A DNA stretch of 47,077 nt. Origin: Prochlorococcus sp. AG-347-B23. GTDB taxonomy: Bacteria > Cyanobacteriota > Cyanobacteriia > PCC-6307 > Cyanobiaceae. Both the position numbers and the translations under genes were made by a program. Location of the stretch: assembly GCA_003281715.1 (NCBI GenBank), contig QCBE01000010.1:1-47077 (forward strand), in the 5' to 3' direction. The notes under the pieces are model-generated. The model had not been told where the DNA came from, ran no database searches, and saw only the letters and a list, made by a program, of their open reading frames with translations. The number at the start of each line of letters is the position of its first letter. The stretch's first letter is position 1. Shown in pieces: positions 1 through 47,077 of this stretch.

Positions 1-1650
1 GAAAAAGCTTTAGCTGGATTTGGTAGCCCATCCTTAATTACGCTAATGGGTTTGTTTGCAGTTTCTTCTGCATTATTTAAAAGCGGTGCTTTAGACAGAG
101 TAAGAGAATTGATTTCTTCTGAAAGTATTAGAACGCCAAGGAAATTAATTTCTTTAATAGCTTTTTTGATTGCTCCAATATCTGGAATTGTACCTAATAC
201 ACCAGTAGTAGCATCTTTGTTACCCTTAATTGAAGGATGGTGCGAGCGGAGAAATATATCACCATCAAAAGTCTTATTACCTCTTTCTTTTGCTACTTTA
301 CTAGGTGGAACCCTGACATTATTGGGTAGCTCAGTAAATCTTCTTGTAAGTGATATTAGTCAACAATTAGGTTATGGAGCTTTGGAATTATTTAGTTTGA
401 CTTCAATCGGTATTCCTGTATGGCTTATAGGTACAACCTATATGATTTTAGTTTCTGACATGCTTTTGCCAGATAGAGGTAGAGATAAGGAGTTTATAAA
501 AAATGGTGATATGAATATATATTTTACTGAAGTTACTATTCCTTCAACTTCAGAATTAGTTGGGCAATCTGTCAGAAATAGTAGATTGCAAAGACGATTT
601 GACGTCGATGTTCTCGAATTGCAACGAAATGGAAAAGTTATTCTTCCTCCTTTGGCTGATAGAAAGATTGAACCGGATGATAGGTTAATAATCCGCGTCA
701 CAAGGGCAGACTTATTTAGACTGCAGCAAGAACATACCATTCTGTTGGGAGAAAACAAAACATCTTTAGAAGGAGTTAATGTTTTTTCAGATGATGAAGG
801 CACTAAGACCTTTGAAGCCCTTTTACCAGCCGGCTCAACTCTTGCTGGTGCAAGTTTGAGAGAATTAAGATTTAGGCAGCGTCATAATGCAACAGTTTTG
901 GCACTAAGAAGAGGTCAACAAACTGTTCAGGAAAGATTAGGCCAAGCTGTTTTAAGGGCTGGAGATGTTTTATTATTGCAAGCACCCTTAGATTCAATAA
1001 GAGGTTTGCAAGCTAGTAATGATTTGCTTATTTTAGATCAATTCGAAGATGATTTACCTTTCTTGATAAAAAAACCAATATCTATTGGAATTGCTATAGG
1101 AATGGTGGTTTTGCCTACTGTTTCTAATATCCCATTAGTAGGTTCAGTCCTTTTAGCAGCCATTGCAATGGTTGCTTGTGGATGTTTAAGACCTGCAGAG
1201 ATACAAAAATCAATTAGGTTAGACGTTATTTTATTGTTGGGATCTTTGTCATGCTTTAGTGTAGCTATGCAAGTAACAGGATTAGCAGATTTAATTGCAG
1301 TCAACCTAAACTTTGCACTTAATGGATTACCTCTGTATTTTGCACTAGTTGTAATTTTTGTATTGACAGTCATTCTTACACAATTTATAAGTAATGCTGC
1401 GTCAGTTGCTTTGATTTTGCCTGTCGCTATTGAATTCTCAAATGTTTTAGGTATTGCACCAAGCGCTTTAATAATGCTTGTTTTATTCGGTGCAAGTCAA
1501 TCTTTCTTGACTCCAATGGGTTATCAAACAAATTTAATGGTTTATGGTCCTGGAAGATATAGATTTTTTGATATCGCAAAATACGGAGCTGGTTTAACGC
1601 TTATAATGGCATTTACAGTGCCAGCATTGATAATTCTAAATTACGGGTAA
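1..1650 (+). CDS. SLC13/DASS-type sodium-anion transporter with two RCK_C domains (5' partial)
   Basis: The reading frame is open from base 1, so the true start lies upstream of the window; the ATG at 46 is probably internal. What is seen is a polytopic membrane protein with a pair of SLC13-like re-entrant motifs (PNTPVV near base 193 and SNAASV near base 1392). They flank a soluble insert with two RCK_C/TrkA_C-like modules (about bases 520-705 and 808-1005), each with the hydrophobic pattern ending in a DDRLIIRV- or GDVLLLQA-type strand. Families of this architecture are annotated as sodium/sulfate or sodium/dicarboxylate symporters of the inner membrane; the substrate cannot be read from the sequence. 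The next gene starts 4 bases after the stop, suggesting one transcript with the Ktr genes. Confidence 0.85.
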   Translation, partial: EKALAGFGSPSLITLMGLFAVSSALFKSGALDRVRELISSESIRTPRKLISLIAFLIAPISGIVPNTPVVASLLPLIEGWCERRNISPSKVLLPLSFATLLGGTLTLLGSSVNLLVSDISQQLGYGALELFSLTSIGIPVWLIGTTYMILVSDMLLPDRGRDKEFIKNGDMNIYFTEVTIPSTSELVGQSVRNSRLQRRFDVDVLELQRNGKVILPPLADRKIEPDDRLIIRVTRADLFRLQQEHTILLGENKTSLEGVNVFSDDEGTKTFEALLPAGSTLAGASLRELRFRQRHNATVLALRRGQQTVQERLGQAVLRAGDVLLLQAPLDSIRGLQASNDLLILDQFEDDLPFLIKKPISIGIAIGMVVLPTVSNIPLVGSVLLAAIAMVACGCLRPAEIQKSIRLDVILLLGSLSCFSVAMQVTGLADLIAVNLNFALNGLPLYFALVVIFVLTVILTQFISNAASVALILPVAIEFSNVLGIAPSALIMLVLFGASQSFLTPMGYQTNLMVYGPGRYRFFDIAKYGAGLTLIMAFTVPALIILNYG

Positions 1651-1654
1651 TATT

Positions 1655-3058
1655 GTGAAATTCACAAGTAAGGTTTATAAGTTAAAAGATGCTTACAAAA
1701 AACTATCCGTTCCTCAATTTACTATTGTTACAGGTTTTTTTATTATTTGCCTTGGAACTTTAATTTTGAGTTCTCCATTATGTTCATCTTCAAAAGTTGG
1801 TTTGTGGGAAGCATTTTTTACATCAACTTCAGCTATAACTGTAACTGGCCTAACCATAATAGATGTTGGTGTTGATTTAAATTTCTTTGGCCAAGTTTTC
1901 TTGGCTTTTATGCTTTTATCAGGTGGTCTAGGATTAATGGCTATTACAACATTTTTACAAGGGTTTGTTGTAAAGGGTACAAAGCTAAGAACTAGATTAG
2001 ATAAAGGAAAGACTCTAGATGAATTTGGAGTTGGTGGAATTGGTCGAACTTTTCAAAGCATTGCTATTACAGCGATTAGTATCATATCCTTGGGAGCAAT
2101 TGTTTTATATTCTTTTGGATTTGTAGAAATTCAAAATAATTGGGAAAGACTTTGGTCCTCGATTTTTCACAGTATATCTGCATATAACAATGCAGGATTT
2201 TCTTTAATGTCAAATAGTCTTCAAGACTATAGAACAAATTTTTTGGTGAATAGTGTTTTTGTGTTTCTCATTGTTATGGGTGGATTGGGCTGGCGGGTTA
2301 TTGATGATATTTGGAGTAATAAAAAAAATCTTTCTTATAAAAAATTAAGCCTTCATTCCAGACTAGTTATTAGGACAAGTTTCTCTCTAATATTGTTCGG
2401 ATCATTAGGATTCTTTATCACTGAATCATTGCTTAATAGTCAATTTTTTAATGATTTGAATTTGTTTGAACGGTTATTGTCATCGGTCTTTGAAACAGTA
2501 AGTGCAAGAACTGCAGGCTTTACAAATTATCCCATCTCTTTGAACTCTATATCAGATACTGGCCTATTATTATTAATGACTTTGATGTTTATTGGAGCAA
2601 GTACCGGAGGTACTGGTGGAGGTATAAAAACAACTACATTCATTGCTTTAATGGCTGCCACCAGATCAACTTTAAGCGGTCAGAAAGATGTAATTATTAG
2701 CAATAGATTAATTTCAGATAAAGTTATTCTAAAGGCAGTTGGAATCACAGTTGGTTCTTTGCTTTTTGTTCTTTTAATGGCAATGTTGCTAAGTACAACA
2801 AATACCTTTGTTAAGAAAGAATCTTTCACATTCCTAGAAATTCTGTTCACCTGCATATCTGCATTCGCAACTGTTGGTTTTGATATTGGTTTAACTGCAA
2901 AATTAAATCATTTCGGCCAATTTATTCTTATTGTTGGAATGTTTGTGGGCAGACTTGGCATTCTTTTGCTTCTAAGTGCACTTTGGGAAGCTCTATATAA
3001 GAGTAGAATAGATAGACAAAAAAGAATTGGCTATCCTAGGGCTGATCTTTATGTTTAG
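1655..3058 (+). CDS. ktrB: Trk/Ktr/HKT-type cation transporter membrane subunit (KtrB-like)
   Basis: 467 residues, GTG start 4 bases after the upstream stop. The protein has the fourfold membrane-pore-membrane plan of KtrB/TrkH. The four selectivity-filter glycines are visible: TVTGL (G65), YNNAGF, TAGFTN and ATVGFD, one per repeat. A glycine-rich STGGTGGGIK segment in the middle of the third repeat corresponds to the KtrB intramembrane gating loop. In cyanobacteria this family takes up K+ in a Na+-dependent way and is central to osmotic and pH adaptation. The gene for the cytoplasmic gating partner follows directly. Annotations in marine cyanobacteria sometimes say sodium transporter; ion preference cannot be decided here. 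Confidence 0.9.
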   Translation: MKFTSKVYKLKDAYKKLSVPQFTIVTGFFIICLGTLILSSPLCSSSKVGLWEAFFTSTSAITVTGLTIIDVGVDLNFFGQVFLAFMLLSGGLGLMAITTFLQGFVVKGTKLRTRLDKGKTLDEFGVGGIGRTFQSIAITAISIISLGAIVLYSFGFVEIQNNWERLWSSIFHSISAYNNAGFSLMSNSLQDYRTNFLVNSVFVFLIVMGGLGWRVIDDIWSNKKNLSYKKLSLHSRLVIRTSFSLILFGSLGFFITESLLNSQFFNDLNLFERLLSSVFETVSARTAGFTNYPISLNSISDTGLLLLMTLMFIGASTGGTGGGIKTTTFIALMAATRSTLSGQKDVIISNRLISDKVILKAVGITVGSLLFVLLMAMLLSTTNTFVKKESFTFLEILFTCISAFATVGFDIGLTAKLNHFGQFILIVGMFVGRLGILLLLSALWEALYKSRIDRQKRIGYPRADLYV

Positions 3059-3075
3059 GATTGACTGAGTTTATT

Positions 3076-3780
3076 ATGGCTGATTGGTGGCAGTGGTCTC
3101 AAAAGACAGAAAAAGAAGCACTCACTTTTGCAGTTGTTGGCGTTGGAAGATTTGGAACTGCTGTCTGTAGAGAACTTATAAGTAATGGTGCAGATGTTTT
3201 GGCTGCAGATTATTCGGAAAAAGCTATTGATGATTTGAGACAATTGGAACCTTCTATAGAAGCTAGAGTTGTAGACTGTACTGATGAAGAGTCTATGAAG
3301 GAATCTGGAATACTTGAAATGAATACTGTTGTGGTAGGTATAAGTGAACCTATTGAAGCAAGTATAACTACGACACTTATCGCTAAAGATAGTGAAGGTA
3401 GCAAAGTGAAAAGAGTAATAGCAAGAGCTACAAGTGACTTGCATGAAAAAATGTTAAAAAGGGTAGGTGCAGACAAAGTTGTCTTTCCTTCCAGAATGCA
3501 AGGAGAGAGATTAGGTTCAGAACTTGTTAGACCAAATTTAATTGAAAGATTGGAACTCGATAACCAAACTGGTATAGATGAAATAACTGTTCCGGAGGAA
3601 TTTATCGGAAGATCTTTGAGAGATTTGAATTTGAGGAAAAATTATTTAGTTAATGTTCTCGCAGCAGGACCTGCTGAAGAGTTAACAGTTAATCCTCCAG
3701 CAAAATATATCTTAGAAAGAGGAAATATTTTGGTAGTAATGGGAAAAACTGCTGATTTACAGAAATTGCCTCAGAATTAA
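3076..3780 (+). CDS. ktrA: KtrA/TrkA-type RCK regulatory subunit
   Basis: Cytoplasmic gating subunit of the preceding KtrB-like pore. The N-terminal Rossmann (RCK_N) domain shows the nucleotide-binding motif GVGRFGTAVC near residue 26 and an acidic residue ending beta-2 (AADYS). The C-terminal half is an RCK_C domain (VPEEFIGRSLRDL through ILVVMGK). I chose ATG 3076 (234 residues, starting MADWWQW); a TTG at 3061 would add five residues but begins only two bases after the ktrB stop. RCK domains bind ATP/ADP or NAD(H), and RCK_C domains of this family can bind c-di-AMP. The same RCK_C fold occurs in the first gene of this cluster. Confidence 0.9.
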   Translation: MADWWQWSQKTEKEALTFAVVGVGRFGTAVCRELISNGADVLAADYSEKAIDDLRQLEPSIEARVVDCTDEESMKESGILEMNTVVVGISEPIEASITTTLIAKDSEGSKVKRVIARATSDLHEKMLKRVGADKVVFPSRMQGERLGSELVRPNLIERLELDNQTGIDEITVPEEFIGRSLRDLNLRKNYLVNVLAAGPAEELTVNPPAKYILERGNILVVMGKTADLQKLPQN

Positions 3781-3786
3781 CTATTT

Positions 3787-4089
3787 TTAATCAGATTTCT
3801 TATAGTATTTAATCCTTTGCGGAGCTCGTTTTAATCTTTTGATGCTTTGTTTTTCAAGTTCGTCTCTGAATTTATCGGTATTTAAATTATTTTCTGAGAA
3901 CAATGATTTATCCTTCTTTTCGAAGTATTTTTTTATACCCTCTTGTATTAACACTTTTGCCATATTACTAACCGTCCTAGATTCATTATTGGCCAAAATA
4001 GTTAATTGCTCACATATTAATTCTGGAAGAACGACTTGAATTCTGGGGGATTTAGGCTTCCCATTAGTTGAGTTTTGCCGGGTAGCCAT
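3787..4089 (-). CDS. ribbon-helix-helix (CopG/Arc-like) DNA-binding protein
   Basis: 100 residues, ATG start at 4089, convergent with ktrA (6-base gap). Residues about 14-52 (SPRIQVVLPELICEQL, then a basic helix with SRTVSNMAKVLIQEGI) fit a ribbon-helix-helix fold: one short beta strand followed by two helices. The C-terminal half is highly charged (many K, E, D) and probably disordered. RHH proteins bind DNA as dimers and often repress their own gene. The short region upstream contains inverted repeats that would suit this (see regulatory entry at 4091-4156). No toxin gene partner is obvious next to it, so I do not call it an antitoxin. Confidence 0.75.
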   Translation of the reverse strand: MATRQNSTNGKPKSPRIQVVLPELICEQLTILANNESRTVSNMAKVLIQEGIKKYFEKKDKSLFSENNLNTDKFRDELEKQSIKRLKRAPQRIKYYKKSD

Positions 4090-4090
4090 G

Positions 4091-4156
4091 AGTCAAAGTT
4101 GATAACTGTTACTTACAAGTATACACAGTTAGTCAAGGATACTATCTTTGTGTATA
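4091..4156. promoter_or_regulatory. divergent promoter region with nested inverted repeats (possible RHH operator)
   Basis: The spacer between the minus-strand RHH gene and the plus-strand gene contains three symmetric elements: AACTGT (4104-4109) with ACAGTT (4125-4130); ACTT/AAGT inside it (4111-4120); and a perfect 8-base pair TATACACA (4120-4127) with TGTGTATA (4149-4156). AGTCAA is also repeated directly at 4091 and 4131. Such symmetry is typical of binding sites of dimeric repressors. Assignment to the RHH protein is inference from position only. Confidence 0.4.
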
Positions 4157-4207
4157 TTATTAGTAAGGAAATTAATGTCCGTATCAATTAATTGTTTTTA
4201 TTACCTC

Positions 4208-4546
4208 ATGAAAAATTCAAGAAAACTTGATTCTCCTAAAAAGTCGATAATTGATAAAAAGAAAAAAAGATTAGTTAATTCTGATTCTCACGATAATGAA
4301 AATAGTGATGTTTTGGTATCAGCTGTAATTAGTCCATATTTGTTAACTCATCTTCATCATATCCTTCAGCAGTCTGAGTACTATGCTCAAAAAGATGGTA
4401 GAAAATCTCATGCAGCTAACTTTGCGAAATTAAGAAAAGTTTTATGTTTAGACGCAAGAAGTATGGCAGATGCCTCTGCAAAAGAAATAAAAGATTCCGA
4501 TAATGATTTATCTATTAATCAATATAATGAACAAAATGTAGCTTGA
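4208..4546 (+). CDS. conserved-looking small hypothetical protein
   Basis: 112 residues from ATG 4208 (starting MKNSRKLDS); in-frame alternatives are ATG 4175 and TTG 4148, the latter overlapping the TGTGTATA repeat and therefore less likely. The N-terminal 30 residues are strongly basic (KKSIIDKKKKR). The middle is a predicted helical segment (SPYLLTHLHHILQQSEYYAQKDGRKSH cut by basic residues), and the C-terminus is acidic and polar. There are no membrane segments or catalytic motifs. A basic N-terminus with a helical core would allow nucleic-acid binding, but I do not recognise the family. It is transcribed divergently from the RHH gene and 34 bases before a Nif11-like gene. Confidence 0.6.
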   Translation: MKNSRKLDSPKKSIIDKKKKRLVNSDSHDNENSDVLVSAVISPYLLTHLHHILQQSEYYAQKDGRKSHAANFAKLRKVLCLDARSMADASAKEIKDSDNDLSINQYNEQNVA

Positions 4547-4580
4547 AGTAATAATCTATTAATGAATAGATTTTAAAAAC

Positions 4581-4811
4581 ATGTCCAGTAATGCTGAAAA
4601 GCTCTATAAGTTAATAGCAAACGATTCCAAAAAGAAACAAATTTTGTTTATGATAGCCCTAACTAATCCCAAAAAAGCATTAGATAAAATATGCGATATT
4701 GGCAACGAGTTAAATATTTCCGTGACTAAAGAAGAGGTTATTGAATATTTGAGTACTATTGATGATGAAGCTACTAAAATGTGGTTAATCAAGGCTCGAG
4801 GTGGTCTTTAG
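4581..4811 (+). CDS. Nif11-like small protein ending in Gly-Gly-Leu
   Basis: 76 residues, ATG start. The pattern FMIALTNPKKALDKICDIG followed by NISVTKEEVIEYLSTIDD matches the Nif11 domain: a helix, an NP turn, a helix, then a 'V/S-xEE-xxEYL' helix. In picocyanobacteria Nif11-type sequences serve as leader peptides of prochlorosin-like ribosomal peptides but also occur as free-standing proteins of unknown role. The protein stops at ARGGL, one residue after a double glycine, so no core peptide is attached. No LanM, protease or ABC exporter is next to it. The last 23 bases overlap a convergent 58-codon gene. Confidence 0.65.
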   Translation: MSSNAEKLYKLIANDSKKKQILFMIALTNPKKALDKICDIGNELNISVTKEEVIEYLSTIDDEATKMWLIKARGGL

Positions 4812-4965
4812 GAAAAGGTTTCGAATAATTATTATTTGGATTAGTTAAAGGTTTTATTCTTTTGTTGTAGCCACCTCCACCAGCTAAAGTCCAAAAAAAC
4901 CAGTAACTTGGAATTGCAAGAGCTGCAGCTATGAAAATTACTACAATTTGTTCTATTCTTTTCAT
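4789..4965 (-). CDS. 58-residue single-pass membrane peptide
   Basis: ATG at 4965, TGA at 4789. The peptide begins MKRIEQIVVIFIAAALAIPS, a positively charged start followed by an uninterrupted hydrophobic helix (about residues 6-29, including YWFFWTLA). Then come four glycines and a polar proline/asparagine-rich tail. The clean start, membrane helix with positive-inside N-terminus and lack of a competing ORF in the spacer support a real gene. It looks like the small conserved membrane proteins common in picocyanobacterial genomes. Function unknown. It overlaps the end of the Nif11-like gene tail-to-tail by 23 bases. Confidence 0.65.
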   Translation of the reverse strand: MKRIEQIVVIFIAAALAIPSYWFFWTLAGGGGYNKRIKPLTNPNNNYSKPFPKDHLEP

Positions 4966-5046
4966 AATTTAATTTTATTCCACAAAATTTTTTTAGTAAA
5001 TAAGCCACAGATTTTGTAAATTCTATTTTTATCTATTTTTAAAACA

Positions 5047-6675
5047 GTGATTAGATTTGAAGGTGTAAGCAAAATATATTCTACAGATGTTGTTTTAAAA
5101 AATGTTAATTGGGAGATTAAGAAAGGAGAAAAAGTTGGCTTAGTTGGTTCTAATGGTGCAGGTAAATCAACCCAATTTAAGATTTTAATTGGAGAGGAAG
5201 AGCAAACAAGTGGAATGATCATCAAAGAGGGGAATCCTAAAATTGCCCATTTAAAGCAGGAGTTTGATTGTAATTTGAATTTTTCAGTGAGAGAGGAATT
5301 AGAAAGTTCTTTTAAAGATATACAAATTGTTGCCATTAAACTTTTAGAAATTGAGAATAAAATGAAATCGTTGGATATAAAAAAACATTCCGATGAACTT
5401 GAAAAATCTGTCAATCAACTTGCAAAATATCAAGCAAAATTTGAAGCTTTAGGTGGTTATAAAATTCAATCTGATGTAGAAAAAATATTACCAAAATTAG
5501 GCTTTTCTATGGAAGATGCTGATAAATTAGTTGGTAATTTTTCAGGTGGTTGGCAGATGAAAGTTGCACTTGGGAAAATAATCTTACAAAAACCTGATTT
5601 ACTTTTACTGGATGAACCAACAAATCATTTAGATTTAGATACTATTTTCTGGCTGGAAGAATATCTAGCTTCGCTTAAGATTGCAGTAATTATAATTAGT
5701 CATGATAGATATTTCTTAGATAAATTATGTAAAAAAATAATTTTTGTAGATAGAGGAACATCTGAAATATATAATGGGAACTATTCTTTTTTTGTCGAAC
5801 AGAAATCTTTAAATGATGAATCTCAAAATAAGGCATATCAATTACAACAAAAAGAAATTGAGTTACAGAAGAGGTATATAGATAGATTTAGAGCAAGTGC
5901 AACAAGAAGTTCTCAAGCAAAGAGTAGAGAAAAACAATTAAAAAAGATTTCTAAAATTGAGGCTCCTATAGCAAAATCAAAAAGTCCTGTTTTTAATTTT
6001 CCAGAATGTCCACGTTCAGGAAAATTAGTTCTAAATATAAAAAATTTGTCTCATAGTTTTGACGATAAAATTCTTTTTTTAGATATTAATTTAAAGATTT
6101 CTGCGGGCGATAAAATAGCAATATTGGGACCTAATGGCTGCGGTAAATCTACATTACTTAAAATTATTATGAAAAAAATATCTCCTGAAATTGGAGAAAT
6201 TAATCTTGGTAAACATAATATAATTACTAGCTATTACGAACAGAATCAGGCTGAAGCACTTTCACTTGATGACAGGGTTATTGATTTAATATGTAATAAG
6301 TCTCCAGAATGGCCCCAAAAAAAAGTAAGAACATTTTTAGGAGGTTTTGGCTTTCAAAATCAAACTGTTTTTAAATATATTAAACAACTCAGTGGGGGAG
6401 AAAAGGCAAGATTAGCATTGGCGCTCATGATTATTAATCCTAGTAATTTTCTTCTTTTGGACGAGCCAACTAATCATTTGGATTTGCAATCTAAGGAAAA
6501 CTTAGAATTAGCAATTAATAATTATAAAGGTTCATTATTAATCATTTCTCATGATCGGTATTTTATTTCAAAGGTTGCAAATAGAATTGTCGAAATTAAA
6601 GATTCAAAGTTATTTTCATATGACGGAAATTATGAATATTTTTTAGAAAAAACTCAAGGCCATAAAAAAATTTGA
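5047..6675 (+). CDS. ABC-F family ATPase (two ATP-binding domains, no membrane segments)
   Basis: 542 residues, GTG start. Two tandem nucleotide-binding domains are visible: Walker A GSNGAGKST (34-42) with signature FSGGW and Walker B LLLLDEPTNHLDL; then GPNGCGKST with LSGGEKARLAL and FLLLDEPTNHLDL. Between them lies a charged helical linker (SQNKAYQLQQKEIELQKRY region) of the ABC-F type. ABC-F proteins are soluble and act on the ribosome as translation factors (EttA/Uup/YdiF group), not in transport. The linker and length resemble the YdiF/Uup-like cyanobacterial-chloroplast group, but the exact subfamily is not certain. The gene stands alone between small genes and a 260-base spacer. Confidence 0.9.
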   Translation: MIRFEGVSKIYSTDVVLKNVNWEIKKGEKVGLVGSNGAGKSTQFKILIGEEEQTSGMIIKEGNPKIAHLKQEFDCNLNFSVREELESSFKDIQIVAIKLLEIENKMKSLDIKKHSDELEKSVNQLAKYQAKFEALGGYKIQSDVEKILPKLGFSMEDADKLVGNFSGGWQMKVALGKIILQKPDLLLLDEPTNHLDLDTIFWLEEYLASLKIAVIIISHDRYFLDKLCKKIIFVDRGTSEIYNGNYSFFVEQKSLNDESQNKAYQLQQKEIELQKRYIDRFRASATRSSQAKSREKQLKKISKIEAPIAKSKSPVFNFPECPRSGKLVLNIKNLSHSFDDKILFLDINLKISAGDKIAILGPNGCGKSTLLKIIMKKISPEIGEINLGKHNIITSYYEQNQAEALSLDDRVIDLICNKSPEWPQKKVRTFLGGFGFQNQTVFKYIKQLSGGEKARLALALMIINPSNFLLLDEPTNHLDLQSKENLELAINNYKGSLLIISHDRYFISKVANRIVEIKDSKLFSYDGNYEYFLEKTQGHKKI

Positions 6676-6822
6676 TTAATTTTCATAAAATTTACATCTA
6701 CCTAATTAAGATCACTCATTTATCTTTACATAGTTTACCGTCCTTGATTAATCTTAAAAATATAAAACTAAGAATTAATAATTTGAATGAAAAATTAAGA
6801 TTTATAAGAAAAATACATTTAA

Positions 6823-6918
6823 ATTTCTGATCCTATTGAAAATTATTTTGAATGCATTGCTATTTGGAATATAAGGGATGGTAGATATATGCCTAGGTGT
6901 GTGGAAATACTTAAATAG
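6823..6918 (+). pseudogene. possible remnant of a small Cys-motif protein (no normal start codon)
   Basis: The spacer between the ABC-F gene and htrA contains an open frame that translates to SDPIENYFECIAIWNIRDG followed by RYMPRCVEILK and a TAG. From memory, picocyanobacteria encode very small proteins with a pattern like DPxxxYFECIxxCxxxDGxCxxxCVExL; here two expected cysteine positions read W and Y, and a TAA sits immediately before an ATT where an ATG would be expected. I therefore call it a decayed copy or a gene with a rare ATT start. The rest of 6676-6935 is AT-rich with nothing else I can support. Confidence 0.3.
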
Positions 6919-6935
6919 AATGAAAATTAAATCTT

Positions 6936-8096
6936 TTAGTTATTTTGTAGATTAGTTATATCCGTTGGTATTACTTTTAATTTAATAAATTTATTTCTAC
7001 GCTTCAATAATATATTGACTTGTATATTGATTCCATTTTTACTTATTTGTTCTATAACGTCTGATGCAGTTTGTATATCTTTACTGCCTACTTTTATTAA
7101 AATATCACCTATCTCAATTCCACTTTTTTCTGCTGGACTATTCGGTACAACATATCCAACTTTTATGACATTATCTTTTGTCTCAGAATTACTTTCTTCT
7201 ATTAGGCTAATCCCAATCATGGGATGTATTACTTTTCCATTTTTTATAAGTTGTCTGGCAATTTCCTTAGCTTTATTAATTGGTATTGCGAAACTCAAAC
7301 CCGCTCCTGGACCTGATCTTATCAAGGTATTAATACCAATTACTTCTCCGTAGCTATTCAACAGTGGACCTCCAGAATTGCCAGGATTAATAGCAGCGTC
7401 TGTTTGTATTAGTTCAAGTTTTTTATCATATATTCCTAATTGAGTAACGTTTCTATTTAGATTACTAATAATACCAAGAGTAACTGTGTTTTCTAGTCCG
7501 AATGGATTCCCAACTGCTATAGCCCAATCACCAACTTTAATCTTTGAGGAATCTCCCAATTGTGCTTTTGGCCAAGGTCCTTTGCCTTCAATTTTTAGCA
7601 CAGCTAAATCAGTAAAAAAGTCTTGCCCTATAAGTTTTGCGTTTAATTTTTTGCCATTGGTTAAACCAACAACAACCTTATCTGATCCATTCACAACATG
7701 AGCATTGGTCATTACAAGTCCGTCTGCAAATATAAATCCACTACCTTGGCTTTGCTCTATCCTTGGTCGATTGTTATCAGGTAAATCTAATCCAAAAAAT
7801 CTTTCAAAATATGGGTCTAGAAATATTTGAGAATTTCTAGGAAATTTTCTTTTTTTTATATATCTTTGGGTATCAATTGTCACCACTGCTGCACCTGTTC
7901 TTTCTACAGCTTTAGTTATGAAAGATTTGTTTGAATATAAATTAAATTCATTAATTTTGGGTTTACTTACTTGTTGGGATATGACTTTTGCAGGACATGT
8001 AATACCCACTGTAATTAATGAGGCGAGTAGTAATATCTTTTGGATGTATCTTTTCAATTTTGATTTTTTATGTTCTTCGAGGGATTTAATACACAA
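6936..8096 (-). CDS. HtrA/Deg-family serine protease with one PDZ domain
   Basis: 386 residues from TTG 8096; an internal TTG (Met of MKRYIQKILLL) is an alternative start just before the signal/anchor segment. The N-terminal hydrophobic stretch ILLLASLITVGIT targets the protein to the periplasm or thylakoid lumen. The trypsin-like domain has the full triad H133 (TNAHVV), D163 (FTDLAVL) and S241 (NPGNSGGPL). A single PDZ domain follows (MIGISLIEE to about residue 375), as in cyanobacterial HhoA/HhoB/HtrA. These enzymes remove damaged exported and photosystem proteins during light and heat stress. Which of the three paralogues it is cannot be decided from this copy. Confidence 0.92.
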   Translation of the reverse strand: MCIKSLEEHKKSKLKRYIQKILLLASLITVGITCPAKVISQQVSKPKINEFNLYSNKSFITKAVERTGAAVVTIDTQRYIKKRKFPRNSQIFLDPYFERFFGLDLPDNNRPRIEQSQGSGFIFADGLVMTNAHVVNGSDKVVVGLTNGKKLNAKLIGQDFFTDLAVLKIEGKGPWPKAQLGDSSKIKVGDWAIAVGNPFGLENTVTLGIISNLNRNVTQLGIYDKKLELIQTDAAINPGNSGGPLLNSYGEVIGINTLIRSGPGAGLSFAIPINKAKEIARQLIKNGKVIHPMIGISLIEESNSETKDNVIKVGYVVPNSPAEKSGIEIGDILIKVGSKDIQTASDVIEQISKNGINIQVNILLKRRNKFIKLKVIPTDITNLQNN

Positions 8097-8225
8097 TATC
8101 AGTGTAATTTAAATATACCTACTAATTAAATTAATTGAATCTAGTGAATAATTTAATGACTTAAAATAGCTAAATTTCTTTTTTTCGGGCTATGATATTA
8201 AAAACAAAACAAATTTATAAGTTCG

Positions 8226-8489
8226 ATGACTATTCTATTTCCAATCATATATTCTGCGGCCTTAACTTATTTAGTTTGGAAAGCTTTTAAAGTAATGTCA
8301 AATGGTTGGGGTATACCAGATAACAAAAATAAACGTTTCAGTACTTCCAGTTTTAACCAAAAAAAGTACTCGATACATCCAGAGCTTTTAGATAAAGCAG
8401 GAAATATAACAGAAGAGGAGCTATTAACAGTAAGATTCTCGAATGACAATGATTCTCCATTAGAAGAAAAAGGTTTTACAACTGATTAA
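8226..8489 (+). CDS. DUF2973 family small membrane protein
   Basis: 87 residues, ATG start, divergent from htrA. An N-terminal membrane helix (LFPIIYSAALTYLVWKAF) is followed by a polar linker and the segment HPELLDKAGNITEEELLTVRF, which matches the cyanobacterial DUF2973 signature (HPELLD-G-ITxEELLxVRF). The family is restricted to cyanobacteria and has no assigned function. The next gene starts 23 bases downstream on the same strand and may be cotranscribed. Confidence 0.75.
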   Translation: MTILFPIIYSAALTYLVWKAFKVMSNGWGIPDNKNKRFSTSSFNQKKYSIHPELLDKAGNITEEELLTVRFSNDNDSPLEEKGFTTD

Positions 8490-8512
8490 TCAAATTACAT
8501 TTAAGGAAAAAA

Positions 8513-8896
8513 TTGGAATTAAGAACAAAAATTGTTTCAGCGGTAATAAGATCTCTCAAGTTACCGCCGAGGTTTCGTTTAAAAATGGTTAAAGAAGATC
8601 CAGTGAGACTCGAACTAAGTCTTACTCCTTCTTACGGTAAAAATCCAGTTATTGTTGGTATAGTTGAATCTTTAGACTTAGTCGCGCGAAGAGATAGAGA
8701 AGGTAGATTACCCAGAGATCTTCAAGGGACTTGGGACTGGACCGTAAGACATGGAAAAGTTAGTACTGGAGGTTGGAATCCTATGTTAAAAGAAGCATTG
8801 CAAACCATGTTTGATACAGGATTGCCAGCAATTGTATATGAGGAATTAACAGGAGATGAGTATCGACCTGTAGATGGCGTAAGACATGTTAAATAA
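8513..8896 (+). CDS. conserved cyanobacterial hypothetical protein
   Basis: 127 residues. The TTG start at 8513 is supported by an AAGGA Shine-Dalgarno sequence 4-5 bases upstream (8504-8508). The protein is soluble and basic at the N-terminus (IRSLKLPPRFRLKMVKEDP), with a well-conserved-looking core containing GIVESLDLVARRDREGRLP, WDWTVRHGK and YEELTGDEYRPVDGVRH. This composition suggests a folded cyanobacterial core protein, but I do not recognise the family and see no catalytic motif. It follows DUF2973 and precedes the hli gene on the same strand. Confidence 0.7.
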   Translation: MELRTKIVSAVIRSLKLPPRFRLKMVKEDPVRLELSLTPSYGKNPVIVGIVESLDLVARRDREGRLPRDLQGTWDWTVRHGKVSTGGWNPMLKEALQTMFDTGLPAIVYEELTGDEYRPVDGVRHVK

Positions 8897-8923
8897 ATAA
8901 TTTATTATTTATCATAAATTATT
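8896..8923 (+). other. AT-only inverted repeat between two genes
   Basis: AATAATTTAT (8896-8905) and ATAAATTATT (8914-8923) are perfect 10-base inverted copies around an 8-base loop, directly at the stop codon of the upstream gene and about 40 bases before the hli start. It could form a weak hairpin, acting as an RNA-end or transcript-separating element. No T-run typical of an intrinsic terminator follows. Confidence 0.3.
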
Positions 8924-8965
8924 CCTTTAAACGTTAAAATTATTTGATAGTTAATTTAGTTTATT

Positions 8966-9112
8966 ATGAATAATGACAATCAACCAAGATTTGGCTTTGT
9001 AAATTTTGCAGAAACTTGGAATGGTCGTATGGCAATGATGGGTATTTTGATTGGACTTGGTACTGAATTAATTACTGGACAAAGTATTCTTCGACAAATT
9101 GGAATAGGTTAG
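8966..9112 (+). CDS. hli: high-light-inducible protein (Hli/SCP)
   Basis: 48 residues, ATG 8966. Contains the single chlorophyll a/b-binding-type helix motif ETWNGRMAMMGILIGLGTE, with the conserved E-x-x-N-x-R-x-A-M-x-G residues, preceded by a short polar N-terminus. Hli proteins are one-helix thylakoid proteins that bind chlorophyll and carotenoid and protect photosystem II and chlorophyll-synthesis intermediates under light stress. Prochlorococcus carries many copies, often in accessory regions. I saw no RpaB HLR1-type repeat in its short upstream region. Confidence 0.92.
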   Translation: MNNDNQPRFGFVNFAETWNGRMAMMGILIGLGTELITGQSILRQIGIG

Positions 9113-9119
9113 AATTTGT

Positions 9120-9458
9120 CTATACTTCTTCTGCTTTCACATCAATGGTACTTTCACTAGGCTTTTTATCAAATTGATTTTTATTACTGATATTTTCTAG
9201 ATTTGCCCCACAATTCATACAGTTTTCACTTAAGCCTAAGGATATAGCACCACAACTATTACATGTGTTAATTTTTGATTTGTAAGAGTTAAAACTAATA
9301 AATACCAAAATTACAAATAGTAGAGGAATTAAAAATAATAAGAGCAGAATATTACCAAGAAAGCTTATGAAAAAGTTTATTCCAAAAATTGGAACAACTA
9401 TAAGTATGATTAATGAGTAAGTAAGAAGATTTTTATTAGCTTTAAGAAAATAATTCAT
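9120..9458 (-). CDS. membrane protein with C-terminal zinc ribbon
   Basis: 112 residues, ATG 9458. Two hydrophobic helices (about residues 13-33 and 35-56, separated by a short turn) are followed by a cytosolic zinc ribbon CNSC-x9-CMNC (CNSCGAISLG and ENCMNCGANL). The tail is polar. The ribbon resembles those of small regulatory or assembly proteins, but no function can be assigned. It begins 11 bases after the stop of the BrkB-like gene, so the two are probably in one operon. Its end faces the hli gene with a 7-base gap. Confidence 0.65.
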   Translation of the reverse strand: MNYFLKANKNLLTYSLIILIVVPIFGINFFISFLGNILLLLFLIPLLFVILVFISFNSYKSKINTCNSCGAISLGLSENCMNCGANLENISNKNQFDKKPSESTIDVKAEEV

Positions 9459-9469
9459 CTTTATTATTT

Positions 9470-10408
9470 TTATTTATAATTTCTTTTTTTATTCAATAGA
9501 GTCATACTAGCAATAACTACGCTCCAGCACTGTCCAAAATATAAAATCACTCCTAATAGCCATACCCACAAGGTAAGCACAAGAAAACCCCCAATAAAAC
9601 CATATGCTTGGAATCTTGCTCCTAGTGAGAGAATACTTTTACTTACTGCAAGGTTCAAAGTGGTTAGGCCAATTCCAATAAGAAAAGATCCAGGTAAAAG
9701 TGGTTTCAAAGGAACTTTTCGACTGGGTAAGAGCGCTTGTAATAAAAGAGCCATTAAGGAAAATCCGAATAGTGGTATTGCAAACTGACCAACTTGTAGT
9801 AGCGGTAACTTTAATAATAAATCAGAAATAAGATTATTAGATTTTCCAAGATTTTCTAAAACGTTACTAGGGATCATCCTAAGATTTGCACTAATCTGAT
9901 CTAGTACCATTAAAAAACCAATAAAAAAAACTATTAAAAAGGCTTCAACTCTATTTCTGAGAAACCTCGAAGCTTGCACTCTCCAAGCAGCATTCTCTTT
10001 TTTAGAAGGAATTTCATCTTCCCAAAGCCTATCCGAACCTCTTTGAAGAGATAGATACGCATTTCCTGCTGTAAAAAGCAAAAACATAGCCCCTAGAATA
10101 CCTGCCCCAAAACCTTGATCTATCAAATTAAATAATGTTGTTTCTACTAATTCAACTACTGAAGGAGGTAAAAGCTGAGCAGCAATATCAATTATTTGTT
10201 GGTCTAATCCTTCTTGTTTTCCAAGGAACCATGATGCTATTGACAGAGAAATTAGAAGAATAGGAAAAAATGATTGAAGTGTGTAGTATGCAAATGCAGC
10301 GCTTAAATCAACACAATCAGATTTGCTCCATCGCTCACAAGCTCCCCATAAACTTTTCAGTATCCATGTAGAGCTTCGCTGCATATTTATTTTCTTCAAA
10401 TATTTCAT
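9470..10408 (-). CDS. YihY/BrkB family membrane protein
   Basis: 312 residues, ATG 10408. The hallmark N-terminal segment DLSAAFAYYTLQSFFPILLISLS with about six membrane helices, and the C-terminal YGFIGGFLVLTLWVWLLGVILYFG, match the YihY/virulence-factor BrkB family (Pfam Virul_fac_BrkB). The family was once called ribonuclease BN in error. It is an inner-membrane protein of uncertain transport function. The gene is followed closely by the zinc-ribbon membrane protein. Confidence 0.88.
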   Translation of the reverse strand: MKYLKKINMQRSSTWILKSLWGACERWSKSDCVDLSAAFAYYTLQSFFPILLISLSIASWFLGKQEGLDQQIIDIAAQLLPPSVVELVETTLFNLIDQGFGAGILGAMFLLFTAGNAYLSLQRGSDRLWEDEIPSKKENAAWRVQASRFLRNRVEAFLIVFFIGFLMVLDQISANLRMIPSNVLENLGKSNNLISDLLLKLPLLQVGQFAIPLFGFSLMALLLQALLPSRKVPLKPLLPGSFLIGIGLTTLNLAVSKSILSLGARFQAYGFIGGFLVLTLWVWLLGVILYFGQCWSVVIASMTLLNKKRNYK

Positions 10409-10475
10409 TTATTTACTTATTTTTTATTGTATCTGATACAGAAATTTTTCAAGCAATTATTTATTAATGATGCAA

Positions 10476-11276
10476 CTATTTTTCCAATAATAAATTGCCC
10501 CATGGCTTTAAAATTTCAACTTTTTCTATAGATCTACAAGCAATTAATGGAAAATTAACATCGCTCAAGTCTTCTCCTGAAGCTAAATTTAAAGGATCTG
10601 TTTTTAACCACTCTATAGAACAATTGAGTTCTTCTAATAGCAGCCAGGCCGCTGCAATATCCCAAATCTTAGGGGTTGATTCTATTGCTCCGAAAGTTTG
10701 TCCCATCGCTACACTCGTAAGATTTAAACTCGATACACCTAAGAGTCTGATTTTGCCAGGAAATACTGAGTTTGGTTTTTTTTGTAAAATTTTTATTGAT
10801 CTACTACACAAAGAAATGCATTCACTTTGATGATTATTTTGGCTAGGATTTATTTTCTGGTTATTTAACCAAACCCCTTTACCTTTAATGGATACAAACT
10901 TTTTTTTCAATGTAGGAATTATTAAAAAAGAAGATTGCGGTTTACCATCAACGAATCTTGCAACTGATATAGACCAGTAAGGAATACCTGCAGCAAAATT
11001 AGTTGTCCCATCGAGTGGATCGACCACCCAATAAGCTTTTGACTTTGGAATTAACTTTTGCCCTTCTTCACTAAGGACCCCTTCACCAGGAGCTATTGAA
11101 GCTAAGCCATCTACGATTGTTTTGTCACTCCATAAATCACAACTTGTTAATAATGATCCATCTGCTTTATTGCTGGCGCTAATATTTCCAAAATCTTTTG
11201 TTTGCCTTTGACTAACCAATTCAAATAAAGAATCTAATTCGCGTAATTGCTTATTAGTTAAATTTGGTGGATTCAT
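10476..11276 (-). CDS. inositol monophosphatase family phosphatase
   Basis: 266 residues from ATG 11276 (MNPPNLTNKQL); a TTG at 11291 would overlap the upstream gene, while the ATG starts two bases after its stop. Metal-binding motifs of the IMPase/FBPase superfamily are present: a GEGVLSEEGQ segment (E-E), WVVDPLDGTTNFAAGIPYW (DPLDGT) and, later, PKIWDIAAAWLL (WDxAA). These enzymes are Mg2+-dependent, Li+-sensitive phosphatases acting on inositol phosphates, PAP or sugar phosphates; the substrate is not settled here. It is translationally close to the TolC-like gene. Confidence 0.85.
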   Translation of the reverse strand: MNPPNLTNKQLRELDSLFELVSQRQTKDFGNISASNKADGSLLTSCDLWSDKTIVDGLASIAPGEGVLSEEGQKLIPKSKAYWVVDPLDGTTNFAAGIPYWSISVARFVDGKPQSSFLIIPTLKKKFVSIKGKGVWLNNQKINPSQNNHQSECISLCSRSIKILQKKPNSVFPGKIRLLGVSSLNLTSVAMGQTFGAIESTPKIWDIAAAWLLLEELNCSIEWLKTDPLNLASGEDLSDVNFPLIACRSIEKVEILKPWGNLLLEK

Positions 11277-11278
11277 CT

Positions 11279-12706
11279 TTATAAATTGCAAATAGAATCT
11301 GTATCTTTAATTTTAGTATTATTACTACCCAAACATTTTTTACTTTTATCAAGAAAAGTTAATCTTTCTAATTCATCTATATTCAGATTGTAATTATATA
11401 TTGCATTAATATTTTTTGATTGCGCGTTACTTAATTCACTTTGCCTAACAAGAACATCTTTTAGAGTTGATATTCCGACATCATATCTAAGTCTGGAAAG
11501 CCTTACAGACTCTTTGCTAGATTCAATTTCTTTAAGAGAAGAGATTATTTTTTCTTCATTTAATTTAAGATTTAAATAGGCTTTACTAATACTTGTGGTT
11601 AAAACATTTTTTAGATTTTCATACGCATATTTTTCGGATTCTGCATCTGCTATTTTTGATTTGTAGGAGTTCTTATTTTGTCCGCTATCAAAAATACTCC
11701 ATGCAAAATTTAGACTTATGGTATTTGTATAATTAGATCCAGATTTTGCAGAGTCAATATTAGTTGCTAGAGAGTCCCCCTTTGAAAATGTACTAGATAA
11801 TGAATTACTGATATAGATATTTGGCTTATTTTGAGCTAAAAAGCTCTCTGCTTGGCTCTTTTTGATTGATTTTTGAAGAATAAGGTTTTTTAAGGAAAGA
11901 TTTTTATCCAAACCCTCATTAATATTCTTATTCAATTTATAATTCCAAAACCCTATAAGATTTTGCTCTTTATTGGTTTCGAAATCTCCCTTAACATTCA
12001 GAATCTCTTTAAGAGAAATTTTATTAATTTCATGTTCTATTTTCTTTTCATTAAGTGATTGTTGATCTCGAGATAATTGAGCATCTGCTTCAAGAACTTC
12101 AAATTTTGTACCAATTCCAGCATTTAACTTCGCTTTAGCATTTTCTAAACTTGTAATTGATAAATTAAGCGTTAATTGTTTATTTTGAATATCTTGATAT
12201 GACTTTTTGTATTTGTGATATCTGATTCTTGCTTCTTGAATTAAATCTTTTTTCTTAATCTCATAATTATTTTCTGCAATTTTGTAATTTGTTTTGGCAA
12301 TTTTAATTTCAGATCCTCTTAGAGGGGCAATTACATCCCATTTAATATTCAGAGAGGGATTAGCCGTAAATTGTGATGTTTTTAAAGTGGGTGAATTGCT
12401 ATTGTACTTTTTACCTGCGACATATTTTGGTAACCCATTGGCTTGAAAATCTAAGGATGGGTATCTTTTGGCAATTTGACTTGAGAGATTAAAGCTTGCA
12501 GAGGCTACTAGATTTTGTAATGATTTTAATTCTTGATTATTTAATACAAGTTTTTCTATTTCTTGATAATCAACAAAAGTAATATTTGATTTTTCTTCTA
12601 AAACATTATCAATATAATTTTTTATTTCGCTCGATTGAACATTAAATGTATTCATACTTACAGTAAGCGGCAATAATAAGAAAGGATTTATTACTCTTCT
12701 AAGCAT
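11279..12706 (-). CDS. TolC-family outer-membrane efflux protein
   Basis: 475 residues, ATG 12706. An N-terminal signal-like segment (FLLLPLTVSMNTFNV) is followed by two homologous long-helix repeats typical of TolC/OEP, with many A, S, K, E, Q residues. Ends of helices are marked by DVIAPLRGSEI and SRLRYDVGISTLKDVLVRQSEL. TolC proteins form trimeric outer-membrane ducts for type I secretion and RND/ABC efflux. No inner-membrane pump or adaptor gene is adjacent, so it presumably works with partners encoded elsewhere. The stop is two bases before the IMPase start. Confidence 0.85.
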   Translation of the reverse strand: MLRRVINPFLLLPLTVSMNTFNVQSSEIKNYIDNVLEEKSNITFVDYQEIEKLVLNNQELKSLQNLVASASFNLSSQIAKRYPSLDFQANGLPKYVAGKKYNSNSPTLKTSQFTANPSLNIKWDVIAPLRGSEIKIAKTNYKIAENNYEIKKKDLIQEARIRYHKYKKSYQDIQNKQLTLNLSITSLENAKAKLNAGIGTKFEVLEADAQLSRDQQSLNEKKIEHEINKISLKEILNVKGDFETNKEQNLIGFWNYKLNKNINEGLDKNLSLKNLILQKSIKKSQAESFLAQNKPNIYISNSLSSTFSKGDSLATNIDSAKSGSNYTNTISLNFAWSIFDSGQNKNSYKSKIADAESEKYAYENLKNVLTTSISKAYLNLKLNEEKIISSLKEIESSKESVRLSRLRYDVGISTLKDVLVRQSELSNAQSKNINAIYNYNLNIDELERLTFLDKSKKCLGSNNTKIKDTDSICNL

Positions 12707-12731
12707 GTTTTATAGTTGCGAAAATATTCGA

Positions 12732-14111
12732 TTAACCAATCAAAGTATTAATAATATCATTTGAATCATCAAGAACGTGAATTTTAGTATTTATTTGATT
12801 CTCAACTTCTTGAATATTTTTATCATCTAAAAATAAATCAGTATTAATTTTTAACATAATAGATGGTATGTAAACAGCTTCTCCTAAATCCTTATTTTTC
12901 AGCCCGTAAATTAGATCCTCTCCAGTAAGAAGACCTGTGACAACTTGATCTTGACCCCAATAAATACTTGGCAAACCATATAAATTAATTGTTAATCCAT
13001 TAATTAAGTTTAATTTCTTAACTGTAGGAATTAGGGCTTCATAAACTAATTTACCAACTATCCAACTAACTTTTTTTGGCTTTTTTACTTTTTTGGGCAG
13101 GTTTTGAGTCTTCTCCCTTAATGCTTCTAGAAAGTTTCTAATAGTCCCAACTCCATTAGATTCTTGTGGCATATTTTCGTAGGTTTTGTAACTAGGTAAA
13201 TTTGTACCAGCAATTAGATACCATTCATCTGCTAGCCAACAAAAACGAGTCCCAAGAGTATTTTGTAAAGAGACTTGTATTCTTTCTACTTGTTTAATAG
13301 TTTTTTTTGCGAATTCTGGCCCGATTGATTTCAATCCATCATTTTCAGGTCTAAATTTTGTAAGTCCTACAGGAACTATTGCCACTGAGAGTACTGTTTG
13401 AAAGGTTTTTTTGTAGAATTCAGCAAGTTCTAAAATTGATTTCTCGAGGATATCCCCATCATTTATATCTGGACAAACAACAATTTGAGCATGTATTTGA
13501 ATAGAGTTTTTTTCAAACCACGAAATTTGATCAAGTATCACTCCAGCTTTTTTATTTTTTAATAATTTTTCTCTTGTCGCAGGATCAGTAGCATGAACTG
13601 AAATAAAAAGTGGGGATAGTTTTTGCATAGCAATTCTTTCCCAGTCTTCTTTTTTTAAATTCGTAAGAGTTAAATAAGAGCCATATAGGAAACTTAATCT
13701 ATAATCATCATCTTTTATATAAAGGCTTTTTCTTTTACCGCTTGGCTGTTGATCAATAAAACAAAATGGACATCTATTATTGCATTGCTTGATTGAATCA
13801 AATAATGCATCTTTAAAATTTATCCCTAAATTAACATCCTGATCTTTTTCAATATTTATATTGTGAATCTCATGATTTTTATCTAAAACTGATATGTCTA
13901 AAATTTCTTCACTAATCAGAATCTGATAATCAATTAAATCTCTTGGTTTTTTCCCATTAATACTAATTATTGAATCACCTGATTCAAATCCTATTTCTTC
14001 AGCAATAGAATTAGCTTCAATACTTTCAATTTCTGCAGGGTTTATTTTATAAGTAATATTAGGAACCAAAAGATCAATGGGATTTTCAGTGTAATTAATT
14101 TCTTGCCACAC
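12732..14111 (-). CDS. cyanobacterial PDZ/radical-SAM Fe-S protein (TIGR03279, DUF512)
   Basis: 459 residues, GTG start at 14111 (an in-frame TAA lies just upstream). The N-terminus is a PDZ-like domain (EIGFESGDSIISINGKKP), followed by a radical-SAM cluster motif CNNRCPFCF (C110, C114, C117) and FIDQQPSGKRKSLYIKDDD. The C-terminal half is the DUF512 region. This matches the family described as a putative FeS-containing cyanobacterial-specific oxidoreductase. The reaction is unknown; the fusion of a PDZ peptide-binding domain with a radical-SAM core suggests a protein substrate, which is inference. Downstream the TolC-like gene begins 26 bases away. Confidence 0.85.
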   Translation of the reverse strand: MWQEINYTENPIDLLVPNITYKINPAEIESIEANSIAEEIGFESGDSIISINGKKPRDLIDYQILISEEILDISVLDKNHEIHNINIEKDQDVNLGINFKDALFDSIKQCNNRCPFCFIDQQPSGKRKSLYIKDDDYRLSFLYGSYLTLTNLKKEDWERIAMQKLSPLFISVHATDPATREKLLKNKKAGVILDQISWFEKNSIQIHAQIVVCPDINDGDILEKSILELAEFYKKTFQTVLSVAIVPVGLTKFRPENDGLKSIGPEFAKKTIKQVERIQVSLQNTLGTRFCWLADEWYLIAGTNLPSYKTYENMPQESNGVGTIRNFLEALREKTQNLPKKVKKPKKVSWIVGKLVYEALIPTVKKLNLINGLTINLYGLPSIYWGQDQVVTGLLTGEDLIYGLKNKDLGEAVYIPSIMLKINTDLFLDDKNIQEVENQINTKIHVLDDSNDIINTLIG

Positions 14112-14157
14112 AATTTAAGGCCAAATACTCTTATTTATATTTATTCTAAACTTATAT

Positions 14158-14271
14158 ATGACTCAAAGTGTATTAAATACTTTTAAAAAACTAAATATAG
14201 GTGTCAAATTATGGGCCTTTTATTTATTAAAATATGGCATTCGCAGTTTTCTAAAACACGATTTAGATTAA
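14158..14271 (+). CDS. possible 37-residue small protein
   Basis: ATG 14158 opens 37 codons ending in TAA at 14269-14271, in the spacer before DUF3120. The peptide (MTQSVLNTFKKLNIGVKL, then WAFYLLKYGIRSFLKHDLD) is basic, amphipathic-looking and has no repeated low-complexity lysine runs. Composition resembles a genuine small protein better than random AT-rich translation. No Shine-Dalgarno is clear and I do not recognise the family, so this is a candidate only. Confidence 0.35.
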   Translation: MTQSVLNTFKKLNIGVKLWAFYLLKYGIRSFLKHDLD

Positions 14272-14289
14272 TTAAAATAGCCTTTTTCA

Positions 14290-15057
14290 TTGAAAGAATT
14301 AATTACAAAAAATTTAGAAGTAAAAGATAAATTCAACTATGAATCCCATAAGACAGTTGATTCATACGAAAATAGTTTTTTATCAAATCCTTTATCTTTA
14401 AGATTGTGGTCTTCTTTTTTTGTAATTTTACCTATTTTTGTTCAAGCCCCTTGGGTAAGATTAGAACCAATAAGTGCTATCTGTTTTACTTTTGTTATTG
14501 TCTTAGTGGCAATTGTTTTGAATCAGAAAGGATCAAATAAGTGGTTTATTGTCAGTTCATTATTACTTGGTATATCAGGTAGCTGGCTTGGTGGTTGTTT
14601 GTTCTGGGGATGGTTAAGCCCATTTCCTATCCTTCACATACCTGTTGAAGCTGTAGTTCTTCCATTAGCTTTAATTGGATTTGGTACTAATTGGAAAATA
14701 GGTTCAAGTTTTTATATCTCCTCTTTATTTGGAACCGCAGTTACTGACATTACAATATTTTTAATCGGAATTATGGATCAATGGAGGCAGGTAATTACAG
14801 CAGATTCTGAAAATGCACCCATGATTCTTCAAAAAACTTCAGAGAGTCTTATTCAAATAAAATCAGTATCTATTATTGTTTTTGTTGCTCTTATACTTTG
14901 GTTTATTTCAAAAGAAATTTTAGATGCTGGCACAATTAATACTACTAGTGGTAAAGCAATCTTAGTTGCTGGTTACGTAATTCAAACGACATTAATTGTT
15001 GATGGTATTTTTATTGTTTTAGCAATTCTGCAACCAACTTTTAGTGGATTGGTTTAA
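14290..15057 (+). CDS. DUF3120 family membrane protein
   Basis: 255 residues, TTG start. About six membrane helices, with the conserved-looking sequences FVQAPWVRLEPISA, GGCLFWGWLSPFPILHIPVEA and MDQWRQVI, which I associate with the cyanobacteria-specific DUF3120 family. No function is known. The stop and the NadB start overlap in TAATG (1 base), so translation of NadB is probably coupled to this gene. Confidence 0.75.
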   Translation: MKELITKNLEVKDKFNYESHKTVDSYENSFLSNPLSLRLWSSFFVILPIFVQAPWVRLEPISAICFTFVIVLVAIVLNQKGSNKWFIVSSLLLGISGSWLGGCLFWGWLSPFPILHIPVEAVVLPLALIGFGTNWKIGSSFYISSLFGTAVTDITIFLIGIMDQWRQVITADSENAPMILQKTSESLIQIKSVSIIVFVALILWFISKEILDAGTINTTSGKAILVAGYVIQTTLIVDGIFIVLAILQPTFSGLV

Positions 15058-16724
15058 TGTTGAGGCCTCCATTTTCGCAAGAACCGATACCAATTAATAA
15101 TTGGGACGTAATCGTTATAGGTGCTGGAGCTGCTGGCCTTATGACTTGTCTTGAAATACCTTCAAATTTAAAAGTGCTTCTTTTAAATAGAAATACTAGT
15201 AAGATATCTTCCAGCAGATGGGCTCAAGGCGGAATTGCATCTGTTGTTAGACAAGATGATACATTTGATCTTCATGCTGAGGATACTTTAAAAGCAGGTG
15301 ATGGACTATGTGATTTTCAAGCTGTTGAAATGCTAGTTAAAGAAGCTCCAGCTTGTGTAGAAAGGTTGCAGAATTTAGGGATGATTTTTGATCAAAGTTC
15401 TGATCAACTAGCTACTACCTTGGAAGCAGCCCATTCACGACGAAGAGTCTTACATGTAAAAGATCGTACTGGACGAGCATTAGTTGAAGTTCTAGAAGAT
15501 CATATTGAGAATCAAAAAAATATTCTTCACTGCAGGGGTGTAAGAGTAACTGAACTTCTTATTGAAAATAAAGAATGTAGAGGAGTTCAGGTTCTTGATG
15601 GAGCAAATTTATATTGGATTAAATCTAGAGCTGTTGTTTTGGCTACAGGTGGTGGTGGGCACTTATTTACAAATACAACAAATCCTGCTCAATCCTCTGG
15701 TGAAGGGATTGCTCTTGCATGGAAAGCTGGAGCTGCTATCGAAGATTTAGAGTTCGTGCAATTTCATCCAACAGCTTTAAAATTTTATGGTGCACCTTGC
15801 TTCTTAATATCTGAGGCACTTAGAGGGGAAGGGGCGATTTTAGTTGATAAAAATGGTGAAAGTCCAGTTAAAAATCTTGAAAATCGTGATCTAGCAACTA
15901 GAGATCAGGTAAGTAGAGCAATTATGAAAAATATGTACGATAATAATGAAGACCATGTTGGGTTAGATCTCCGGTATATTGACCCAGAAAAAATAGTAGA
16001 GCGCTTTCCCACGATCTTAAGTCGTTGTCAGGATTATGGCGTTAATCCTTTAAATGAGGTTATTCCCGTAGCTCCTGCAGCTCATTATTGGATGGGAGGT
16101 GTTAAAACTGATCTAAATGCATCTTCAACAAAAAAAGGATTATATGCCGTTGGAGAAGTTGCTTCTACAGGTGTGCATGGTGCTAATAGACTGGCAAGTA
16201 ACTCACTTATGGAGTGTCTTGTTTTCGCAAGAAAAATGTCTTCAATTGTTTTGAATGACTTTTCTAAATTTGAAAAATTTGATAGATCATTTCAAGAGTT
16301 TGATATTGAAGATCCTAAAGAAGATCAAATTTCTATAATTGCTGAAAAAATTGATGAACTAAGAAAACTATGTTGGTCAAATTTAGGTGTATCTCGAAAT
16401 AAGGTAAATATGAGTAAATTTTTAAATTACATTCAAAACGATATAGATAAATTAAATAAAAATGATTTACTAAATAGTCTTGAAAAAATAAAATTTGATC
16501 AAAAAATAAAACTTAGTGAACGCAATAGAAGAGCATTAAATCTTTTACTTGATTTAAAGAATAGACAAATAACCACCATACTTTTATTAAAAGCTTGCCT
16601 ATTTAGAGAGGAAAGCAGAGGAGGGCATTATAGAGATGATTTCCCTAATAAAGATAAAAATTGGGAATGTCATACTAGACAACAGTTAGATCAAAAAATT
16701 CAAAAAAGATTTATTAAAAATTAA
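15057..16724 (+). CDS. nadB: L-aspartate oxidase
   Basis: 555 residues, ATG overlapping the DUF3120 stop. The first enzyme of de novo NAD synthesis, oxidising L-aspartate to iminoaspartate for quinolinate synthase. Visible are the FAD-binding GAGAAG (22-27) and the succinate dehydrogenase/fumarate reductase-like motifs SSRWAQGGIA, HSRRRVLH, LEFVQFHPTAL, ISEALRGEGAIL and HYWMGGVKTD. GLYAVGEVASTGVHGANRLASNSLMECL lies near the FAD C-terminal contact. The C-terminal helical domain is complete. The 3' end overlaps the convergent VKOR-Trx gene by 11 bases. Confidence 0.95.
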   Translation: MLRPPFSQEPIPINNWDVIVIGAGAAGLMTCLEIPSNLKVLLLNRNTSKISSSRWAQGGIASVVRQDDTFDLHAEDTLKAGDGLCDFQAVEMLVKEAPACVERLQNLGMIFDQSSDQLATTLEAAHSRRRVLHVKDRTGRALVEVLEDHIENQKNILHCRGVRVTELLIENKECRGVQVLDGANLYWIKSRAVVLATGGGGHLFTNTTNPAQSSGEGIALAWKAGAAIEDLEFVQFHPTALKFYGAPCFLISEALRGEGAILVDKNGESPVKNLENRDLATRDQVSRAIMKNMYDNNEDHVGLDLRYIDPEKIVERFPTILSRCQDYGVNPLNEVIPVAPAAHYWMGGVKTDLNASSTKKGLYAVGEVASTGVHGANRLASNSLMECLVFARKMSSIVLNDFSKFEKFDRSFQEFDIEDPKEDQISIIAEKIDELRKLCWSNLGVSRNKVNMSKFLNYIQNDIDKLNKNDLLNSLEKIKFDQKIKLSERNRRALNLLLDLKNRQITTILLLKACLFREESRGGHYRDDFPNKDKNWECHTRQQLDQKIQKRFIKN

Positions 16725-17649
16725 GATCTCCCTGATAGTCGGTTTTTGTTGCTAACTCATTTAAGTCACGCGTACCACTAATAACTTCTCCATTTATTTC
16801 CCAAGAAGGAAATCCACTGATTCCTTTCGTTTGGCATAGCTCATACTCATTATCTTTGCCATCTTTAGCACACTCAACTACTTTTAATTCTTTAACTGCT
16901 TCCTTACCAAATAATTGTTTCTGATCGTGGCAATGCGGGCACCAGTATGCACTATACATAACAATATTGTTTTCACTTAAAAATTTTGCAAACTTTACCT
17001 TTTGGGTAGAGCTTGAAGTGGTAATTATTGGCGATACATTTTCAGTAGGGTTTGCAACATCAACAGCATTAGATGGGTCAACGTTTGTTGACCAAATTAG
17101 GCCTCCCAGCAGGACACTAATGGCTACAATAAAACCTCTAAAAATCATAGGTTCTCTACTTTCGAACTTTGCTCCAATCATAGAAATTATAAAGATAGAA
17201 AACGATAAAATTGCCGAAAGTATACAAAAAAAGCAATATGCTTGAATCTTAAAAAACATTATATTGATCAATAAAAAGCTAAATGTTGATGACGCACAAG
17301 AAATTAAAAATACTAACCACCAAAAAAACTTATTTAGTTTTTCTTTTGGGGAAATTAAATTAAGCGAGAGTATTATTGTGATAACTAATATTGATAAATA
17401 TGTTATGAATCCAGCTAATGAGAGAGGTATATTAATTTGATTATTTTCAAATAAAGTACCCCAAGGACTATTTAAAACTGTTTCACAACCATTTTGTATC
17501 CCTGGGCATGAAAGCGAAGTAAATAAACCCCAGTTTTTTAAAGTAATCGAACCTGTATCAACTATGCCTATAGTGCTAAGAATTGCGATTATGATTTTTG
17601 GCCATTTCAAATCTTTTGTTTTTCTTTTGTTTAAAGTCTTAAAGGCCAT
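16714..17649 (-). CDS. vitamin K epoxide reductase-thioredoxin fusion (disulfide-forming)
   Basis: 311 residues, ATG 17649. The N-terminal VKOR membrane domain has loop cysteines C48 and C55 (SCPGIQNGCETV) and the quinone-side CFFC pair C139/C142. The C-terminal thioredoxin-like domain has CPHC (C237-C240) and a cis-proline motif GFPSW (P281). Cyanobacterial homologues oxidise exported or lumenal proteins, passing electrons through the Trx domain to VKOR and then to quinone, replacing DsbA/DsbB. All key cysteines are present. A membrane helix (about 171-187) and a serine/threonine-rich linker connect the two domains. Confidence 0.92.
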   Translation of the reverse strand: MAFKTLNKRKTKDLKWPKIIIAILSTIGIVDTGSITLKNWGLFTSLSCPGIQNGCETVLNSPWGTLFENNQINIPLSLAGFITYLSILVITIILSLNLISPKEKLNKFFWWLVFLISCASSTFSFLLINIMFFKIQAYCFFCILSAILSFSIFIISMIGAKFESREPMIFRGFIVAISVLLGGLIWSTNVDPSNAVDVANPTENVSPIITTSSSTQKVKFAKFLSENNIVMYSAYWCPHCHDQKQLFGKEAVKELKVVECAKDGKDNEYELCQTKGISGFPSWEINGEVISGTRDLNELATKTDYQGDLNF

Positions 17650-17754
17650 ACAAAAAGAAAGTTTGTGATTTACATTATCTATCCTAATATTATCTTGGCA
17701 TGAGAGTTATATACGAAATGCTTTTTAAATCTTTTAATTATTATTTTTCAAGTT

Positions 17755-19119
17755 GTGAAACAAAATAGTCTCAATGTAAAAGAAAAAAAACTATCTAAGA
17801 TTGCATTCAGTCATGTTGGTTGTGAGAAAAATCTTGTTGATACTGAACATATGCAAGGCTTATTAGATAAAGAGGGTTATGAAGTTGAAAGCAATATAAA
17901 TGATGCTAATGTTGTTGTTGTAAATACTTGCAGTTTTATTGAAACAGCCAGAGAAGAATCTATTAGAAAAATTTTAGAATATACAAATCAAGGAAAAGAA
18001 GTAATAGTTGCAGGCTGTATGGCTCAGCATTTTAAAGATGAGCTTATAAAAGAAATCCCTGAAATAAAAGGTTTGGTTGGAACAGGAGATTATCAAAAGA
18101 TAGCCAAGGTTTTAGACAGAGTAGAAAAAGGGGAAATAGTTAATGAAGTTTCAAAAATACCTGAATTTATTGCAGATGAGGAAATGCCTCGTTTTGTAGA
18201 TAAAAATAAATTTGTTGCTTATCTTCGCATTGCTGAAGGCTGCAACTATAATTGCGCTTTTTGTATTATTCCTAAGTTGAGAGGTCCTCAAAGAAGTAGA
18301 ACAATAGAATCTATAGTTTCAGAAGCCAAAAGTCTTGCAAAAAAGGGTATTCAAGAAATCATATTAATTAGTCAAATAACAACTAATTATGGTCAAGATA
18401 TTTATGGAAAACCATCATTAGCCAAACTTTTGAATGAGCTTTCTCAAGTTCCAATTCCTTGGATAAGGATACATTATGCTTATCCAACAGGTTTAACTGA
18501 TGAAGTTATTAGAGCTTTCAAAGATTCAAAGAATATCGTGCCTTACTTTGATTTACCACTTCAGCATAGTCATCCAGATGTGTTGAAGAGTATGAATAGA
18601 CCTTGGCAAGCTTCTTTGAATGAATCAATTTTGGAGAAAATTAGAGAAGAAATTCCATCTGCTGTATTAAGAACTAGTCTAATTGTTGGTTTCCCAGGAG
18701 AAAAAAAAGAACATTTTGAACATCTTCTCGAATTTTTGTATAGGCACAAATTTGATCATGTAGGAGTGTTTATTTTTTCTCCTGAGGACGGAACTGCAGC
18801 TTTTGATTTGCCAAATAGAATATTCCCAGAGGTTGCAGAGGCAAGAAAAGATAATGTTATTTCAGTTCAACAAAATATCTCTAAAGCTAAAAATCAGGTA
18901 TATGTTGGTTCAAAAATGAAAGTTTTGGTAGAAAAAATATCAGATAATAACGAATTAATAGGTCGGTCCTACAATTTCGCTCCTGAAATTGACGGAAATG
19001 TGATTTTATCTATTAATGCTAAAAATGATTTGAAAAATTATATTGGCAAATTTGTTGAAGCAAATATTTCTTTTGCCGATGAATATGATTTGTATGGAGA
19101 GATTATTAAAATTTTATAG
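17755..19119 (+). CDS. rimO: ribosomal protein S12 methylthiotransferase
   Basis: 454 residues, GTG start. MiaB/RimO-type architecture: an N-terminal UPF0004 domain with cysteines C23 (HVGCEKNL), C59 (NTCSF) and C88 (AGCMAQ); a radical-SAM domain with CNYNCAFC (C163, C167, C170); and a C-terminal TRAM domain. The [12 protein letters not shown] start and [16 protein letters not shown] region fit RimO rather than MiaB. It methylthiolates the conserved aspartate of ribosomal protein S12. Three bases separate its stop from the stop of the convergent PetL-like gene. Confidence 0.93.
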
Positions 19120-19122
19120 TTT

Positions 19123-19215
19123 TTAAATTAATTTAACTGCTCTTAAGAGCTTATCTAATGCGAAAGCAGCTCCAAAACCAAAACCAATAAATGCAATATA
19201 GAAAATGATGTTCAT
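19123..19215 (-). CDS. petL: cytochrome b6f complex subunit PetL-like peptide
   Basis: 30 residues, ATG 19215, TAA 19123. The peptide starts MNIIFYIAFIGFGFGAAFAL and ends in RAVKLI: a single membrane helix followed by a short basic end. This fits known cyanobacterial PetL (about 31-32 residues, FYIVFIALFFGIA-type helix, ending in K/R-x-I/V-K-L-I). PetL is a peripheral one-helix subunit stabilising the b6f dimer in the thylakoid. It is too short for routine gene finding. The match is by recall of the helix and tail pattern, so the name is probable, not certain. Confidence 0.65.
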   Translation of the reverse strand: MNIIFYIAFIGFGFGAAFALDKLLRAVKLI

Positions 19216-19279
19216 TAATTTTTTTATTTTTATTTAATTTAACATCAGATGAAAAGATTAGATTTTTTCGTTTAATTTC

Positions 19280-19666
19280 TTAATCTTGGATATATGGTAA
19301 TTTTTTGTATAAACATTCTTCTGCTTTTTGTAGTTCCCGGCCTAAATATAAAGCGTGATCGAATCTGGTTATTAAGTCATTTCTTTCTTCAGTAATCAAT
19401 ATTCCAAGTTGTTTCGCACTAATACCTTTAAAAACTTCATTACTAACTCTTTTATTTTGAGAGTCGCATTTAATAGGTTCATTTGTTTCTGGGTCAAGAG
19501 CATAGCCTTCTTCATCAATGTTATTTAAAAAGTGCTCTAAAATTATTTTATTTTCTTCTAAATCTACTTTTATAATAAAATATCCGTTTGGATCTAAATC
19601 TATATATCGGTTGGATAGATTATTATCAATCTTTATTTTTTCATCTAAACTTTTACTAGAATCCAT
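19280..19666 (-). CDS. DUF4346 family protein
   Basis: 128 residues, ATG 19666. The central sequence NRYIDLDPNGYFIIKVDLEE, then LEHFLNNIDEEGYALDPETNEPIKC, matches the cyanobacterial DUF4346 pattern (RYxDLDPxGYFxI, ALDPxTGxP). The C-terminus (TRFDHALYLGRELQKAEECLYKKLPYIQD) is helical. There are no membrane segments. Family function is unknown; the whole protein is essentially one domain. It is probably in the same direction and transcript as the PetL-like gene 64 bases downstream. Confidence 0.7.
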   Translation of the reverse strand: MDSSKSLDEKIKIDNNLSNRYIDLDPNGYFIIKVDLEENKIILEHFLNNIDEEGYALDPETNEPIKCDSQNKRVSNEVFKGISAKQLGILITEERNDLITRFDHALYLGRELQKAEECLYKKLPYIQD

Positions 19667-19726
19667 TATTAGAAGTTAATAAAAACTATATTACTAATAT
19701 AATCTTTAGAAAAGCCAAATAATTTT

Positions 19727-20881
19727 TTATTTAAAGGGTATAGAATTATTCTCAAATTCAATTTCCTTCTCGGTTTGTTTATTAACTTCATTTAGCCAAG
19801 GATAAATTATATTCTCCATATTTTTGTCAAACCACTTATGCAAGCTAATGGTGCTTTTTGCAAAAAAACCTCTCCGTCTTTTATGTTTACCACCCGCTCC
19901 AGGATCAAAAAAATCGATATTATTTGTTATTGCCCATTCAATTGGTTGGTAGTAGCATAATTCAAAATGTAAATTAGATATGTCTTCTTGACTACCCCAA
20001 TATCTACCCCATAGGTTGTTTTTATTTTTAACGCACATCGACATAGCAAAAATATCATTTGATTCATTTTTTGATGCGCTAAAAAGTAAAATATTTTTTT
20101 TATTAGTAACGATTTTCTCGAAAAATGTAGATGTTAGATATTTACTTCCCCAAACTCCCCACCTTGAACAATGCTGTTCATAAAAATTATGCATTTTTTT
20201 GAGGATTTCTTGGTTGATATCATTTTCATTAAAAATTTCTACTTTTATATCTTGTTGGGTAATTGATTTCCTCTCTTTTTTGATATTTTTTCTTTGATTA
20301 GAGTTAAATCTACAAAGAAAATCATCAAACGTCTTTTCTCCATTACTCCTCCATTCACTGCTGGAATTTATCCATTTTTGGTATCCCAAAGATTTAAGAT
20401 GATCCCCCCAGCTTTCGTCAATGTATAAAAAATTACAACTTAAAATTTTGTTTGTAATCGCAAAGCTTTCGATATGGTTTATGAGTAAATTTGTAATTTC
20501 TTTCTTATCTTCATTTTTTTTATAAAGAAATTGATATCCATTTACAGGACTATAAGGACTCATTCCAATTAATTTAGGGTAATAATTTAAATTCAGCTCT
20601 TGAGCCAATCTTGCAAATGATTGATCAAAAATGAATTCTCCATAGCTATGATTTTTTAAAAAAAGTGGAGCAATTCCTAATATTTCTTCATTTTTATAAG
20701 CAACAAAATATAGAGGTTGCCAACCAGTTTCTCTTGAGACACTTTTTGATATTTCAAGGTTTTTAAGCCAAGTCCATTCATAGAATGGATTATTGATTTC
20801 ATTTGTTAATTCATTCCATATCTCCTTGGAGATTTCCTTTATTGACAATTTGACTTCAACTTTATGTATTTTTTGGTTCAT
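19727..20881 (-). CDS. GNAT/FemAB-like protein, DUF482 (peptidogalycan family)
   Basis: 384 residues, ATG 20881. Matches the DUF482/'peptidogalycan biosynthesis' GNAT-like family: FYEWTWLKNLE at the N-terminus, YFVAYKNEEILGIAPLFLK, SPVNGYQFL, and the characteristic C-terminal AMSMCVKNKNNLWGRYWGS, FELCYYQPIEWA and FFDPGAGGKHKRRRGF. Members probably transfer an acyl or aminoacyl group; the substrate is unknown. No membrane segment or signal peptide, so cytosolic. It sits 12 bases after the RibD-like gene and may be in one operon with it. Confidence 0.8.
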   Translation of the reverse strand: MNQKIHKVEVKLSIKEISKEIWNELTNEINNPFYEWTWLKNLEISKSVSRETGWQPLYFVAYKNEEILGIAPLFLKNHSYGEFIFDQSFARLAQELNLNYYPKLIGMSPYSPVNGYQFLYKKNEDKKEITNLLINHIESFAITNKILSCNFLYIDESWGDHLKSLGYQKWINSSSEWRSNGEKTFDDFLCRFNSNQRKNIKKERKSITQQDIKVEIFNENDINQEILKKMHNFYEQHCSRWGVWGSKYLTSTFFEKIVTNKKNILLFSASKNESNDIFAMSMCVKNKNNLWGRYWGSQEDISNLHFELCYYQPIEWAITNNIDFFDPGAGGKHKRRRGFFAKSTISLHKWFDKNMENIIYPWLNEVNKQTEKEIEFENNSIPFK

Positions 20882-20893
20882 TTATTATTTATT

Positions 20894-21544
20894 TTAAATT
20901 TTTTTGTAATGAATATGGATTTCATTATTCATTAAATTTTTAATTGATTTTATTTCCCATAGTCTTTTGAGATTAAAAATCTCATTTGTTTCTTTCGGCG
21001 GGATCCATGTATATTTACCTCCAATAATTTGTGGAATTATTGTAATTTTTATATCTGTTATTAGATCCTCTTTTATAAAAGAATTTATAAGTTTTGCACC
21101 TCCTAAAAGAGCTAAATCATCTATTCCTTGTTTTTTAAGTGAAATTAAAGTTTTACTCCATGAATCTTCGAAAAAGAGTTGTTTCTCGAAGTCATTATTC
21201 GACGAATTATCAACTTTACTTGAGCTTATTAGCCATCTTCTAATTGGTTGTCGAAAGTATTTCCAATTACTGTTAAAATTTTTGCTATTTGAAGCAACTA
21301 TAGAAATTGGTTGTTTTTTTGAGATTGTTACTTCGTCATTATCATTCAGATTTTTAATTAGGTAAGTTGATTGATGAGCTATTAAAGTACCTAAACCAAA
21401 AATGGTGGCGTCAACCATTGATAAGTGTTGATTTAACATTTTTTTATCTTCTTCGCTTCCAAGATGCGATTCTCCACCTCTAGGAAATGCAATTCTCCCA
21501 TCAAGACTAGATGCTATAACAATTATTACTCTTGGGATACTCAA
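20894..21544 (-). CDS. RibD C-terminal-domain reductase (DHFR-like fold)
   Basis: 216 residues, TTG start overlapping the upstream stop (TTGA). Stand-alone reductase domain: IVIASSLDGRIA at the N-terminus, DATIFGLGTLIAHQSTYLI, then DLALLGGAKLINSFIKEDLITDI and IPQIIGGKYTW, which are the NADPH-site and substrate-site motifs of the RibD_C/DHFR-like superfamily. RibD_C reduces the ribosylaminopyrimidine in riboflavin synthesis, but free-standing relatives may act on pterins. Position directly behind a tandem PTPS gene suggests a pterin substrate as an alternative; this is inference. Confidence 0.8.
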   Translation of the reverse strand: MSIPRVIIVIASSLDGRIAFPRGGESHLGSEEDKKMLNQHLSMVDATIFGLGTLIAHQSTYLIKNLNDNDEVTISKKQPISIVASNSKNFNSNWKYFRQPIRRWLISSSKVDNSSNNDFEKQLFFEDSWSKTLISLKKQGIDDLALLGGAKLINSFIKEDLITDIKITIIPQIIGGKYTWIPPKETNEIFNLKRLWEIKSIKNLMNNEIHIHYKKI

Positions 21545-22467
21545 GTTTGTGAGACTAAACTATTTTCAAGTTTCAAATTCAATGAATTGGTTAGCTTTTG
21601 ATCAACATAAATTTCTGCAGCATTATTTGGGCTCTCTTGGAGTCTTATTTTGTGTAAAGTTGCACCAAGTTCATGTATTGGATTTTTAAGAATATCGGAA
21701 ATATATAAAGCTATATTTTCAGCAGTTGGAACACAATTCTGGAAAAATTCGATGTCTTTATTTAGAAAAGTATGATCTAGTTGTTCAACAACCAATTCAT
21801 TAATTATCTCCTGGAGCGCAGATAAGTCACAAACCATTCCCGTTCTTTTATTAATGTCTCCTTTTACAGTTATATCAACAAGATAGTTATGACCATGTCC
21901 ATTAACTCTGGCACATTTCCCATAGATTTTTTTATTTTCATCAAAGGAAATCTCTTCTTTTGCAAGTCTATGAGCGGCTGCAAAATGAGTTTGTACTGTT
22001 AAAAATGCTTCCATGTTTTTTCCAAAATAATCTGCCCATAAATTTGGGTTTTCGTAAAGCCTTAGACTTGTAAGAGGTAAATCATCCTTTAGACGATTCC
22101 AAATAACTTTTACTAATGCTTCAGTTGTGGGAAGTATACCTTCTTGATTATTAACATTAAATTCAGGCCAGACATCATTTAAAAAACGAAAATCTAATTG
22201 TCCAGTAACCTTATCTTTAATAGAGTGTTTTACATCAGAGAGATTAAGTACCATTCCATCAGAGTCTAGTTCTCCACCCATTGAAACAATAAGTTCATAA
22301 TTATGACCATGACCTGGTGCAATACTGCAATTTCCAAAAAGAGATAAATTTTCTTCTGGGGTTTTTTCAGGAAGCCAATAACGGTGACTAGAACTAAAGC
22401 AGGCGCGTCGAGTTATGACGCATTCACGTCCTTTTCCATGTAATGGTTTGGATTGTGTAGAAGTCAT
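21541..22467 (-). CDS. tandem 6-pyruvoyltetrahydropterin synthase/QueD-like protein
   Basis: 308 residues, ATG 22467: two PTPS/QueD domains in one chain. Domain 1 has zinc-type histidines H28, H53 and H55 (SSSHRYW, GHGHNYEL), C47 and E139, but LDFRF (D92, F93) where the catalytic Asp-His is expected. Domain 2 has H166, H191, H193, C185, LDHTF (D231, H232) and E278 (LQESPN), i.e. a complete set. Single-domain family members convert dihydroneopterin triphosphate to 6-carboxytetrahydropterin (queuosine/7-deazaguanine) or to a tetrahydropterin. Domain 1 may be structural or have altered chemistry. Confidence 0.88.
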   Translation of the reverse strand: MTSTQSKPLHGKGRECVITRRACFSSSHRYWLPEKTPEENLSLFGNCSIAPGHGHNYELIVSMGGELDSDGMVLNLSDVKHSIKDKVTGQLDFRFLNDVWPEFNVNNQEGILPTTEALVKVIWNRLKDDLPLTSLRLYENPNLWADYFGKNMEAFLTVQTHFAAAHRLAKEEISFDENKKIYGKCARVNGHGHNYLVDITVKGDINKRTGMVCDLSALQEIINELVVEQLDHTFLNKDIEFFQNCVPTAENIALYISDILKNPIHELGATLHKIRLQESPNNAAEIYVDQKLTNSLNLKLENSLVSQT

Positions 22468-22517
22468 ACCTTTCTGCGATAATACTATCTTAAGGTTTTA
22501 AATACGCTTTTGTCTTT

Positions 22518-23075
22518 ATGGAACAATCCATTATCAAAAAAACAGTTCATACTTTAAAGGGCAGAAGCATATTTTTAATAGGAATGATGGGTTCTGGTAA
22601 GTCACAAACCGGTTTGAAGCTGGCCGAATTATTGAAGTATAAATATATTGATTTAGATTCGTTTATAGAGAAGTTGGCAAAAAAATCTATCAATCAAATT
22701 TTTAATGATGAAGGAGAAAATAATTTCCGTGAATTAGAAGCAAGATGCCTTAAAGAAACTATCAAAATTCCTTCATTAGTAATCTCTACTGGGGGAGGAA
22801 TAGTTACCAAATCGGAAAACTGGGGAATCTTAAGGCAGGGAATAATTGCTTGGATAGATCTCGACAAAGATATAGCAATTGAAAGATTGAAAAATGAAAT
22901 TGAAAATAGACCACTTCTGCATGGAAAGAATCTCAATGATTTATATATGAGCATTTTTCAATCAAGAGAAAATTTGTATTCTCAAGCAGATTTAAGAATT
23001 CAAGTAAAAAGGGAAAATATTGAAGAAGTCGCCATGAAAATAATTAATGCAATTCATAAAGAAATAATTAGTTAA
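22518..23075 (+). CDS. aroK: shikimate kinase
   Basis: 185 residues, ATG start, divergent from the PTPS gene across 50 bases. Walker A GMMGSGKS (22-29); the shikimate-binding D-s-f-I-E motif (YIDLDSFIEK); FRELEARCLKE; STGGGIVTK; and the lid/ENRPLLHG segment typical of shikimate kinase. It phosphorylates shikimate at O3 with ATP in aromatic amino-acid synthesis. The 3' end overlaps the convergent CRR7-like gene by 4 bases. Confidence 0.95.
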   Translation: MEQSIIKKTVHTLKGRSIFLIGMMGSGKSQTGLKLAELLKYKYIDLDSFIEKLAKKSINQIFNDEGENNFRELEARCLKETIKIPSLVISTGGGIVTKSENWGILRQGIIAWIDLDKDIAIERLKNEIENRPLLHGKNLNDLYMSIFQSRENLYSQADLRIQVKRENIEEVAMKIINAIHKEIIS

Positions 23076-23329
23076 TCTGGTTCAATTCTTACGGCAAACC
23101 ATTTGATAACGTATCCAAATTTTATTTCTAATTCATAAGTGCTTTCTAATAATTCTTCAAAAAATTCTTGATCAGGATCTTCTATATTTTGATATATTGT
23201 TTGTGTTTCTGTCTTACTGAGCCAATTCTTCAGCCATAAAATTGCTTCTTGCTTTGATACAATTTTTTCTTTTGAATCTGGCTCTAATAATACATAATGA
23301 TCTGATGCTCTTATTAGTGGATTTGACAT
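23072..23329 (-). CDS. CRR7-like (chlororespiratory reduction 7, DUF3571) protein
   Basis: 85 residues, ATG 23329. The sequence HYVLLEPDSKEKIVSKQEAI at the start and VIKWFAVRIEP at the end match the CRR7/DUF3571 pattern (N-terminal FVVLEPxxPE-x-LxxxE, C-terminal xLQWYAVRLEK). In plants CRR7 is needed for assembly of the NDH-1 complex of photosynthetic cyclic electron flow; the cyanobacterial counterparts are short soluble proteins. The identification is by pattern recall. Its start codon is one base away from the start of the divergent DUF6816 gene. Confidence 0.65.
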   Translation of the reverse strand: MSNPLIRASDHYVLLEPDSKEKIVSKQEAILWLKNWLSKTETQTIYQNIEDPDQEFFEELLESTYELEIKFGYVIKWFAVRIEPD

Positions 23330-23330
23330 A

Positions 23331-24038
23331 ATGAAGATTCTTCTTGGATTAATTCTTTGCTTGATTTTTCAAGGAATTTTTTTAGAAAGTTCTTTTGCTT
23401 TTGTAGATTCTAATGTACGAGAGTTTTTGGAAAATCGTGAAAATCAATGGCCAGAATTATATTTACCAAATTTTAAATTGTCTGATACTTCTGAGGATTT
23501 AATTTATCCTAATTGGTTCGAGGGGAATTGGCTTGTTACTTCTCAAGATATAATTAATGATTCAGAAGAGCCAGTTATTTATAAAGTAAATTTCTTTAAG
23601 AATGATTCAGATTTAGTTGTTGGTAATCGTGCAAAAAATTCTGAATCTATTGGAAAAGCAATATTTGGCGATATCTTAATCAAGGTTGTAAATGATCCTC
23701 AAACTATTAATAATCAAATTACTTATTTAAAAGATGATTTTTATATCGATTCAAGAATTACAGGGAGAAATCAGATCCAAGATGATGATATTTTTTTCGC
23801 AGATGAGCTAGTTATACAAACCGCACATAAGCCAGGTGCTTCAAGGATTAATCAGGTAGAGACCATTAGTAAATTTCAAAAATGTTCCGAAGAAATATTG
23901 GAAGTTGATAATTCAATCAAACCATCAATTTGTGGAGTGCAATATGTTGCTTCTTATGGTTCGAAAGTTGGTGATCCTTCTATTCATGCTATAAAAACAA
24001 ATAAATATAAATTGAAGTTTGAATTTATTGAGAGTTAG
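23331..24038 (+). CDS. exported DUF6816-like protein
   Basis: 235 residues, ATG start. A clear signal peptide (MKILLGLILCLIFQGIFLES then SFAFVD, likely cut after SFA) directs it to the periplasm or thylakoid lumen. The mature part has PNWFEGNWLVTSQD, FFADELVIQTAHKPG and ISKFQKCSEE...CGVQYVASYGSKVGDP, resembling the cyanobacterial/chloroplast DUF6816 family of lumenal beta-rich proteins. Two cysteines in the C-terminal part could form a disulfide. Function unknown. The 3' end overlaps the GST gene by 14 bases. Confidence 0.65.
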   Translation: MKILLGLILCLIFQGIFLESSFAFVDSNVREFLENRENQWPELYLPNFKLSDTSEDLIYPNWFEGNWLVTSQDIINDSEEPVIYKVNFFKNDSDLVVGNRAKNSESIGKAIFGDILIKVVNDPQTINNQITYLKDDFYIDSRITGRNQIQDDDIFFADELVIQTAHKPGASRINQVETISKFQKCSEEILEVDNSIKPSICGVQYVASYGSKVGDPSIHAIKTNKYKLKFEFIES

Positions 24039-24750
24039 CACTAAAAAGATATTCTTCTAAGTTGTTCCTCCAAATGAAAAGATTTTCTAAATAAGGGTTG
24101 TTTATGTATTCTTGGCTCCCCTCTCCTGAAAGAATTGGTCCAGCAGACTTTGGAAATTTAAGAAGGGATAATTGAGCAGCAATTGAAATATCTGCAATTG
24201 ATAAACTATCTCCAACTAAATATTTCTTGTTGATCAAGGATTTTGATAAAGCTTCTAGTAATTTTTGGAGTTCTAAATTATCTTTAGAAGACAAAACTAC
24301 ATTAGAAATTTTACTAAGATTTTCAAAAGGTAATTTATCAACAATACTTTTAACTGAAGAAGGTATTTCATCTGGAAGTAATGCAGTTCTTAGCTGTGGA
24401 TTTTCTATTGCAGATTTTATTAAAGCTTTTCTACAAGTTGTAGCCATTGTAGTATCTGCCCAGTCTTCAATTAGTTTGCATTGAGCAAATAATATTGGGT
24501 CCTCAGGAAAAAGTGGATTATTATCATTTTTTTTATCTATATATTCGCAAATAGTTGAAGAGTCATTAATAACTTGATCATTACTATCGACTATTACAGG
24601 TACTTGTTTTTGACCTGATAATTTAAAGATTTCAAATTGGCCTATTCCAGGTGTTACTTCTTCAACTCGATATTGTAGTTTTTTTGCATGAAGGGCCATT
24701 CTTGTTTTTAAACAAAAAGCACTATGCCTAAATTGATATAATGTAATCAT
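24025..24750 (-). CDS. glutathione S-transferase family protein
   Basis: 241 residues, ATG 24750. The N-terminal thioredoxin-fold has SAFCLKTRMAL (possible active-site Cys13), the cis-proline motif KQVPVIVD and the glutathione-contacting DSSTICEYI. The C-terminal helical domain includes YLVGDSLSIADISIAAQL with the N-capping box Asp. The loop around residues 110-150 is longer than in minimal GSTs. The substrate is unknown. Genes of this type in cyanobacteria serve detoxification or reductive chemistry. Confidence 0.85.
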   Translation of the reverse strand: MITLYQFRHSAFCLKTRMALHAKKLQYRVEEVTPGIGQFEIFKLSGQKQVPVIVDSNDQVINDSSTICEYIDKKNDNNPLFPEDPILFAQCKLIEDWADTTMATTCRKALIKSAIENPQLRTALLPDEIPSSVKSIVDKLPFENLSKISNVVLSSKDNLELQKLLEALSKSLINKKYLVGDSLSIADISIAAQLSLLKFPKSAGPILSGEGSQEYINNPYLENLFIWRNNLEEYLFSANSQ

Positions 24751-24804
24751 GCTGTTTAATGTTTTTTAAAACTTAGCTAAAAAAGTAATCTATTTGTGGA
24801 GCTG

Positions 24805-25014
24805 ATGGGCGAATTTTTCTCTAATGTTGCGAGATATCCAAAGTACTTGATATCTATAATTGTTGGGGGACTTGTTGCTTTGCTTGAACCTTTATTCATG
24901 AATAGATCAAATCCTCTCACAATAGTAGGATTGATATCTTCTGTTTTAAGTGCTTTCATAACTGTTTATTTTGTCTTGCAAGAGATGACAAACCCAATAA
25001 ATTTACAACCATAA
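24805..25014 (+). CDS. DUF751/Ycf33-like membrane protein
   Basis: 69 residues from ATG 24805 (MGEFFSNVARYPKYLISIIVG); GTG 24796 is an alternative adding three residues. The N-terminal FFSNVARYPKYLI matches the Ycf33 pattern (FWxNVxRYPxFLI), with two membrane helices. Function unknown, conserved in cyanobacteria and some plastids. Its TAA overlaps the RbfA start in TAATG. Confidence 0.7.
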   Translation: MGEFFSNVARYPKYLISIIVGGLVALLEPLFMNRSNPLTIVGLISSVLSAFITVYFVLQEMTNPINLQP

Positions 25015-25406
25015 TGCCAAATAATTACCGTCTTGCAAAAGTTTCTTCTCTTTTGAAGAAAGAAATAACCCTTATTTTGCAGAATGATTTAGAAAATGAT
25101 CTTATTAGAGATCATTTCGTAAATATTTCTAAGATTGATTTATCAGGTGATTTGCAACACTGTAAAATTTACATAACTTCAACGGCTCAAGAGAAAGTGA
25201 GGAAAGAGATTGTTGAAAACTTGAATACTGCTAAAAGCTCCATAAGGCATAGTTTAGGAAAAAGAATTGAGATGAGAAGAGTTCCAGAGATAATTTTTAA
25301 AGACGATGTTGTTCTTGATAAAGGATTATCAGTCTTGAAACTTCTCGATGAATTAAAAAATCAAAATCAGAATCATAATGTTGAGGACAATGATGCCAAA
25401 AGTTGA
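25014..25406 (+). CDS. rbfA: ribosome-binding factor A
   Basis: 130 residues, ATG 25014 sharing one base with the preceding stop. A small KH-type fold: YRLAKVSSLLKKEITLILQN, ISKIDLSGDLQHCKIYITS, AKSSIRHSLGKRIEMRRVPEIIFKDD. RbfA binds 16S rRNA helix 1 during late 30S assembly and cold adaptation. The C-terminus is extended with a polar N/Q/D-rich tail. The hemD start codons lie inside its last codons, so the two genes are probably translated together. Confidence 0.93.
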   Translation: MPNNYRLAKVSSLLKKEITLILQNDLENDLIRDHFVNISKIDLSGDLQHCKIYITSTAQEKVRKEIVENLNTAKSSIRHSLGKRIEMRRVPEIIFKDDVVLDKGLSVLKLLDELKNQNQNHNVEDNDAKS

Positions 25407-26190
25407 TCTACCCCTTGATCAAAGAAATATAATTATTACTCGATCAAAAGAAGGGATATTGGATATAAAAAAGATATTCATAAGCAAGGGCGCTAATGTA
25501 TTTGATTTACCTGCAATAAGTATTGCTGATCCTGATGATTTGAATCCTCTTGACGAAGCATTAAATCAAATAAATGATTTTCATTGGATTATTTTTTCCA
25601 GTAGTAATGGGATCAAATTTGTGGATAAAAGACTTAGATACTTTAATAGTTCATTAAAAGAATGTTCTAAAAAAACAAAAATCGCCGTAGTCGGAGAAAA
25701 AACCTCAAAAACTCTTGATGATTTTGGGATTAAGGCTGATTTCATGCCTCCAGAATTTGTTGCTGAAAGTTTAATTGATAATTTCCCAGTATCTGGTTAT
25801 GGACTGCGAGTTTTTGTACCAAGAGTTCAAACAGGTGGTAGGGATTTAATTGCAGAGCAATTTAGAAAGGCTGGTTCTCGTGTATTTGAGGTTGCTGCAT
25901 ATGAAACTAGATGTCCTGAATCAATTCCGGAAGAAACAATTGATATTATTTCTAATCGAAAAGTCGATGCAATTATTTTCTCAAGCGGTAAAACCGTAGT
26001 AAATGCTGCTTTTTTACTAGAAAAAAAACTTGGTAAAAAATGGTTAAGATATTTTGATCAAATTAAGTTATTAACTATTGGACCTCAGACAACAAAAATA
26101 TGTAACAAGATTTTTGGAAGAGTTGATAGTCAGGCACAAAAATATACTTTTGAAGGACTACTAGATGTAGCAATTAATATTTTTAATTAG
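25390..26190 (+). CDS. hemD: uroporphyrinogen-III synthase
   Basis: About 266 residues. Start candidates are ATG 25378, 25390 and 25393; GAGG at 25383-25386 favours 25390/25393. The sequence is weakly conserved as usual for HemD, but the two-domain alternation is recognisable: IIITRSKEGILDIKKIF, HWIIFSSSNGIKFVDKRL, KIAVVGEKTSKTL, and in the second half VEVAAYETRCP-like (VFEVAAYETRC) and DAIIFSSGKTVVNAAFLL. It closes hydroxymethylbilane to uroporphyrinogen III, for heme and chlorophyll. It overlaps rbfA and, at its end, the SRPBCC gene by 8 bases. Confidence 0.88.
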   Translation: MMPKVDLPLDQRNIIITRSKEGILDIKKIFISKGANVFDLPAISIADPDDLNPLDEALNQINDFHWIIFSSSNGIKFVDKRLRYFNSSLKECSKKTKIAVVGEKTSKTLDDFGIKADFMPPEFVAESLIDNFPVSGYGLRVFVPRVQTGGRDLIAEQFRKAGSRVFEVAAYETRCPESIPEETIDIISNRKVDAIIFSSGKTVVNAAFLLEKKLGKKWLRYFDQIKLLTIGPQTTKICNKIFGRVDSQAQKYTFEGLLDVAINIFN

Positions 26191-26653
26191 AAAAATTTTT
26201 TGTATAGTTCTTTTCAACTAAATCTTTGAACCTATCAATATTGGCCTGTAATTCGTTTGTAACCATTTTGCCTAAAATATTTTCTTCCATAAACCGAGCA
26301 ATCATTTTTGGTAGTTCATAAGTTATGGCTAAATTGACCGTTGTGATTTGATCAGTTTTACTTTCGAAAACTACTGATCCCTCAGTTGGTAAACCGCCTA
26401 TTGATTTCCATTTAAGTTTGCTTTTTTCAACCCTTTCTGTAATTTGTGCTTTCCATTTAAACCTAAAGCCATTTGCAGCTAAAGTCCATTCTGTTAAATC
26501 TGGTAAAGTATTAGTTTTTTCGTCAACTGTTTTTACAGATTCAATCCAGCTCATCCAAAGTGACATTGAGTCTAAATCGCTCCATGTATCCCATACATTT
26601 TCAAGAGGCGCATTAACAATTGTTGTTACGTCATGTTTTAGCCAAGTACCCAT
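26183..26653 (-). CDS. SRPBCC (START/polyketide cyclase-like) family protein
   Basis: 156 residues from ATG 26653 (a TTG directly before it is possible). The N-terminal TTIVNAPLENVWDTWSDLDSMSLWMSWIESV is the SRPBCC signature, followed by an antiparallel sheet and a C-terminal helix (ELQANIDRFKDLVEK). The fold binds hydrophobic ligands. It starts 3 bases after the zeta-carotene desaturase stop, a linkage seen in other picocyanobacteria, so a role with a carotenoid or isoprenoid ligand is an attractive inference. Confidence 0.8.
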   Translation of the reverse strand: MGTWLKHDVTTIVNAPLENVWDTWSDLDSMSLWMSWIESVKTVDEKTNTLPDLTEWTLAANGFRFKWKAQITERVEKSKLKWKSIGGLPTEGSVVFESKTDQITTVNLAITYELPKMIARFMEENILGKMVTNELQANIDRFKDLVEKNYTKNFSN

Positions 26654-26656
26654 CAA

Positions 26657-28111
26657 TTAACTTACTGCAAGATTTTTTGCTAATTCGGCTTTCTTCTCTA
26701 AAATTGCAGCAGCAGCTAAATGACCACTCATAGTAGCTCCTTCCATAGAGTCTATATAATCTTGTTTTGTATAACTACCAGCCATGAAGAAATTAGATAT
26801 AGATGTTTTTTGATCGGGTCTGAAAGGTTCCATACCAGGAGCTTCTCTATAGAGTGATTGTGGAATTTGTACCACGTTACTCCAAAGCAATTTAAGGTTT
26901 TTTGAGGATGGGAATAGACGGCGAACCTCTTTATCAATTTCTTTTGTAATTCTTTCTGTGGATCTTCCCATCCATCTATCGCCAGGAGTTAAAACACATT
27001 GGAGAAGCGATCCCATATCTTTTTTTCTATAGTCTGCTGGACTTGCTAGTGCTAAATCAGCAAAACAACTGAAAGAGGCATCAGCAGAATAAAGAAGGTT
27101 ATCTAGTCCAGTTGGTTCGTTTCCAGTATTATCTTTTTCTAATTCAGTAACCCAACCGTCATATCTTAATTGGATTGTGGCAACAGCTACAGCTCTAAGT
27201 TTTTTTAAACCTTCAAATTCTTTAAATTGATACCATTCTTTTGGAATTATTTTTTTTATTCCAGGAACATCACAAGCAGCTAGAAATTTATCTGCAAACA
27301 CTGCCTTAATCCCTTCAGGAGAAGATATTTGTAATTGATTTACTAAATAAGAGGAAGATTCCTTTTCATAAATGATTTCTTCTACCTTATGGTTAAGATG
27401 TATTTTTGCTCCTTTGTTTGTGATGTAGTCGACAATAGGTTGAGTTAACCACTTATGTGGAGAACCTTTTAAAAGATTAAGTTTTGAGGCTTCTGTTTTT
27501 GAAGCAAACATCATAAATATAGTTAGCATGCATCTTGCTGAAATATCTTTGCAATTAATAAAACCTAAAGCGTATGCGATAGGATCCCACATTCTTTCTA
27601 AGCTTTTTTCACTTCCACCATGGTTTAAAAACCATTCTTTAAAACTAATTTTATCTAGATCTCTAATTATTTTCATTGCGCCTTCATAGTCTATCAATCC
27701 TCTTACTATTGGGCTTGTCCCTAAAGCTAAGGCATTTCTGATCTTATCTACCCAAGTAAGTTGTTCGGTAGTAAAAAAAGCTTTAAGTCCGTTAAATGGG
27801 GCACCTAAAGGGAATCTGAAGTCTAAAGATTTTAAATTACCACCATTATTAATAAATAGATGAGTATGGTCTTTCGGGAGTAGATTGTCTAGAGCTCCCA
27901 CTTTTTTCATTAATTTAAAAAGATTTGCATAATTGTAAAAAAATACATGTAAACCCATTTCTATGTGGTTGCCATCCTTATCTTCCCAACTTCCTACTTT
28001 ACCTCCCCAAAATGACCTGCTCTCAAAAATTTCTACTTCGTGACCTTCATCAACTAAATTGACTGCTGCTGTAAGACCAGCTAATCCAGAACCAACTATT
28101 GCAATTTTCAC
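26657..28111 (-). CDS. crtQ: zeta-carotene desaturase (plant-type, CrtQ)
   Basis: 484 residues, GTG 28111. FAD-binding [13 protein letters not shown] at the N-terminus, [43 protein letters not shown], and the C-terminal carotenoid-desaturase signature [23 protein letters not shown]. These fit plant-type ZDS/CrtQ, which introduces two double bonds into zeta-carotene on the way to lycopene. The length is normal and all motifs are intact. Divergent from the IscA-like gene over about 100 bases. Confidence 0.94.
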
Positions 28112-28210
28112 TTTTTCTTAGAATTATAACAAATCAAGTTTGGATAACGCTTGTTCTATGCATCCTATCGATTAAGTTTTTATATTATAAATAGTAAAAA
28201 TCCCTTGTTT

Positions 28211-28603
28211 ATGGAAAATGTAGAAGTTAAACAGGAAATTAAAAATTCTGATGATGGGAAAGGTATCTTAATTACGAATGATGCTATAGAACAAATTTCA
28301 AATTTATTGAAGGGCCAAAGTGATAAAAAAGCACTAAGGGTAGGAGTAAGATCAGGAGGTTGTAGTGGGATGAGTTATACGATGGATTTTATAGGAACTG
28401 ATGAAATAAATCCCGATGATAAAGTTTATGATTATTCTTTAAAAGCTGATCAAAGCTTTCAAGTGGTTTGTGATCCTAAAAGTCTTTTATATATTTATGG
28501 AATGCAGTTAGATTTTAGTAAGGAATTGATTGGAGGTGGCTTTAATTTTGTAAATCCCAATGCCTCTCAAACTTGTGGTTGTGGAAGCTCCTTTGCAGTT
28601 TAA
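28211..28603 (+). CDS. A-type iron-sulfur carrier (IscA/SufA family)
   Basis: 130 residues from ATG 28211 (MENVEVKQEIK); an upstream in-frame TTG-type start at 28151 would add a non-conserved tail. The three cluster-ligand cysteines are present: C51 in GGCSGMSY and C122/C124 in CGCGSSF. HesB-like core ITNDAIEQISNLLKG, ALRVGVRSGG. It delivers or stores [2Fe-2S]/[4Fe-4S] clusters for target proteins. Cyanobacterial photosystem I, RadA-independent Fe-S enzymes and the radical-SAM proteins in this window are potential clients (inference). Confidence 0.92.
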   Translation: MENVEVKQEIKNSDDGKGILITNDAIEQISNLLKGQSDKKALRVGVRSGGCSGMSYTMDFIGTDEINPDDKVYDYSLKADQSFQVVCDPKSLLYIYGMQLDFSKELIGGGFNFVNPNASQTCGCGSSFAV

Positions 28604-28609
28604 TGAATA

Positions 28610-29038
28610 ATGAATAACGAAATTAATCCCATCGAAGAGGATTTTAATACAGCTTTATCAAGATATAAAGCAGGGCAAGATTTAATTCCAATCGTTCAAG
28701 ATTTTCAAAAAATTATACAGCAAATTCCAAATCATTTTGCTGCTTGGACTTGTTTATCATGGCTTCAATTACTTTTGAAAAATAATGAAGAAGCTTTGTC
28801 AGCTGCCAGACAAGCTGTTCGATTAAATCAGCAAGATCCACAAGCAAGAATGAATTTGTCTTTAGCGCTTTTGGCTACCAATAATAAAGGTGTTAGGGAT
28901 CATATTGAGTTAATAAAAAAAATGTCTATGATGATGCCAGATGTGAAAAGTGAGTTGAAAGAATCTGTTGAAGACGGATTAAGTAGATATCCAGATTGGC
29001 CTGAGTTAACCAAAGTAAAAAAATGGTTGGAATTTTAA
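28610..29038 (+). CDS. TPR-repeat protein
   Basis: 142 residues, ATG 28610, seven bases after the IscA-like stop. Helical repeats with the TPR pattern: FNTALSRYKAGQDLIPIVQDF, NHFAAWTCLSWLQLLLKNNEEALSAA, and VRLNQQDPQARMNLSLALLA. The C-terminal helix ends in SRYPDWPELTKVKKWLEF. TPR domains mediate protein-protein contacts; the partner is unknown. Coupling to an IscA-like gene is seen here only by position. Confidence 0.75.
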   Translation: MNNEINPIEEDFNTALSRYKAGQDLIPIVQDFQKIIQQIPNHFAAWTCLSWLQLLLKNNEEALSAARQAVRLNQQDPQARMNLSLALLATNNKGVRDHIELIKKMSMMMPDVKSELKESVEDGLSRYPDWPELTKVKKWLEF

Positions 29039-29039
29039 A

Positions 29040-30242
29040 TTGTTTAAGATTTTAATATTAAGTAATGGGCATGGAGAAGATCTATCTGGTAGTCTAATAG
29101 CTAAACAATTCGTAAAAAGTGGTTATTCTGTTCATGCATTGCCAATTGTTGGTATGGGAAACCATTACGAAAAAGAACAAATTAAGATTATAGGTAAAAC
29201 TAAAGAATTTAAAACTGGAGGAATTGGCTATAATTCTTTCAGGGGAAGACTTACTGAGATATTAGGAGGAGAAATATTTTATGTCTTAAAAAGATTATAT
29301 TTAACTTTTAAAATAAAAAAAAAATACGATTATTTTTTTGTAGTTGGAGATATTGTGCCAGTTTTTTTTGCATGGGTTTGTAGGAAAGATTTTTTTACAT
29401 ATCTAGTTGCTTATTCCAGCCATTATGAAGGGAAGTTGAAATTACCATGGCCTTCTAAATTTTTCTTGCTCTCACAAAAAGCAAAAAAAATATATACGAG
29501 AGACCCCCTTACAGCTAAGGATCTAACATTGCAATTAAAAAAGAACGTGTCTTTTTTAGGTAACCCATTTATGGATAAGTTTTTTCCTAGAAACAAAGAA
29601 TTAAATAAAGCTGAATTTAGTATTGGATTATTTCCAGGAAGTAGATACCCTGAGATTTTAGATAATTTTGTTTTTATTTTAGAGGTATTAGAGGCATTGT
29701 CAGATTTAAGATATTTTCAAAAAATTCAGTTTAATTTTGCAATAGTTAATGCTCTATCTTCATTAAAAATAAAGGAGATATTTCAAAAAAGAGGATGGTT
29801 AAAAATAGAAAATATAAAAGATAATAATCTCTTGAAGTTCCAATATAAATTTTTAGAAGTTAATCTATATTGGAATAATTTTGACAAAATATTATTGAAA
29901 AGTAGATGCTGTATCAGCATGGCAGGAACAGCAACAGAGCAAGCGATTGGATTAGGAAAACCGGTTATTCAGATTGAAGGTAAAGGTCCACAATTTACAA
30001 AAACTTTTGCAGAAGCGCAAAGACGTTTGCTTGGAAAATATGTTTTTTGTGCCACTAATTATAAAGATAAGAATGATCAAATCAATCAGACAATAAAATT
30101 GATCATAAAAATAATATATCTTATACAGTTGAATAAGAAGTTTATGATCTCATGTAATAAAAATGCTAAAAAAAGACTGGGTGAAAACAAAGCTTGTCTT
30201 AAAATGGTTGATGATATGAATATTGTTATAAAAAATGACTAA
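29040..30242 (+). CDS. lipid-A-disaccharide synthase-related glycosyltransferase-like protein (TIGR03492)
   Basis: 400 residues, TTG 29040, two bases after the TPR stop. The start FKILILSNGHGEDLSGSLIA with GHGED, the middle FLGNPFMDKF and IGLFPGSRYPEIL, and the C-terminal CISMAGTATEQAIGLGKPVIQIEGKGPQFT are typical of the cyanobacterial LpxB-related family (GT-B fold, glycosyltransferase-like). Prochlorococcus lipopolysaccharide differs from enteric lipid A, so the substrate should not be assumed. The last eight bases overlap the next gene. Confidence 0.85.
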   Translation: MFKILILSNGHGEDLSGSLIAKQFVKSGYSVHALPIVGMGNHYEKEQIKIIGKTKEFKTGGIGYNSFRGRLTEILGGEIFYVLKRLYLTFKIKKKYDYFFVVGDIVPVFFAWVCRKDFFTYLVAYSSHYEGKLKLPWPSKFFLLSQKAKKIYTRDPLTAKDLTLQLKKNVSFLGNPFMDKFFPRNKELNKAEFSIGLFPGSRYPEILDNFVFILEVLEALSDLRYFQKIQFNFAIVNALSSLKIKEIFQKRGWLKIENIKDNNLLKFQYKFLEVNLYWNNFDKILLKSRCCISMAGTATEQAIGLGKPVIQIEGKGPQFTKTFAEAQRRLLGKYVFCATNYKDKNDQINQTIKLIIKIIYLIQLNKKFMISCNKNAKKRLGENKACLKMVDDMNIVIKND

Positions 30243-30504
30243 GGAGAATAATCAAAATAAGTTAAAACAAATTATCGATAATTTGTTATTAATAAATTTA
30301 TTTACAGTAATTTTTTTTGCAATATTTTTTATTTTTGCAATCATTATGCAATTTAATGGCATATTTATTTTTATTAATTTTATTCAGATAGTTTGGAATC
30401 CTCTTGTAGTTCCATTGATAACAATTCTTATTATTGGTGCTTTAGTAAACGGTATTAATTCCTGGTGGAGGCGTAAATTGCTTTCTCAAGAAGAGGATAT
30501 TTAA
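30235..30504 (+). CDS. small two-helix membrane protein
   Basis: 89 residues, ATG 30235, overlapping the LpxB-related gene by eight bases. Two strong hydrophobic helices (about residues 18-41 and 48-71, with FFAIFFIFAIIMQFNG) are followed by SWWRRKLLSQEEDI. No motif identifies a function; tight coupling suggests it supports the preceding glycosyltransferase-like protein at the membrane. Its last 50 bases run tail-to-tail into the epimerase gene. Confidence 0.6.
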   Translation: MTKENNQNKLKQIIDNLLLINLFTVIFFAIFFIFAIIMQFNGIFIFINFIQIVWNPLVVPLITILIIGALVNGINSWWRRKLLSQEEDI

Positions 30505-31381
30505 AAGAATAATTTTTGATTTTACTACTTATTACTTTTTGTCCTTCCAATACAACTTTTGCTCCATCTCCTAGCAATATTTTTAAAACCGCTCCAGGCA
30601 CTGGAAGTAAATTAGGTCTATTCAGACATTTACCTAAAGTCTGAGAAAATTCTCTCATTAATACTGGATTTGGTGCAACAGCATTAAATACTCCCGAATA
30701 CTTTTTATCAACTAATGCTTTACTAATTAATGCACATAAATCAGTTCTATGAATCCAACTCATCCATTGCTTACCATCTCCAATTGGTCCACCTAATCCC
30801 ACTTTAAATATAGGGAGCATTTTTCCTAATGCTCCTCCATCTGCTTCTAGAACTATTCCAATTCTAAAAATAACTAACCTTGAGAAAAATGGTTTTTCAG
30901 CAGCGACCGCTTCCCATTCTTTGCAAAGATTAGATAAAAAGTCTTTTCCTCCGATACTATTTTCAGTGAATTCACCAGACAAACTTGTACCGTAATAACC
31001 TATTGCCGATCCATTTATAATGACTTTTGGGTTTATTTTTAAATTTTTAAGGGTCTTCATCATAAATTTTGTGGTGTTAATACGACTATTTTCAATCTCC
31101 TGTTTTTGTTCAAGAGTCCATTTTTTTTCTGCTATGGGTTCTCCCATCAAGTTAATAATTCCATCTGTAACTTTTAGAATATTTAGAAGATTTTCGTTAT
31201 TCCAGCTTTTTTCTTTTGATAAATCTATTTGAAAAAATTTAAACTTATTGAAATCTAAATCAATCTTTAATTTACTTATGGGTTTTCTACTTACAATGCA
31301 TATTTCGTGATTTTCATTGATTAGTGTTGGAACTAATTCTTTCCCAACAAATCCAGTGCAGCCAAGTAGTAAAAGACGCAT
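30455..31381 (-). CDS. TIGR01777 family sugar-nucleotide epimerase-like protein
   Basis: 308 residues from ATG 31381 (MRLLLLGCTGFVGKEL); frame remains open upstream to 31549 but that extension is unlike the family. Rossmann motif GCTGFVG (7-13), NLMGEPIAEKKW, NGSAIGYYGTSLSGEF with YYG instead of the YxxxK seen in true SDR epimerases, and a C-terminal DUF1731-like region with NLLPVPGAVLKILLGDGAKVVLEGQKV. Function unproven: related proteins influence cell division or sugar metabolism. The 50-base tail overlap with the membrane-protein gene is unusually long here. Confidence 0.88.
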   Translation of the reverse strand: MRLLLLGCTGFVGKELVPTLINENHEICIVSRKPISKLKIDLDFNKFKFFQIDLSKEKSWNNENLLNILKVTDGIINLMGEPIAEKKWTLEQKQEIENSRINTTKFMMKTLKNLKINPKVIINGSAIGYYGTSLSGEFTENSIGGKDFLSNLCKEWEAVAAEKPFFSRLVIFRIGIVLEADGGALGKMLPIFKVGLGGPIGDGKQWMSWIHRTDLCALISKALVDKKYSGVFNAVAPNPVLMREFSQTLGKCLNRPNLLPVPGAVLKILLGDGAKVVLEGQKVISSKIKNYSFKYPLLEKAIYASTRN

Positions 31382-31517
31382 ATCAAATTGATGTTTATCA
31401 TTTAAGGCTATTAAATTTTTTAGACGTTTGTTATTATTATTCCGGTATAAATTTTTTTCAATATTTTTCAAACAAGTTTTTGTATAATAAATTTCAAATA
31501 ACTTTCTTGAATTTACT

Positions 31518-31751
31518 ATGACAGATACTATTCCAAAGAAACCTCTCAAGAAAGGAAGCTTAGTTTTTGTCGATAGAGAAAATTATATAAAAAGTATCGA
31601 GGCTCTAGCTAGTGATCACGATTTGCCTAATTATGTGTTTGAAGGTCCCGGAGAGATTCTCTCAGTCAAAGACGAATATGCTCAGATTCGATGGCGCAGA
31701 CCTGTTCCGGATGTTTGGTTGAAATTAGATCAACTTAAAGAATATTTGTAA
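31518..31751 (+). CDS. ndhO: NAD(P)H-quinone oxidoreductase subunit O
   Basis: 77 residues, ATG 31518. PLKKGSLVFVDRENYIKSIEALASD and the core YVFEGPGEILSVKDEYAQIRWRRPVPDVWLKLDQL are the cyanobacterial NdhO signature. NdhO is a small peripheral subunit of NDH-1 at the ferredoxin-binding side, with a suppressing influence on cyclic flow reported in Synechocystis. The gene is divergent from the TIGR01777 gene and ends 12 bases before the convergent J-domain gene. Confidence 0.93.
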   Translation: MTDTIPKKPLKKGSLVFVDRENYIKSIEALASDHDLPNYVFEGPGEILSVKDEYAQIRWRRPVPDVWLKLDQLKEYL

Positions 31752-31763
31752 TAAAGTTTTTAT

Positions 31764-32441
31764 CTAAAAGTTTTTATTTTTTTTCTCTCTAGACATCTTT
31801 GATTTGATTCTTTTTGCCTCTTTGATCATTTCCTTACCATCAAATAAGTAATTATCTACATATCCTTGTGTATATCTATCAAATTCTGATAGTGCATCTT
31901 TAACTTGTGAAAAACAATGGTAAAGATCTAGGCCTAAAGCTGAAATAGACTTTGGAACTATTTTTTTGTTATAAATTTTTTCAACTTTTTCTATTTTATT
32001 TTGTGAAAGATTTATGTAACTGCAGAAATTTTCCATTAGTTGGTCATCATATGGATCCGCAGATAGTTCTTTTATTTCGTTGTTCAAAGGATTAATTATT
32101 TGACTAATTAATCTATTGATTGGAGTGTAAATTTCTTTAATCCATGTTTCAACTTCTTTGTCTTTAATTGACGAATTATATTTTTTTGAATTAATTTTTT
32201 TTTCCCAATTTTCATTTAATGAATCAAATGATGAACTGGAAGAGACAAAATTTCTATCATATTGTTCTTTTTTGATAGGGTCATTTAGAGTCTCCCAGGC
32301 ATTTTGTATTGCAAGAAATCGTTCTTTTTCTCCCCCCTTATCAGGATGATGTTGCTTTACTAAAGAGCGATATGAAGATTTGATTTCACTTCTGGTTGCA
32401 TTTTTTTTAAGGCCTAATTCTTCATACAAATTTTTTTCCAT
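31764..32441 (-). CDS. J-domain protein
   Basis: 225 residues, ATG 32441. The J-domain occupies residues 4-60: LYEELGLKKNATRSEIKSSY with HPD at 32-34 (KQHHPDKGG). Unlike DnaJ there is no Gly/Phe region and no zinc-binding cysteines; the remaining 150 residues are helical, charged and unique. It should stimulate a DnaK-type Hsp70 and recruit a specific client. It lies 16 bases downstream of cysK on the same strand and is probably cotranscribed with it. Confidence 0.85.
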   Translation of the reverse strand: MEKNLYEELGLKKNATRSEIKSSYRSLVKQHHPDKGGEKERFLAIQNAWETLNDPIKKEQYDRNFVSSSSSFDSLNENWEKKINSKKYNSSIKDKEVETWIKEIYTPINRLISQIINPLNNEIKELSADPYDDQLMENFCSYINLSQNKIEKVEKIYNKKIVPKSISALGLDLYHCFSQVKDALSEFDRYTQGYVDNYLFDGKEMIKEAKRIKSKMSREKKNKNF

Positions 32442-32457
32442 TTTTATAAATTATGGA

Positions 32458-33426
32458 TTAAAGATAACCATCTTTTCTGGCTTGAATTGAAGTATTAGAT
32501 TCAAACATTGCTGTTGATAAATATCTTTCACCAAAACTTGGAAGAATAACTATCAATCTTTTATTCACTAGTTCCTTCCTTTCACCGATTTTAATAGTTG
32601 CTGCTAGAGCCGCACCGCTACTGATGCCAGATAAAAGGCCTTCCAATCGAGCTAATAAACGCCCATAATAAAATGCTTCATCGTCATCTATTTTTATAAT
32701 TTCATCAATTAATTTAGTATTCAGTACTTTCGGCACGAAACCTGCTCCTATTCCTTGAATCGAATGAGATCCTGCTTTTTCTCCAGAAATCACAGCACTT
32801 TTTTTGGGCTCTACAGCATAAATTTTGCAATTAGGATTAACTTTTTTCAAGAAACGTGCGCAACCAGTGATTGTACCTCCTGTTCCTACTCCCGTAACTA
32901 GTCCATCTAAATTGTTATTGGATTGAGACCATATTTCTTGTGCCGTTGTTCTTTCATGAATATCTGGATTAGCAAAGTTTTCAAATTGATTAAATTGATA
33001 GCTATTTGCAATGGTTGAAGATAATTCATTCGCTAAATCTAAAGCTCCTTTCATTCCTTCTTTCCCAGGCGTTAACTGTAATTCAGCTCCATATGCTCTC
33101 AACATTGCCCTCCTTTCAATACTCATCGTATCCGGCATAGTCAATATCAATTTATAGCCTTTTGCCGCAGCAACCATTGCTAATGCGATGCCCGTATTCC
33201 CACTTGTAGCTTCAATCAAAGTTGTTTTATCTGGTTTTATCAATCCGTCTTCTTCTGCTTTACATAACATTGAATAAGCGATGCGATCTTTAACGGACGC
33301 TGATGGATTGAAACTTTCTAGTTTGGCTATTATTTCTGGATAACAATTAAAATACTTTCTGATTCGATTTAATTTAACTAACGGGGTATTTCCAACTAGA
33401 GAAGTTATATCATTTGCTATTTCCAT
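32458..33426 (-). CDS. cysK: cysteine synthase (O-acetylserine sulfhydrylase)
   Basis: 322 residues, ATG 33426. PLP-dependent fold type II: NPSASVKDRIAY with PLP lysine K46, SGNTGIALAMV (75-79) phosphate loop, TGVGTGGTITG, and the serine-type GISSGAALAA near the C-terminus. It replaces acetate of O-acetylserine by sulfide to form cysteine. The length and motifs are normal for CysK. The upstream region to 33571 contains AT-rich DNA and a divergent UPF0367 gene. Confidence 0.94.
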   Translation of the reverse strand: MEIANDITSLVGNTPLVKLNRIRKYFNCYPEIIAKLESFNPSASVKDRIAYSMLCKAEEDGLIKPDKTTLIEATSGNTGIALAMVAAAKGYKLILTMPDTMSIERRAMLRAYGAELQLTPGKEGMKGALDLANELSSTIANSYQFNQFENFANPDIHERTTAQEIWSQSNNNLDGLVTGVGTGGTITGCARFLKKVNPNCKIYAVEPKKSAVISGEKAGSHSIQGIGAGFVPKVLNTKLIDEIIKIDDDEAFYYGRLLARLEGLLSGISSGAALAATIKIGERKELVNKRLIVILPSFGERYLSTAMFESNTSIQARKDGYL

Positions 33427-33570
33427 GAAATGATTTTCAATTTCAAAATAAAATCTCCTATATATATAATAATTGTATTTAAAGATCTTTTATATAATTT
33501 TCTCAAAAGAAATTAATTTAAAATAACTTTCTTCGTAAAAATATTTACTATTATAAGAGGAAGTTTTTTA

Positions 33571-33849
33571 ATGATTATGTATTCGCTTGAATTAAGTCTG
33601 AGATATTCACCTTTTCCACTTTCAATTCAGAAAAAAGAATTTGATGATGTAAAACGAATTTATGATGAAATAAAAAATTCTATGAATGAAACTTTAGAAT
33701 CCTCAAACTTGATCGAATTAAGGTGTGACAAAGTGCAAGATAAATTAATTGCTGTCAGAGCTAAAGAAATCATTTCTGTTCAGATATATGAAAAATCGTC
33801 AGTAGCAGGAGGAGCAAAAAGACCAGGATTTTCTCTCAATATAGATTGA
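33571..33849 (+). CDS. UPF0367 family protein
   Basis: 92 residues from ATG 33571, preceded by AGAGGA at about 33556-33561; ATG 33577 (MYSLELSLRYSP) is a family-like alternative start but lies further from this Shine-Dalgarno. YSLELSLRYSPFPLSIQKKE, VRAKEIISVQIYEKS and the C-terminal GAKRPGFSLN match the cyanobacterial UPF0367 pattern. No function is known. Its stop overlaps the TTG start of the next gene, arguing for a two-gene operon. Confidence 0.8.
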   Translation: MIMYSLELSLRYSPFPLSIQKKEFDDVKRIYDEIKNSMNETLESSNLIELRCDKVQDKLIAVRAKEIISVQIYEKSSVAGGAKRPGFSLNID

Positions 33850-34532
33850 TAGAATTAATGCGAGATTCTCTTGAAAAAGAAATACCTCATATAAAATTCA
33901 AAGATGTTTCTTTTTCATATCCTGGAAAAAAAGAAAATTTAATTTTTAAATGTAACTTCTCAATAACAAAACCTGGATTTTGGATGGTCGTAGGTAAAAA
34001 CGGTAGCGGAAAAAGTACTCTTTTAAAATTAATTAATGGAATAATCAAACCTAAAAATGGATTGATAGATTCTAAAGCAAATATTGGCATGGTATTTCAG
34101 AATCCAGATCATCAAATATTGATGCCAAATTGTAGGAGTGAACTTCTGATAAATATTAATCAAAATATCAGTCAAAATGAAATTAATAAAAAAATTGAAT
34201 TTGTGCTTGATCAGGTAGGAATGACTGGTTTTGAAAAAAGGCCAATTCATACTTTAAGTGGGGGGCAAAAACAACGCTTAACTATTGCATGCGCTCTAAT
34301 AGGTAATAGAAATTTTATTCTTTTGGATGAGCCTACGGCTTTACTGGATCAAACTAGCCAATTAAAAGTATTAAAAACTATTAAAAATCTTACGAGTGAC
34401 CATAAAAAACCTTTATCCGCTTTATGGATTACTCACCGTTATGAAGAATTAACTTATTCTGATGCAGTAGCAGAGTTGAAAAATGGTTTTTTATCTAGCT
34501 GGCAAGAACCATCAAAATTTCAATATAATTAA
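33846..34532 (+). CDS. ABC transporter ATP-binding protein (ECF/cobalt-type)
   Basis: 228 residues from TTG 33846; ATG 33858 (MRDSLEKEIPH) is the other candidate. Walker A GKNGSGKST near residues 50-58, Q-loop FQNPDHQILMP, signature LSGGQKQR (137-144), Walker B FILLDEPTALLD and H-loop WITHRYEE. The PxxQ-x-h-x-P Q-loop is typical of CbiO/EcfA ATPases. No permease or substrate-binding gene is adjacent, so its partner is elsewhere. Plastid/cyanobacterial single ATPases of this type exist with unknown substrate. tRNA-Asn follows 49 bases downstream. Confidence 0.82.
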   Translation: MIELMRDSLEKEIPHIKFKDVSFSYPGKKENLIFKCNFSITKPGFWMVVGKNGSGKSTLLKLINGIIKPKNGLIDSKANIGMVFQNPDHQILMPNCRSELLININQNISQNEINKKIEFVLDQVGMTGFEKRPIHTLSGGQKQRLTIACALIGNRNFILLDEPTALLDQTSQLKVLKTIKNLTSDHKKPLSALWITHRYEELTYSDAVAELKNGFLSSWQEPSKFQYN

Positions 34533-34541
34533 TACTTGTAC

Positions 34542-34570
34542 TTGTCATAAGGTACTTTAAAGAGCTAAAT
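34542..34570 (+). promoter_or_regulatory. possible promoter of tRNA-Asn
   Basis: TTGTCA (34542-34547) and CTAAAT (34565-34570) lie with exactly 17 bases between them and about 11 bases before the tRNA. This fits a sigma-70-type -35/-10 pair, the -10 being a weak match. Position in front of the tRNA supports it. Confidence 0.35.
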
Positions 34571-34581
34571 TCATCATATAT

Positions 34582-34653
<72 letters not shown>

Positions 34654-34680
34654 TTTTAAATCCACCTATAAGTGATGTTC

Positions 34681-34703
34681 AGAGATCTTAGGATCTCTTT
34701 TTT
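34681..34703 (+). terminator. intrinsic terminator after tRNA-Asn (inner)
   Basis: AGAGATC (34681-34687), loop TTAG, GATCTCT (34692-34698), followed by a T-run to 34703. A 7-base perfect stem plus T-tract is a canonical rho-independent terminator, 28 bases after the tRNA. Confidence 0.75.
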
Positions 34704-34771
34704 GTTGCAAATACTAATTCGCTCAGAAAACATGAAACTATAGCGGCTTCAATATTATTCCTATTCCTCAA

Positions 34772-34827
34772 AAATGTTCGCTAAATGTTCGCTATCCAGG
34801 AAATAAATGTTCGCTATTTGTTCGCTA
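34772..34827 (+). repeat. four TGTTCGCTA repeats in an 11-bp register
   Basis: Perfect copies of TGTTCGCTA begin at 34775, 34786, 34808 and 34819, i.e. spacings 11, 22 and 11. Each pair is a tandem of an 11-mer (AAATGTTCGCT twice; AAATGTTCGCT then ATTTGTTCGCT), and the pairs are separated by 11 bases ATCCAGGAAAT. All copies therefore face the same side of the helix. Such iterons suit cooperative binding by a recombinase (arm sites) or another element-encoded protein. No integrase gene is present in the window. Confidence 0.8.
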
Positions 34828-34862
34828 TAAATAAATTCGTACTCGGCATAACTAAGCAAATG

Positions 34863-34879
34863 TAGGCATACATAGGCAT
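34863..34879 (+). repeat. TAGGCAT direct pair
   Basis: TAGGCAT occurs at 34863-34869 and 34873-34879, ten bases apart, between the four iterons and the second attachment copy. Helical phasing and location suggest a second protein-binding site type in the same segment. Confidence 0.45.
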
Positions 34880-34898
34880 CTGATTCAGAACTTAAGTT

Positions 34899-34912
34899 CC
34901 GCCCGGGGAGTT
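34899..34912 (+). repeat. attachment-type direct repeat, copy 2
   Basis: Second exact CCGCCCGGGGAGTT. The bases before it (AACTTAAGTT) do not continue the tRNA, so it is a truncated tRNA 3' end, as expected at the far side of an inserted element. It is followed by another terminator-like hairpin at 34936-34960. Confidence 0.75.
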
Positions 34913-34935
34913 CAATAACTTGTTCCAGTAAGATT

Positions 34936-34960
34936 AGGAGATTGCCAAGGTCTCCTTTTT
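34936..34960 (+). terminator. intrinsic terminator after the second tRNA-end copy
   Basis: AGGAGA (34936-34941), loop of nine bases with two possible T-G pairs, TCTCCT (34951-34956), T-run through 34960. There is no gene immediately before it other than the duplicated tRNA end, so it may be the original tRNA terminator displaced by the insertion. Confidence 0.65.
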
Positions 34961-35287
34961 AGTTCCTAATATTGTTATCATGTTTTTTATTTTTTTTATT
35001 TGTATCTGAAATATCTAAATCATCATTTTTATAAAGACTACTTTTTACTAAATCTTTTTTTTAATTATTCTTAAGAACCTTATTCCAGTTAAATTTTTTT
35101 ATTTTTCGCGTTCTTTTACAGTCAGTAAAAACTATCGCTATTTTTTAAATTCCTTACTGTTCACTATAGTTTTTCAAAGTTTTTCATTATAGAATAGTTT
35201 TTTGTCGTCAATAATTTTTATTTAGAATGTGTCAGACAATCAACTTTTGGTATTATTTTACTTAGTTCAAATTTAAAGTTAAAAATA

Positions 35288-36052
35288 ATGAAGATAATCA
35301 TAATAACCCAAAACGAACCTTTTTTCTTAGCGAAGAATTTAAAATATCTTTATCAATTAATTGCAAAGGATATCGAGATTTTAGGAGTGGTTTTATTCGA
35401 TCCATCGCCATTTGGTAAAAAAGAATCATTTCTTAAAAAATCTTTTAATACCCTTAAAATTTTTGGGTATCAATTTTTTATTTTTTATTCTTTCCAATAT
35501 ATTTTAAGTAAATTTGTAAGAGAACAAAATGTATCAAAAACTTTGATGAAGCTTGGTTTAAAGATTATTAAGATAAAAAAATCAATTAACCATCCAGATA
35601 GTTTGAAAATTATCAATTCATATAAACCAGATTTATTAGTTTCTATTCTTGGAAATGAGATTTTTAAAAAAGATCTATTAAATATTGCACATTATGGATG
35701 TATTAATTTGCATACCTCTTTATTACCGAAATATAGAGGTTTAATGCCATCCTTTTGGGCTCTAAAGAATAATGAAAAATATAGTGGTGTAAGTGTCTTT
35801 TATGTTGATGAAGGAATTGATAGTGGTCCAATAATTGAACAACAAAAGATTAATTTAAAAAACTTAACTCACAGAGATTTTGTTAAGATTTCCAAGTCAA
35901 TAGGTATGGAATTAATTGCAAAATCCATCTATAAAATAAAAGATAATAAAGTATCTCTAATATCTAATTCAGAAAAAAATAAATCCTATTATAAATTTCC
36001 TACTAGAATTGATGTTATTGAATTCTATAAATTAGGAAAAAAATTTTTTTAA
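35288..36052 (+). CDS. formyltransferase (sugar or amino-sugar N-formyltransferase type)
   Basis: 254 residues, ATG start. The formyl-transferase catalytic triad Asn-His-Asp is intact: N140 and H142 in INLHTSLLPKYRGLMPSFWAL, and D178 in VDEGIDSGPII. The protein is shorter than methionyl-tRNA formyltransferase and lacks its C-terminal tRNA-binding domain. Its neighbours are polysaccharide genes, so formylation of an amino sugar with N10-formyl-THF is the likely role (inference). An unusual aromatic/hydrophobic stretch (about residues 52-76) follows the first domain. Its TAA overlaps the next ATG in TAATG. Confidence 0.8.
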   Translation: MKIIIITQNEPFFLAKNLKYLYQLIAKDIEILGVVLFDPSPFGKKESFLKKSFNTLKIFGYQFFIFYSFQYILSKFVREQNVSKTLMKLGLKIIKIKKSINHPDSLKIINSYKPDLLVSILGNEIFKKDLLNIAHYGCINLHTSLLPKYRGLMPSFWALKNNEKYSGVSVFYVDEGIDSGPIIEQQKINLKNLTHRDFVKISKSIGMELIAKSIYKIKDNKVSLISNSEKNKSYYKFPTRIDVIEFYKLGKKFF

Positions 36053-36900
36053 TGAAAATTCTAACTTTTGATATTGAAGAGTGGTTTCATGTGCTTGATT
36101 ACGAGGATACTGCAGATGAGAGAAGTTGGAATAAGTTTGAATTTAGAATAGAGAATAATTTGGCAAGAATTTTAAATTCCTTAAAGAAAAATAATCAAAG
36201 TGCAACCTTTTTTTGTTTAGGGTGGATAGCTCAAAAATTCCCGCATTTAGTAAAAATGATAGATCAAATGGGATTTGAAATAGGAACCCATTCTAATTTG
36301 CATACACTTGCATATAAACAAACAAAAATTCAATTTAGAGAAGATTTAGTAAAGTCTATTGAAAACATAGAAAACTTAACTAATAAAAAAGTTAAATATT
36401 ATCGCGCACCGGGGTTTTCAGTTAATGAGTCTAACAAATGGGTATTTGATGAACTTATTAGGCAGAATATTGAAATTGACTGTAGTATTTTTCCTGCTAC
36501 AAGAGCTCATGGTGGGTTCAAGTCTTTCCCCTCTAACTTCCCAGCAATAATTTCATCAAACGAGGGTTTAATTAAGGAATTACCAATCAATACTTTTAAT
36601 TTAATTAATAATCGAATAATTTTTTCAGGTGGAGGATATTTTAGATTATTTCCTTACCCCATTATTAAAAAACTTATTGATAAAAGTGATTATGTTATGA
36701 CATATTTTCACCCAAGGGATTTTGATCCAAATCAACCTATAATTAGAGAACTTCCGCTATTTAGAAAATTTAAGTCCTATGTAGGTCTTAGTAAATCATT
36801 TCATAAATTTGAGAAATTAATTTCAGATTTTAATTTTATAGATATTAAAGAAGCAAATAAAAAAATACCATGGCAAGATTCTAAAGTAATAAAAATCTAG
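36052..36900 (+). CDS. polysaccharide deacetylase (NodB-type, carbohydrate esterase 4)
   Basis: 282 residues, ATG sharing one base with the previous stop. TFDIEEWFHVL carries the catalytic Asp (D7), GTHSNLHTLAY the metal histidines (H80, H84), YYRAPGFSVN the motif-3 Arg (R118), and MTYFHPRDFDP a late-motif His. This fits the XrtA-associated DUF3473-type deacetylase group. Zn2+-dependent removal of N-acetyl groups from a surface glycan is expected. Together with the formyltransferase it would give deacetylation followed by formylation of an amino sugar (inference). Confidence 0.85.
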   Translation: MKILTFDIEEWFHVLDYEDTADERSWNKFEFRIENNLARILNSLKKNNQSATFFCLGWIAQKFPHLVKMIDQMGFEIGTHSNLHTLAYKQTKIQFREDLVKSIENIENLTNKKVKYYRAPGFSVNESNKWVFDELIRQNIEIDCSIFPATRAHGGFKSFPSNFPAIISSNEGLIKELPINTFNLINNRIIFSGGGYFRLFPYPIIKKLIDKSDYVMTYFHPRDFDPNQPIIRELPLFRKFKSYVGLSKSFHKFEKLISDFNFIDIKEANKKIPWQDSKVIKI

Positions 36901-37003
36901 AATAATTTTTGATTCCTTTATAAAAAATTTAAATAATTAGATCTTGTAAAAATTAGTTGAAGGCATTTTGGGTGACTGATAATTTTTTAATAATTAACTA
37001 ATT

Positions 37004-37027
37004 AATATCAATATCAATATCAATATC
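37004..37027 (+). repeat. AATATC hexamer microsatellite, four copies
   Basis: Four exact tandem AATATC units at 37004-37027 in the 163-base spacer between the deacetylase and the convergent glycosyltransferase. Such tracts can change length by slippage. Here it is non-coding, close to the 3' ends of both genes. Confidence 0.7.
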
Positions 37028-37063
37028 TTTGGTTTAATAATAAAATTATTATCTCTTTGATTA

Positions 37064-38200
37064 TTAATCCACAAACTCTTTATAAACATTTAACGTTAGA
37101 GTATTTATCTTAGAGACTGTAAAGTCTGAAATAACTTTTTGTCTTGCATTTTGACCAAGTTTCTTAGATATATTTTCATTATCAAGCAAAAATTGAATTG
37201 AAAGTTTTAAAGAAGAAACATTTTTTGCAGGAACTAACAAACCATTTTTTCCGTGTTCAATAACATCATTACAGCCAGGAACATCTGTTGTTATTATTGC
37301 GCATTCCATTGAAGCTGCTTCAATTAATGACTTAGATAATCCTTCTCTCCAAGAGGGTAAAACTACAATGTCGCATTTTGCATAAAGTTTTTTCATATGA
37401 TCAATATGGCCAAGTAATAAAATATTATTGTTTTTTGCTATTTCCTTTAAATCATTTTGATTAAGGCAACTGTTATTTCCAGGATCAACGAATCCAGCCA
37501 AATTTAATTGAAATGAGTACCCTTCTCTCCAAAGTAAATTGCAAGCATTGATTAATTCTTTAACACCTTTCTCTTTTATTAATCGAGCAGGGAATAAAAT
37601 CTGTATTGGATTTTTGAAATGTTTTCTAGGGGTATTTAGTCTAAAAAAATCTGTATCAACTCCTGAGCCAGGAATAATAATAGACTTATTAAATTTGCAT
37701 TTTGTTAATTGTTTGAATTTGCAATAATCATCTTTATTTTGAAAAATATTGATTATTTTACCTTTCAATATTATAAAACGAATCAACTCAGTAAGGAACC
37801 ATTTAATTGGTAGAAATTGTTTCTCTCTCATGAAGTTAAAGTGTGCCATACCAGTAAAGGCATTTATTATGTAATTCACCCCATACCACTTTGCTGCAAT
37901 TGATCCAAAAATACATGATTTAACTGTAAAATGATGAACTATATCTGGCTTTACCTTTTGGTATATTAAAAATAAATCGATAATCGATCCTAAGGCACTT
38001 AATGGATTTAGAGAATTACGATTTAGGCGCCAATTTTTAAAAATAATATTTTTTTTACAAAAAAATTTACTGAATTTATCTTCAGGTGCAACTAAAAATA
38101 ACTCATAATCATTTTTTACTAAATCATCTATTAGTTTATTTTTGAAATTATATAAATACCAAGAAGTATTAGAAACAAATATAACTTTTTTCTTTTTCAT
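37064..38200 (-). CDS. GT4-family glycosyltransferase (surface polysaccharide)
   Basis: 378 residues, ATG 38200. GT-B fold: N-terminal KVIFVSNTSWYLYNFKNKLI and KPDIVHHFTVKSCIFGSIAA; C-terminal IPGSGVDTDFF, ILFPARLIKEKGVKELINAC, IDHMKKLYAKCDIVVLPSWREGLSKSLIEAASM (with the EGLSKSLIEA nucleotide-sugar site) and AIITTDVPGCNDVIEHGKNGLLV. This resembles PglA/WbpQ-like transferases that start or extend surface glycans. It is on the opposite strand to the formyltransferase/deacetylase pair, which suggests stepwise acquisition. Confidence 0.88.
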   Translation of the reverse strand: MKKKKVIFVSNTSWYLYNFKNKLIDDLVKNDYELFLVAPEDKFSKFFCKKNIIFKNWRLNRNSLNPLSALGSIIDLFLIYQKVKPDIVHHFTVKSCIFGSIAAKWYGVNYIINAFTGMAHFNFMREKQFLPIKWFLTELIRFIILKGKIINIFQNKDDYCKFKQLTKCKFNKSIIIPGSGVDTDFFRLNTPRKHFKNPIQILFPARLIKEKGVKELINACNLLWREGYSFQLNLAGFVDPGNNSCLNQNDLKEIAKNNNILLLGHIDHMKKLYAKCDIVVLPSWREGLSKSLIEAASMECAIITTDVPGCNDVIEHGKNGLLVPAKNVSSLKLSIQFLLDNENISKKLGQNARQKVISDFTVSKINTLTLNVYKEFVD

Positions 38201-38713
38201 ATTTATGAAATTATCAATTAAATTTTATAATATTAACTTAGCTTTTTTCTTTGATTTTTAATGTGGAATTAGAAAAATCAAACAAAGAATAAAATTACTC
38301 ATTAAGCTTTAGATATAGACTAATTAGGAGTTGTAAGCATTTCTTGAAATTTATTGATTTTAATGTTTATAAGAGTTGTTAATGGTAGATATATACTTCT
38401 TTATGTACTTTGAGCTTTTAAAAGCTATCAAATTTGATGAAAATCTGAATCACAAAAATCAACTAAATTTTAATATTTAGAAAATATTAAAGATAATTTG
38501 TTTTTCTATTGAGAAAAGTTTTTAGAACATTAAAAAATAATTGTAATCAATTACTAAAACAAGGGATTATATAAAAAACTAAATTGTTTTTGAAGCAGTA
38601 AATAGAACATTAATATAAAGCTATTTATAAAAGTATTTAGTTTTTTAATTGATTTTCATACCTTAAATAGTCAAGATATTTTTAGAGATTTAATTACTCC
38701 TTATCAGGTACTT
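38201..38713. other. 513-base AT-rich spacer with two adjacent palindromes
   Basis: No convincing gene. It contains two abutting perfect palindromes, AGCTTTTAAAAGCT (38413-38426) and ATCAAATTTGAT (38427-38438). A 32-codon frame (38382-38480) runs across them but has low-complexity composition, so I do not call it a gene. Confidence 0.6.
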
Positions 38714-39073
38714 TTAGTCATCCCACATATCCTTTTTTTCTTGATTTAAATTATTTCTTTCAAGTAATTCTAATCTTTGATTCTGATAATCTATTTCTTT
38801 GTCATAATCATTTAAATCGTCAACATATTTTTTTTGTATTTCTAAGATAACCATTTCAAATTGCTCTCCAAAAAAATCTGACATTTCTCCCCATGCTTCC
38901 ATTTCCTCTTCTTTGTCAATAGTATCGTTTATCTGATGCGAAATAATTTCTAATACATATTTTTTAAGTTCTTCATGGCTCATTGATTCAACTTTTTTCT
39001 GAATAAAAAATTCCTTGAGATTTTCTAGTTGTTTCTTTGATAGATCAGAATAAATTATTTTCTTTTTTTTCAT
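38714..39073 (-). CDS. charged helical orphan protein
   Basis: 119 residues, ATG 39073. Extremely rich in K, E, D and Q (MKKKKIIYSDLSKKQL at the start; NDYDKEIDYQNQRLELLERN and KKDMWDD at the end). Predicted all-helical, no Cys, no membrane segment. The central HQINDTIDKEEEMEAWGEMSDFFGEQFEMVILE might form a coiled coil. I do not recognise it. Its isolation between two long spacers in the accessory region suggests a transferred or lineage-specific gene. Confidence 0.55.
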   Translation of the reverse strand: MKKKKIIYSDLSKKQLENLKEFFIQKKVESMSHEELKKYVLEIISHQINDTIDKEEEMEAWGEMSDFFGEQFEMVILEIQKKYVDDLNDYDKEIDYQNQRLELLERNNLNQEKKDMWDD

Positions 39074-39472
39074 ATGTATTTATTTTTTTTTAATATAAAC
39101 AAAATTCTAAGCTTAAACATCAAGAGAATATTTATAAAGATTAAATTTGTCCAAACTTTTTTGCAAAATGATTTATGTCATTAAATTCAATAATTCAGAT
39201 AATGAATATTACATTTGAATTAGATTTCCTCTCAAATTCACTCAATTTAAATACTAATTTCATTTGATTATTAAGAAATAGTAAATAAAATCGAAAGAAA
39301 TTGTAAAATTTCAACTTTATTAAAAATTAAAAATTTCTTTAAAATTCATTGCTATTATTGGGTTAATCGATAAATCTAATTGATAAAATTGTTTACATTA
39401 ATTAAGCAATATTTCTAAATTCTTGAGAGAATCGTATTACAAAATTTAATTTTAATTTAAGAGTCTATAAAT
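39074..39472. other. 399-base upstream region of rpaA
   Basis: Very AT-rich, without a supported gene. GAAATT/AATTTC forms a small inverted repeat around GTAA near 39296-39311. TTTACATT at 39392-39399 resembles one half of an RpaB HLR1 site, but the second half is not convincing. The long leader suggests a regulated promoter or a long 5' UTR for rpaA. Confidence 0.45.
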
Positions 39473-40255
39473 ATGAAAATTTCAATCCTTCTAATTGAAG
39501 ATGATCGTGATATGCGTGATTTGGTGGCTAGACATCTAGAGCATTCTGGTTTCGATGTGCAAAAAGCTGAGGATGGGATAAAGGGACAAGCATTAGCGCT
39601 ACAATACTCACCAGATTTAATACTCTTAGATTTAATGTTGCCTAGTGTAGATGGATTAACTTTGTGCCAGCGACTTAGAAGAGATGAGAGAACCTCAAAT
39701 ATCCCAATTTTGATGATAACAGCATTGGGTGGTTTGAAGGATAAAGTTACTGGTTTTAATTCTGGAGCTGATGATTATATTACTAAACCATTTGATTTAG
39801 AAGAATTGTATGTACGCATAAAAGCATTATTAAGGAGAACTAACAGAGCACAGTTGAATTCTAGTAACCAGCAGGAAATTTTAAATTATGGTCCTCTCAC
39901 TCTCGTACCTGAAAGATTTGAAGCTATATGGTTTGAATCGCCTGTAAGATTAACTCATCTTGAATTTGAATTACTTCATTGTCTTTTACAGAGGCATGGA
40001 CAAACTGTTTCTCCATCATTGATTCTTAAAGAAGTATGGGGATATGAACCTGACGATGATATTGAGACCATAAGAGTACATATAAGACATTTGCGTACAA
40101 AATTAGAGCCTGATCCACGTAAGCCTATCTATATAAAAACTGTTTATGGGGCTGGGTATTGTCTTGAGTTACCTATTGGCTCTCAAGTTGAAGCTGCCAA
40201 GCAAGATTTTATTAAAGCAAAAAATACTGGTTTAATAAATTCTGCAATAGATTAA
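39473..40255 (+). CDS. rpaA: OmpR-type response regulator RpaA
   Basis: 260 residues, ATG start. Receiver domain with acidic pocket ED (9-11), phospho-accepting D53 ([13 protein letters not shown]) and the Thr/Lys switch residues in MITALG and [11 protein letters not shown]. The winged-helix domain ([62 protein letters not shown]) is the RpaA type. RpaA carries the circadian/light output (kinase SasA) in cyanobacteria; Prochlorococcus lacks kaiA, so its timing is an hourglass. Its stop is 3 bases from the convergent holB stop. Confidence 0.92.
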
Positions 40256-40258
40256 AAC

Positions 40259-41221
40259 TCATATATCTTCAATTAAAATTTTTAAAAAAGTAATTTCCCA
40301 TGCTAACTTTGCTTGAACTTTTTTTCCCAAGAGGGTTTTTAATTTTTCAAGTTTATTTATTAGATTAATATTCTTTGATTTTCTCCACCATATAATTTGA
40401 ATCAAATTAACCAAAGAAATTTGTTGATATATATCTAATTGTTCAGATATTAACTTAGATACTTCTAAAATTTCTAGACTATTTTTTATTGGAGAACCTA
40501 ATTTACTGGTAATTTCATCTGTTAAATTATTCCAAATTTCAATATTTTTCAATAATTTATTTGGAGATCCATTTGCAGAGTTTATTAAATCTTCAAATTT
40601 TAATTTTGTATTTATCTTTAATTTAGAAGTATCTAAATATTCTTTTAAAATTGACTTTATTTGTTTACTAGAAAAAGATCGAAATCTGACAATTTGACAT
40701 CTCGAGATGATGGTATCTAACAGAAGGTTTAATTTAGATGTTAGTAAAATAAAAATGCCGTTACAAGGTTCTTCTAAGGTTTTTAAAAGGCAATTTGAGG
40801 CTGCTTCGTTTAAGAGGTGTGCATCAATAATCAGAACAATTTTTTTTCCAGAATTTATTGATTTTTGACTAAGAAAAGTTTTGATATTACGTATTTGAGC
40901 AATTTTAATAATCTCAGATCCATTTTTTATTGTTTTTTCAAGATCGGGACTTCCTGAACTTTTTGTTGCCAAAAGAGAATCAGGTTCAATAATTAAAAAA
41001 TCGGGATGGTTATTGTTTGTAATTCTTTCTTCAACATTTTCACTTGATGAAGACTGTTTGAAAATCTCTTTTATAAATTGAAGAGCAGTTTGTTTTTTGC
41101 CTAATCCTTCAGCACCATAAAATATATACCCATTAGCCAATGATTTGTTTTTAATTATGTTCTTAAGAAAGGTATTGACTTCTTCATTCAAGAAAAAATT
41201 ATTTTTTTTAACCTCAATCAT
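40259..41221 (-). CDS. holB: DNA polymerase III delta' subunit
   Basis: 320 residues, ATG 41221 overlapping the tmk stop (ATGA). Clamp-loader AAA+ domain: [15 protein letters not shown] (a degenerate P-loop, GKK rather than GKT), [26 protein letters not shown] (DEAD-like box), [23 protein letters not shown] with the SRC motif of delta'/gamma subunits. The C-terminal part is divergent and helical. It forms the clamp loader with DnaX and HolA. Together with tmk it is the end of a three-gene minus-strand operon. Confidence 0.9.
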
Positions 41222-41856
41222 TTGTTCTTAGAAAAATTGTTTAGCAAAGTCTCTTTAATTTGATTAGAAATAGTTTTAATATTTTGTGAAGCAGATATTA
41301 CTTTCCAGTTTTTTTGTTTGGCAATTAGTTTGAAGCCTTCATTTACTTTTTCTAAAAATCTAATACCTTCTGATTCTATTCTGTCTGGAATTTCATTTTT
41401 TCTTCGGAATATGCTCTCTTCTGGAGAAATTTCTAAGAAGAAAGTGAGATCTGGAGATGTTCCTTGACATACAATAGATTCAATATTTTTAATTATTTCT
41501 AAATTTATATTTCTTCCATAACCTTGATAAGCCAATGTGGAATCGGAAAATCTATCACTTATTACCCAATCATTGTTATTTAAAGCAGGTGAAATAATTT
41601 TGGAAACGTGTTCAGCTCTATCCGCTGAATAAAGCAATAATTCCGCAAGAGATGAAGGCTTGTTATTTTCATTATTATCAAGAATCAGTCCTCTAAGTTT
41701 TTTTCCTAAAAGACTTCCTCCAGGCTCTCTCGTTGTGATTAATTTAGACCCTTTCTTTATTAGACCACTACTAGGAAGCCATTTAGATAATTCATCTATT
41801 TGGGTAGTTTTACCACATCCATCAATACCCTCAATAACGATAAATTTTCCTTTCAT
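41218..41856 (-). CDS. tmk: thymidylate kinase
   Basis: 212 residues, ATG 41856 directly after the ATPase stop. P-loop [10 protein letters not shown] (10-19), [16 protein letters not shown] (the DR/TREPGG motif), [31 protein letters not shown] and the lid [15 protein letters not shown]. It phosphorylates dTMP to dTDP for DNA synthesis. All motifs are intact. The start overlaps nothing but abuts the upstream stop, so the ATPase, tmk and holB are probably cotranscribed. Confidence 0.95.
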
Positions 41857-44151
41857 TTAATCCAAAGATAAAGCATTAATTACAACTGTAATAGAGCTAA
41901 TAGCCATCAATAATGCTGCTATTGAGGGAGTAAGAAGAATACTGTATTTAGGGAATAAAATGCCTGCGGCTAAAGGTATAGCCAGTAAGTTGTAACCAAA
42001 AGCCCATAATAAATTTTGCTTTATTTTTCTTATAGTTTTTTTTGCAAGATTTAAGGCGTAGGGTAATCCATTTAGTTGATCTCCCATTAATACTACATCT
42101 GCATTTGCCTTGGCTATTTGAGTCCCTGATCCTACCGCAATTCCTAAGTCTGAGGATGCTAAGGCTGGGACATCATTAATACCATCACCAATCATTGCCA
42201 CTTTATTATTAATTTTAAAATTTTCTATAATCTTTAGCTTCATTTCAGGAAGAAGATCCCATTTTACTTCTGTTTCTTTGCAACCAATTTTTTTTGCTAA
42301 AGCTAAAACTGTTTGTTTCCTATCGCCACTTAAAATGTTAATTTTAAATTTTTTTTCTCTCAAATTTTGAACTGTTTTAATTGAATCATCTCTTAGTAAA
42401 TCTCCGAGCAAAATAAAGCCCAATAACTTATCTTTGATACTTACTCCAATGATAGTGTTAGTTTTTGTGCCTTCATTTTCAATGACTTTTTTTGCATCAC
42501 TATCAATAATTATTCCTTTGCTTAGTAGCCATTCAACATTTCCAATATTAATAAGTCCATCAATTGAATCGAGTTCTCCAGAAATACCTCGCCCCGAATG
42601 AGTAAAAATTTTTTTTATTGGAAATAAACTTAAATTTTGCTGTTTTGCCTCTTGAATTAACGCATCTGCGATTGGATGTCTGCTTTCTTTTTCTAAACTG
42701 GCAGCTATTTTTAATAAAAATGAATGATCATCATTATTTTTATAATCAACAATGAAAGGCTTACCTTGAGTTAAAGTACCTGTCTTGTCAAAAATAATGT
42801 GATTAATTTTTGAAGCCATCTCTATTTTATCCCCGCCTTTAAATAAAACCCCTTTTTTTGCTGCTTTACCTGAAGCGACAGTGATTACAGTTGGGGTGGC
42901 TAAACCTAATGCACAAGGACAAGCTATCACTAAAACGGCAATTGACAATTGAATTGCTAAACTCAGGAAATTTTCAGCATTACTTCCAAGCGAACTATGA
43001 AGTGTATGGCTGGAGTGAGTGATTAATGCATGATTGTGACTTAATAAATCAGGCCATATGTTTTTTGCCCACTTCCACCAAAAGAAGAAGGTTAAAATAG
43101 CAAAAATAAGCACAAAGTAAGTAAATTTACCTGCAATTTCATCAGCAATGCTTTGAATGCGAGGTTTTCTAGCGTTTACAGACTCAATAAGATTTACTAG
43201 TTTTGCAAGAGAAGAATCTCCTCCTACCTTTTGTACTTTAAGTCTAAGAGTTGAATTAAGATTTAAAGACCCACTAGATAGATTTTCGCCTTCTTTTACT
43301 TCTACAGGTTTGGATTCTCCAGTAATATGTGAAACATCTACATATGAATTTCCTTGGGTAACAATGCAGTCAGCAGGTACTCTGTCTCCTGCTAAAACTT
43401 GGATTTCTTGATCAGGTCTTAAAGTGTTCACTCTTATTGACTGTATTTGATTGTCTTCTGTGTAGACATTTGCCATATCAGGTTGAAGATCTAATAATTC
43501 TCCAATGGATGAACCAGTTTGATATCTTGCTCTTTCTTCTAAGTAACGCCCAATCAGTATGAAGCCTAAGAGCATAACTGGCTCATTAAAAAAACAAGGA
43601 AAACCAGTGGCAGGAAACATTAAGGATAGAAGACTTGTTGTATATGCGCTAATTACTCCAAGAGCTACTAAAGAATCCATATCAGGATGGTTCTTAATAA
43701 ATGATTTAAATCCATTAATAATTATTACTCTACCAGGAAATAATAGAGCTAACGTTGCCAATGAGGCATGAAAAAATATATTACCTAATATTGGAAAATT
43801 TATATATCTTCCTTCTGCAAGATGACCTAATACTGAAAATAATAAAAGTAATAGGGCAAAAGTTAGTTTTTTCCATTGATTATTCCACTTCTTTTTTTTT
43901 TCTAATTCTGCTTTATTTATTTTTTTTGAAAAATCATTTATGTAAATCTTTGATGGGAAACCATTCTCTTTTAGATTTTCGAGAATTGATTCTATTTTTA
44001 TATGTTTCTGGGTAATTTCAAAATAAGCACTTTCAGTAAGCAAGTTAACAGAAACATTTTCAATACCATCAGAATTATTCAATATTTTTTCAACAGTACT
44101 AACACAACCTCCGCATTTCATACCTGTAACGCTTAATTGAATGCTCTCCAT
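41857..44151 (-). CDS. P1B-type copper-transporting ATPase
   Basis: 764 residues from ATG 44151 (MESIQLSVTGMKCGGC); GTG 44160 is an alternative. N-terminal heavy-metal domain with C13-x-x-C16; actuator HITGESKPV; membrane metal site CPC in VIACPCALGLATPT; phosphorylation motif DKTGTLTQG; nucleotide HP motif RHPIADAL; GDGINDVPALASSD hinge. CPC indicates Cu+ export/transport (CtaA/PacS type), which in cyanobacteria supplies plastocyanin and cytochrome oxidase. A histidine-rich extracytoplasmic loop (LSHNHALITHSSHTLHSS) precedes the CPC helix. It leads the tmk-holB operon. Confidence 0.93.
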   Translation of the reverse strand: MESIQLSVTGMKCGGCVSTVEKILNNSDGIENVSVNLLTESAYFEITQKHIKIESILENLKENGFPSKIYINDFSKKINKAELEKKKKWNNQWKKLTFALLLLLFSVLGHLAEGRYINFPILGNIFFHASLATLALLFPGRVIIINGFKSFIKNHPDMDSLVALGVISAYTTSLLSLMFPATGFPCFFNEPVMLLGFILIGRYLEERARYQTGSSIGELLDLQPDMANVYTEDNQIQSIRVNTLRPDQEIQVLAGDRVPADCIVTQGNSYVDVSHITGESKPVEVKEGENLSSGSLNLNSTLRLKVQKVGGDSSLAKLVNLIESVNARKPRIQSIADEIAGKFTYFVLIFAILTFFFWWKWAKNIWPDLLSHNHALITHSSHTLHSSLGSNAENFLSLAIQLSIAVLVIACPCALGLATPTVITVASGKAAKKGVLFKGGDKIEMASKINHIIFDKTGTLTQGKPFIVDYKNNDDHSFLLKIAASLEKESRHPIADALIQEAKQQNLSLFPIKKIFTHSGRGISGELDSIDGLINIGNVEWLLSKGIIIDSDAKKVIENEGTKTNTIIGVSIKDKLLGFILLGDLLRDDSIKTVQNLREKKFKINILSGDRKQTVLALAKKIGCKETEVKWDLLPEMKLKIIENFKINNKVAMIGDGINDVPALASSDLGIAVGSGTQIAKANADVVLMGDQLNGLPYALNLAKKTIRKIKQNLLWAFGYNLLAIPLAAGILFPKYSILLTPSIAALLMAISSITVVINALSLD

Positions 44152-44272
44152 ATTTTTCACGATAGAAGCAAATTAATGCTTGAATTTATATTTAACTATA
44201 ATAATAAATGTAATAGACTTTTTAAATAGTTATTTTTTAAATTACTATATTAATTTTATTAGATCTTGAGCA

Positions 44273-44794
44273 GTGCCTAGTAATCAAAACAGAGACAATT
44301 TTATTGATAAAGCTTTTACTGTAATTGCTGAATCTATTGTAAAAATAATGCCTATCGCTGAGAAAGAAAAAAAGGCATATATTTATTATAGAGATGGTTT
44401 AGCTGCACAAAATAATGGGGATTATTCGGAAGCATTAGAGTATTATAAAGAGAGCTTACTGCTTGAAGAAAATAAAATTGATAGGGGTGAGACTTTAAAA
44501 AATATGGCAATTATATATATGAGTAACGGTGAAGAGGATTTGTCTATTGAAACTTATGAAAAAGCATTAGTAGAAAATCCCAAACAGCCATCATGCTTGA
44601 AAAATATAGGTTTAATTTATGAAAAAAGGGGAAGATATGCTGAGCAAAATGGTGATTTAGATCAGAGAGATATATGGTTTGATAAAGCTGCTGAAGTCTG
44701 GTCTAAAGCAGTGAGACTTTATCCAGGTGGGTATCTAGATATTGAAAATTGGTTGAAAAACTCAGGCAGAAGCTCAATTGATATGTACCTTTGA
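44273..44794 (+). CDS. ycf3: photosystem I assembly protein Ycf3 (TPR)
   Basis: 173 residues, GTG 44273. Typical Ycf3 start [19 protein letters not shown] and three TPR units: [46 protein letters not shown], and [22 protein letters not shown]-terminal [17 protein letters not shown]. Ycf3 is an extrinsic thylakoid chaperone binding PsaA/PsaD during PSI assembly. Complete and normal in length. Divergent from the copper ATPase, convergent with radA at a 4-base gap. Confidence 0.95.
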
Positions 44795-44798
44795 TTTT

Positions 44799-46160
44799 TT
44801 ATTTTGATAAAGAATAATCAACTGCTTCTCTAATATTGGATATTTCTTTGATATTTATTAAATTTTGAAAATTATTATTTAGTTCCTCCTCTAGTTTTGG
44901 CACTACGATATTTTTGATCCCTAGTCTTACCGCTTCTTCTATCTTTGTCCGAAGGTTATTTGATTTTCTAACCTGACCGCTCAAACCCAATTCCCCAATA
45001 AATGAGCTATTTGCCAAAGGAGGAATATTTTTCAAACTTGATAAGATTGATATTGCTACACCTAAGTCAGATGATGGATCATTAATCTCAAAACCCCCAC
45101 CAGTAGCAATATAACAATCAAATTCAGATAATTTTATTCCCACGTGTTTTTCAATAACAGCTAGAATTTGGTGCAATCTATTTATGCTTATTCCAGTTGT
45201 AGTACGTCTTGGGTTACTGTAGAAAGTTTTATTTACCAGTGCTTGTATATCAACTGCTAATGGTCGAGTGCCTTCATTTGTAATTGTAGTTGTTACACCT
45301 GAAATGTTTTCTTTACTTGTAAAAATTGAACTTGGGTTTTTTATCTCTCGTAAACCCTCTTCAAGCATTTCAAAAATTCCAATCTCGAAGGTTGATCCAA
45401 ATCGATTTTTTATACTTCTTAGTAATCTATGTGAGGAGATATTATCTCCTTCAAAGTTTATTACTGTATCAACTAAATGCTCTAGAGTTTTAGGGCCAGC
45501 TAAACCACCATCTTTGGTTACATGACCAATTATTAGAAGAGCAATATTATTTTCTTTGGCAAGATTTTGTAATTCAGATGAACATTCTCTAACTTGAGAA
45601 ACCGATCCTGGAGAACTTTGCATTTCATGATTATGGATGGCTTGAATACTATCAATAATTGCGAAACTTGGATTTACACGTTTGATCTCTTCAATAATTA
45701 GGGATAAATTGGTTTCTGCCAAAATTTGTAAATCAATACTTTTTTGATTTAATCTTTCCCATCTAATTTTTACTTGTTCTAAAGATTCTTCGGCAGTTAT
45801 ATATAAAACTTTCTCATTAAGAGATATTTTTCCTGCTGATTGAAGAACTATTGTGCTTTTCCCTATACCTGGTTCTCCTCCTAGTAAAACAACAGATCCA
45901 GGCACTATTCCCCCTCCAAGCACTCGATCAAATTCTCTAAAACCACTTGTAAATCTTGATATTTTTTTTGATGAAATCTCGTTAAAAGGTATAGATTTTT
46001 TATTATTTTTTATATTTTTTATTTCTTGATATTTAGATCTCTTACTTTTTATTTCTTCAACAATGGAATTCCATGAGTTGCAATTTAGGCATCTACCAAA
46101 GTATTGAGAAGTTTCAGTTCCGCAATTTTGACATATAAAAGTAGACAATTTGCTAGACAT
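44799..46160 (-). CDS. radA: DNA repair protein RadA (Sms)
   Basis: 453 residues, ATG 46160. N-terminal C4 zinc finger (C10, C13, C24, C27: CQNCGTETSQYFGRCLNCNS), Walker A GEPGIGKST (95-103), RadA-specific KNRFGS motif and a C-terminal Lon-like domain with ATGGGFEINDPSSDLGVAISILSSL. RadA is a RecA-like branch-migration factor acting in recombinational repair and, in some species, natural transformation. Normal length with all motifs. Confidence 0.94.
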   Translation of the reverse strand: MSSKLSTFICQNCGTETSQYFGRCLNCNSWNSIVEEIKSKRSKYQEIKNIKNNKKSIPFNEISSKKISRFTSGFREFDRVLGGGIVPGSVVLLGGEPGIGKSTIVLQSAGKISLNEKVLYITAEESLEQVKIRWERLNQKSIDLQILAETNLSLIIEEIKRVNPSFAIIDSIQAIHNHEMQSSPGSVSQVRECSSELQNLAKENNIALLIIGHVTKDGGLAGPKTLEHLVDTVINFEGDNISSHRLLRSIKNRFGSTFEIGIFEMLEEGLREIKNPSSIFTSKENISGVTTTITNEGTRPLAVDIQALVNKTFYSNPRRTTTGISINRLHQILAVIEKHVGIKLSEFDCYIATGGGFEINDPSSDLGVAISILSSLKNIPPLANSSFIGELGLSGQVRKSNNLRTKIEEAVRLGIKNIVVPKLEEELNNNFQNLINIKEISNIREAVDYSLSK

Positions 46161-46268
46161 TTAGTTTTTGAATAAATTTAATGGAACTATAATGTTTGGG
46201 ATATTGCCCCTCTACAAGTTAGATTAGGTTAATAATTAATTCTCTTACTGATTAGCTAATAGAAACAA

Positions 46269-47015
46269 ATGGCTCTATCTAGTCAAACTAAAGAAACAAT
46301 TCTTGTCGCAGATGACGAGGCAAGTATTAGAAGAATTCTAGAGACTCGTCTCTCTATGATTGGTTACAAAGTTGTAACTGCAAGTGATGGTAAAGAAGCA
46401 CTAAAGTTATTTAAAGATTATGAGCCTGACTTAGTCGTACTCGACGTCATGATGCCAAAGTTAGATGGCTATGGAGTTTGTCAAGAATTAAGGAAAGATT
46501 CTGATGTTCCAATTGTTATGTTAACTGCATTAGGAGATGTCGCAGATAGGATAACAGGTTTAGAATTAGGGGCTGATGATTATGTAGTAAAACCATTTAG
46601 CCCAAAGGAATTAGAAGCTAGAATAAGGTGTGTTCTTAGAAGAATCGACAAAGAACAAATTCCTGGAATGCCTAATTCAGGATTAATTTTGGTAACGGAT
46701 ATAAAAATTGATACAAATCGAAGACAAGTTTTTAAAAGCGATGAGAGAATAAGATTAACTGGAATGGAATTTAGTCTCTTAGAGCTTTTGGTAAGTAGGT
46801 CAGGGGAGCCATTTAGTAGAGGAGAGATTTTGAAAGAAGTTTGGGGATATACCCCCGAGAGACATGTAGACACGAGAGTCGTGGATGTTCATATATCAAG
46901 ATTAAGATCAAAACTTGAGGCTGATCCAGCAAATCCTGAATTAATTTTGACAGCAAGGGGTACAGGATATCTTTTCCAACGGATTGTTGATATTGCTCCT
47001 TTTGATGGTAAATAA
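46269..47015 (+). CDS. rpaB: OmpR-type response regulator RpaB
   Basis: 248 residues, ATG 46269. DDEASIRRILETRLSMIGY, phospho-acceptor D59 (VVLDVMMPKLDGYGVCQEL), MLTALGDVADRITGLELGADDYVVKPFSPKELEARI and a winged-helix with WGYTPERHVDTRVVDVHISRLRSKLE: the highly conserved RpaB sequence. RpaB (kinase Hik33/NblS, also the plastid Ycf27) binds HLR1 sites and switches high-light genes such as hli and photosystem genes. It begins 108 bases after the divergent radA start. The next gene's ATG follows the stop directly. Confidence 0.95.
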   Translation: MALSSQTKETILVADDEASIRRILETRLSMIGYKVVTASDGKEALKLFKDYEPDLVVLDVMMPKLDGYGVCQELRKDSDVPIVMLTALGDVADRITGLELGADDYVVKPFSPKELEARIRCVLRRIDKEQIPGMPNSGLILVTDIKIDTNRRQVFKSDERIRLTGMEFSLLELLVSRSGEPFSRGEILKEVWGYTPERHVDTRVVDVHISRLRSKLEADPANPELILTARGTGYLFQRIVDIAPFDGK

Positions 47016-47077
47016 ATGGGGAAAGAAACAGCGCAAAAAATTAACAAGCCCAGAGCTATTAGAAGATTAGTTATTTG
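47016..47077 (+). CDS. plsX: probable phosphate acyltransferase PlsX, N-terminal fragment (3' partial)
   Basis: ATG 47016 comes right after the rpaB stop and the frame remains open to the end: MGKETAQKINKPRAIRRLVI. In marine picocyanobacteria rpaB is followed by the fatty-acid/phospholipid gene plsX, whose N-terminal extension has a basic RRLV-type stretch. Only 20 residues are visible, so the identity rests mainly on expected gene order. Confidence 0.4.
   Translation, partial: MGKETAQKINKPRAIRRLVI

Follow-up and report, generated by a model that had tools for sequence, protein, structure and literature searches.

Mobile elements of Prochlorococcus, the tycheposons, were reportedly described by Hackl et al. 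in 2023. In the part of another paper available to us, tycheposons are given as cargo-carrying elements of 4–200 kbp with a tyrosine recombinase, and fGI-2 of the Methylophilaceae as an additive flexible genomic island with recurring tRNA-end repeats (PMC10872708). The accessible text on the intY/alpA islands at the tmRNA of Pseudomonas describes a direct repeat of 14 bp, an alpA gene at the 3′ end, cargo for defence and transfer that depends on a helper, together with an encoded integrase that is needed for excision (PMC12595487). The att modules of phage 186 (Apl) and prophage KplE1 (IntS, TorI) carry, in the excerpts available, arm sites and phased sites of a recombination directionality factor (RDF) round the core, with promoter overlap (PMC7498355, PMC2951348).

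Here we analysed a 47,077-nt stretch of a Prochlorococcus genome (the window), in which a short element lies at tRNA-Asn, together with related cassettes at the same tRNA across the genus. Like tycheposons, the tRNA-Asn cassettes belong to Prochlorococcus, target a tRNA and bear cargo; unlike them, they are mostly 0.2–5 kb long and no recombinase was found inside, which makes them, as tRNA-inserted elements lacking a recombinase of their own, at most a non-autonomous relative of that class. Elements with an integrase at tRNA-Ser, discussed below, resemble tycheposons, and an 11-bp arm grammar is common to them and the tRNA-Asn cassettes. As in fGI-2, variable segments beside the tRNA are delimited by repeated copies of its 3′ end, although tRNA and phylum differ and the accessible portion of that source mentions no arm-site code (PMC10872708). 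The likeness to the intY/alpA islands extends to the four features listed above and ends at the integrase, encoded there, and the att modules of phage 186 and KplE1 are alike in the elements just named, whereas binding is proved there and predicted here and their integrase acts in cis, again as far as those excerpts go. An integron cassette array is similar in lay-out only, the cores here being tRNA ends with arm sites.

Neither arm sites nor tRNA islands nor helper-dependent elements are in themselves new kinds; new, as far as our literature searches reach, are integrase-free, motif-labelled cassettes arranged in tandem at one tRNA. No description of these sites was found in the literature as judged by titles and the openings of abstracts, the original tycheposon paper lying outside that scope. 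The pair of sites next to the right core serves as a readable address label with which cassettes lacking an integrase can be found, bounded and classified at a tRNA of this abundant phototroph of the ocean, and it makes testable which enzyme moves recombinase-free elements and whether the arm motif decides which.

Phased repeats at the tRNA-Asn of the window

Four exact copies of the 9-mer TGTTCGCTA lie at 34775–34783, 34786–34794, 34808–34816 and 34819–34827 of the + strand with start-to-start spacings of 11, 22 and 11 bp, in agreement with the initial annotation, which had noted four perfect 9-mers on an 11-bp grid; of the interval given there for the array, 34772–34827, the end stands and the start is shifted, the first repeat beginning 3 bp later at 34775. 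The 9-mer alone is not enriched, with 9 matches at up to one mismatch in the window against 5.55 expected and 11 of 100 shuffles reaching 9. Four is the largest number of copies that any non-simple 9-mer in the window places on an 11-bp grid, the holder being TGTTCGCTA, and when the whole window was dinucleotide-shuffled 100 times, the highest such count was 2 in 91 shuffles and 1 in the other 9. Because the shuffles never exceeded two copies on the grid, the arrangement rather than the frequency of the 9-mer is the unusual feature, and the claim that it is hard to obtain by chance was confirmed, none of the 100 shuffles reaching four copies.

As also claimed, the array is non-coding, the open reading frames (ORFs) of at least 20 aa that touch 34600–35000 being only 20–32 aa long, and it stands beside an attachment copy, between an intact tRNA-Asn(GTT) (34581–34654, +; ARAGORN), the integration target, and a second 14-bp copy of the tRNA 3′ end. 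The left attachment core, CCGCCCGGGGAGTT, forms that 3′ end (34642–34655, +), and the same 12-bp core bounds the cassettes of relatives; the right copy of CCGCCCGGGGAGTT lies 257 bp away at 34899–34912 (+). Directly after the tRNA end comes a terminator-like hairpin with a T tract (34681–34706, +), followed at 34740–34749 (+) by ATAGCGGCTT, a stretch conserved among the left leaders of TGTTCGCTA elements in an alignment of six left ends, one of which has ATAGCAGCTT instead. The repeats at 34775 and 34786 are the left sites L1 and L2, the repeat at 34808 aligns both as the third left site, L3, and as the first right site, R1, and the repeat at 34819 is R2 by the right-end alignment. Between R2 and the right core, GGCAT recurs at 34845, 34865 and 34875 with a weaker AGCAA at 34855, forming a 10-bp-phased array (34845–34879, +) of candidate directionality-factor sites.

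Cassettes at tRNA-Asn across the genus

The paired motif TGTTCGCTANNTGTTCGCTA occurred in 6 of 266 genus genomes, that of the window included (5 of 265 others), at 11 places in total, every one of them in an att-bounded element downstream of tRNA-Asn, and a reversed-pattern control gave 0 in every genome listed. Clusters with this spacing are thus not scattered at random over the genus; random scatter was an outcome that the initial annotation had named as speaking against its reading. A search with a model of the right end returned, out of 265 genomes, the same 6 with E-values below 1e-30, the next best being 2.6e-4, and 151 of 265 genomes reached E ≤ 0.1.

In four relatives (G003, G078, G118 and G161) the two ends stand apart, with three sites at the left end (spacings of 11 and 22 bp) and two at the right end (11 bp), and the distance from the first left to the first right site is 3,011, 869, 2,791 and 1,508 bp, respectively. 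The right pair of TGTTCGCTA elements starts 92 bp before the right core. In G003 an extra core separates the two ends and places them in adjacent segments of 2,684 and 550 bp, and in G118 and G161 another cassette intervenes between the TGTTCGCTA cassette and the tRNA. The ends are fused in the window and in G001, leaving three left sites plus one more, with the third doubling as L3 and R1; in G001 the fourth site is changed to TTTTCGCTA. Because the two ends stand apart in four relatives, the 11/22/11 pattern reads as a junction, and the array of the window is very probably, by this alignment, a left end joined to a right end. The initial annotation had described the four sites as one array; a native four-site operator or array was rejected, as relatives have two separate ends.

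We located tRNA-Asn in 211 of the 265 genomes and examined 106 loci, namely the window and 105 fetched regions, of which 5 bear the motif and 100 were not chosen by motif. A site was called empty when it had one core and the marker gene within 420 bp. By this measure 39 loci were empty, 34 had at least one further core, 25 carried another insertion (defined as no second core at one mismatch) and 8 had no marker gene in the stretch; the 100 loci not selected by motif gave 39, 28, 25 and 8, respectively. The core lies 312–379 bp from the marker in 33 of the 39 empty sites and 112–265 bp in six, which are possibly altered. Of the 34 occupied loci, 20 have 337–368 bp between last core and marker, as empty sites do, and cassette insertion at tRNA-Asn is precise. 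The other 14, the window among them, show 128 bp to 3.8 kb, and therefore further DNA was gained or lost there. Up to four segments stand in a row, with repeated tRNA-end copies bounding variable segments, which is the hallmark of an additive flexible genomic island and is found in the 34 of 106 loci with a further core.

In the window, the DNA past the second core runs for 3.8 kb to the marker gene. From 34913 to about 38370 it holds about 3.5 kb beyond typical empty sites, with formyltransferase-like and polysaccharide-deacetylase-like genes; no further core was found at the right end of this extra DNA past 34912 at one mismatch, nor by eye in 38190–38730.

Core-to-core segments numbered 49, from 183 bp to 10.3 kb, with the markerless loci L178 and L187 giving one each; cassettes of one family are related, so the counts that follow are not counts of independent events. 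A right-hand 9-bp pair (at most one mismatch, 11-bp spacing, 58–112 bp before the right core) was present in 39 of 49 segments, starting 86–94 bp before the core in 36 of the 39, and 10 had no clear pair. With no positional limit, the last 150 bp of 31 segments held a perfect pair in 22 and a near-perfect one in 26, compared with 5 and 84 of 6200 shuffles, and 23 of the 26 near-perfect pairs started at 86–93 bp. The motifs differ between cassettes and include TGTTCGCTA, TGGTCGTGA, TGGTGGGAA/TGGTGGGGA, GTTAGTGTA, ATGTTCGGG, TGTGGCATT, TTTCTTGTT and TCGTTCTGG. The left end echoes the right motif of its own cassette: over the 31 cassettes longer than 400 bp with a right pair, mismatches summed to 89 versus 176.7 (sd 9.2) for permuted partners, and none of 20000 permutations was as low, while 11 of the 31 had no left copy within two mismatches. 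Repeated sites thus flank the core at both ends of the integrated element, as expected of arm-type sites, both in the four two-ended relatives and by motif matching.

One tandem array at tRNA-Asn (L041, G161:C14:8000-26000, read in reverse) is a row of four segments that lack an integrase: two carry TGGTCGTGA, a third TGTTCGCTA, and the remaining one shows no clear pair. The array bears defence-type cargo, including genes for a C-5 cytosine methylase and for a protein that has both restriction and helicase domains. A terminator-like hairpin with a T tract was found in 25 of 49 cassette left ends versus 1 of 49 shuffled ones, and each cassette may bring its own tRNA terminator. Nine of the 49 segments are shorter than 300 bp, and since eight of them keep two or four sites (by eye), cargo-less forms recur. 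Cargo-less elements of 183–257 bp with little beyond both ends were seen at L070, L077, L078, L185, L195, L223 and L037 and in the window (34643–34911); by eye, those of L195 and L223 retain four sites spaced strictly by 11 bp.

Candidate enzymes and the reading of the sites

No integrase was matched in the 106 tRNA-Asn stretches by six tblastn queries and one profile made from the same six, the profile recovering 29 of 29 known loci, some of which were used in building it. Inside the cassettes, neither a motif scan of 31 segments nor tblastn on 46 regions found one, and no integrase with TGTTCGCTA sites was found elsewhere in the genus. Neither a cognate integrase, as would be expected of arm-type sites, nor the tyrosine recombinase of its own that marks a tycheposon was thus found in the element. 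A serine recombinase was considered as the mover and rejected, PF07508 being matched in 0 of 8 genomes.

Integrase loci of the genus lie at tRNA-Ser in 19 of 20 cases, and of 10 more, 4 lie at tRNA-Ser, 3 at tRNA-Thr/Tyr and 3 at no tRNA. Sorted by best match to six references, all 13 clade B integrases had an 11-bp pair in the interval from 120 bp upstream of the open frame to 45 bp into it, several of the 13 being near-identical and two being the mirrored pair of one contig (L228), whereas such a pair was found at 0 of 14 clade A integrases, 0 of 12 core recombinases and 0 of 3 of a third type. Clade A shares the tRNA-Ser target of clade B, yet is without 11-bp pairs. In 5 of the 13 the pair caught first was ACTTGACAT or a one-base shift of it, and four of these five also had TGTTTCCGA/ATTCGGAAC-type pairs nearby. 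Three tRNA-Ser elements have a 41-bp att repeat, arm sites at both ends and the integrase inside. The L228 contig (G185:C15, 18.4 kb) shows a mirrored tRNA-Ser element with an integrase at both ends, possibly an assembly artefact.

We lean, with moderate confidence, towards reading the 11-bp sites as arm-type sites for an integrase that acts in trans on non-autonomous cassettes, of which the window holds a collapsed remnant, a prediction drawn from sequence comparison. A tyrosine integrase would bind the repeats at both ends of an integrase-less tRNA-Asn cassette. Cargo-bearing members have three sites at the left, tRNA-side end and two at the right; once circularised, such a cassette would have one group on each side of the crossover core, in the manner of P and P′ arms. 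The N-terminal domain of the integrase would grip the arms, with strand exchange in CGCCCGGGGAGT, and an AlpA-like directionality factor, encoded by many sister cassettes and not by the TGTTCGCTA ones, would occupy the 10-bp-phased array between the right arms and the core. We infer that the integrase is supplied in trans because related islands are stacked without a recombinase gene. The cargo of the window would have been lost, most simply through L3 × R1 recombination, yielding an element of 257 bp that keeps both cores, the three left sites and one further site and that may still be mobile.

The enzyme that we favour is a visiting clade-B-like integrase rather than the conserved core enzyme, a tyrosine recombinase of about 389 aa (G000:C1:34170-35336; L159, L045). 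We consider it very unlikely that the core enzyme works on the same arm sites from its own chromosomal place, although it is matched at E ≤ 1e-5 in 74 of 75 good genomes of the family and is the sole PF00589 match in 5 of 8 near-complete cassette-bearing genomes (G003, G012, G032, G118 and G125), where a tRNA-Ser integrase as query likewise gave one match each; in the other three (G001, G114 and G161) it is not the sole match. Its modelled N-terminus, three strands and a helix at a pLDDT of about 82–91, may recall arm-binding domains, but the model is poor beyond residue 80 (mean 63.7), the best structural matches are Xer-type and no Pfam arm-binding domain was hit. A single enzyme would also have to read many arm motifs, even within one array, and the core recombinase is the less likely candidate because the motifs vary and its own gene is without the pair. 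In a broader conjecture, which we regard as quite unlikely, tRNA-Asn would be a cassette dock like a chromosomal integron, with recombinase-free, arm-motif-labelled cassettes inserted, stacked and collapsed in trans, in its boldest form by the vertically inherited core recombinase.

The initial annotation had proposed phased cooperative sites of an integration module, naming integrase arm sites, iterons or a directionality factor; the arm sites fit best, nothing was found for iterons and the directionality factor is a live rival. According to that rival, which we judge rather unlikely, the 11-bp repeats would be bound by an AlpA/Xis-like RDF instead of the integrase and would also serve as the operator of that factor. 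In the available part of one source, RDF sites are direct repeats spaced by about one helical turn (PMC7498355), and the TorI sites include GTTCG, a string within TGTTCGCTA, in that of another (PMC2951348); because of these printed phased sites and the shared string, our confidence in arm sites is no higher. Of the 49 segments, 20 have an AlpA-like ORF, which in 18 cases opens within 35–143 bp of the right end, beside the pair, but none was found in the TGTTCGCTA segments, which thus have no RDF gene of that kind. The similarity of AlpA proteins was not significantly related to that of the arms or spacers (Mantel, partial r 0.09/0.07, reached by 349/395 of 2000 permutations), a comparison that favours neither reading.

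Both the 11-bp sites and the 10-bp array are direct repeats near the core with a spacing of roughly one helical turn, so this feature does not discriminate between them. The 11-bp sites, however, stand at both far ends, and the 10-bp array lies nearer the core: the spacer from the right pair to the core has a lag-10 autocorrelation of z 7.5 in 20 non-redundant spacers and z 9.9 in 27, with none at lag 11 (z 0.9 and 0.3), and an interior control shows no lag-10 signal (z 0.5, n = 36), though the left leader has a weaker one (z 4.8, n = 15). The order of arms, 10-bp array and core would suit directionality-factor sites placed between arms and core. That the repeats are replication iterons or a transcriptional operator unrelated to integration is scarcely plausible: phased repeats would suit any cooperative binder, and five marine viral contigs have one TGTTCGCTA pair and no integrase-like motif nearby, but in all 6 genomes the sites lie in att-bounded tRNA-Asn elements with the right pair 92 bp before the core.

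The motif outside the genus and in phages

A phage was considered as carrier of the cassettes and rejected on the following searches. No match to the G078 cassette was found in 50,697 phage records, nor one to a clade B integrase in phage records, and two right-end junction patterns gave 0 matches in viral contigs. Scans with three other motifs hit 2, 5 and 2 viral contigs, none recognisable as a Prochlorococcus cassette. The exact pair was found outside the genus in 11 genome stretches and 10 viral ones, several of which continue as partial 11-bp repeats, and at most of these loci a crude motif scan found no integrase near the pair, some stretches being short; the TGTTCGCTA motif alone is non-diagnostic. 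The five marine viral contigs with a single pair (L018, L019, L022, L023 and L024) share the context GTATGATTTCTGA. In L024 a large ORF lies downstream, which we tentatively take to be a terminase.

The initial annotation had named, as a further refuting outcome, that no recombinase-bearing element shares the repeat. For the exact motif none was found in the genus, whereas the 11-bp grammar, with other motifs, is present at all 13 clade B integrases and the motif itself adjoins an integrase frame in a Lachnospiraceae contig (L006, 1854–1884), where three TGTTCGCTA copies at 11 bp start within 6 bp of the frame end. In a viral contig (L156, 12521–12540), TGGTGGGAA repeats likewise begin no more than 6 bp from where an integrase frame ends, and these two unrelated contigs hint at a widely shared arm-site style.
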